35,264 nt of DNA from Terriglobia bacterium (GTDB lineage Bacteria > Acidobacteriota > Terriglobia > UBA7540), in contig JASHON010000023.1 of the NCBI GenBank assembly GCA_030041095.1, positions 1-35,264 on the forward strand, given 5' to 3'. Of this stretch, positions 1 to 35,264 are shown one piece after another. The translations under genes and the position numbers were made by a program. Each line of letters begins with the position of its first letter. Position 1 is the stretch's first letter. The notes beneath the pieces were generated by a model. The model saw nothing but the letters and a program-made list of their open reading frames with translations, was not told the origin of the DNA and made no database searches.

Positions 1-74
1 CGAACCATCTGTTCAAACTCCAGGCGGGGGAAAAGCTGGAGTATTTGAGAGAAGATGCTGCATACTCGATTCAC
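1..74 (-). CDS. IS4-family-like transposase, N-terminal fragment (runs off the left edge)
   Basis: Reading leftward from a GTG at 72-74, the frame is open to the window edge and encodes VCSIFSQILQLFPRLEFEQ near its start. This resembles the conserved N-terminal region (DUF4372 type) of IS4-family transposases. A perfect Shine-Dalgarno AGGAGGT (complement of 81-87) lies 6 bases upstream of the GTG, which fixes the start. Only about 24 codons are visible, so the DDE catalytic domain and the far inverted repeat lie outside the window. I could not identify the near terminal inverted repeat between 90 and 312, and that stretch holds no gene I can support. Family assignment rests on a short segment, so it is likely rather than certain. 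Confidence 0.6.
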   Translation of the reverse strand, partial: MNRVCSIFSQILQLFPRLEFEQMV

Positions 75-312
75 GGTGGAACCTCCTTCAGTTGAGATTA
101 ATCGTGCGGCAACACAAAACCTCAACTTACCGGAGATTCCGCCTTTTTCAAAAACCTAATTTGGACAAGCCTGGTTTGAAACCCGCCCCTACCCCAAACG
201 CTTTCATCGCTTCGTGGGTGTCGCGAAGCGATATGACCAACTGATACGGGGATACGGAAGCGGCCGCAGCAGGCGTCCCGGGCGGCTGGCGGCGACCATG
301 AGAAGTGACTCC

Positions 313-1401
313 TCATGCGGCGCCTGGTACGGCACTCTCCTCCGGGCGTGGGCTATCGCTAACGGTCTCGCACGAATTTTTTGCGGCAGGCATGGCAAGC
401 GAGCCGGCGAATTCCAGTACGAGCTGCGGAGAGTGAACCTTCCCTGCTGAGCTCCGCGAAGTTTGGTGAAAGCCGTAGCGGGCTTTGACGGCAGCAGCAA
501 GCTTCGCCAGCTCGCGCTTGTAACTTTCCGGCGCGTAGGCCGATTTTCCATAAAGCTTGCGGTAGCGCGGTGCCAGGTGCGGGTAGCGCTCTTCCAGGAA
601 CGGCATAAACTGCTTCATGGCTGACGGCATCAGAAACAGCGGAATCACGTGAAAGAATTGCGCGCCCGCGGCGGCGGCCTGCCGGGCGAGCCGGTCCAGG
701 CTGCGCGGGGAATCCGTCAGGCCGGGAAGCACGGGAGCGGCGAGCACGCCGGCGCGGATGCCCGCAGTCACCAGGCGTGCAACTGCCTCCAAGCGCTTCG
801 GCGGAGGCGGCGCTTTCGGCTCCAGAAGCCGTGCCATCCGCTCGCTGGTGGTGGTGACGGTCATGTGGACGCGAAATTCATTGTTTGCGCAAACCTTCTC
901 CAGCACGTCCAGGTCTCGCAGGATCAAGACTCCTTTTGTGGTGATCGAGAGCTGCAAGCCTTCGCACGTTGCAAAAACCTCCAGAATCCGCCGCGTGATG
1001 CAGAGATGCTTTTCCGCCGGTTGATACGGATCCGTCGCGGTTCCCAGCGCGATGGGCAGACCCCGGTCGCGCGCGCGAAGAAGCTCATTACGGAGGAGCG
1101 CGGGCGCTTCAATCTTCGCGTAGATTTTGCGCTCGAAATCGAGCCCGTTGCGCAGCTCCATGAACTCGTGCGTATAGCGCGCATAGCAATACTTGCATCC
1201 GAACTCGCACCCCCGATAGGGATTGACGGTCCAGGCGAACGGCATTTTGCCGGAAGACTCGCGATTGAGGATGGTTCGCGCTTTGAGAGCAAAATATTCG
1301 GCGTTGGGGCGCTGGCGGACGGACTCGCTTTCGGCGGCGAGGCGGGCAATACCCACAAGCTGGCCGGCGGGACGCTGGGCGAAAGAAGGGCTGCAGAGCA
1401 T
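313..1401 (-). CDS. SPL/PA0069-family radical SAM protein
   Basis: A 362-residue protein with the radical SAM cluster motif C-x3-C-x2-C (CEFGCKYC, around residues 66-73) following the NPYRG segment typical of the Rv2578c/PA0069 group related to spore photoproduct lyase. The TATDPYQPAEK segment is also characteristic of that group. The family cleaves S-adenosylmethionine with a 4Fe-4S cluster; the substrate of this subgroup is not established, so no reaction is assigned. The ATG start is supported by GGAGG six bases upstream. The last 40 or so residues look like a poorly conserved tail. It stands alone between the IS fragment and the ROK kinase, both on the same strand but separated by non-coding DNA. 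Confidence 0.88.
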   Translation of the reverse strand: MLCSPSFAQRPAGQLVGIARLAAESESVRQRPNAEYFALKARTILNRESSGKMPFAWTVNPYRGCEFGCKYCYARYTHEFMELRNGLDFERKIYAKIEAPALLRNELLRARDRGLPIALGTATDPYQPAEKHLCITRRILEVFATCEGLQLSITTKGVLILRDLDVLEKVCANNEFRVHMTVTTTSERMARLLEPKAPPPPKRLEAVARLVTAGIRAGVLAAPVLPGLTDSPRSLDRLARQAAAAGAQFFHVIPLFLMPSAMKQFMPFLEERYPHLAPRYRKLYGKSAYAPESYKRELAKLAAAVKARYGFHQTSRSSAGKVHSPQLVLEFAGSLAMPAAKNSCETVSDSPRPEESAVPGAA

Positions 1402-1756
1402 GGAAGCCTCCAGAGATTAAGCTCTGGAATCACTTTCGCTTTTTATTCGCCTCTTGTCAAGCCCTTTTTCACTTCAAATGCCGCCCGCCTTTATCCAACC
1501 CGCAGCGAACCCGGGCCAAGGAATGCCGTTTCTGTTGCAATCACGGTGAATCAGGCATCAGGCACCGGCCAGAGCGGCCGCGCTACGTGGCTGAAATGCG
1601 GAGATCCTTCGCTGTCGCTCTGCATGATACACGGCGCTAAGCCTTTTGTATTCACCGAGCCGGAATCGCGCCCTGGCGCCGCGTGTCATGCCCCAGATTG
1701 GCAGCCCAAGCTGTGGGCGCTCAGGATGACAGGCTGGATCAATTTCTTCACACCTT
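1402..1756. other. Intergenic stretch with no supported gene
   Basis: About 355 bases between the radical SAM gene start and a heptad array. A long rightward open frame crosses it, but that frame mostly lies antisense to the radical SAM gene and encodes nothing recognisable. Around 1602-1630 and 1719-1733 there are two short stretches resembling parts of the dispersed repeat found at 3831 and 10533 (a GATCCTTCGCTG-like segment and GCTCAGGATGACA), possibly a broken, diverged copy. No tRNA, terminator or clear promoter was seen. Confidence 0.4.
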
Positions 1757-1826
1757 CTGGGCTACTGCGTGTGGCCCGTTGCCGGTTGCCTATTGCCTCT
1801 GGCCTGTTGCCTGTGGCCTCGGGCCT
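1757..1826. repeat. Degenerate 7-bp-period array, 10 units
   Basis: Ten consecutive 7-base units in one phase, such as GTTGCCT, ATTGCCT, CTGGCCT, GTTGCCT, GTGGCCT and CGGGCCT. The period is exact while individual bases vary. The array stops two bases before the stop codon of the ROK kinase, so it sits directly at the 3' end of that leftward gene. Similar arrays occur at 3451, 30546, 31237 and 32714. Function unknown. Confidence 0.75.
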
Positions 1827-1827
1827 G

Positions 1828-2808
1828 TCATTCAGCCTCACCGTTTGAGCGGAACAGGCCGGCGGCTCCGTAGACGCCGACGTTTTGCTTCAGCTTGGCG
1901 GGCACAATCGGAATCTTCTTGGCCAATTTGGGATTCAGCGTATAGCGAAGTAGAGTTTGGCGGATCTTCGAGAATAGCGGTTTTCCAATGCGTGCGACGC
2001 CGCCGCCAATCACGACGGCTCCCGGATCGAGCAGCGTGATCATGCCGCCTAGCCAAACGCCCAGGAAAAATCCGGTTTCATCCAGGATCTCTTGAGCGAT
2101 TCTATCGCCTGCCCGCGCCGCCCGCTCGATCATCTCCGGGGTGATCAAGCCCAGGTTTCCACGAGTGAACGTGCGGAGGAGGCTGGCGGCTGCGTGTTCC
2201 TGGTCCAGCTTGACGCGTGCGCGGCGCACGATGGCTGGGCCGGAAGCCAGAACCTCGATGCATCCCAACGTTCCGCAAGTGCAGCGATAAGGACTGCGGT
2301 AGTCAATCGATACGTGGCCGCCTTCGCCGGCCACGCCTTGAGTGCCATGATAAATCTTTCGGTCGATGATAATTCCCGTTCCGATGCCTGTCGACACCGT
2401 AACGTAAAAAATGTCGCGGTAGCCCGCTCCGGCCCCATAAAGCGCTTCAGCCAATCCCGCCGTGTTGGCGTCGTTTTCCACGCGCGCCGGCAAGCCAAAG
2501 ATCTTTTCCAATTCTCGCGCCAAGTGCAGGCTTTCCCAGCCTGGCAGATTGGGCGCGTTAATCACAAGGCCGGTTCGCCGGTCGATTGCGCCGGGAGAGC
2601 ACAGTCCGATACCGCGGACACAACTCTTTCCACCGGCTGCGCGGATCAGCTTTTCCACCAGCGTCTCGACTTGTCCAAAACTCGTCTTCACGCCATCATT
2701 GGCGCGCGTTGGAACCACGAACGATTTCGTCAGCCGCCCTTCCGGAGTCACCAAGCCTCCGGCAACTTTTGTCCCGCCAACATCAACGCCTACCGTATAC
2801 TCCTGCAT
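1828..2808 (-). CDS. ROK-family sugar kinase (glucokinase-like)
   Basis: A 326-residue protein beginning MQEYTVGVDVGGTKVAGG, with the N-terminal ATP-binding DxGGTK motif (residues 8-13). The ROK zinc-binding signature CTCGTLGCIE follows in the middle, after the ENDANTAGLAE segment that contains the catalytic aspartate, and GGGVA near the C-terminus completes the fold. No N-terminal helix-turn-helix is present, so this is a kinase rather than a ROK repressor; glucose or another hexose is the expected substrate, though specificity cannot be read from sequence. The ATG at 2808 is preferred over an upstream in-frame GTG (2853) because the conserved motif starts right after it and AAAGGAGT lies upstream, although with a long 12-base spacing. 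It is divergent from the MerR-type gene at 3015. Confidence 0.88.
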   Translation of the reverse strand: MQEYTVGVDVGGTKVAGGLVTPEGRLTKSFVVPTRANDGVKTSFGQVETLVEKLIRAAGGKSCVRGIGLCSPGAIDRRTGLVINAPNLPGWESLHLARELEKIFGLPARVENDANTAGLAEALYGAGAGYRDIFYVTVSTGIGTGIIIDRKIYHGTQGVAGEGGHVSIDYRSPYRCTCGTLGCIEVLASGPAIVRRARVKLDQEHAAASLLRTFTRGNLGLITPEMIERAARAGDRIAQEILDETGFFLGVWLGGMITLLDPGAVVIGGGVARIGKPLFSKIRQTLLRYTLNPKLAKKIPIVPAKLKQNVGVYGAAGLFRSNGEAE

Positions 2809-3014
2809 GGATTTGCCAGAAACTCCTTTCAGCCTTAACCAGCGCGGGCGCACACCCAGCGTCCTTACGCTTCAAACCGCAAAGGGCCAAGTATACCGCA
2901 CCGTGAGGTGAACTGCAGCGGGAAGCGTAACCCGAGCGCATGCCGTTGACGCTGCCATGGGGTTCTTTTAAGATGAATCGAGAGACGTTGCCAACGTCCG
3001 TCATTTGAGGTTTC

Positions 3015-3461
3015 ATGCCCCGAGCTCAGCGCCTTCGAGACGCTCAGAAAGCCAAGACGCATCTCGAACAGGGAGCCATTCCCGAGAAGGTGTATTTTCG
3101 CATCGGAGAAGTCAGCGAGCTTGCGCAAACGGAGCCTTACGTGCTTCGTTACTGGGAAACCGAATTTCCGACCTTGAGACCTTCGAAGACGCCTTCGGGC
3201 CAGCGGCTTTACAGGCGCAAAGACGTTCAAACCGTTTTTGAGATCAAGCGGCTTCTTTACGAAGAGGGATTTACGATTGAAGGGGCGCGCAAGCAACTGG
3301 CCGGCACGGCCCGGGATGCCAAGACGCCGGAACAAAAACCTCTTTTCAGCGATGCTTCAGACGTTTCCGGGCTTCGCAGCGTGGAGCGTGAGTTGCAGAG
3401 CATCTTGACAATGCTCTCACGCCAGAATAGAGTGACGAGGGATAAAGGCGGTGACCAGTGA
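3015..3461 (+). CDS. MerR-family transcriptional regulator
   Basis: A 148-residue protein with a MerR-type winged helix at about residues 27-95. YFRIGEVSELAQTEPYVLRYW is the helix-turn-helix with the diagnostic RYWE, and SGQRLYRRKDV forms the wing. The family normally dimerises and twists operator DNA between unusually spaced promoter elements. The C-terminal part (100-148) is short, ends in a helix (SVERELQSILTMLSRQ) suited to dimerisation, and has no cysteine cluster or effector domain, so no metal or drug ligand is indicated. A similar small MerR gene next to tRNA-Pro is common in several phyla, which agrees with the tRNA 78 bases downstream. The ATG follows TGAGGT. Confidence 0.85.
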   Translation: MPRAQRLRDAQKAKTHLEQGAIPEKVYFRIGEVSELAQTEPYVLRYWETEFPTLRPSKTPSGQRLYRRKDVQTVFEIKRLLYEEGFTIEGARKQLAGTARDAKTPEQKPLFSDASDVSGLRSVERELQSILTMLSRQNRVTRDKGGDQ

Positions 3462-3485
3462 TGAGCGGTCAGTGGCAGGTGGCTC
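3451..3485. repeat. Short 7-bp-period array, 5 units
   Basis: Five units in phase, GTGACCA, GTGATGA, GCGGTCA, GTGGCAG and GTGGCTC, begin in the last codons of the MerR-type gene and run past its stop codon. This matches the position and style of the longer arrays elsewhere. A run of six T follows at about 3496, but the preceding stem is weak, so I do not call a terminator. Confidence 0.5.
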
Positions 3486-3538
3486 CGCTGGCTGTCTTTT
3501 TTGTGAGCCCTGATCACTAGCCTCAGATTCTGATCCGT

Positions 3539-3615
3539 CGGGACGTGGCGCAGCCTGGTAGCGCACTTGCTTGGGGTGCAAGGGGTCGCCAGTTCAAATC
3601 TGGCCGTCCCGACCA
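3539..3615 (+). tRNA. tRNA-Pro, anticodon GGG
   Basis: The full cloverleaf can be drawn. The acceptor stem pairs CGGGACG (3539-3545) with CGTCCCG (3605-3611), and CCA is encoded at the 3' end. The D-arm contains the CAGCCTGGTAGCG segment. The anticodon stem CTTGC/GCAAG encloses the loop TTGGGGT with anticodon GGG, and the T-arm is GCCAG-TTCAAAT-CTGGC. GGG reads proline CCC/CCT codons. The leftward translation across this gene gives the familiar RPDLNWRP-type artefact and is not a protein. A tyrosine-recombinase remnant begins ten bases past its 3' end. Confidence 0.97.
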
Positions 3616-3624
3616 GTCCCTTAC

Positions 3625-3708
3625 AATTATCTCCGGGTCAACGTGGCCCGCCACTTCGCGGATAACGCTTTCCCGAACTCCGGTTTCGAGCATCCGGGCG
3701 ACACACGG
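3625..3708 (-). pseudogene. Tyrosine recombinase (integrase) C-terminal remnant
   Basis: Read leftward, this segment encodes [20 protein letters not shown] followed by DPEI. That matches the box II region of tyrosine recombinases (helix, then the conserved GH followed by D/S-P). The upstream catalytic R-H-x-x-R box is absent, and an in-frame stop lies about 20 codons further upstream. Downstream the frame runs straight into the tRNA, where the nucleophilic tyrosine should be. The remnant is therefore inactive. Its position ten bases from the 3' end of tRNA-Pro fits a former integration at this tRNA that has since decayed. The call rests on about 26 residues. Confidence 0.6.
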
Positions 3709-3830
3709 GCGAGTCTGCGCGAAGAGGATAACCGGCCAAAAAATCACTTGATCCCGCGCCTCGCGCTAAAAAGATGACCGCTTCGACGTGTTGCACGTGA
3801 TTCCGATGCGCGACACATGGCTGGGTCATG

Positions 3831-3955
3831 GTAAAAGCCTCGCTGCGTTGCTAAGTGAGGCGAGAGACCTCTGCATCTCTTCGAAAACAAATGCTGAGAT
3901 TCTTCGTTGCGCTCAGAAGGACATTCGTTGAAAGCGGTTTTCAGCATCCTGTTAA
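3831..3955. repeat. Dispersed repeat, copy 1 (about 125 bp)
   Basis: This stretch aligns over its full length with 10533-10660. The core GCGAGAGACCTCTGCATCTC and the following bases to the ATGCTG at 3891-3896 are identical in both, and the flanks are about four-fifths identical. The complementary strand contains the segment often translated as CHSERSEES in shadow frames. Both copies lie in intergenic DNA and in the same orientation. Copy 1 ends just upstream of the NIPSNAP ribosome binding site, so it may form part of that gene's leader. No open frame is conserved, so it is probably a non-coding or non-autonomous element. Confidence 0.8.
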
Positions 3956-3970
3956 TGGAAAGGACAGGGC

Positions 3971-4774
3971 ATGGAACGACGAAAATTCCTGGCCTCATCG
4001 CTTGTAGCTTCGGCGCTAGCAGTGAACGCGCCCGCGGGCGCTTCAGGCGAGCCAGAGCGAGACTCAGGAGGCAGGCAGTATTACGAGCTCCGGTGCTACC
4101 AGTTGCGGCAGGGACCGCAAGTGAAGTTGACGAATGCGTTCTTGCGAGACGCGTTGATTCCGGCGCTCGGCCGGCTGGGGATCGCGCCCGTAGGCGTCTT
4201 CAACCAGGCCATCGGCGCCGATAGCCCCCGAATCTATGTGCTCATGCCCAGCACGTCACTTGAGACGCTGATGAGCGCAGAAACGAAGCTGGCCGGCGAT
4301 AGCGCTTATCAAGAGGCCGGGAACGCCTTTCTGGCCGCGCCAGCCGAATCGCCGGCGTATGTTCGCGTGAAGAGCAAGCTGATGATTGCGTTTGCGGGGC
4401 ATCCGCAGATCACCCCGCCGGCCACGACCGGCGCGCATCCCTTGCGTACGTTCGAGCTGCGTACGTACGAGAGTCCCAGCGACCGTGACCACACGAGGAA
4501 AGTGGAGATGTTCCACCACGGCGAGTTTGACATATTCGTGCAGGCGGGCTTCTGGCCGGTCTTTTATGGAGATACGCTCATCGGCTCGCGGATGCCGAAC
4601 CTCACTTACATGCTGGCTTTCAGCAGCCTCGACGATCGCAACCGGCTTTGGTCTGCTTTCGGATCATCGCCTGCGTGGAAGAAGCTCAGCACCTCAGCGC
4701 GGTATGCGTTTGAGGAAATCGTCACAAACATCAGCAACGTGATCCTAAGCCCCGCGCCGTATTCACAGATTTAG
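3971..4774 (+). CDS. Tat-exported NIPSNAP-family protein
   Basis: A 267-residue protein with a twin-arginine-type signal at its start (MERRKFLASSLVASALAV), so export folded through the Tat system is expected. Two NIPSNAP-type ferredoxin-like domains follow. The first starts at about residue 37 with YYELRCYQLRQG, and the second at about residue 162 with RTFELRTYESPS and ends with the SAFGSSPAW segment. NIPSNAP domains are alpha-beta barrels of unknown biochemical function and no catalytic residues can be named. The ATG is preceded by AAGGACAGGGC. It is followed 170 bases later by the Tricorn-like protease on the same strand; there is no evidence of a shared transcript. Confidence 0.88.
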   Translation: MERRKFLASSLVASALAVNAPAGASGEPERDSGGRQYYELRCYQLRQGPQVKLTNAFLRDALIPALGRLGIAPVGVFNQAIGADSPRIYVLMPSTSLETLMSAETKLAGDSAYQEAGNAFLAAPAESPAYVRVKSKLMIAFAGHPQITPPATTGAHPLRTFELRTYESPSDRDHTRKVEMFHHGEFDIFVQAGFWPVFYGDTLIGSRMPNLTYMLAFSSLDDRNRLWSAFGSSPAWKKLSTSARYAFEEIVTNISNVILSPAPYSQI

Positions 4775-4944
4775 CGCGCGGCGGACCAACGGCTGGCGCC
4801 CATAGCGTCTGACCTTGTCCTGCGGAACGCAACCTGCCTCAAACTGGGAACACAACAGAAGTTCTGTCGAAGTTCTATCTGTCGGCGCGGCAATGAGCAG
4901 GTGTGATAGCATGGCTGGCTACACGTCTTTAAAGGGAGAACCCG

Positions 4945-7900
4945 ATGCGAAGTGCGCCGGTCCGATTGTTGATGTTATCCGTTTGTTTGCTGCTGGGGCT
5001 CACGCCGGCCCATGCGCAAAACCCACCGATTCTCTTCGAGCATCCCACCGTCGATGCCACGCAGATTGTGTTTGCTTATGCGGGCAGCCTGTGGTCGGTG
5101 GATCGCCAGGGAGGCGTCGCCTATCGCTTGACGTCGGGCGCGCAGCAGGATAGTTCGCCCATTTTTTCCCCCGACGGGCAACTGCTGGCTTTCACGGGCA
5201 ACGACCAAGGCAATCTGGATGTTTACGTGATGCGAGCTGGGGGCGGACTGGCCCGGAGGCTTACCTGGCATCCCGGCCCGGATATCACAACCGGCTGGAC
5301 CAACGACAGCAAGCAGGTGCTCTTCGGCTCTACCCGCTATAGTGTCGATCCGCTTTACGACCGTCTGTTCACCGTGCCGGTGACTGGCGGCTTTCCCACC
5401 GCGCTGCCGCTCCCTTACGCCACTCAAGGCTCTTATTCTCCCGATGGCTCGCAGCTTGCCTACGTACCTTTCCGCAATCACCCTCAGTTTGAAGCCTGGA
5501 AGCGCTACCGGGGCGGAATGGAGCCGCGCATCCGCGTGGCGCTGCTCAGCGATTCGAGCGGTTTCACGCTGCCGCGTGCGGGCGCCAACGATGAGGACCC
5601 GATGTGGATCGGCAATGCGATCTATTTTCTCTCCGACCGCAGCGGCGGCCACTTCCGCTTGTATCGCTATCAGTTAAAGTCAAAGAGCGTGCAGGCGGTT
5701 TCTCCGGATGACGGGCACGACATTCTCTCGGCGACGGCTGGCGCTCTGCATACGCCGCATCCGGCCATCGTCTATGCCGAAATGGGGAAGCTCTTTCTGC
5801 TGGATGTGAAATCCGGCCGGATCCGGCGTGTCCACGTTACCCTCCATGCCGATTTTCCCGCAGCGCAACCCCATTGGGTCAACGTGGCCATGCAACTGCG
5901 CAATCCGGCCATCTCGCCCCACGGCGTGCGCGCGGCTTTTCAGGCACACTGTGATATTTTCACCGTACCCACGCAATACGGCAGCGCGCAGGATATTACC
6001 CACACCACCGGAGCTTGCGAGCGTTACCCGGCATGGTCGCCCGACGGCAAGTCGATTGCCTATTTTTCCGACGCTTCAGGTGATTATGAGCTTTACGTCA
6101 GCCCGCAAAACGGCATCGGCGCGGTCCGAAAAATCTCACTTGGCGCGCATCCCACGTACTTCTTCAATCCGGTGTGGTCACCCGACAGCCGCTACGTTGC
6201 TTTCAGCGATATCGCGCAGCACCTGTGGATGCTGGACGTCACGACCGGCAAGATGACGTTGGTTGCCACGAGCTATTACGACGAAGGGTATAGTTCCTTT
6301 AATCCTGCCTGGTCTCCAGACAGCCAATGGCTCACTTACACGAACGTTCTGCCCAACTATTTGAGTGCGATTTTTGTCTATTCACTCGCAACGGGAAAAT
6401 CCACGCGAATCACTCCCAGCGGGAGCGACGCCGAGCTTTCGCAGTTCGATCGCAGCGGCAAGTACCTTTACTTTTTGGCCAGCACCAACCCCAACACCGG
6501 CGGCGCGGTGGGCGAACTCTCGGCGATCAATCGGCCCACGGTCTATAGCGCCTACGTCGCGGTGTTGCGCAACAACATTCCTTCGCCTTTGGCCCCAAGA
6601 CCCGGCGAAGAAAAGACTGCCTCAGCAAAAAAGAAGGCCGGCTCGCCGAAGAAAACACCTTCCCAGGGCGAGCCAGCGAAAGTGACGATCGACTTCGATG
6701 GCCTCAGCGAGCGCATCCTTGCTTTGCCCATGCCGCCACGCTCGTATCAAGACCTGGAAGTTTCGGCTCCGGGAGTGTTGTGGCTGGCTGCCGGCCCCAT
6801 TGTCAGCCAAAACCAGCCCGATCATCCTGGTCTTTCCCTCTATCGCTTTTCGATGAAGAAACGCAAGGCGACGCTGGTGCTCTCAGACCTCCAGAACTTT
6901 GTGCTGGCGGCGGACGGCAAGAAAATGCTGCTCGAGCAGCATGCGCAATGGCGCATCGTGCCGGCAGCGGCTACGGTTGCTCCCGGCGCGGGAACCATGC
7001 TTCACACGGCTAATTTGCAGGTTTACGTCAATCCGCGCCGCGAGTGGGACGAGATGTACCGCCAGGTGTGGCGCATCGAAACGGATTTCTTTTATTCGCC
7101 ACAGTTCAATGGGTTAAACATACCGGGCGCGCAACAATACTATGCCCGATTCCTGCCCGGCGTAGAGAGCCGATCGGATCTTCAGTATCTTTTCCACGAC
7201 ATGCTTGGCGACCTGAGCGTCTCCCACATGTTTCTCTTTCCCTCGCCGTTCGGGCCTAAACCGGTTCCCTCAGGACTGCTCGGCGCGGATTACGTCATCG
7301 ATCAGAACCGCTATCGCTTTTCACGTATCTACAGCGGGGAGAATTGGAATCCGGGATTGCACGCTCCGCTCACGCAACCCGGGATTAACGTGAAGGTGGG
7401 TGATTACCTGTTGGAGGTGAATGGCCGGCCTCTCTACGGAACTGACAACATCTATTCATTCTTCGAGAACACGGCCGGCCAGCAAGTGGTTTTGACCGTC
7501 GGCCCCAACGCGGACGGCGCGAATTCGCGCCAGGTTACCGTGGTACCGGTCGAGAGCGAATTGGCGCTGCGCAAAGAACATTGGATTCACCGCAATCACA
7601 TGCTCGTAGACAAGCTGAGCCACGGCCAGCTCGCCTACGTCTATCTGCCGGATACTGAAAGCGGCGGCTACACTGATTTCAACCGTTACTTCTTCTCACA
7701 AATCGGCAAGCAGGGCGTCATTGTGGACGAGCGATTCAACCATGGCGGATTACTTGCGAATTACGTCATCAACGAGCTGCAGCAGCCGTTGCTGAACTTC
7801 TGGTTGGGACGTCATGGCCATATCGGAGTCACTCCCGCGGCCGTTTTTGGACCGAAGGTGATGATCATCAACCATTTTGCGGGCTCTGGCGGCGATTACA

Positions 7901-8283
7901 TGCCTTACATTTTCAAGCAGCAGCATGTGGGCGCCGTCGTCGGCACTCGCACCTGGGGCGGGCTGGTGGGCATTGGGCGATATCCTGTGCTGATGGATGG
8001 CAGCCGGGTGACGGCGCCCTCGAGCGCGATCTATTTCCCTGACGGGAAGTGGGACGTCGAAAATCATGGCGTGGATCCGAACGTCCGGGTGACGATGGAT
8101 GCCAAGCTTTGGAGGGAAGGGCAGGACCCTCAGCTTCAGACCGCAGTCGCTATCGCCATGCGCGAACTGAAGGCTCATCCTTTCCACATCGTTCCTCCCC
8201 CTCCTTATCCGACCCGTGGAGCGGGCCTGCCCGTTGGCGCCGCTGTGACGACGAACGACCGGCCCGGAGCTGAGAAACGGTAG
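4945..8283 (+). CDS. Tricorn-like protease (S41 family) with signal peptide
   Basis: A 1112-residue protein with a Sec signal peptide (residues 1-25, ending AHAQ). Then come TolB/WD40-like propeller repeats with recurrent SPDG and WSPD motifs over about residues 30-520, a Lys/Pro-rich low-complexity linker (about 550-580), a second propeller-like section, the C1 tricorn core, a PDZ domain (about 812-855, GDYLLEVNGRPL) and the C2 catalytic domain. By analogy with archaeal Tricorn, the catalytic residues are Ser760-His761 (DLSVSHM), nucleophile Ser981 (AGSGGDYMP) and a glutamate near 1039 (DVENHGVDPN). Tricorn degrades peptides into small fragments; bacterial exported versions are common in Acidobacteriota and Bacteroidota. 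AGGGAG seven bases upstream fixes the ATG. It is transcribed alone. Confidence 0.9.
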   Translation: MRSAPVRLLMLSVCLLLGLTPAHAQNPPILFEHPTVDATQIVFAYAGSLWSVDRQGGVAYRLTSGAQQDSSPIFSPDGQLLAFTGNDQGNLDVYVMRAGGGLARRLTWHPGPDITTGWTNDSKQVLFGSTRYSVDPLYDRLFTVPVTGGFPTALPLPYATQGSYSPDGSQLAYVPFRNHPQFEAWKRYRGGMEPRIRVALLSDSSGFTLPRAGANDEDPMWIGNAIYFLSDRSGGHFRLYRYQLKSKSVQAVSPDDGHDILSATAGALHTPHPAIVYAEMGKLFLLDVKSGRIRRVHVTLHADFPAAQPHWVNVAMQLRNPAISPHGVRAAFQAHCDIFTVPTQYGSAQDITHTTGACERYPAWSPDGKSIAYFSDASGDYELYVSPQNGIGAVRKISLGAHPTYFFNPVWSPDSRYVAFSDIAQHLWMLDVTTGKMTLVATSYYDEGYSSFNPAWSPDSQWLTYTNVLPNYLSAIFVYSLATGKSTRITPSGSDAELSQFDRSGKYLYFLASTNPNTGGAVGELSAINRPTVYSAYVAVLRNNIPSPLAPRPGEEKTASAKKKAGSPKKTPSQGEPAKVTIDFDGLSERILALPMPPRSYQDLEVSAPGVLWLAAGPIVSQNQPDHPGLSLYRFSMKKRKATLVLSDLQNFVLAADGKKMLLEQHAQWRIVPAAATVAPGAGTMLHTANLQVYVNPRREWDEMYRQVWRIETDFFYSPQFNGLNIPGAQQYYARFLPGVESRSDLQYLFHDMLGDLSVSHMFLFPSPFGPKPVPSGLLGADYVIDQNRYRFSRIYSGENWNPGLHAPLTQPGINVKVGDYLLEVNGRPLYGTDNIYSFFENTAGQQVVLTVGPNADGANSRQVTVVPVESELALRKEHWIHRNHMLVDKLSHGQLAYVYLPDTESGGYTDFNRYFFSQIGKQGVIVDERFNHGGLLANYVINELQQPLLNFWLGRHGHIGVTPAAVFGPKVMIINHFAGSGGDYMPYIFKQQHVGAVVGTRTWGGLVGIGRYPVLMDGSRVTAPSSAIYFPDGKWDVENHGVDPNVRVTMDAKLWREGQDPQLQTAVAIAMRELKAHPFHIVPPPPYPTRGAGLPVGAAVTTNDRPGAEKR

Positions 8284-8371
8284 ACCATTTCGGCAGGTTT
8301 GCGCGCGACGCTTACAGATTCAGCAATCTTAAAAGAGATGACTGATGTGCGCCGGCAAGGGAGCGCGGGAT

Positions 8372-8905
8372 TCAGTCTCTCGTTTGGCGCGCGCGTCTTT
8401 CGTGTTCAAGAAGCCAGCGTTTGCGCTCGATGCCTCCTCCGTAGCCGGTAAGCGAGCCGTCGGAGCCGATCACACGGTGACACGGGACGACCACCCCAAC
8501 GGGATTTGCGCCTGTGGCGAGGCCAACCGCGCGAGCTGATTTGGGCTGGCCGATGCGCGCCGCAAGCTTTCCGTAAGAGACCGTTGTGCCGCTGGGAATT
8601 TCCCGCAGCGCACGCCACACCTTAAGCTGGAAAGGCGTTCCGGCCATTTGCACCTGCAAATCGTCGATGGCCTCAATCTCTCCGGCAAAGTACCGGCTTA
8701 TTGCATCGGTCAGACCGTTAGGGTTAGAACCGGGCTCAATGTGGAATGAGCCATCGCCATAATATCGGCGCAGAAAGTGATGCATCTCGCCTTCGCCGTC
8801 CATCCAGCCTGCGGCGCGGAGCTTTCCTTTCTCGTCCGCGACAATCAGCATCTCGCCAATCGGCGTGGCAATTCGATCCAATAAAAACTGCAAGGCCTCA
8901 GTCAT
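8372..8905 (-). CDS. ogt: Methylated-DNA--protein-cysteine methyltransferase
   Basis: A 177-residue single-use DNA repair protein that transfers alkyl groups from O6-alkylguanine or O4-alkylthymine to its own cysteine. The active site VPCHRVIGSDGSLTGYGGG places the acceptor at Cys142, and the helix-turn-helix region with SYGKLAARIGQP precedes it (about 110-121). The length matches Ogt-type proteins without the Ada sensor domain. The ATG at 8905 is chosen because AAGGAGG lies 5-6 bases upstream and the conserved N-terminal domain begins there. This start lies inside the last codons of the upstream Ada-AlkA gene (8-base overlap), so the two are very probably translationally coupled as an alkylation-repair operon. 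Confidence 0.93.
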   Translation of the reverse strand: MTEALQFLLDRIATPIGEMLIVADEKGKLRAAGWMDGEGEMHHFLRRYYGDGSFHIEPGSNPNGLTDAISRYFAGEIEAIDDLQVQMAGTPFQLKVWRALREIPSGTTVSYGKLAARIGQPKSARAVGLATGANPVGVVVPCHRVIGSDGSLTGYGGGIERKRWLLEHERRARQTRD

Positions 8906-10397
8906 AGTTCCTCCTTTCGGGAATTGAGTCAGCCTGTGTTGCCCAGAGGTGTTGGGCCGCGTAGGCGCGCCAGGGCCGCCACAACTCCGCGCGTTTGAGA
9001 AGGCTGCCCGGGTTTGAGCGTGCGCCATGCATCAAAGCGGCGCCTCGAAGCAGGCCGGCATCCGATGCAGGAAACGCATCCGTTTCCCGTAAAGCACGCA
9101 ATGCGATATATTGAGCCGTCCATTCACCTACGCCGCGAATCGAACGGAATCGTGTAACGGCTTCTTCGATTGTGCCGAATGGGCGAAACAGGTTCGCATC
9201 CGTTACGGCAGCTTCTGCCAATGCTTTCAGCGCCAGTTGCCGCGCGCCCGGCATAGCCAGGCCCAGGCATTCTGCAGAGGCAAGACGCTGGGCAGAGGGA
9301 AACGTGTGAGACAAGCCGGCATGGTGGACATTACGATGCGGCACGGGCACGCCGTAGCGCGCAACGAGCTGTCCCGCAAGCCGGCGGGCTGCGGCGATGC
9401 TCACTTGTTGGCCGAGAATGGCCCGCACGGCCAATTCGAACCCATCCCACCCGCCTGGCGAGCGTAGTCCGGGACGTTGCGCCACCAACGGTCGAAGCAA
9501 CGGATCGAGGGCGAGATGTCGATCGATGGTTTCGATATCCGCGCCCGTATCGAACAGGCGGCGCACGCGGGTGACAATCGCAGGGAGAGCCCGAACGCTA
9601 GGGAAGAAAATCGCAACGGCCAGGCTTTCACTCTCCGGAGAGTGCTGCACTTGGACGGACCCGGCAAAGCCGTCCATCTCAACCGTGCGTTGATAAGTTC
9701 CATTCTCCACTACTTCCACGCCCGGGATTGCCCGCGCCTGCAGGTAAGCGAGCATGGACTCCCAATCATAGGGGGGGCGATAGCGGAGACGGAGTGTGAC
9801 ACCCGGTTTTGAAGGCGCGGAACCGGCGAGATCTTTTCGTCGCAAGCTGCCAGGCGGGCGATGATAAAGATCGCGGAAGATTTCATTGAAACGGCGCACG
9901 CTGCCAAATCCCGCTGCCAACGCAATGGCGGTGATGGGCATTCGCGTCTCATGAATGAGCTGCTTGGCGAAGAGCACGCGCCGTGTCTGGGCCACTGCGA
10001 CGGGAGAGGCTCCAAGATGCCGCAGGAACAGTCGTCGGAGCTGGCGCTCTCCTACGCCGAGGCGTTCAGACAGGCTTCCAACGCTGGCGGCTTCACCGTC
10101 AAGCGCTCCCTCGGCAATCAACGCCAATGCACGGGAGACCGTGTTTGAAGTGCCCCGCCATGAAGCCAAGTCAGGCGCGGTTTCAGGCCGACAGCGCAGG
10201 CACGGACGAAAGCCGGCCTCCTGCGCCGCTGCCGCTGAGCCGAAAAAGCGGCAATGCCCAAGCTGCGGCGTTCGGGCGGGGCAAACCGGCCGGCAATAGA
10301 TGCCTGTGGTGGTGACAGCGACGAACAATAATCCATCGAAACGAGCGTCACGGCTCTGCAGGGCACGATAGCAAATGTCTCGATCGGGCAGCTCCAT
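8898..10397 (-). CDS. alkA: Ada sensor / AraC / AlkA fusion: 3-methyladenine DNA glycosylase
   Basis: A 499-residue fusion with three parts. Residues 1-80 are the Ada-type zinc domain with the four cysteines C35, C39, C66 and C69; in E. coli Ada the equivalent of C35 accepts methyl from phosphotriesters and turns the protein into an activator. Residues about 85-185 hold an AraC-type DNA-binding domain (GERQLRRLFLRHLGASP...IALAAGFGSVRRFNE). Residues about 200-495 are AlkA, with its N-terminal domain and a HhH-GPD glycosylase (SIRGVGEWTAQYIALRAL) whose catalytic aspartate is D446 in FPASDAGLLR. It excises alkylated purines. The protein should couple damage sensing, transcriptional control and base excision, with the O6-methyltransferase encoded by the overlapping downstream gene. 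Confidence 0.93.
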   Translation of the reverse strand: MELPDRDICYRALQSRDARFDGLLFVAVTTTGIYCRPVCPARTPQLGHCRFFGSAAAAQEAGFRPCLRCRPETAPDLASWRGTSNTVSRALALIAEGALDGEAASVGSLSERLGVGERQLRRLFLRHLGASPVAVAQTRRVLFAKQLIHETRMPITAIALAAGFGSVRRFNEIFRDLYHRPPGSLRRKDLAGSAPSKPGVTLRLRYRPPYDWESMLAYLQARAIPGVEVVENGTYQRTVEMDGFAGSVQVQHSPESESLAVAIFFPSVRALPAIVTRVRRLFDTGADIETIDRHLALDPLLRPLVAQRPGLRSPGGWDGFELAVRAILGQQVSIAAARRLAGQLVARYGVPVPHRNVHHAGLSHTFPSAQRLASAECLGLAMPGARQLALKALAEAAVTDANLFRPFGTIEEAVTRFRSIRGVGEWTAQYIALRALRETDAFPASDAGLLRGAALMHGARSNPGSLLKRAELWRPWRAYAAQHLWATQADSIPERRNYD

Positions 10398-10532
10398 ACC
10401 GGCATTCTCTCACGGGTCACGGAAACAGACTCGCGCTTTTCGGACCTGTTCATCTGCAACAGGCTGTTTGGGGAAAATCATCTTCGGTGCCCGAGTTTCC
10501 AGATGGCAGCGAGCGGGGCTTTACAGGCTGTG

Positions 10533-10660
10533 GAAAAAGTCTGGCTGCCTTGCTGAGTGCGGCGAGAGACCTCTGCATCTCTTCGAAAACAAATGCTGGG
10601 ATTCTTCGCTGCGCTCAGAATGACATTCGTTGACAGCGTTCTTCCGCAGCCTGTTTAACC
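10533..10660. repeat. Dispersed repeat, copy 2 (about 128 bp)
   Basis: Second copy of the element at 3831-3955, same orientation, with the identical core GCGAGAGACCTCTGCATCTC and continuing identity to ATGCTG. It fills much of the 358-base gap between the divergent Ada-AlkA gene and the membrane-anchored protein at 10756. No start codon or ribosome binding site is conserved between copies. Just downstream a TATAGT box at 10730-10735 is a plausible -10 for the gene at 10756, but a good -35 is not visible. Confidence 0.8.
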
Positions 10661-10755
10661 GTTCCAGCTCACTCCATGGCGGCGATGAGTGTTTTGTTCG
10701 GCGCTGCGCAACAGGGCGCTGCAATTTGGTATAGTGACACACAGGAGGCTTAGCC

Positions 10756-11331
10756 ATGGCGATCTCGTCGTCAAACCCGCCGCCTCTGCCTCAGCACTCG
10801 GGCGGCAAAGTGCTTCTGGTATGCGGAGTCCTGGTGGCCATGCTCCTGGCCGCAGCCGTTTTCAGCATTTACTTTGGTGTCCGGATTATTTCCCGGAGCG
10901 TCGTCGTGCATTCGGGGCAAGGCGCTCACGGCGCCGGTCAAGTGGCCATTGACACGCCGCTGGGCAGCGTACGGGTCAGCCACGGCACGGTCGTTGACAC
11001 TGGCCTCATCGGCCTGCCTCTCTATCCAGGCGCCCGGCAACTGAAAGACGTGGGCAGTAATTCCGTCGCGGCACAGTTCGGAAATGAGAACCAGTTAGGT
11101 GTGATGGCTGCGAAGTTTGAGACTTCGGACCCTATTGAGAAAGTCGCGGAGTTTTACCGGCAACGTCTCCGGGGGCAAATTACGCGATTCATTCAGAGAG
11201 ATGCGAGCGGGCAGACTCTGTTTGAAATCAAGACTTCGGATGAAGATAAGATTGTGACGCTCAAGCACACCGGCGATGAGACTCGCATCGCACTCGTAAA
11301 ACTGTTCCACGGGAACCACGCTGCGAATTAA
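10756..11331 (+). CDS. Membrane-anchored protein of unknown function
   Basis: A 191-residue protein I do not recognise. After a proline-rich cytoplasmic start (NPPPLPQ) there is one strong transmembrane helix at about residues 18-44 (VLLVCGVLVAMLLAAAVFSI). A Gly/His/Val-rich linker leads to a compact alpha/beta domain at about 88-185. That domain begins with the LPLYPGARQL segment and contains FYRQRLRG and FEIKTSDEDKIVTL, a pattern seen in many small exported acidobacterial proteins. The topology suggests a signal anchor with the C-terminal domain outside the cytoplasm. An AGGAGG box lies nine bases before the ATG. It is followed by the CPBP protease 148 bases later on the same strand. Confidence 0.75.
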   Translation: MAISSSNPPPLPQHSGGKVLLVCGVLVAMLLAAAVFSIYFGVRIISRSVVVHSGQGAHGAGQVAIDTPLGSVRVSHGTVVDTGLIGLPLYPGARQLKDVGSNSVAAQFGNENQLGVMAAKFETSDPIEKVAEFYRQRLRGQITRFIQRDASGQTLFEIKTSDEDKIVTLKHTGDETRIALVKLFHGNHAAN

Positions 11332-11479
11332 ACGGCGGTCTCAGCTCAGCGGCAGGCAGTGAGCGGCAAGTTTCCGAACATCAGCCTTGTTTCACACGTC
11401 ACAACGTGCTGAAAGGTTTGGCGGGAAACCGCGAACCTCCGCGTTCACTGATCCTCAAACTTCATTTTAGGCGCTCCTG

Positions 11480-12463
11480 ATGAATGACCAAGAGTCTTCC
11501 GGAACGGGCGAGGGCAAGCCGTTAAACACCGAGGGAGAGATTGCCCCGCCGTCTCCCCCGAAGCCTCCAAGCTTCTTGCATCGAGCGTTGTTTAACTCCA
11601 GCGGTTTGCGCTCCGGCTGGCGGCTGCTCATTTTTGCCGCCATTTGGCTTTTAGGGCTCATTTTGTTTGGAGCCTTGGGGGGCGTACTGACTCATCGGTT
11701 CCGCCAGGGCGCGCGCAGCCTCACTCCGAATAGTGCAGTCGTTATCGAGGGCTTCTTTTTCATATCGGTGCTCATCGCGGCGTTCGTCATGGCGCGATGT
11801 GAGAAAAAGTCCTTCGCAGATTACCTCTTGCCCTGGCACAGCGCATTCAGAGGCAAATTCTGGCTCGGTGTTCTGTGGGGCTGGGTGGCGCTTACGGCCC
11901 TGCTGCTTGCGATCCGGTTGGACCACGGATTCTCCTTTGGCCACGTCGCTCTCGCCCGGTCGAAGTTGCCTTACGACGCCGCGGTGTGGGCACTGACATT
12001 TCTATTGACGGGCTTCTTTGAAGAATTCAGCTTTCGCGGCTATCCCCTTTACATCCTGACTAAGGGCATCGGATTCTGGCCGGCAGCCGTGATACTTTCC
12101 GCCGCATTCGGCGCGATCCACCTGAGCAATATTGGAGAAGACTGGGCCGGAGCTCTTTGCGCCGCCATCATCGGGGTTTTCTTCTGCTTTACGGTGCGGC
12201 GAACGGGAAGCCTGTGGTTTGCGATTGGCCTGCACGCCATGTGGGACTATGCAGAAACTTTCCTCTATTCGGTCCCAAACAGCGGACTGAAGGCCACCGG
12301 GCATCTGCTCGATTCATCTTTCCACGGACCAGTGTGGCTGACGGGCGGAAGCGTGGGACCGGAAGGCAGCGCGCTGGTGTTCGTATTGATTGGGATCCTG
12401 TTTCTTGTGTTTCATCTGCTTTACCCGGAGGTGAAATTCTCGGGTCCGGCTGACCGCGTGTGA
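11480..12463 (+). CDS. CPBP-family intramembrane metalloprotease
   Basis: A 327-residue multipass membrane protein of the CAAX protease/bacteriocin-processing (Abi) family. The catalytic motifs are complete: EE-x3-R at E181-E182 and R186 (EEFSFRG), F-x3-H ending at H214 (FGAIH), and the third motif with H252 and D256 (HAMWD). About eight hydrophobic segments surround them, after a Pro-rich cytoplasmic N-terminus of some 45 residues. Family members cleave prenylated or hydrophobic substrates inside the membrane, often for self-immunity or protein maturation; the substrate here is unknown. It ends seven bases before the adenosine-specific kinase start, so the two are likely co-transcribed. Confidence 0.88.
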
Positions 12464-12470
12464 GGCAACT

Positions 12471-12953
12471 ATGGAGCTGAAGAGCATTCCGATCGAAAAA
12501 CCCGCCGATCTCAATTTCATTCTGGGCCAGTCGCATTTCATCAAGACGGTTGAAGACATTCACGAGGGAATCGTGCTGACCGTGCCCGGGATTCGGTTCG
12601 GGATCGGTTTCTGCGAATCGTCCGGGCCGGCGCTGGTGCGCTCGTCGGGCAATGATGCGCGCCTGGTCGAGCTGGCGCAGAAGAACGCCCTTTCCCTAAG
12701 TTGCGGGCATTGCTTCATTATCTTTCTAGAAGGCGGATTTCCGGTCAACGTTCTGAACGTGGTGAAAAGCGTGCCAGAGGTCTGCTCCATTTTCTGCGCG
12801 ACGGCAAATCCTGTGGAAGTGATTGTAGCGGAAACAGCTCAAGGACGAGGGATTCTCGGCGTGATCGATGGAGCGAAGACGAAAGGCATCGAGACGGAAG
12901 CCGACGTGAAAGTTCGCAAGGAATTCCTGCGAAAAATAGGCTACAAGCTTTAG
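12471..12953 (+). CDS. Adenosine-specific kinase (PF04008 family)
   Basis: A 160-residue single-domain protein matching the adenosine-specific kinase family (formerly DUF355). Recognisable segments are [19 protein letters not shown] near the start, [18 protein letters not shown] with its conserved Cys, [17 protein letters not shown], and [14 protein letters not shown] near the end. The family is best known from archaea and scattered bacteria; the kinase assignment comes from limited biochemical and structural work, so function is tentative. The start lies seven bases after the CPBP stop, with TGAGG as a probable ribosome binding site. Its stop overlaps the convergent xseA stop by four bases. 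Confidence 0.85.
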
Positions 12954-14308
12954 GCTTTCCTGCTTCGCACGGTAGCTCCAAGCTCTCCGGCCGCGAGGCG
13001 GACGGAGATATCGCTGTTGAGCGGAACGGTGGCGGCGTCACGAACGATGGCGCCTTCCGCGTCTCGCACAATGGAATAGCCGCGCGATAAGATGGTTGCA
13101 GGGTTGCGCTCGCGCAGAACGGCAGCGGCCTGCTCCCATCGGGCGCGACGATCGGCCAGACCACGCTTAAATCCCGATTCCAGCTTGTCCTTGGATTCTT
13201 CGAAGCGCGTGCGCTTCCATTCAACAAGCCGCCGCAAGTCAAACCGCCAGACCCCGGCTGAAGCGTGCAGCCAGAGCTCGCGCGCATGTGTGATGCGACC
13301 GGCCAGTGCCCGTTCGATCCGGATCACCCGTTCGTCGAGCCGCTGAGCGCGCTCCGCCAACCTCGCCGGCAGAGTATAGAAAACGCGATGCATGGACAAC
13401 CCGTTCAGCCGCTCGCGCGACTCTGCCAGCTTCAATCGGATCACTTGAAGCAGCCGCCGCTCGCGATTGGAAAGCTCGGTTTCGAAGTCTGCCTTGCGCT
13501 GGATCACCAGCTCCGCCGCGGCCGACGGCGTAGGGGCTCGCAAATCCGCGACGAAGTCCGCGATGGTGAAATCGGTTTCGTGTCCCACGCCGCTGATCAC
13601 CGGAATCCTCGACACCGCGATGGCTCTTGCCACAGATTCCTCGTTGAATGCCCAAAGATCTTCAATCGAGCCGCCCCCTCGCGCAACAATGATGACGTCT
13701 GCGAGTGAGTGTTCGTTGAAATGGCGCAAGGCACCGACAATCTCTTCGGCTGCACCTTCTCCTTGAACCCTGATTGGATAGAGGATGACGTTGATGTTGG
13801 GGAAACGGCGGCGCAGGACGTGCAGGATGTCTCGCACCACAGCTCCCGTGGGCGATGTGACAAGGCCGACGGTGCGGGGAAGCACGGGCAGCGGCTTCTT
13901 GCGGGCCGGAGCAAACAACCCTTCTGCCGCAAGCTTTGCCTTCAGTTGCTCGAAAGCAAGTTGGAGGGCGCCGGCGCCGGCTGGCTCCAGAAACTCGGCG
14001 ATAAGCTGGTATTCTCCCCGAGCTTCGTAGATGCCCAGCCGGCCTCGCGCGATCAGCGAAATGCCATCCTGCGGCTTGAACTTCAGGTAACGCGCCTGAT
14101 TGCGGAAACAGACCACGCGGAGCTGCGCCATCTCGTCCTTGAGTGTGAAATAAAGATGGCCGGAGGAGGCAGCACGGAAATTCGAAACCTCACCCACAAT
14201 CCAGACATCGAGGAAGTGTGGTTCAATCCGGTTTCGGATCTGGGCGGTGAGCTCCGAAACCGTCAGAATCTTGCGTTCGACTTGGAACTCGAATGCGGAT
14301 TGGCTCAG
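12950..14308 (-). CDS. xseA: Exodeoxyribonuclease VII large subunit
   Basis: XseA forms, with several XseB subunits, an exonuclease that degrades single-stranded DNA to oligonucleotides. An N-terminal OB-fold begins [19 protein letters not shown], continues with [17 protein letters not shown], and is followed by the catalytic region: [30 protein letters not shown] and [19 protein letters not shown] long coiled-coil C-terminus completes the protein. The frame has no ATG, GTG or TTG between an in-frame stop at 14327-14329 and the GTG at 14197, which lies inside the OB-fold. I therefore place the start at CTG 14306-14308, four bases after GAGGT, giving 452 residues of usual length. No xseB is visible nearby. 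It follows the DUF2905 gene on the same strand. Confidence 0.88.
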
Positions 14309-14336
14309 AAAGACCTCGATCCCAGTTCAATTTGGA

Positions 14337-14359
14337 CAGCCACCCGTAGTGGGTGGCTG
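14337..14359. other. Perfect 9-bp hairpin upstream of xseA
   Basis: CAGCCACCC (14337-14345) pairs perfectly with GGGTGGCTG (14351-14359) around the five-base loop GTAGT. It lies between the DUF2905 stop and the proposed xseA start and has no U-tract on either strand, so an intrinsic terminator is unlikely. It resembles short REP-like palindromes and could modulate xseA translation, since it ends about 30 bases before the proposed start. Confidence 0.7.
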
Positions 14360-14373
14360 GCGCCTTGGGCGTT

Positions 14374-14595
14374 TCATCGCCGCATAAAGACGCGCGCCAG
14401 CCACAGAACCAAAGTGAGCGCCGCGCTCAGAATTAAACAGGTCACGACCGGGAAATAGAACGTTGTGTTGCGGCCCCGATGCACAATGTCTCCCGGCAAC
14501 CTTCCGAAGCCCGGAATCTTGCCGCTCATCAGCAAAAGTCCCGCGCCGCCGATTACGACGCCGAGGATCACAAGCATCTTGCCGAGTTGATGCAC
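14374..14595 (-). CDS. DUF2905-family small membrane protein
   Basis: A protein of about 73 residues with two transmembrane helices (KMLVILGVVIGGAGLLLMSG and FPVVTCLILSAALTLVLWLA) joined by the family signature KIPGFGRLPGDIVHRGRNTT and FYFP. This is the DUF2905 architecture; function is unknown. GTG at 14593-14595 and TTG at 14596-14598 are both possible starts behind GAGGAGG; the GTG has the better spacing of eight bases. It begins about 30 bases after the stop of the phosphatase gene and precedes xseA, so the three probably form one leftward transcript. Confidence 0.85.
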   Translation of the reverse strand: MHQLGKMLVILGVVIGGAGLLLMSGKIPGFGRLPGDIVHRGRNTTFYFPVVTCLILSAALTLVLWLARVFMRR

Positions 14596-14625
14596 CAAGC
14601 TAGCCTCCTCGGCTGCGCCGGCGCG

Positions 14626-15336
14626 TTACGTCCGCGCCAGTGGACCGCTCTCAATGCCCGCATCGCACCAGCTCTTGAGCAAGGGCGGAAGCTCACGCAG
14701 GTCACCGATCGTCACGTCCGGTCTCATCTTTTCAAGCGTTCGAGAACCTATGCCATAGGTTACTCCGCAGGTCCAAACGCCCGCGTTTCGGCCAGCGGCC
14801 ACATCCGTTTCCGAATCGCCGACGATCATCGTTTGCCGTTGGCTTTTGCCGGTGTTCTGCATGATTTGTTGTATGCCGATCGGATCGGGCTTCTTCCGCT
14901 CAAAGCTGTTGCCGCCGTATACGAAAGAGAAGTGCGATGCCAGTCCCAGTCCCTTCAAAATGCTTTCGGTAAAATGCACCGGCTTGTTCGTGAGAACGGC
15001 CATCACCCGGCCAGTCAATGCGTCGAGCGCCTCGCGCACTCCCGGGTAGGTGACGGTGTGATCGAGCATATGGCGGCCATAGTATTCCAGAAAGAATTGT
15101 GCCGCACGTTCCACCTGGCCGTCCGATGCGCCGTTGCCAAGCGCCCGGCGAACCAGCACCGCCACGCCTTGCCCTACATATGAGGAAATGACCGGCGTGG
15201 CCAGAGGAGCCAGGCCCATTTCTGCACGGGTGGCATTAACGCTTTGTGCAAGATCCGTCTCGCTGTCGATCAGGGTCCCGTCCAGGTCGAAAATGAGGAG
15301 GTCCACCTGTGAAGCACTTCCGCCGTCTGTCTTCAT
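14626..15336 (-). CDS. gph: HAD-family phosphatase, phosphoglycolate phosphatase-like
   Basis: A 236-residue HAD superfamily hydrolase. Motif I is FDLDGTLIDSE with nucleophile D17 and acid/base D19, motif II is VLTNKP, and motifs III/IV are KKPDP and VGDSETDVAAGRNAG. The helical C1 cap between motifs I and II and the LTNKP sequence resemble phosphoglycolate phosphatase, which removes 2-phosphoglycolate formed during repair of oxidised DNA ends or by Rubisco. Other small phosphate substrates are possible. The ATG at 15336 is preferred to an upstream GTG (15378), although no strong ribosome binding site precedes either. It is first in the run phosphatase-DUF2905-xseA. Confidence 0.85.
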   Translation of the reverse strand: MKTDGGSASQVDLLIFDLDGTLIDSETDLAQSVNATRAEMGLAPLATPVISSYVGQGVAVLVRRALGNGASDGQVERAAQFFLEYYGRHMLDHTVTYPGVREALDALTGRVMAVLTNKPVHFTESILKGLGLASHFSFVYGGNSFERKKPDPIGIQQIMQNTGKSQRQTMIVGDSETDVAAGRNAGVWTCGVTYGIGSRTLEKMRPDVTIGDLRELPPLLKSWCDAGIESGPLART

Positions 15337-15445
15337 ATTATCTATCTTAGCGTGAAGCGCCTCGCTCCGGGCAACCACGGGTCGAGCGCGTCAACTCAGC
15401 GCTTTTCGCTTGCGAGTTTTGCCGCGGCTCGTCTAAGATCGAGAA

Positions 15446-16321
15446 GTGACAGAACCTCCCTTGCGCCCCATCCCTCTTCTTCGTTCGGAGGTGTCAAGCC
15501 TCAGCGAATTCAAGGGCCAAGCTGGCATTGCGGTAAAGCCGGCCGACGGACGAGGCCGCAGTGAGGTCGTTTTCTCTTCTCGCTTTACTCTGCTCGGGTT
15601 TGTGCCCAGCCTTCTCAACGATCAAAAACAGATTTGGCGTTTTCCAGTTGCGCTGGCTCACGGCCGTCACTGGAAGCCCGTACTTTTGTTTCTTGTGATC
15701 CTGGTGGGGATCATTCTGGCGGTTGATCCGCACGATCCGGGCTATTTCCGCCACACGCGCCTGTTCCGTCAGTTCAACCGCATTGTAAGCGGTGAGAATG
15801 CGGCGTCTGCCATGTGGATGGTCGTCATTGGGACGTTTGGAATTGGTTTGGTGGCAGGAAAAAAGTGCCTGAGGGATACGGCAATCTGTGCGAGCGCGGC
15901 GGTGGTGGATTCTGAATTCATCACGCAGATCATGAAAGGGCTCGACCGGCGGTTGCGCCCCCAGGATGTTATCTCCTATCATCACCTGCTTGATTCGTGG
16001 TTCAAGGACAGGGGCACCTGGTACAGCGGACCGGGAAGCTTTCCTTCCGGACATATGATTGCCGCAATGTCCATCGCCACAGCTTTCGCCGTTCGCTACC
16101 GGCATCTGAGCTGGGCGCCGTGGGTTGCCTACGGGGCAGCGGGGGTGGTGGGCTTTTCACGACTTACGCTCCTTTCCCACTTTCCTTCAGACGTGTTTGC
16201 AGGCGGTGTCTTCGGCTACGCCATCTGCCGCTATGTGGTGCTTCCAAGGCGCAGCGCAGACGTCCAGCAAACACGGGGCTACGAGGTCGACGAAGTTGCG
16301 GAGGCCGCCGCGCAGCGGTAA
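15446..16321 (+). CDS. PAP2-family membrane phosphatase
   Basis: A 291-residue protein with all three PAP2 signature motifs: K-x6-RP at K164-P172 (KGLDRRLRP), PSGH at 200-203, and SR-x5-H-x3-D at S238-D249 (SRLTLLSHFPSD). H203 and H245 are the expected catalytic pair. Hydrophobic helices at about 79-93, 123-137 and 226-240 and near the end place it in the inner membrane, where relatives hydrolyse undecaprenyl diphosphate, phosphatidylglycerol phosphate or lipid A phosphates. About 75 hydrophilic N-terminal residues precede the first helix and may be partly untranslated. The GTG start has only a weak ribosome binding site, so a later start is possible. Confidence 0.85.
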   Translation: MTEPPLRPIPLLRSEVSSLSEFKGQAGIAVKPADGRGRSEVVFSSRFTLLGFVPSLLNDQKQIWRFPVALAHGRHWKPVLLFLVILVGIILAVDPHDPGYFRHTRLFRQFNRIVSGENAASAMWMVVIGTFGIGLVAGKKCLRDTAICASAAVVDSEFITQIMKGLDRRLRPQDVISYHHLLDSWFKDRGTWYSGPGSFPSGHMIAAMSIATAFAVRYRHLSWAPWVAYGAAGVVGFSRLTLLSHFPSDVFAGGVFGYAICRYVVLPRRSADVQQTRGYEVDEVAEAAAQR

Positions 16322-16362
16322 GGATCGGAGGCGTTTGCTTTGGGGACAGCCCTGACGGTTAT

Positions 16363-17469
16363 CTAACGTAGCGGGGCAGGGCCGAGCAACTCCGCTTCGC
16401 CAGTCCAAGCGCATCCAGGCCCGGTTGCAACCAAAACTCCATTGGGTCCTTCAACCATGCCAGACTTCTGAGCGAGTTTCGGCCCGGATTTGAAGAGATG
16501 GGATTCGAGGGCCAGAAGGCATGACTCGTCCTGCTGTTCCTGTTCGCGGAGTCTTGGAATCTGCCTTTCGAGCCTCTCAACCTGGCGTTCGAGACGAGCG
16601 GCATCGACTTCCGCTACCTGTGCCGGATTGGGATTCCAGCGCGAGTTGAGGTCCACGTGAAGCGCCTCCTGCCGGCCATGGCGAACAATTCCTAACGTCA
16701 CGGGCTTGTTGTTATTGCCGGCGAGAGCCCGGCGAAGATCCGACAGCGAGTTCACAGCGCCGGAATCAACGGTTACGATGCAGTCTCCGGCCTTCAACCC
16801 TGCTTTTGCAGCCGGACTTCCCGCCTCAACTTGCTCGACGAGCACGCCTTTACCTTGCGTTACATCGAAGTACGCAGCCAGTTGCGGAGTCAGGGTTTCT
16901 CCCTGGATTCCTAACTCACCGCCCATGCCCAAGACGCTGGCGAACTGAAAAGAATTTTGCGGAAATCGAATCGCCGGCATGTAAAAACGAAAACGGTTCG
17001 GACCCATTGCTATGGAGTTGCCGTTCCGGCTTCCGAGCGCGACAGTAAGCGTAAGGTTCTTGCCGTTCCGAATGATACCCAGAGAAACCGTCCTGCCCGC
17101 TGGCGTTTCGCCCATCAGGTCCGTAAGCTGGGCTGCGCTCCACACTCGCATTCCACCAAAAGTGACGATGACGTCGTTTGTTTTAAGCCCTGCCTTTGCA
17201 GCCGGGCTGTCTGCAATCACCCGGGTAACAACGGCTCCGTAATCGCCTGGCAAGGATAGCTGTTTCACCTTTGCCTGGGTCACTTCAGTAAGCTCGACAC
17301 CGAGCCACGCGCGGTTTGGGGAGAGTTGCACGGCTCGCGCGGGGCTTAAACTGAACGTATCATTCCGTGTCTGCGCGCCTGAACCCTCCTGGGCGCCCAA
17401 CGCGCCTCTTGCGCCTACCGTAACGGCCAGGCAAAGAAGGGATGCAAGAATCAACACCTTGTATTTCAT
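16363..17469 (-). CDS. Exported double-PDZ protein with coiled coil
   Basis: A 368-residue protein with a Sec signal peptide (1-25, LILASLLCLAVTVGARGALG). The first PDZ domain is at about 54-150 (AWLGVELTEV, DSPAAKAGLKTNDVIVTF) and the second at about 190-285 (GVLVEQVEAGSPAAKAGLKAG). A charged coiled coil (about 288-335) and a short C-terminal domain follow. There is no trypsin-like protease domain, unlike DegP/HtrA, so it probably binds C-termini or acts as an adaptor in the periplasm. Its ATG overlaps the stop of the upstream DUF4097-type gene (ATGA), indicating translational coupling within the sigma/anti-sigma gene group. Confidence 0.85.
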   Translation of the reverse strand: MKYKVLILASLLCLAVTVGARGALGAQEGSGAQTRNDTFSLSPARAVQLSPNRAWLGVELTEVTQAKVKQLSLPGDYGAVVTRVIADSPAAKAGLKTNDVIVTFGGMRVWSAAQLTDLMGETPAGRTVSLGIIRNGKNLTLTVALGSRNGNSIAMGPNRFRFYMPAIRFPQNSFQFASVLGMGGELGIQGETLTPQLAAYFDVTQGKGVLVEQVEAGSPAAKAGLKAGDCIVTVDSGAVNSLSDLRRALAGNNNKPVTLGIVRHGRQEALHVDLNSRWNPNPAQVAEVDAARLERQVERLERQIPRLREQEQQDESCLLALESHLFKSGPKLAQKSGMVEGPNGVLVATGPGCAWTGEAELLGPAPLR

Positions 17470-19073
17470 TGTTGCTGTTCCTCCATGTATTTCACCTGCT
17501 CGCGAGCCTGGCGCTCCAACTCCCTACCCATTTCCCGCAACTGCCGTTGCAGCTCATCGCTCTGTTGCTGGACCTGGCCGGCAACAAGAGATTGTTGAGC
17601 TCTGACCTGCTGCATCTGCTGGCGAATGCTGAGGCGAAGATCCTGCATCCTGCGAAGCAGCGCATCTCTTTCCTGTTCCGCGGCCGCTGCGGCCAGGCGC
17701 CGGTTGAGATCTCCCAGCCGGGCCTGAAGTTCCGCTTGCTGGAGGGCCAGCTTCGCTCGAAGCCGCTGAATTTGTCCGAGCATGTCGGACTGGTCCTGCT
17801 CGCTCTGCCGCCAGCGCGCCCAGAATTGCGCCTGGTAGGCTTTCATGCGGGCGAGCGCGACCGGATCGAGGCGCCGAATGATGATGTTGCCCATCGTGGT
17901 GCGGATGTCGAGCGGCGGACCGCCTCCCGCGAGTTTGCCGCTTGCCTGCATGGGACCCATCACGAACCGCTCATCTGCCGTCTGGACCTTCATGGGGAAG
18001 TCAGATAAGATGCGGCGTCCGAAGGGGTTGGTGATGAGCGCGTGGAGGTTGACGGGCAATTGACGCGGAAGAAAGATATCCACATCGCCGACCTGCGTGG
18101 CCAGTTGCGACGGACCGAATGTCTTGCGGCTGGCATCGATTTGAGCAACGATGTGACCGGCGCCCGTGCGGACCGTCACGGAGCTCATGGCCTGGAGCAG
18201 ATCAATACTGCCGCCCGCGCTTTGCACGGTGACGCCGCCGCGCGCGCTGCCCACCTGGACGTTGCCGGCGGCCGTTTGCGCTTGCACCGTATTTCCGCAC
18301 TCACCCAATTGGATTTGTCCGCCCGCAGTTTCCACTTGCACCGGCCCGGAGGCAGCCTCGAGGACGACGTTACCCGCTCCCGTCTGCGCGCTGACGGAAC
18401 CATTCACGATGCCGGCAGTGATATCTCCCCCGCTGGTGTTAAGCGTGGCCAAGCCATCCACGTCTCCAACATGGATGTTGCCGCCGGCGGTGCGCGCCTC
18501 AACGTTGCTCCCGATATTGCCGAGATCAATGGCACCGGCGCCGGTCGAAACCCAGACTGGGCCTTGCACATTTCCAGTGATGATCTCGCCACCCGTCGTG
18601 TCAGCACGCAACGCGCCTTCCAACTTGCTGACATTGATGTTGCCGCCTCGGGTGTGCACAATGACGTTGAATTTAAGCGGAAGCTTGACTTCAATCTGCG
18701 CCTCAAGCGCTCCACGGCTCGTGCCACAAAAGCCCTGGCCGCTCAATTGAATGCCTCCATGGATCGGAAGCGCCTCGAGCTGATAATGGTTCAGGCAATT
18801 CTGCGCCATCTGAGGGTGGCTCGAATAGGCCGCGAGGCGCACGACCCATTGCAGACGAGACGGCAAGCCGGGTTGGATCTCGACTGAGCCACGGTCGACC
18901 CGAAGAATGAGATGGCCGCCTTCGCTGGCCGGAATGGAACCGTGAATCTCCTCTACCCAGGTGTTTCCTTCCCGTTGCGGGGCGGTCCGCTGAAACGGGG
19001 CCTGTGCAAGAGCTAAAGCAGCTAAACCCGCTTCGAGTCCAAGGATCAAGAGCAGCGAAGTGTGAAAACGCAT
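17466..19073 (-). CDS. Exported DUF4097-type beta-repeat protein with long C-terminal coiled coil
   Basis: A 535-residue protein with a signal peptide (about 1-24, ending ALALAQA). Residues about 125-320 form at least nine repeats of roughly 19-22 residues (TAGGNIHVGDVDG, TSGGDITAGIVNG, TGAGNVVLEAASG, TAGGQIQLGECGN and others), the pattern of the DUF4097/adhesin-like right-handed beta solenoid. From about residue 400 a Gln/Arg/Leu-rich helix of 130 residues follows, strongly predicted as coiled coil by its heptad spacing. DUF4097 proteins often accompany ECF sigma/anti-sigma pairs, but their role is unknown. The gene sits between the anti-sigma factor (12-base gap) and the coupled PDZ gene; the coiled coils of these two exported proteins could pair, which is inference. 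Confidence 0.82.
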   Translation of the reverse strand: MRFHTSLLLILGLEAGLAALALAQAPFQRTAPQREGNTWVEEIHGSIPASEGGHLILRVDRGSVEIQPGLPSRLQWVVRLAAYSSHPQMAQNCLNHYQLEALPIHGGIQLSGQGFCGTSRGALEAQIEVKLPLKFNVIVHTRGGNINVSKLEGALRADTTGGEIITGNVQGPVWVSTGAGAIDLGNIGSNVEARTAGGNIHVGDVDGLATLNTSGGDITAGIVNGSVSAQTGAGNVVLEAASGPVQVETAGGQIQLGECGNTVQAQTAAGNVQVGSARGGVTVQSAGGSIDLLQAMSSVTVRTGAGHIVAQIDASRKTFGPSQLATQVGDVDIFLPRQLPVNLHALITNPFGRRILSDFPMKVQTADERFVMGPMQASGKLAGGGPPLDIRTTMGNIIIRRLDPVALARMKAYQAQFWARWRQSEQDQSDMLGQIQRLRAKLALQQAELQARLGDLNRRLAAAAAEQERDALLRRMQDLRLSIRQQMQQVRAQQSLVAGQVQQQSDELQRQLREMGRELERQAREQVKYMEEQQQ

Positions 19074-19085
19074 GACTGGAAATTC

Positions 19086-20027
19086 CTACGGCTGGCCCGA
19101 GGCCAGCTCGTGTACGGCGGCCAGCGCTCTCATCCGAATGTAATTGTTCGGATCATTCTGTGAAAAGTTCTCCAACACGGGGACCAAGGACTGCTCCCGC
19201 TGACTCACCGCGTGGCTGACCAGCGCGTTGATTGCCGCCACGCGCACGCCCGGATTCCCATCGCCCCGAGCCACGTCGACCAACGCCTTTTGAACTTTCG
19301 GACTCCAGGACATTTGACGAACGTAGCTGAGCGCCTGCAGGCGCACTCCCGCGTTAGGATCGCGCTGCAATGCGTAAAGCAATGCGTCCTGGACGGAGGG
19401 ATCATTCGTCCCTTGCTGCAGCGCTTCCAATGTGTCCAGGCGAATGCCGGCATTATCGTAACGCTTGAGCGCATCAACCAGGATATCTCGTATGCGTGGA
19501 TCATCCAGCGAGCCTTCCAGCGTCACGTGGTGCTCCGCGTTGAGCGTGATGCGCACCTGTTCGGTTTGCGGGTCAGGCTGGACCTGCGTAATGCTGCTGA
19601 TCTGATCGAAGTTTGGGCCGACCAGCGACGCCGCCCGGGTCGACAGGCCGGCGGAATTGGGCGCCGATCTCACGCGCGGACGCAAGATCCATCCCACGCC
19701 GAATCCCAACGCAAGCAGAAGGACGGTGGCTGCGAGGCGTGAGGGCAGAGCGCCAGGAAGCAGTGGAAGCCAATCAGCGATGAGACTTCGCCATCCCACC
19801 TGCTCGGCATCGAGGGAGTCCTCCAGCTTCAGGCGGGCGCGGATCAGCAATTCGGGCGCCGCCTGGGAAGCCGCCCGCTGATCCAAAACACCCTGCAGGC
19901 GCTGAAGCGTCGCGACCCGCTCGCGGCAAGCCCCGCACTCGCTGATGTGCGCTTCCACGGCCTGCCTCTCGGAAGGCGCAAGTTCGTCGTAAACGTAAAG
20001 CGCAAGACTTTCTTCCGAACAGTTCAT
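19086..20027 (-). CDS. Membrane anti-sigma factor with zf-HC2 domain and HEAT-like repeats
   Basis: A 313-residue protein. The N-terminal anti-sigma zinc domain has the H-x3-C-x2-C motif (HISECGAC, about residues 27-34) and should hold the ECF sigma factor in the cytoplasm. A single transmembrane helix (about 96-112, LAATVLLLALGFGVGWI) is followed, after a Ser/Asn-rich linker, by HEAT-like helical repeats at about 170-310 with recurrent NAGIRLDTLEAL, NAGVRLQALSYV and NPGVRVAAINAL units. The topology puts the repeats outside the cytoplasm as a sensing or protein-binding domain. It lies 133 bases downstream of the sigma gene on the same strand and 12 bases before the DUF4097-type gene. Confidence 0.87.
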   Translation of the reverse strand: MNCSEESLALYVYDELAPSERQAVEAHISECGACRERVATLQRLQGVLDQRAASQAAPELLIRARLKLEDSLDAEQVGWRSLIADWLPLLPGALPSRLAATVLLLALGFGVGWILRPRVRSAPNSAGLSTRAASLVGPNFDQISSITQVQPDPQTEQVRITLNAEHHVTLEGSLDDPRIRDILVDALKRYDNAGIRLDTLEALQQGTNDPSVQDALLYALQRDPNAGVRLQALSYVRQMSWSPKVQKALVDVARGDGNPGVRVAAINALVSHAVSQREQSLVPVLENFSQNDPNNYIRMRALAAVHELASGQP

Positions 20028-20041
20028 ACGCTCACACCCAG

Positions 20042-20141
20042 AAATCAGACGTCAGAAATCAGCCGGCCGCGCTCAAGCCTTCGCAAAACGAGGATGCTTT
20101 TCACAAGAGCCCGTGCCCAGCATGCTGACCGCTGATTGCTG
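20042..20141. repeat. Short heptad-spaced runs in the sigma/anti-sigma gap
   Basis: Two short runs follow the 7-base rhythm: AAATCAG, ACGTCAG, AAATCAG at 20042-20062, and CATGCTG, ACCGCTG, ATTGCTG at 20121-20141. They flank the middle of the intergenic region, and the second run ends 19 bases before the sigma gene stop codon. They are much shorter than the arrays at 1757 and 31237 and are listed as probable relatives. Confidence 0.4.
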
Positions 20142-20160
20142 GCATCGGATAACTCCATTC

Positions 20161-20787
20161 TCAAATCATGTCGACCAAAGCCGTACGCAGCTTCTGCGTC
20201 GCCCGGAACAAGCAATTCTTGACCGTCGCCTCCGTCGTACCGCAAATCCTGCCAATCGCCCGCAATTTCATCCCGTCGTAATGGCGCAACTCAAAGACCA
20301 TGCGCTCGCGCGGGGAGAGCGCGTTGAGCGCGGCACGGATGCGCCCGTCAATCTCTTTGGAGTGGAGGGTGCGAGCCGGATCGAGCGTCGCGCGCTCTTC
20401 GGCGATGGTCTGAAAAAATTCCGGCTGGCCATCCTCCGCAACCGGGCCCTGTACTTCCTTGCGCCGCTGCCGCCGGCGAAGGTGGTCCATACAAACGTTC
20501 ATCACGACGCGGTAAAGCCACGTCGAAAAGCTCGATTCAAAACGGAACCGCGAGAGCGAGCGGTAAACTTTGAGAAACGCTTCCTGATAGAGCTCGGAGG
20601 CTTCATCTTCCGAGCGTACGACCCTCAGCGCCAACTGCAGAATTTCCCGGTCGTACCGGCGGACGAGCGCGTCGAACGCAGCGCGGTCGCCGGCCTGCGC
20701 GCGCCGGACGATAGTGAGCTCGTCCGATCCCGACGGCAGGTCCTCTGTGACCCTTTTGCCGCTTAGCTCCAAACAGGCGCCATCCAT
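20161..20787 (-). CDS. ECF-type RNA polymerase sigma factor
   Basis: A 208-residue sigma-70 family protein of the extracytoplasmic function class. Region 2 spans about residues 25-100 (FDALVRRYDREILQLALRVV, DEASELYQEAFLKVYRSL, FSTWLYRVVMNVCMDHLRR). Region 4 spans about 150-205 (ALNALSPRERMVFELRHYDG, IGRICGTTEATVKNCLFRA). Regions 1 and 3 are absent, as usual for the class. It should direct polymerase to stress promoters when released by the zf-HC2 anti-sigma factor encoded just downstream. No strong ribosome binding site precedes the ATG. No convincing self-recognition promoter was found upstream, so autoregulation cannot be claimed. Confidence 0.9.
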   Translation of the reverse strand: MDGACLELSGKRVTEDLPSGSDELTIVRRAQAGDRAAFDALVRRYDREILQLALRVVRSEDEASELYQEAFLKVYRSLSRFRFESSFSTWLYRVVMNVCMDHLRRRQRRKEVQGPVAEDGQPEFFQTIAEERATLDPARTLHSKEIDGRIRAALNALSPRERMVFELRHYDGMKLRAIGRICGTTEATVKNCLFRATQKLRTALVDMI

Positions 20788-20824
20788 ACGAAGTGCGTCT
20801 TGCCCGATCCGTAGACTTAGACGC

Positions 20825-20853
20825 TTGCTGCCTTAAAAGGTAAGCCTTAGAAT
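20825..20853 (+). promoter_or_regulatory. Candidate sigma-70 promoter for the DnaC-like gene
   Basis: TTGCTG (20825-20830) and TAGAAT (20848-20853) are separated by exactly 17 bases. Transcription would start near 20860, only about 4-10 bases before the two possible GTG starts at 20864 and 20870, so the message would be nearly leaderless. No Shine-Dalgarno sequence lies close to either GTG, which agrees. Confidence 0.4.
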
Positions 20854-20863
20854 CTTACAGGCG

Positions 20864-21646
20864 GTGCTTGTGAAAAACGAATGTCCAAGCTGCGAGGGGA
20901 CGGGCTGGAAACCTATCGAAACAGGCGGAATTCGCCGTGTGGCCCGATGCGATTGCGTGAAGAGCCGGGAGGCGGAAGACCTTGTCGCCCGCTCCCGCAT
21001 CCCTCGCAGATACCAGCATTGTGAGCTCGATAATTTCGCCGTCCGAAAGGATCCCATCAGCGGCCAGCCCAACCTCTACCTGGACGCTGCCAAGCGTCTG
21101 GCGCGAGGATACGTTGACGAATACCCGTTGGATTACGGCCTGCTGTTGATCGGGCCGACCGGCGCCGGCAAAACGCATCTGGCGGTTGCGATCATCCGCG
21201 AGCTGATGCTGACCAAGGGAGTTCCTTGCCTGTTCTACGATTTTCGCGATCTGCTGAAGGAGATTCAGGACAGCTACAACGCCGTTTCTCAGACCTCAGA
21301 GCTGCAGGTGCTTCAACCCGTGCTGGACGCGCAAGTTCTGCTGCTCGACGAACTGGCGGCTTTGAATCCCAGCGATTGGGTGAAGGACACCCTCGGTTAT
21401 ATCATCAACTCGCGGTACAACCAGAAGCGCTTGACCCTGATCACCACCACGCTGCCCTTTGGTTCAATGTCCGCGGGGGTGAGACAGCCTTCGGGCGAAA
21501 GCGTTCCGGACGTGGATGCGTCACTCAATCGCTACGGTGTGACGCTGCGGTCGCGCCTTTACGAAATGTGCCGGGTCGTCGAAGTGCAGGCGGACGACTT
21601 TCGGAAAGCCGTCAAGCAGGCGAAGTTCAGATCGGCGGCCGAGTGA
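20864..21646 (+). CDS. DnaC/DnaI-like AAA+ ATPase with N-terminal zinc motif
   Basis: A 260-residue protein. An N-terminal zinc-binding knuckle has CPSC (C7, C10) and CDC (C29, C31). An AAA+ core follows with Walker A GPTGAGKTH (97-105), Walker B VLLLDE (158-163), and a sensor I segment TLITTTLPF. This layout fits replicative helicase loaders (DnaC/DnaI) and the related IstB ATPases; with no transposase next door, a helicase loader or a primosomal ATPase is likelier than an IS21 helper. RSRLYEMCRVVEV near the end matches the arginine-rich tail of the ATPase domain. The start may be GTG 20864 or GTG 20870. It is divergent from the sigma gene and convergent, four bases apart, with the DUF2203 gene. 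Confidence 0.82.
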   Translation: MLVKNECPSCEGTGWKPIETGGIRRVARCDCVKSREAEDLVARSRIPRRYQHCELDNFAVRKDPISGQPNLYLDAAKRLARGYVDEYPLDYGLLLIGPTGAGKTHLAVAIIRELMLTKGVPCLFYDFRDLLKEIQDSYNAVSQTSELQVLQPVLDAQVLLLDELAALNPSDWVKDTLGYIINSRYNQKRLTLITTTLPFGSMSAGVRQPSGESVPDVDASLNRYGVTLRSRLYEMCRVVEVQADDFRKAVKQAKFRSAAE

Positions 21647-21650
21647 GCGC

Positions 21651-22088
21651 TTACTGAAGCGCAGGGCTATCATCTTCCGGTTTGGCGTCAATGGGCTTGC
21701 GGCCGGCGAATCCCTCCTCGATCCCGTGCCAATACTCGATGCGCTGCTCACCCAGTTTCCAACAAAGAAAAATCTCGCGGCCGTCCCGCAGCGCAGGGAA
21801 ATCAACCAACCCTTCATCGATGTCTTTGACGACACACCCCGATTCTTGAATGTGGTTCACCATCTCTTCCAGGCGAGACACCATGCCGTCCCGCTCGCCC
21901 TTTTTTCGCACCAATTCCGCATATGGAGGCACAGAACCTCCAAGGACCATAATGCGCGCGGAAGCCCGCGCCAACTCCTGATCCAGGTGATCAATGGACT
22001 TTTTCTCGAGCCGCGCTTTTTCCAGACTCCGGCGGATTTCCGGCAACAGCTCTTCCGCCTCTTCACGGTTGAAATATCGCTCGCTCAT
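21651..22088 (-). CDS. DUF2203-family protein
   Basis: A 145-residue protein matching DUF2203. It begins RYFNREEAEELLPEIRRSL, continues with a helical pair containing SIDHLDQELARASARIM, and ends with GCVVKDIDEGLVDFPALRDG and REIFLCWKLGEQRIEYWH. The C-terminal half is a small beta domain whose conserved glutamate and WHG residues suggest a binding surface; no function is established. It begins ten bases after the moaA stop on the same strand and is likely co-transcribed with it, though nothing ties DUF2203 to molybdopterin synthesis. The ATG lies just after a weak AAGAGC box. Confidence 0.85.
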   Translation of the reverse strand: MSERYFNREEAEELLPEIRRSLEKARLEKKSIDHLDQELARASARIMVLGGSVPPYAELVRKKGERDGMVSRLEEMVNHIQESGCVVKDIDEGLVDFPALRDGREIFLCWKLGEQRIEYWHGIEEGFAGRKPIDAKPEDDSPALQ

Positions 22089-22098
22089 GCTCTTGAAT

Positions 22099-23154
22099 TT
22101 ATCCGCCTCGCGTATGCATTTCCTGGTGTGGGTTGTTGCGAAGCGCCTCGACGGAGAAGAGAATGCCGCGCCCGCTCATCTCACTGCGTGCCTCCGCGCC
22201 ACGGTCCTCCCTGCGCTCCCAGGTTTCCCGAATCACACGCTCCATCGCCTCGCGCGTCACTCCGCCGCGAAGTAACTTTTTCAGATCAACACCCGACGCG
22301 GCGTACAGGCATAGGAACCAGAGTCCGTCCGTGGTAAGGCGGCTCCGGTCGCACGAGCGGCAAAATGGCTGCGTGGTGGAGGAGATAATGCCGAACATTG
22401 TGCCGTCGCGCAACACGAACTCTTCGGCCGGAGCCCGCGAGCGAACGTCTGTGGTTCTGGCGTCGCCTCCTTGCGCTACCAGGCTGCAAAGACCAAACGC
22501 GCGCTCAATGATCGCAAGCATTTCCGCCCGCGTAACGACCTTGTCCGGCGTCCAGCGAGTTGCGCCACCAACGTCCATGTATTCGATAAATCGCACGATG
22601 GCTCCGGTCTGCCTGCCGAACTCGATGAGGTGGGGAATCTCGTCATCATTCACCCCGCGCACGATGACGGAATTGATTTTGATCGGATCGAACCCCGCCT
22701 CCCGCGCCGCCCGGAGCCCGTCGAGCACAGCCTGATGCATCGGGCTTCGAGTGAGTCCGTAAAAACGGCTGGCTCGAAGCGTATCCAGGCTTATCGTGAT
22801 TCGATGCAGTCCGGCTTCGCGAAGCGTGCGGGCATGCCTGGCCAGCAAGAGACCGTTGGTCGTCAGCGATAAATCGCGAATTCGGCCCATGCCTGATATC
22901 ATGCGAACCAGCCGTTTGAGGTCGTGGCGAAGAAGCGGCTCGCCGCCCGTCAGGCGGACTCGCTCGACGCCCAGGTTGGTGAACATCTCGATCAGCGTCG
23001 CGATTTCCTCAAACGCCAGAATGTCTTCCCGCGGCAGCCAAACGTAATGGTCCTCCGGCATGCAATACTGACACCGCAAATTACACCGGTCCGTCAGAGA
23101 AACCCGGAGGCTGCGCATGGGGCGCTGGAGCAGGTCTTGAATTGCCGTGGGCAT
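22099..23154 (-). CDS. moaA: GTP 3',8-cyclase
   Basis: A 351-residue radical SAM enzyme that, with MoaC, converts GTP to cyclic pyranopterin monophosphate, the first step of molybdenum cofactor synthesis. The N-terminal cluster motif is CNLRCQYC (C24, C28, C31). A second, C-terminal 4Fe-4S site that binds GTP is in FCRSCDRSRLTTDGLWFLC. The protein ends in the conserved Gly-Gly tail (HTRGG), which reaches into the active site in known MoaA. The ATG at 23154 fits the usual length; a TTG at 23268 would add 38 poorly conserved residues. No other moa or moe gene is in the window. It lies downstream of the SurA-like gene, same strand. Confidence 0.93.
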   Translation of the reverse strand: MPTAIQDLLQRPMRSLRVSLTDRCNLRCQYCMPEDHYVWLPREDILAFEEIATLIEMFTNLGVERVRLTGGEPLLRHDLKRLVRMISGMGRIRDLSLTTNGLLLARHARTLREAGLHRITISLDTLRASRFYGLTRSPMHQAVLDGLRAAREAGFDPIKINSVIVRGVNDDEIPHLIEFGRQTGAIVRFIEYMDVGGATRWTPDKVVTRAEMLAIIERAFGLCSLVAQGGDARTTDVRSRAPAEEFVLRDGTMFGIISSTTQPFCRSCDRSRLTTDGLWFLCLYAASGVDLKKLLRGGVTREAMERVIRETWERREDRGAEARSEMSGRGILFSVEALRNNPHQEMHTRGG

Positions 23155-23348
23155 AAACGGGTCCGGTTCCGTCGCCAAAGCCGTCAATCGGGCGCGACGC
23201 TTGCGGCCTTCGACTCGCTCAATCAAGGGTTGATTGTCACAAGCTTGATGGAGTGCTGGACTCTTCAATCGAGTGCGTAAGGCGCGTGAATGCCTCTACC
23301 CATCTCATCGTAGTCGATCTCGCAGGGCTCAGCAAGCGGCGAGCGCGT

Positions 23349-24407
23349 TCACCGGGCGCTTGCGGCTGAGCCACCGTTTTGAACGATTTGCTGAGCCAGA
23401 TAATCCACCACGTGCGCGCGATTGCGCAGATCCTCGACGAAGGCCGCTTTCAGCACTTCCATCTTTTCGTCCGCCAGCGTGCGCCGGATGTTGGCGCGGA
23501 CCGTTGGATCGGACAGAGTTCGCTGGCCCGCTGGCACACGGCCCAGCAACTCAACGATGTGATAGCCCTTCTGATCTCGAATCACGCGGCTGATTTCTCC
23601 AACTCTGAGGGATTTTACGGCTCGCCAAAGCGAAGGTTCTGAGGCCAGCGCAGACGCCGTCACAAAACCCATGTCGCCCCCGCCCGGTCCCGTTCCCGGA
23701 TCTTCAGAATACTCCTCGGCTACTTTGCCGAAGTCTTCGCCGGAGCGGAGCAGCGCGTAGAGTTCGTGAATCTTGCGCACGGCCTGTGGCTCCGTCTTTG
23801 CGTCGTTGTGCATCAGGTTGCGAACGTCCGGGTCAGGGTGGGGAGTGACGAGGATCTGCGCCAGGTGAAATTCTGTTTGTGGTACGTTGAAGTCGGCTTT
23901 GTTGCGGTCGTAGTAGGCAGCGATTTCCGCGTTTGTCACTTGCGCCCGGTTGCCAATCTGCTTGCGAATGAGTTTATCAATAGCGAGATTTTCGCGCACT
24001 TCACGCCGAAGATCGGCCAAAGTCAGTTGTTGGTCTTTCAGTTCGCCGCTCAGCGCTCCCACAGGGTAAGACGAGCGAATCTGCTGCAAACGCGCGTCCA
24101 CCTCACCACCGGAGACGGTGATCTGCTCTCGGGCCGCGCGCTGAAGTATGATCTGGTCGTCAATGAGCCAATTCAGGATATTGAGCTTGAACGAAAGACC
24201 TTGTTGCGTTTTTCCGGGCCCCGGCAGCGAACTGAGGCGATGATACAGTGCATTCACCTGATCGGCGTAAACAGGCGTTCCGTTGACCAGAGCCCAGATC
24301 TCTCTTCGGTGTGATCTCCAGCGCGAGCAAGCGAAGCTTCCCGTTATGATGGCCACCGCGAGCATCAGCGCCAGCAGCACAGCCCGTCGCTCGAAGATAG
24401 GGTTCAT
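23349..24407 (-). CDS. SurA-like peptidylprolyl isomerase, membrane-anchored
   Basis: A 352-residue protein. An N-terminal hydrophobic segment (about 8-26) ends in a cysteine (GSFAC) and may be a signal peptide; the lipobox is imperfect, so lipid attachment is uncertain. A SurA N-terminal chaperone domain follows at about 38-170 (ALVNGTPVYADQVNALYHR, KLNILNWLIDDQIIL). A PpiC/parvulin domain lies at about 180-290 (FHLAQILVTPH, GEDFGKVAEEYSEDPG, GGGDMGFV, KGYHIVELLGR). It should assist folding of outer-membrane or periplasmic proteins. It is divergent from the histidine kinase (92-base gap) and followed by moaA. Confidence 0.87.
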   Translation of the reverse strand: MNPIFERRAVLLALMLAVAIITGSFACSRWRSHRREIWALVNGTPVYADQVNALYHRLSSLPGPGKTQQGLSFKLNILNWLIDDQIILQRAAREQITVSGGEVDARLQQIRSSYPVGALSGELKDQQLTLADLRREVRENLAIDKLIRKQIGNRAQVTNAEIAAYYDRNKADFNVPQTEFHLAQILVTPHPDPDVRNLMHNDAKTEPQAVRKIHELYALLRSGEDFGKVAEEYSEDPGTGPGGGDMGFVTASALASEPSLWRAVKSLRVGEISRVIRDQKGYHIVELLGRVPAGQRTLSDPTVRANIRRTLADEKMEVLKAAFVEDLRNRAHVVDYLAQQIVQNGGSAASAR

Positions 24408-24499
24408 GAGTGGATTTTAGCGTGCTTTTGAGGGAAACTCGACGCAGGGCGTGTTCACGGAGAACGAGGAATCCTGTTGCTGTAGGGAATCCTGGATAG

Positions 24500-25942
24500 A
24501 TGGCGCCGGAGCGCGGCGAAGAAGACGTGAGAAAGAAAGCTGAAAACCCGTTGAGCGGAGCGGAAAAAGGCTCGTCGGCCCGCGATTATCTGGCGGAGAT
24601 TCCTTCACCGTCGTTCAGGCTTTGGGCCGGTCTGTGCGTGATTCTCTCCGTCTTCATCATTTTTGCCTTTTACAGCATTCACCAGATTCAATGGCTGGAA
24701 GACTTCCAGATCAATGTCGTGCAGAGGAATTTCAAAGCGTCTGTGGAGCTTCTTCGCCTGGAAAACGACGCCAACTCCTTGGGGATCACCTTGCGCGACA
24801 TGACACGGCCCAAGACGGAGTACCCGCTCCGCTACTGGCAGCCCGTTTTGGGCAGACTTCATGAGGATATGGCCAACGCGGTCGGCCTTGAAGGGAGGTA
24901 CGCCGTAGAAACTCGCGCAACGAGCAGCCAGATCAAGGAACTGCAAGGCGAAGTGGCGGGATTCTGGCGAACGGCGGACCGTGCTTTCGCCGCGATCGAT
25001 CGCTCGAGTATCGCGAGCGCGCGCAACCTCATTCAGACGACGCTTGAAACCCAGGACGCGGTCATCACCGGCACGGTAGCAAGCTTGATTCGGCTGAACG
25101 AACAGGCTCAGGTGGACGCGGCGCGCCAGATTCGCGGCGTTTACGGCAATTTCGAAAGGAACAACCTGTTGCTCCTGGGTGTGCTTCTCCTGCTTGCCGT
25201 CGCTACGGGGCTCTACACCTTACAGGCCAATCGAACCACGTTCGAGCGGCTCCGCCACCTTGCGGGCACGCTTCAGGCGCAATCCGAGGAATTGAGGAAG
25301 CTCTCGTGGAAGTTGATTGACGTCCAGGAAGCGACGCTCCGCCAGGTGGCGCACGATCTTCACGATGAGTTTGGCCAGATTCTAACGGCCGTCGGCATCC
25401 TGCTCAGCCGTGCAGGCCAAAAGACCGCTTCCAAGGAAGATATTCAATACGTCAAGGACATTGTTGAGGAGACCTTGCAGAACGTCCGGGACCGGTCGCA
25501 GATGTTCAGGCCGGCGATTCTGGATGATTTCGGCTTGAACAAAACCTTAGAATGGTTCGTCGAGCAGTTCTCGCGGCAAACGGGAATTCAGGTTCATATC
25601 GAAGGCCAGGTTGAAGACGCTCCGATGCCGGCCGAGGAAGCGGTGCATATCTATCGAATCGTGCAGGAGGCTCTGAGCAACGTGGCACGGCACTCTGGCG
25701 CCGAGCAAGCGGTGGTGAGGCTGAAGGGAGAACGGGGAGAGCTGAGCGTGGAGATTTGCGATGAAGGACGGGGCTTCGCGCCGGAGTCTGAAAGGAATCA
25801 GGCGGTGGGCGAAGGCTTCGGGCTGTTGGGCATGCGTGAGCGCGCGCGGCGGCTGGATGGAACGCTCAGCATTCGATCGGCTCCCGGCAAGGGCACCGTC
25901 GTCAGCGCCCGCGTTCCCGTTCGTCAGTTGCAGCAGACCTGA
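24500..25942 (+). CDS. NarL/DegS-type sensor histidine kinase
   Basis: A 480-residue membrane kinase. Transmembrane helix 1 is at about 41-60 and helix 2 at about 221-242 (LLLLGVLLLLAVATGLYTL). They enclose an extracytoplasmic helical bundle of about 160 residues with no recognisable ligand pocket. The HisKA_3 dimerisation region contains VAHDLHDEFGQIL, with H288 as probable phosphorylation site. The ATPase domain has the N box EALSNVARHS, the G1 box DEGRGF and the G2 box GFGLLGMRERARRLDG. It should autophosphorylate and pass phosphate to the response regulator encoded 20 bases downstream. The signal is unknown. Confidence 0.92.
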   Translation: MAPERGEEDVRKKAENPLSGAEKGSSARDYLAEIPSPSFRLWAGLCVILSVFIIFAFYSIHQIQWLEDFQINVVQRNFKASVELLRLENDANSLGITLRDMTRPKTEYPLRYWQPVLGRLHEDMANAVGLEGRYAVETRATSSQIKELQGEVAGFWRTADRAFAAIDRSSIASARNLIQTTLETQDAVITGTVASLIRLNEQAQVDAARQIRGVYGNFERNNLLLLGVLLLLAVATGLYTLQANRTTFERLRHLAGTLQAQSEELRKLSWKLIDVQEATLRQVAHDLHDEFGQILTAVGILLSRAGQKTASKEDIQYVKDIVEETLQNVRDRSQMFRPAILDDFGLNKTLEWFVEQFSRQTGIQVHIEGQVEDAPMPAEEAVHIYRIVQEALSNVARHSGAEQAVVRLKGERGELSVEICDEGRGFAPESERNQAVGEGFGLLGMRERARRLDGTLSIRSAPGKGTVVSARVPVRQLQQT

Positions 25943-25961
25943 AGGGAATAAGAGGTGAATC

Positions 25962-26636
25962 ATGGCTGTCCATGACGGAAACAAGAAAATTCGGGTGCTC
26001 CTCGCCGACGATCATACGCTGGTGCGGCAGGGTTTTCGGCGGATTCTCGAAGACGATCCGCGCGTTCAGGTGGTGGGCGAAGCCTCAACAGGCCTGGCGG
26101 CCATCGAGCAATGCAAGGAGCTTAAGCCGGACGTGGCCGTGCTCGATCTTTCCATGCCGGACTTGGGAGGGTTGGAAGCGGCGAGCGAGATTCTCAAGGC
26201 GAATCCGGAAATTAAAATCCTTATCCTCAGCATGTATTCGAACGAAGCGTATGTCCGGAAAGCCTTCGCCGTGGGCGCGAAAGGTTACATGCTGAAGGAT
26301 GCTATCGAGCTGGACCTGACGCGTGCGGTCACGTCGCTCGCGGAAGGGAAAGCCTATATGAGCCCCGGAATTTCCAATCTGGTGATTGAGGGGCTGAAGT
26401 CAGGATCGCTGCAGGAAGCGGGCCAAGACGCCTACGATCGGCTTTCGCTGCGGGAAAAGGAAGTGTTGCAGTTAATCGCTCAGGGAAAATCCAACAAAGA
26501 AGTGGCAGCGCTGCTGAACATCAGCGTCAATACCGTTGCGGTTCATCGCGCGCGCGTCATGGAGTCGTTGGGAGTTCACCGAACCGCCGAGTTGGTGCTC
26601 TACGCTGTTCGAAGGGGTTTAGTGCAGCCGCATTGA
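25962..26636 (+). CDS. NarL/FixJ-family response regulator
   Basis: A 224-residue two-domain regulator. The receiver domain has the acidic pair D16-D17, phosphoacceptor D62 (VLDLSMPD), the conserved Ser/Thr after strand 4 (ILSMYS) and Lys115 or nearby (KGYMLKDA). The LuxR-type helix-turn-helix at about 157-215 is LSLREKEVLQLIAQGKSNKE followed by VAALLNISVNTVAVH. It pairs with the upstream kinase, from which it is separated by 20 bases including an AGAGGTG ribosome binding site. Its stop codon overlaps the TTG start of endonuclease V, so the repair enzyme is likely made from the same transcript. Confidence 0.93.
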   Translation: MAVHDGNKKIRVLLADDHTLVRQGFRRILEDDPRVQVVGEASTGLAAIEQCKELKPDVAVLDLSMPDLGGLEAASEILKANPEIKILILSMYSNEAYVRKAFAVGAKGYMLKDAIELDLTRAVTSLAEGKAYMSPGISNLVIEGLKSGSLQEAGQDAYDRLSLREKEVLQLIAQGKSNKEVAALLNISVNTVAVHRARVMESLGVHRTAELVLYAVRRGLVQPH

Positions 26637-27364
26637 AGCCCAAAATCCGCCCTCAATGGAACCTGACTCCGCGCCGCGCCGCTCGATTGCAGGAGCGGCT
26701 GCGCGAGCGCGTTGTGCTCGAAGACCACTTCGCTCCCGTGCGGACTGTGGCGGGCGCGGACCTGGCGTTTGATCCCCAAACCGGCACAGCTTTTGCCGGA
26801 GTTATCGTTTATCGTTTCCCGCAGATGGAAGAGCTGGAGCGCTGCTCGGCGCAGCGCCCGCTGCGGTTTCCGTACGTCCCGGGGCTGCTCTCGTTTCGTG
26901 AGAGTCCGGCGCTTCTGGCGGCTTTCGCACGCCTTCGCCTGGAACCCGACGTTCTGCTGATCGACGGTCATGGCCGCGCGCACCCGCGGCTCTTCGGCAT
27001 TGCCTGCCACATCGGCGTTCTGCTCGACAAGCCGTCCATTGGCTGCGCGAAGTCGCTTCTGGTGGGTGAGCATCGGGAGCTGGCTGAGCCGGCAGGCTCG
27101 ACTTGCCCTTTGTATTTCCAAGGCGAGCGCGTCGGCATTGTCCTACGCACTCGCGAAAGCGTCAAACCTATTTACGTGACCACGGGACACCGGGTCTCAC
27201 TGGAATCCGCCGTTCGTATCGTGAAAAAGTGCGTCGATGGGTTTCGCATCCCAAAGCCTACACGCGAAGCCGACCACTACGTCAGAGAGTTGCGCCAGGC
27301 GTATCAGCGATCGCGCGGAGCGCCACTGCCAAGTTCGGCATCCACAATTTCACAAAGAATGTGA
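26633..27364 (+). CDS. nfi: Endonuclease V
   Basis: A 243-residue nuclease that nicks DNA one base 3' of deaminated purines such as hypoxanthine. Expected metal ligands are D43 (AGADLAFD), E90 (FRE) and D111 (LLIDGHG). The strand-separating wedge motif is PYVP at 80-83, and GIACHIGVLLDKPSIGCAKS matches the family core. The TTG at 26633 overlaps the response-regulator stop (TTGA) and is the natural start. The C-terminal 20 or so residues exceed the usual family length and are encoded in a 61-base convergent overlap with gmhA, so this tail may be dispensable. Confidence 0.9.
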   Translation: MKPKIRPQWNLTPRRAARLQERLRERVVLEDHFAPVRTVAGADLAFDPQTGTAFAGVIVYRFPQMEELERCSAQRPLRFPYVPGLLSFRESPALLAAFARLRLEPDVLLIDGHGRAHPRLFGIACHIGVLLDKPSIGCAKSLLVGEHRELAEPAGSTCPLYFQGERVGIVLRTRESVKPIYVTTGHRVSLESAVRIVKKCVDGFRIPKPTREADHYVRELRQAYQRSRGAPLPSSASTISQRM

Positions 27365-27909
27365 GCGATCAGGATATGAGCTTCCTGGATTCGCGCGGTC
27401 ACTTCAGACGGGACGCATAAGCAGTATTGCGTGCTTTCAGCCATCGGGCCGCCCTTCTTTCCGGTGAGTCCCACCGTCGTGAGCCCGCACGTCTTTGCGG
27501 CAGACAGCCCCTTGAGCACATTCGGCGATTTCCCGCTGGTCGATATGCCAACTGCTACGTCGCCTCGTGATCCGAGCGCCAGCACTTGCCGGGCGAAGAC
27601 ATTTTCATACTCATAGTCGTTCGCAATGGCGGTGAGCGCAGACGTGTTGACGGTGAGCGCCAGGGCAGGGAGCGGATCGCGCTCGCGCTGAAACCGGCCC
27701 ACAAACTCCGCGGCGATGTGCTGAGCGTCGGCGGCGCTGCCGCCGTTTCCAAAGAGCAAAATCTTGTGGCCGGCGCGGAGCGCTCGAACGAGCTCAGCTC
27801 CCGTCGCGCCGATCAAATCCAGAAGCCGCGCGTCGCTCATCAGTGCTTGCTTGACGGCGACGCTCTCCTGAATGATGTTGCGGATCCTCGACGTTCGATC
27901 TTCATCCAT
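27304..27909 (-). CDS. gmhA: D-sedoheptulose 7-phosphate isomerase
   Basis: A 201-residue SIS-domain enzyme that converts sedoheptulose 7-phosphate to D-glycero-D-manno-heptose 7-phosphate, the first step of heptose synthesis for lipopolysaccharide core. It shows GmhA signatures FGNGGSAADAQHIAAEFVGR, GISTSGKSPNVLKGL, and the C-terminal EAHILIAHILCEIVD helix with a probable zinc-ligand histidine. The ATG at 27909 lies inside the last codons of the glycosyltransferase gene (overlap of 8 bases), indicating coupling; the frame is open further upstream but that part is antisense-like low-complexity Arg/Ser. Its 3' end overlaps endonuclease V convergently. Confidence 0.93.
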   Translation of the reverse strand: MDEDRTSRIRNIIQESVAVKQALMSDARLLDLIGATGAELVRALRAGHKILLFGNGGSAADAQHIAAEFVGRFQRERDPLPALALTVNTSALTAIANDYEYENVFARQVLALGSRGDVAVGISTSGKSPNVLKGLSAAKTCGLTTVGLTGKKGGPMAESTQYCLCVPSEVTARIQEAHILIAHILCEIVDAELGSGAPRDR

Positions 27910-29047
27910 GCATCTTTTCCTCAATGAATGCGGCCATTTCCGATTTGAAGCGAAAAGCGTCGAAACGTTCCGCCTGAGAGCGGATGAACGCCGGCGAAAA
28001 GCGTTTCTCCATGGATTCGAACAGGCGGATCGCATCGACCAGCGCTTCGACTGATTGCGGCGCAAAGAAGACGCCGGTGGAAGTTTCAGGAGTCGCCGCT
28101 TCTCCCACGCAAATTCCCTTGACGGTCTCCAGCGCGCCACCGCGGCCATACGCAATCACCGGCCGGCCATGGGCCTGAGCTTCCACAGGAACAATTCCAA
28201 AATCCTCCTCACCGGGAAAAAGCAGCGCGCGGCAATGCGCGTACTGCTCGTGCATCGCGTGCGGCTCGAGGTAGCCCAGGAAATCGACGTCCGGCCCGGC
28301 CGTCTTGCGTAGACGCGCGTATTCTTCACCGTCGCCAATGATCCGTAGCTTTCGCCCGAGCCGCCGGCACGCGCCGATGGCGAGATCGAGCCGCTTGTAT
28401 CGCACCAACTGGCTGGCGGCGAGATAATATTCCCCATCGCCCGCGCCGATTGCGGCCCCGGAAACGTCGCAGGGCGGGTAAATGACCGCCGCTTCACGGC
28501 GGTAATGCTTCCGGATTCGCGCGGCGACGTTTGCCGAATTGGCGACGAAGTGATCCACGCGCGACGCCGTGGCCAAATCCCACATTCTTACGTAATGCGC
28601 ACTGGCCGTGAAGACCGCGCGTGAAATTCTGCCCATGCCCGGACGCTCGCGGTAATCGTGGTACATGTCCCAAAGATACCGCATGGGCGAGTGGCAATAA
28701 CAGATGTGGCGAGTATGCGGCGTCGTCAGAACGCCTTTTGCGGGGCCCGATTCGGAGCTGATCACGAGGTCGTAATCGTCCACGTTCAGCGATTCTACTG
28801 CGAGCGGGAAAAAGGGAAGGAACTTCTGATAGTGTTTCTTGGCTCCAGGAAATTTCTGAAGAAATGAGGGTGTGATCCTGCGGGTTTGAAGCGACGGCGG
28901 TAGCGCAGCGCGATCGAGAACGAGTGTGAATAGGTCGGCTTGCGGGAACATCTCCGCCAGCGCCTCCACCACCCGCTCGCCTCCCCGCCGCGCCACAAAC
29001 CAGTAATGAACGATGGCCACGCGGAGATCGGGAAGGGAATTGGCCAT
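27902..29047 (-). CDS. GT4-family glycosyltransferase (WbaZ-like)
   Basis: A 381-residue GT-B glycosyltransferase. The N-terminal acceptor domain begins RVAIVHYWFVARRGGERVV with the glycine-rich loop and contains CYCHSPMRYLWDMYHDYRE, characteristic of mannosyl- and rhamnosyl-type transferases of the WbaZ group. The C-terminal nucleotide-sugar domain has the E-x7-E motif in EEDFGIVPVEAQAHGRPVIA. With gmhA coupled downstream and gmhB upstream on the same strand, a role in lipopolysaccharide or exopolysaccharide assembly is likely; the sugar is not readable from sequence. The ATG lacks a good ribosome binding site. Confidence 0.88.
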   Translation of the reverse strand: MANSLPDLRVAIVHYWFVARRGGERVVEALAEMFPQADLFTLVLDRAALPPSLQTRRITPSFLQKFPGAKKHYQKFLPFFPLAVESLNVDDYDLVISSESGPAKGVLTTPHTRHICYCHSPMRYLWDMYHDYRERPGMGRISRAVFTASAHYVRMWDLATASRVDHFVANSANVAARIRKHYRREAAVIYPPCDVSGAAIGAGDGEYYLAASQLVRYKRLDLAIGACRRLGRKLRIIGDGEEYARLRKTAGPDVDFLGYLEPHAMHEQYAHCRALLFPGEEDFGIVPVEAQAHGRPVIAYGRGGALETVKGICVGEAATPETSTGVFFAPQSVEALVDAIRLFESMEKRFSPAFIRSQAERFDAFRFKSEMAAFIEEKMHG

Positions 29048-29251
29048 TGTGAGTTCTGGAGTAGGTCTCCGGCTCGGTGCCCGCCGCGGCCCGCCAAGCG
29101 CGAGATCGGGAGCGTGGGCCTTGAGCCTGCTTCGGGGCGCGCTTCCTCAGCTTGTGCTTCCGGGACCGGCCCGCAAGCTGCCGCACGCAAAAGCGCCTAA
29201 GCGCGGGCGGTGCGCTAACTATCCACAAGCTGTCAGGATAGAGAACATTAA
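29048..29251. other. Leader region of the glycosyltransferase operon
   Basis: About 200 bases between the glycosyltransferase start and a TATAAT box, with no supported gene. It is GC-rich and would form the untranslated leader if transcription begins at the box at 29257-29252. Confidence 0.4.
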
Positions 29252-29257
29252 ATTATA
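29252..29257 (-). promoter_or_regulatory. Candidate -10 box for the glycosyltransferase-gmhA operon
   Basis: On the minus strand this is a perfect TATAAT in an AT-rich patch, immediately downstream of the fourth copy of the approximately 30-base box at 29259-29288. No consensus -35 lies 16-18 bases upstream, so an activator bound at the repeated boxes may be required. Inference only. Confidence 0.35.
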
Positions 29258-29258
29258 T

Positions 29259-29453
29259 GCTTTCAGTTGCTTGCCAGGTTACGCTGAATTCCGAACTCAT
29301 GAATTCCACATATCAATTTTGTTTTCAAATACTTGCTGGGATAGGCCGCACCGAATTCCAATATCGCTTTTATTATCAATAATTTACTGGGTTTGTTGGT
29401 AAGAGGCCAAAGAGCTAGCTCGTGTTTTCAATAACTTACTGGGATTGTTGGTA
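29259..29453. repeat. Four imperfect 30-bp boxes at about 52-bp spacing
   Basis: Boxes at 29259-29288, 29321-29350, 29372-29401 and 29424-29453 share a plus-strand pattern like TTTTCAATAACTTACTGGG, the last two followed by TTGTTGGTA. Start-to-start distances are 62, 51 and 52 bases. The second and third units also share an upstream GAATTCCA plus ATATC element. The region is markedly AT-richer than its surroundings and lies upstream of the leftward glycosyltransferase-gmhA operon. There is no open frame across it. It resembles iterated protein-binding sites or a decayed tandem repeat. Confidence 0.65.
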
Positions 29454-29459
29454 GCACAA

Positions 29460-29795
29460 CTCACTCGCATTCTATCGCACTGTCCTTACAATTACGCAGC
29501 CCAAGCAAGCTCCACCGGGGCGTTCGCCGGCCTGCCCGGGCGGCAACCAAACGTTTGCGAATTCCGGAACTCCGCAGGCGGTAACAGGATTCGCTCGAGG
29601 TTGCGCGAGCCCCAAAACCTCTCAATAAGCTCGCTCCGCTCGCAACCCTCCGCCCACCGGAGAAGCCTGCAATCGGCGGATGCGGGCCAACCCTCTTCCC
29701 TTGGGCAGGTGAACCCGGCGAAGGAGGGAGGGTGAGGAGTCTTTTCGTCCGAGAACACGGCAACCATTTCAAGTTTCGACCGGGGCCATGTATTT
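29460..29795. other. Gene-free stretch, possible element remnant
   Basis: A 336-base stretch with no recognisable gene. A leftward 91-codon frame (29767 to 29492) is open and lies downstream of a good promoter, but it has no ribosome binding site and its translation (with segments such as GCERSELIERFWGSRNLERI) resembles translated intergenic repeat rather than a folded protein. It is bounded by the AT-rich promoter on one side and the 52-bp-spaced boxes on the other, so an old inserted element is possible. Confidence 0.35.
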
Positions 29796-29825
29796 ATATT
29801 ACTTATGTAGCCTATCTTGTGTCAA
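29796..29825 (-). promoter_or_regulatory. Consensus sigma-70 promoter pointing left
   Basis: On the minus strand, a perfect TTGACA (complement of 29820-29825) and TAATAT (complement of 29796-29801) are separated by 18 bases. An ATG follows seven bases after the -10 and opens a frame of six codons (MAPVET). The downstream gene is unclear: a small unannotated transcript, the 91-codon frame, or the distant glycosyltransferase operon. Confidence 0.55.
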
Positions 29826-29930
29826 GGGGTTCACCCGGTTCGCCCCTCGGCGTCTGAGCGAAAACCGCATTCCCGGGAAATGGGTCACTTCCGGAGCCGG
29901 CCCAAAATCGCATGAGACCCGGAAGCAGGG

Positions 29931-30551
29931 CTAGCTCCTGGCGGGGCGCCATGCAACAATGTGCGCCGCAGCCTCCCGGAGGGACGTGGCCACGGCGTCC
30001 GGCAGAACGCCTTCGTTGCTCTCTCGCCTGTCACCTCTCGTTTCCTGGAGCGTTGCGTTGGGGCCGGCCGCCGTGCCCTCCGCGTCCTCTGAGCCGCGAG
30101 GCTTGTCCGAAACCAGGATGGTCCGGCAGCCGGCCGCCTTGCCGGCCCGAACGTCTTTCATCGTATCGCCGACCATCCAGGAGGCAGTGAGGTCGATGCC
30201 GTGCTCGCGCGCAGCCAGAAGAAGCATGCCGGGCTTCGGTTTTCGGCACTCGCATCCGTCCTCATCGCCGTGCGGGCAGCAATAGAGTGCATCAATGGCC
30301 GCGCCGCTCGTGCGAAGGCTGTCGCTCATTTTCTCATGAATCCGCTGCAATTCGGACGCGCTCATCAGTCCTCGCGCCACCGCCCGCTGGTTCGTTGCCA
30401 CCATCACCAGCCAGCCATCGTTCTTGAGCTTTCGGATCGCCTCCACAACGCCAGGAAGGAATTCGAATTCTTCCCAGCGCGTCACATAGCTCCCCTCCGG
30501 CATTTTCCGGTTGATCACTCCGTCGCGATCCAGGAATACAGCTTTTGTCAC
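29931..30551 (-). CDS. gmhB: D-glycero-beta-D-manno-heptose 1,7-bisphosphate 7-phosphatase
   Basis: A 206-residue HAD-IIIA phosphatase that removes the C7 phosphate of heptose bisphosphate in ADP-heptose synthesis. Motif I is FLDRDGVIN with D8 and D10, motif II is VATNQRAVARG, and the zinc loop has C92, H94, C100 and C102 (CCPHGDEDGCEC). Motifs III/IV are RKPKPGML and MVGDTMKDVRAGKAAGC. About 55 extra C-terminal residues (from 150) are low-complexity. The start is GTG at 30549-30551, preceded by AAGGACA, which is itself a unit of a short heptad array. gmhA is 2 kb away on the same strand; the kinase/adenylyltransferase and epimerase of the pathway are not in the window. Confidence 0.88.
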   Translation of the reverse strand: MTKAVFLDRDGVINRKMPEGSYVTRWEEFEFLPGVVEAIRKLKNDGWLVMVATNQRAVARGLMSASELQRIHEKMSDSLRTSGAAIDALYCCPHGDEDGCECRKPKPGMLLLAAREHGIDLTASWMVGDTMKDVRAGKAAGCRTILVSDKPRGSEDAEGTAAGPNATLQETRGDRRESNEGVLPDAVATSLREAAAHIVAWRPARS

Positions 30552-30574
30552 TTGTCCTTGGTCAGTTGGTCAGT
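30546..30574. repeat. Short 7-bp-period run, four units
   Basis: TGTCACT, TGTCCTT, GGTCAGT and, after one extra base, GGTCAGT fill the whole gap between the vapC stop codon and the gmhB start. On the minus strand one unit supplies the likely gmhB ribosome binding site AAGGACA. It has the same units as the long array at 31237. Confidence 0.6.
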
Positions 30575-30959
30575 CGTTCGGCATCGTGGCCACAGCTCTT
30601 GAATCAATGAGGCGCGGGTCCGCGGTAACCAGCGCCAGCCCCAGTTCCCTTGCCGTGGCGACCAGAAAGCGATCCGCCGGGTCCGCATGAGGCAGGGTGA
30701 GACGCAATGCTTCCAGGACGATCTCAGCCGTGAGCGGCGCTTCCTTCAGGGGCTGGGCTGCCTTCAACACCCACTCTTCTGTTCGGACGCTCAGCGTGAC
30801 ACGCCGCTTCTCAACGAGCAGAGCCAATTCCCAAATGCTGATGGGGGAAAGCCAGACCTCGTTGCGTGAGCTTTCAAGCGCCCGCCGAACCCACCCGGTG
30901 AGCTTCTCCGGGATTAGTTGACTCCAAATCCAAACGTGCGTGTCGAGCAGCAGCTTCAG
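30570..30959 (-). CDS. vapC: VapC-type PIN-domain toxin (CTG start)
   Basis: A 129-residue PIN-domain ribonuclease toxin. Read from CTG at 30957-30959 it gives (M)KLLLDTHVWIWSQLIPEKL, with acidic residues D6 and E44 (ISIWELALL) and a later DPADRFLVATARELG block carrying the other metal-binding aspartates. It would cleave RNA when free of antitoxin. No ATG, GTG or TTG exists upstream of residue 45, so an automatic call would truncate the protein to 85 residues and lose the first catalytic aspartate. The CTG overlaps the antitoxin stop as CTGA, mimicking the usual ATGA coupling. It ends just before gmhB. Confidence 0.85.
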   Translation of the reverse strand: MKLLLDTHVWIWSQLIPEKLTGWVRRALESSRNEVWLSPISIWELALLVEKRRVTLSVRTEEWVLKAAQPLKEAPLTAEIVLEALRLTLPHADPADRFLVATARELGLALVTADPRLIDSRAVATMPND

Positions 30960-31195
30960 CGCTCCGCCTCCCAGTCACTCTTCTTGCCGGCGGGCGAGAC
31001 GACATCACCCACGATCCGTCCTGTTCCGGCCATGGACCCGACCCAGGATTTGGGAAGTGGCGGAGCGGAAGGTGGAACCACCTCCGCCACCGGCTGTCCA
31101 AAGCGCGTGATGAGCACCGGGTTCTTCGTGCGCCGCACGCGTTCGAGGACCGCCAAACAGGTCGCCTTGAATTCAGAGATCGCCATGCGCTCCAT
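30956..31195 (-). CDS. Phd/YefM-family antitoxin
   Basis: A protein of about 79 residues beginning MERMAISEFKATCLAVLERV, continuing RRTKNPVLITRFGQPVAEVV, the typical Phd/YefM DNA-binding fold. The disordered C-terminal tail (about 45-79, ending DWEAER) would wrap the toxin. It should neutralise the downstream PIN toxin and repress their shared operon. Two adjacent ATGs (31198 and 31195) are possible; GGAG lies seven bases before the second. The heptad array begins about 40 bases on the other side of the neighbouring intergenic region, directly upstream of this start. Confidence 0.87.
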   Translation of the reverse strand: MERMAISEFKATCLAVLERVRRTKNPVLITRFGQPVAEVVPPSAPPLPKSWVGSMAGTGRIVGDVVSPAGKKSDWEAER

Positions 31196-31236
31196 CATGA
31201 ACTCCGAACACCTAGCGTACCATGGTCAATTTACCT

Positions 31237-31453
31237 GGCCCTTGGTCACCTATCAGTTGGCCATGGTCCGACGTCAGTTGTCCTTAGTCCGTGGTCCGTC
31301 GTCAGTGGTCTTTAATCCTTTGTCATTCGCCGTTTGTCATTTGGCCGTTGCTTGTTGTTCCTCGTCCGTCGCGGCTTATCACCCGCCAATGCCCCATTGT
31401 GCCGTTTCCCCATTGCCCCCGGCCTATTGCGTGCTGAATTCTGACGTCTGATT
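31237..31453. repeat. Long 7-bp-period degenerate array, 31 units
   Basis: Thirty-one consecutive 7-base units stay in one phase without a single insertion or deletion. The first part follows xGTCxxT (CGTCAGT, TGTCCTT, AGTCCGT, GGTCCGT, CGTCAGT, GGTCTTT, TGTCATT); the later part drifts to units like ATTGCCC, ATTGCGT and TCTGACG. It fills the gap between the Phd antitoxin gene and the stop codon of the second PIN toxin. No frame is open through it on either strand with a plausible start, and seven-base units rule out a simple repeat peptide. Confidence 0.85.
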
Positions 31454-31458
31454 TCGAA

Positions 31459-31854
31459 TCACGGCAGTACGCTTTCGAGGTCAGTGTGGGAGAAGTCATC
31501 GCCCTTGAACAGAATCGGCTCCCCTGTTGCTTTGGCCAGGGCGTAGGCGAAGCAATCCCCAAAGTTCAGGCGCGCCGGATGGCCACTTCCTTTTCCGAAG
31601 TCGCGGTACGCCTCGCGAGCCAGACGCGCCTGCTCTTGTGTCACCGCCTCAACGGTAACCCGCCCGGTCCGTAAAAGCTCGTCGAAGCGCCTGCTGGCTA
31701 CGGGATCCCGGCTGCCGTCGATAACCACGGCCACCTCCACGTAATTGACGGCGGAAATGCGCCGGCTACTCGCGCTGGCAATCGCCTTTGCGCATGCCAT
31801 GGCTTCGGGCTCATCCCGCAGGATTGCAATCAGGGCGGAGGCATCGATAATCAC
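31459..31854 (-). CDS. vapC: VapC-type PIN-domain toxin
   Basis: A 131-residue PIN-domain toxin starting MIIDASALIAILRDEPEA, with the metal ligands D4 and E40 (NYVEVAVV) and a C-terminal RLNFGDCFAYALAKATGE block carrying the third aspartate, then LFKGDDFSHTD. This arrangement matches the VapC group paired with Rv0623-type antitoxins. It should be a site-specific RNase whose target cannot be read here. Its ATG overlaps the antitoxin stop by four bases. The 31-unit heptad array begins immediately beyond its stop codon. Confidence 0.9.
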   Translation of the reverse strand: MIIDASALIAILRDEPEAMACAKAIASASSRRISAVNYVEVAVVIDGSRDPVASRRFDELLRTGRVTVEAVTQEQARLAREAYRDFGKGSGHPARLNFGDCFAYALAKATGEPILFKGDDFSHTDLESVLP

Positions 31855-32105
31855 TTCGGCAGCCCTCTCTCGTCGTAGAGCAGCTCCCCATGGTCAGCGG
31901 ACCGGAACGGTTCACGCAAGTGCGCCGCGCAATCTTTGCCGATTTTCACCATGTCGTCGGCGAGCCCGGAGCCTCGTGCGCTCCTCAACCGGTCCAAGCG
32001 CTCCCGCACTGCCTCTGTGATCGCGGCGGTCGTCGTCTGCCCCGTAAGCCTCGCTAACTCTCTCGCAAGCTTTTGTGCCTCTTCGTTCTTGATGTTCAGC
32101 GCCAT
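31851..32105 (-). CDS. vapB: VapB-type antitoxin (Rv0623/PSK family)
   Basis: An 84-residue antitoxin beginning MALNIKNEEAQKLARELARL, the ribbon-helix-helix-like start of the Rv0623 family, followed by TGQTTTAAITEAVRERLDRL and a charged C-terminal toxin-binding tail. GAGG lies five bases upstream of the ATG. The stop overlaps the vapC start by four bases. The gene is divergent from the BrnA locus, and the shared gap holds three TACACC repeats and a TATAAT box that may serve both. Confidence 0.87.
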   Translation of the reverse strand: MALNIKNEEAQKLARELARLTGQTTTAAITEAVRERLDRLRSARGSGLADDMVKIGKDCAAHLREPFRSADHGELLYDERGLPK

Positions 32106-32106
32106 T

Positions 32107-32134
32107 TACACCTCTACACCCTATATAATACACC
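32107..32134. promoter_or_regulatory. Triple TACACC direct repeat and TATAAT box between vapB and brnA
   Basis: TACACC occurs at 32107-32112, 32115-32120 and 32129-32134, bracketing a plus-strand TATAAT at 32124-32129. Toxin-antitoxin complexes usually bind repeats overlapping their own promoter, so these are candidate operators for the leftward vapBC pair, the rightward brnA locus, or both. The TATATAAT box also occurs upstream of the second brnA locus at 34935-34942. Confidence 0.45.
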
Positions 32135-32179
32135 ATTCTACCACACGCCATGTTTACGGGACCTTGCACATGCAATGAT

Positions 32180-32314
32180 ATGAACGTCTATATCGTTTCG
32201 GCCCGGAAGGCGACACCGCACGCGAGGAGAATCTATGAAAGCAGTCTCCACGGAGCAAAGAAGGGAGCTCGGGGCTCTCGCCGCCCTAAAAGACGGCGAC
32301 ATCGACACCTCTGA
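32180..32314 (+). pseudogene. BrnT toxin 3' remnant, copy 1
   Basis: This frame encodes MNVYIVSARKATPHARRIYE and runs on to a stop at 32312-32314. The segment matches the C-terminal motif of BrnT RNase toxins (I-x-SAR-x-AT-x3-RR-x-YE), but the N-terminal two thirds of the toxin, with the other catalytic residues, is missing. The frame can be extended only to an ATG at 32150. It overlaps the brnA start in the arrangement normal for brnT-brnA, so it is what remains of a complete operon. Confidence 0.7.
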
Positions 32315-32510
32315 AATCTCCGAGTTAGAGGATTGGAGCAGGGCCACCGTCGGAAGGTTCTATCGCCCTATCAAGGAGCCTGTCACAATTCGCCTTGACG
32401 CCGACGTTCTCGCCTGGCTCAGGTCCCAGGGAAAGGGCTATCAAACCCGGATCAATGGAATGCTGCGAGAAGCCATGCTGCAACGCAGGACTCGATGCAG
32501 GCATGTCTAG
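32235..32510 (+). CDS. brnA: BrnA-family antitoxin, copy 1
   Basis: A 91-residue protein. The variable N-terminal half contains DGDIDTSEISELEDWSRATV, and the family core PVTIRLDADVLAWLRSQGKG is followed by YQTRINGMLREAM, the ribbon-helix-helix region that binds operator DNA. BrnA normally neutralises BrnT and represses the operon; here the adjacent toxin is truncated, so this is an orphan antitoxin unless a BrnT exists elsewhere. The frame is intact and GAGGAGA lies upstream of the ATG, arguing for continued expression. A diverged paralogue starts at 35095. Confidence 0.85.
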   Translation: MKAVSTEQRRELGALAALKDGDIDTSEISELEDWSRATVGRFYRPIKEPVTIRLDADVLAWLRSQGKGYQTRINGMLREAMLQRRTRCRHV

Positions 32511-32706
32511 AAACCCATGCAGTATTCGTTGGCGCTCGTCGATGGTCTACGCTGGCGGGGTGCTAATGCCCGGTGCTTTCGTCCACGACCATCTCCCGCA
32601 GCCTGCCGCTGCGGACTACAGGAGGGCCGCAGCGGATGCAACTGACGTGTGCCTGAGCATTACCAGTTTTCAATGGAAAGTTAGCGGTCAAAAGTCGAAA
32701 ACCCGG
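32511..32706. other. Intergenic DNA downstream of brnA copy 1
   Basis: About 200 bases with no supported gene, promoter or hairpin, leading into the heptad-type array at 32714. Confidence 0.3.
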
Positions 32707-32713
32707 ACGGCCT

Positions 32714-32797
32714 GTCGCCTACTGCCCGCTGATGTCTGATCGCTGAAATCTTCCTTGGTTGTCGCCTGTGGCCTACTGCGTATGAAGCCTACTGAGT
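32714..32797. repeat. 7-bp-period array with one phase slip
   Basis: Units GTCGCCT, ACTGCCC, GCTGATG, TCTGATC, GCTGAAA, TCTTCCT run in phase from 32714 to 32755. After five bases the rhythm resumes with GTCGCCT, GTGGCCT, ACTGCGT and, after two more bases, ACTGAGT. The array runs across the stop codon of the leftward sulfotransferase-like gene (32789), so it again sits at a gene's 3' end. Confidence 0.65.
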
Positions 32798-34402
32798 ATT
32801 GTTCCACTGCACGCCGGGATAGAGGCTAGGTAAGTTAATCGTACGGTAGGAATTCTGCCCGTTGATGATCATCTGCCAGACGACTTGCGGCGTCGACGTC
32901 TGAGTGACCTCCATGATCTGGGCGTTGGAATTGTTAACATCGGTCTCATCGATGTAAACGTCCCCGTTGGGAAGAAGCTGAGTGACGCCGCCCCAGGGGG
33001 AAAACGGCAGCGTGTAAGCCCAATCCAATTGGGCCGTCATGTTGGTTTCGTTCACGTCGAAAATGGCGGACCTACTGTAGCAAGCCGGTTGCCCTGGCGT
33101 GCCGCAAACGTCTCCGTTCGAGTCCATCACGCGGTCGTTGCCGTTGTCGAAGACGCCGAGTGTAAAGTTACCCGTGCTATTCGGACTCAGAATCGAAGCA
33201 TCATGCTGGGCGTAGAACCAGTTAGCGGGATCGCTCGAGTTCAGCGCAAAATCGCCTTGGTAGCCGAGCTTCCACAGAATGTTCCCCGATCCCGATCCAT
33301 TTTCGTAATCGATCTTGATCACCCAATTCTGGTGGCGCAAAGAAAGCAGAAGATCACCATCATCCGAGGAATACGCGAGCGAGTTGGCGTGAGTCCAGTC
33401 GGGGAAGAGGTAAGGGTGCCGATTCACGTCGAGATAATTGAATGCCGACCAGAACCAGGCAATAGTATTACTCGGCGCCACGTCGATGATGTCGCTTCCA
33501 AGCACGTTGGTCTCGCCGGGATAACCCGGCAGATTCTCAAAGGCACGATATTCGCTGGCAATGACCAGCAGGTGTCCGTTGGGAAGGTACAGTAAGTCGT
33601 GGTTGATGGACGTTATTACGTTCTTATATCCCGCCGCCACAAGCCACTTATTCAAATCGCTTACGCTGAATTGGCGGATCACGTTCCCGGCAAGGTCGAT
33701 CTCTTGAATCTCCCCCACCCCTGAATCTCCCGTTCCGCCGGCAGGTATCAGGAGCAGGAGGATGTTACCGTTGGGCAGCAGCTTGGCCGGTGTCGGGATT
33801 CCCAGTCCGAGGTTATAGTTATAGTACCAGATTAAGTTGCCCTCAGGGTTGAACGCGGCGAGCCCCAGTGTCGGCGGCTCACTCCCGGAGGACAGGCAGG
33901 AAAACTCCACGCCCGGCGCCGGCGTCATTCCGGGCGAGGTGGTTACGCTGACTTGGGGAATCAGGTTCGCGGCAACTGGGCCGGTGGTGAATGTGTGGTC
34001 GGAATCGTACTGGACCCCGCCGTTGGCGTAGGCCACCACGGCGCGCATGTGGTAAGTCGTATTTTGCGTCATGCCCGCCACCAAAATGTTGACCTGGCCT
34101 CCGCCGTTCGGTGTGGACACAGGAGATGTGTCGAAGCCGTAGGCCGTAGTTGGCCCGAATTCAACGTAAACCGAGGCGGTGGCGAGGGGCGAAATGGTGT
34201 ACTGGGCGACCAGAGGGTTCGTAGCAGCGCCAGCAGTTGATGAGTTGGAGGTGGCGCCTGTTGAAGTAACGACAGCGGGTTCCACCGAGCCTGTCCGTAG
34301 GGGCGGCCAGATGCTGGTGGGGGCATTCGTGCAGCTTGTTATTGAAAGGAGTGAGAGGAGGCAAACAGTGAGGCCCAGAATTGTATCGGCCTTTGCCAGC
34401 AC
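32789..34402 (-). CDS. Aryl-sulfate sulfotransferase-like exported lipoprotein
   Basis: A 537-residue protein. A lipoprotein signal peptide ends in the lipobox ITSC (Cys24), so it should be lipid-anchored outside the cytoplasm. A fibronectin III-like beta domain lies at about 40-140 (TTAYGFDTSPVS, MTQNTTYHMRAVV). The rest is a six-bladed propeller of the arylsulfotransferase type with histidines in SINHDLLYLPNGH, DWTHANSLAY, SLRHQNWVIKID and FYAQHDASIL; in E. coli-type ASST one such histidine is transiently sulfated. PAPS-independent transfer of sulfate between phenols is the family reaction; the substrate is unknown. The start is GTG with a weak ribosome binding site. It interrupts the toxin-antitoxin cluster. 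Confidence 0.82.
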   Translation of the reverse strand: MLAKADTILGLTVCLLSLLSITSCTNAPTSIWPPLRTGSVEPAVVTSTGATSNSSTAGAATNPLVAQYTISPLATASVYVEFGPTTAYGFDTSPVSTPNGGGQVNILVAGMTQNTTYHMRAVVAYANGGVQYDSDHTFTTGPVAANLIPQVSVTTSPGMTPAPGVEFSCLSSGSEPPTLGLAAFNPEGNLIWYYNYNLGLGIPTPAKLLPNGNILLLLIPAGGTGDSGVGEIQEIDLAGNVIRQFSVSDLNKWLVAAGYKNVITSINHDLLYLPNGHLLVIASEYRAFENLPGYPGETNVLGSDIIDVAPSNTIAWFWSAFNYLDVNRHPYLFPDWTHANSLAYSSDDGDLLLSLRHQNWVIKIDYENGSGSGNILWKLGYQGDFALNSSDPANWFYAQHDASILSPNSTGNFTLGVFDNGNDRVMDSNGDVCGTPGQPACYSRSAIFDVNETNMTAQLDWAYTLPFSPWGGVTQLLPNGDVYIDETDVNNSNAQIMEVTQTSTPQVVWQMIINGQNSYRTINLPSLYPGVQWNNTQ

Positions 34403-34654
34403 ACTTGCAGCAGTTTGTCGTCGCGTAGTCGACCTTCCGATCTAACGGTGGTATCCCGTGTAGTGTAGACATTCCGGATGTGGAAGTCTGCGGCGCATGA
34501 TTTGGTAAGCGTTATCCCCTCTGGGTGGTTCGTCTTGCCGAGGGCGCGTGAAGCCGAGCGCACCAAAAGAGAATAAGTATAGCGGCCGCAATCGCAACGC
34601 CCCTGTAAGTTTCTTGTAAATTTCTCGCTAGCAGACTAATTTCCCTGGGAGTTC

Positions 34655-34671
34655 CCCCGGCTCTGCCGGGG
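34655..34671. other. Perfect 7-bp GC hairpin
   Basis: CCCCGGC (34655-34661), loop TCT, GCCGGGG (34665-34671). There is no U-tract after it, so it is probably a REP-like palindrome rather than a terminator. Confidence 0.6.
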
Positions 34672-34791
34672 TGGCAGTAGAAGTTTGACAGTTCCGGGAA
34701 TCGTTTCCCCATTTTCCGCCTACGCCAGGACCGGCGAGGCGTCGGAATGCTGCCACTGGCAACCAAGCCGCGTCTTGCCGTTGCTTTTCAC

Positions 34792-34852
34792 CGATTGCGA
34801 TTAGGCCCCTTTGAGGGGCCAGCAATCGTAAAGCCTCCGGCTTTGCCGGAGG
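34792..34852. other. Compound hairpin element
   Basis: Two stem-loops lie in tandem. In the first, GGCCCCT (34804-34810) pairs with AGGGGCC (34814-34820) around TTG, and an outer stem CGATTGC (34792-34798) pairs with GCAATCG (34822-34828) across a five-base bulge. In the second, CCTCCGGC (34834-34841) pairs with GCCGGAGG (34845-34852) around TTT. The three-base loops and GC stems match the hairpin at 34655. It could be a structured RNA, a bidirectional attenuator or a REP-like mobile palindrome. Confidence 0.6.
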
Positions 34853-34936
34853 ATACTTACTTCCGCGTTGATGGTTATGAGTGTCACAGAGCGCAAAGGA
34901 TTGGTGTACGGACGATTGTTGGTCAGTAGATGTCTA

Positions 34937-34942
34937 TATAAT
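34937..34942 (+). promoter_or_regulatory. Candidate -10 box of the second brnA locus
   Basis: TATAAT inside CTATATAAT, followed by TACACC at 34948-34953. The same CTATATAAT plus TACACC combination lies upstream of brnA copy 1 (32121-32134), although the following 100 bases differ. The shared box supports a conserved promoter; a convincing -35 at normal spacing is not visible. Confidence 0.4.
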
Positions 34943-35039
34943 CTGGATACACCGCTGGCAACACACCGCTCTCCAGTGCCAAGGCTCCTCGCCCATATCG
35001 TTCGCGGCCTACCCCCGGCCATGCCTGTACATGCTATGA

Positions 35040-35189
35040 GGAGGTCTGCGGGTCGTTTCGGCGCCTAAAGCCACACCGCGTGAAAGAAGGACTTATGAGC
35101 ACAATCTCCAAGGGACAAAGGAAAGAGCTCCAGGCTCTCAACGCCGTAAGAAACAGCGACATCGACACTTCTCACATCAGAGAGCTTAA
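35040..35189 (+). pseudogene. BrnT toxin 3' remnant, copy 2
   Basis: After an in-frame stop at 35037-35039, this frame encodes GGLRVVSAPKATPRERRTYE and continues to a stop at 35187-35189. It is the BrnT C-terminal motif again, without the N-terminal toxin domain and without a start codon. The truncation point is nearly the same as in copy 1, and the remnant overlaps brnA copy 2 in the same way. Confidence 0.7.
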
Positions 35190-35264
35190 GGATTGGAACG
35201 GGGCATTTGGCGGAGTATTTTATCGTCCTGTCAAGGGGCCTGGCACAATCCGGCTTGACGCGGG
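35095..35264 (+). CDS. brnA: BrnA-family antitoxin, copy 2 (runs off the right edge)
   Basis: The first 56 codons of a BrnA paralogue, beginning MSTISKGQRKELQALNAV and continuing through DIDTSHIRELKDWNGAFGG to FYRPVKGPGTIRLDA at the edge. It aligns with copy 1 at roughly 60-70 percent in the visible part without gaps in the core. AGAAGG upstream of the ATG is a fair ribosome binding site. The helix-turn region and the stop codon lie outside the window, so intactness cannot be judged. Confidence 0.8.
   Translation, partial: MSTISKGQRKELQALNAVRNSDIDTSHIRELKDWNGAFGGVFYRPVKGPGTIRLDA

Follow-up and report, generated by a model that had tools for sequence, protein, structure and literature searches.

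Dispersed repeats shape bacterial genomes, and the well-described ones that have a partner gene are palindromic and are associated with known transposase families. In the window analyzed here, a stretch of 35,264 nucleotides from a Terriglobia bacterium, the repeats are unstructured, ordered, phased, and promoter-bearing, and copies in one genome resemble each other, but copies at the same address differ from species to species. In the REP/BIME and RAYT systems, as described in PMC2817692, the repeats have many intergenic copies and a species-specific sequence, and a partner gene adjoins a repeat copy; the cassette of the window likewise has many intergenic, species-specific copies, with a candidate partner gene beside an array. 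The two differ in several features. The boxes of the cassette are direct repeats without structure, and no inverted repeat was found in the window block, whereas REP sequences are palindromic and able to fold; the cassette has three boxes in a fixed order and its own promoter; its candidate partner protein, ALKHGL, has no Y1 transposase match; and its copies number in the tens, whereas those of REP exceed 100. In REP/RAYT, two inverted repeat copies flank the gene; here, an array was seen on the 3' side (a sense box lies near the stop codon of the best gene in 14 of 30 genomes).

Three other types of system share some features with the cassette. MITEs and other non-autonomous insertion elements resemble it in turnover between sister species and in apparently gene-deleted copies (L254 and L264, compared with L263), but no terminal inverted repeats, target duplication, or sharp ends were found for the cassette. 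Operator arrays and iterons also consist of same-strand repeated sites near whole helical turns, but the cassette is multiplied as a unit, undergoes concerted evolution, and lies beside unrelated genes. Conservation upstream of orthologs, a feature of operator arrays, is absent at the glycosyltransferase (GT) gene in 14 relatives, and at least nine of 31 positions are shared by G010 and G023. The ends of the transposons Tn7 and Mu contain several transposase-binding repeats, and the cassette is similar to them in having a short, ordered series of direct repeats, placed at one end of a unit that bears a gene; it is unlike them in that no transposase domain was found, dozens of arrays are solo, and no second end was recognized. 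By analogy, the most economical account would place the cassette nearest to REP/RAYT in life style, unrelated in sequence and structure and failing the palindrome and Y1 transposase features.

Box array of the window

An initial annotation described four boxes at 51–62-bp spacing. They are real, with steps of 52, 51, and 62 bp; three are strong, and the last (box D) is weak. The features of the locus are as follows.

29258–29825, minus strand: whole cassette (promoter, ~340 bp of unconserved leader, and box array), its extent judged from other copies
29796–29825, minus strand: sigma70-like promoter, TTGACA-18-TAATAT, with GATAGGCTAC between the hexamers
29423–29452, minus strand: box A, ACCAACAATCCCAGTAAGTTATTGAAAACA, core match 19/19
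29371–29400, minus strand: box B, step of 52 bp from A, core match 17/19
29320–29349, minus strand: box C, step of 51 bp from B, core match 16/19
29258–29287, minus strand: box D (weak), step of 62 bp from C, core match 12/19
27902–29047, minus strand: group 1 glycosyltransferase, the downstream gene (Pfam PF00534 and PF13439)
27304–28155, minus strand: SIS-domain gene, gmhA-like (Pfam SIS_2); the listed ORF start is probably too early
29931–30551, minus strand: HAD-type phosphatase, the upstream same-strand gene (Pfam Hydrolase_like), putatively gmhB-like

The top 30-mer direct repeat in 450 bp matched at 26 of 30 positions (maximum of 21 over 500 first-order shuffles), and repeat finding gave three box copies, 51 and 52 bp apart. 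Box C is without the ACCAACAA half and reads TATCCC, as in other copies of the window's own genome (G000). Equivalents of box D (≥12/19) are found at +164 to +166 from box A in five of 37 G000 copies, against 0.12 expected; because the same position is occupied in these copies, box D is a genuine, degenerate part of the element. The AT-rich character of the block in GC-rich surroundings was described correctly, the GC content being ~0.40 inside and ~0.6 outside.

The element is longer than first described and extends from the promoter at 29825–29796 to box D. A perfect TATAAT beside the last box, pointed out in the initial annotation, does exist on the minus strand; however, no −35-like hexamer is located 16–18 bp before it, and it is absent from the results of the promoter scan. 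The sole promoter-like site between 28900 and 30000 in that scan was 29825–29796 on the minus strand (one versus 0.2 expected). The sequence favors a predicted transcription start near 29790 (minus strand) rather than near 29245.

Elsewhere in the window, arrays of 7-bp near-repeats are present at 1758–1828 and 31264–31318, and 7-bp repeats of a similar kind (CAACTGACNACTGA) run up to the arrays of L017, L020, L023, L037, and L038. A VapBC-type pair look-alike, made up of a PIN-domain-like ORF with a small ORF upstream of it, was noticed at 31459–32105 when the translations were judged by eye.

Dispersed copies and their promoter

G000 comprises 4.88 Mb in 207 contigs. A blastn search with the block gave 39 matches, and a sequence-only profile built from 34 copies gave 47 (40 full length, four partial, and three fragments). 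The box therefore does occur elsewhere in the genome, as the initial annotation proposed to check, in about 44 array copies. Thirty-four of 37 loci were aligned (alignment A1); L010, L033, and L035, which are truncated or two-box copies, were left out. Three distinct boxes follow each other in a constant order in G000: A begins with GACCAACAAACCC, B follows 50–52 bp on, and then C. In L030, an additional box is found 41 bp after D. The steps of 41, 50–52, and 62–63 bp are near four, five, and six helical turns. The mean pairwise identity over the 34 copies is 0.83 for the boxes and 0.475 for the spacers. RNAalifold predicted no base pair over the same copies, and therefore the constraint is most simply placed on the DNA. 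The view of the boxes as same-orientation, phased, DNA-level sites thus holds for this genome. A CRISPR array was considered and rejected, since the spacers are homologous between copies and the boxes are position-specific. A contig end lies within 1 kb of 13 of 36 arrays (4.3 expected), an excess that fits repetitive or strain-variable DNA, as expected.

A sigma70-like promoter of their own accompanies the arrays. At 12 of 37 G000 loci (23,890 bases), TTGA-N-ATAGGCTA (≤1 mismatch) occurs on the strand of the array, no more than 700 bp upstream, compared with four matches in 518,648 bases elsewhere. Some copies thus show no detectable promoter, and this counts against the cassette reading. The motif TTGANNNNNATAGGCTA has 12 exact matches in the 4.88 Mb, of which 11 are just upstream of a same-strand array and the twelfth is ~300 bp or less from a contig end. 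Allowing one mismatch added 12 matches, only two of them beside an array. The promoter copy of the window has a gap one base longer than this motif and had already been found by the blind scan. In two species of one genus (G010 and G023), TTGAC...CTAGCATGGTAGCCT (≤4 errors) precedes 52 of 60 arrays by 104–420 bp, with nine other matches elsewhere in the same loci; this site differs from, but is analogous to, the G000 promoter motif. A plain TTGAC-N16-18-TA...T pattern was found at 34/57 arrays of G010 and G023, 6/33 of G000, 5/8 of G050, and 1/12 of G001.

Other repeats accompany the G000 arrays. A second dispersed repeat of ~150–200 bp has inverted ends (CAGGCTGCGGAAAAACTC ... GAGTTTTTCCGCAGCCTG) and GCCGGCATCTTGCCGGC hairpins, and it is present in both orientations in many array-bearing intergenic regions; in L009, L012, L032, and L036, it is situated between the promoter and the array. 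A TGTCATNCTGAGCNNAGCGAAGCATC-like phrase recurs beside the arrays of L014, L017, L019, and L022 and is probably another interspersed repeat.

Divergence among relatives and position relative to genes

Sequence-divergent versions of the array with their own pitch recur across a single Acidobacteriota family and are nearly absent outside it. The G000 profile finds matches in 17 of 39 genomes of the family. The core GTTRTTGAAAAYAA has 390 exact matches in 31 of the 39 (reversed-pattern control, 0) and at most four per genome among 260 other genomes of the class. The GTTRTTGAAAAYAA half is common to the family genomes, and the other half and the pitch vary by genome: 51 bp in G002, 65–66 bp in G010 and G023, 77 bp in G050, 41 and 52–53 bp in G015 and G008, and two kinds, 50 and ~140 bp, in G001. 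The pitches of 65–66 and 77 bp are not whole numbers of 10.5-bp turns, which counts against a phased-array reading, and helical phasing is therefore well supported for G000 only. The exact G000 box pattern gave no match in genome-contig and viral-contig collections, from which the window's genome and records close to it may be missing. A looser two-box pattern matched 118 genome-contig stretches; among the 80 listed, most were from unrelated, largely AT-rich genomes, and these matches were taken for chance. No description of the cassette was found in full-text literature searches; such a negative does not prove that none has been printed, and as far as could be found the cassette is apparently undescribed. 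In G001, a second array type (L276–L280), with boxes ~140 bp apart and long, well-conserved spacers, is located beside a TGACGAGCAAACCC motif and coexists with the 50-bp type.

G010 and G023 have arrays at orthologous places in at least nine of 31 positions, and coordinates suggest three further shared positions. Three of six judgeable unmatched positions (folP, accC, and a CPBP gene, none with an array in G023) are array-free in the sister species; at these loci, the intergenic DNA differs throughout, and no clean empty site was seen. The median identity at the nine orthologous places is 0.94 for boxes and 0.66 for spacers, compared with 0.35 and 0.45 for the flanks and 0.78 for coding sequence (L363/L338 is out of register but was kept, and L264/L354 was left out). 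The spacer identity of random array pairs is 0.68 between the two genomes and 0.84 and 0.78 within each. Because same-address spacers match only as well as random between-species pairs, and within-genome pairs are more alike, the arrays undergo concerted evolution. The spacers follow the genome, not the address, while the boxes are held between species, and this selection on the boxes argues that they are read by something.

The initial annotation also offered a tandem repeat at the edge of an old insertion, which came close in that the repeats belong to a dispersed element; the marks of an insertion were not recovered. No inverted repeat pair was found within 28900–29900, and neither target duplications nor sharp element ends were found in the window and the compared array pairs. 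The shared stretch ends at differing distances in different copy pairs, which counts against the cassette reading. The site before accC is a variable slot between conserved genes: where G010 has its array, G023 has a HicA/HicB-like pair, read by eye (C20, L420).

Here, we propose that the boxes of the window are, on balance, probably one copy of a dispersed, semi-mobile, non-coding cassette that carries a phased protein-binding array and is multiplied or homogenized in each genome. In the cassette, a sigma70-like promoter would be followed by a leader whose length varies and then by about three same-strand boxes of ~30 bp (up to five if weak ones are counted). The boxes may be recognition sites for one DNA-binding protein, several molecules of which would bind along one face of the helix. 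Multiplication or homogenization within each genome would give each species its own version, and the copies would settle in intergenic DNA, mostly ~240–340 bp upstream of a gene and pointing toward it.

The orientation of the arrays bears both on this proposal and on a role for the host. In G010 and G023, the downstream gene is co-directional in 40 of 55 arrays (five of 60 loci without a called downstream gene were left out), at a median distance of ~290 bp and mostly at 240–340 bp; in G000, it is co-directional in 24 of 35. In the other 15 of 55, the next gene has its 3' end toward the array, which counts against the cassette reading. The flanking gene pairs in G010 and G023 are 25 ++, 12 −+, 7 +−, and 7 −−. 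Neighbors read from translations include guaB, folP, ruvC, mnmG, gapA, and ligA. With this gene-facing bias and with addresses that are conserved, a host function is conceivable. A host regulon, in which the cassette would be kept as a stable promoter and enhancer-like control region because a global regulator bound at the boxes tunes the downstream, in many cases household, genes, would account for the co-directional genes in both data sets and their distance of mostly 240–340 bp, for the dedicated promoter, for targets such as those named above, and for the at least nine positions common to the sister species, where boxes are 94% alike among decayed flanks. However, the targets have no evident function in common, three of the six judgeable positions have no array in the sister species, and the spacers at shared positions follow the genome rather than the locus. 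Boxes upstream of orthologous operons, whose absence was half of what the initial annotation had set down as evidence against itself, were found at none of the 14 GT orthologs in relatives (one with just 539 bp of upstream sequence). Because of this absence and the 15 wrong-way copies among 55, the classical regulon is disfavored, and we regard it as unlikely.

matS and the nucleoid-occlusion sites are chromosome-organizing site families. Membership in a family of this kind, with the promoter being incidental, would fit an AT-rich block with same-face triple sites dispersed in tens per genome, but it is improbable, because the tight promoter linkage and the gene linkage would play no part in it. 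That the repeats encode a structured regulatory RNA or leader element is quite improbable: the upstream promoter would transcribe the array, but beside the lack of any RNAalifold pair in 34 copies, Rfam gave no match and no intrinsic terminator was found within 200 bp after the array in the 91 arrays tested. Control specific to lipopolysaccharide genes, suggested by the position of the array 211 bp before the glycosyltransferase gene, which belongs to what looks like a cluster of heptose and glycosyltransferase genes, is rejected as the specific function and has almost no likelihood left, because the same array has unrelated genes as neighbors at >40 G000 positions and the 14 orthologous upstream regions are box-free.

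ALKHGL as a candidate partner gene

The semi-mobile cassette would have a REP/RAYT-like life style, with a rare partner gene beside an array, many gene-less copies, and a species-specific sequence. The candidate for the partner is the ALKHGL gene, whose 3' end abuts an array. ALKHGL is an uncharacterized protein family, called after the motif STGPRS.AGKRR..LNALKYG. In several genomes, the gene ends at or just before an array: in G023 and G050, its stop codon falls within the first box; in G015, the stop overlaps the array; and in G010 and G054, 19 bp separate the stop from the array that follows. In G000, the gap is ~700 bp. When the best gene of each genome was taken, 14 of 30 genomes had a sense box (≤2 mismatches) between −165 and +265 bp relative to the stop, 11 of them with ≤1 mismatch, compared with four matches of a reversed control pattern across the whole of the same loci. 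The other 16 of the 30 best genes have no box near the stop in the available flank, some flanks being short, and a box lies just after the gene in only one of 14 readable paralogs in G024. Because these 16 genes and 13 of the 14 paralogs are without a box, the link is restricted to a subfamily.

Two arrays of G010, L254 and L264, keep the first and last ALKHGL codons with the middle gone when compared with the gene-bearing L263, and they resemble gene-deleted copies, as such copies would appear in sequence. The ALKHGL protein has no recognizable domain in Pfam, NCBIfam, PHROGs, or PDB sequences, and no match to Y1 (HUH) tyrosine transposases was obtained for three ALKHGL proteins in Pfam/NCBIfam at E values up to 10. 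A single-sequence AlphaFold model of the G015 protein had a mean pLDDT of 46, too poor for a fold.

A more specific form of the cassette proposal can be put forward tentatively: a new dispersed element, made of a portable promoter and phased direct repeats, may be spread and homogenized genome-wide by an uncharacterized DNA-binding mobility protein of the ALKHGL family that co-evolves with the box, giving each species a private version, and it may be partly kept by the host as a common control region before household genes. If it moves or homogenizes the arrays, the partner protein would represent a new agent of mobility or gene conversion. Should the host make use of the arrays, a widespread soil phylum would have, in one of its uncultivated lineages, a genome-wide promoter system that is rapidly rewired.

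The ALKHGL-type family is hugely expanded in some genomes, with 41 matches in G024 and 25 in G011. Relatives of its N-terminal motif are also present in seven viral contigs.
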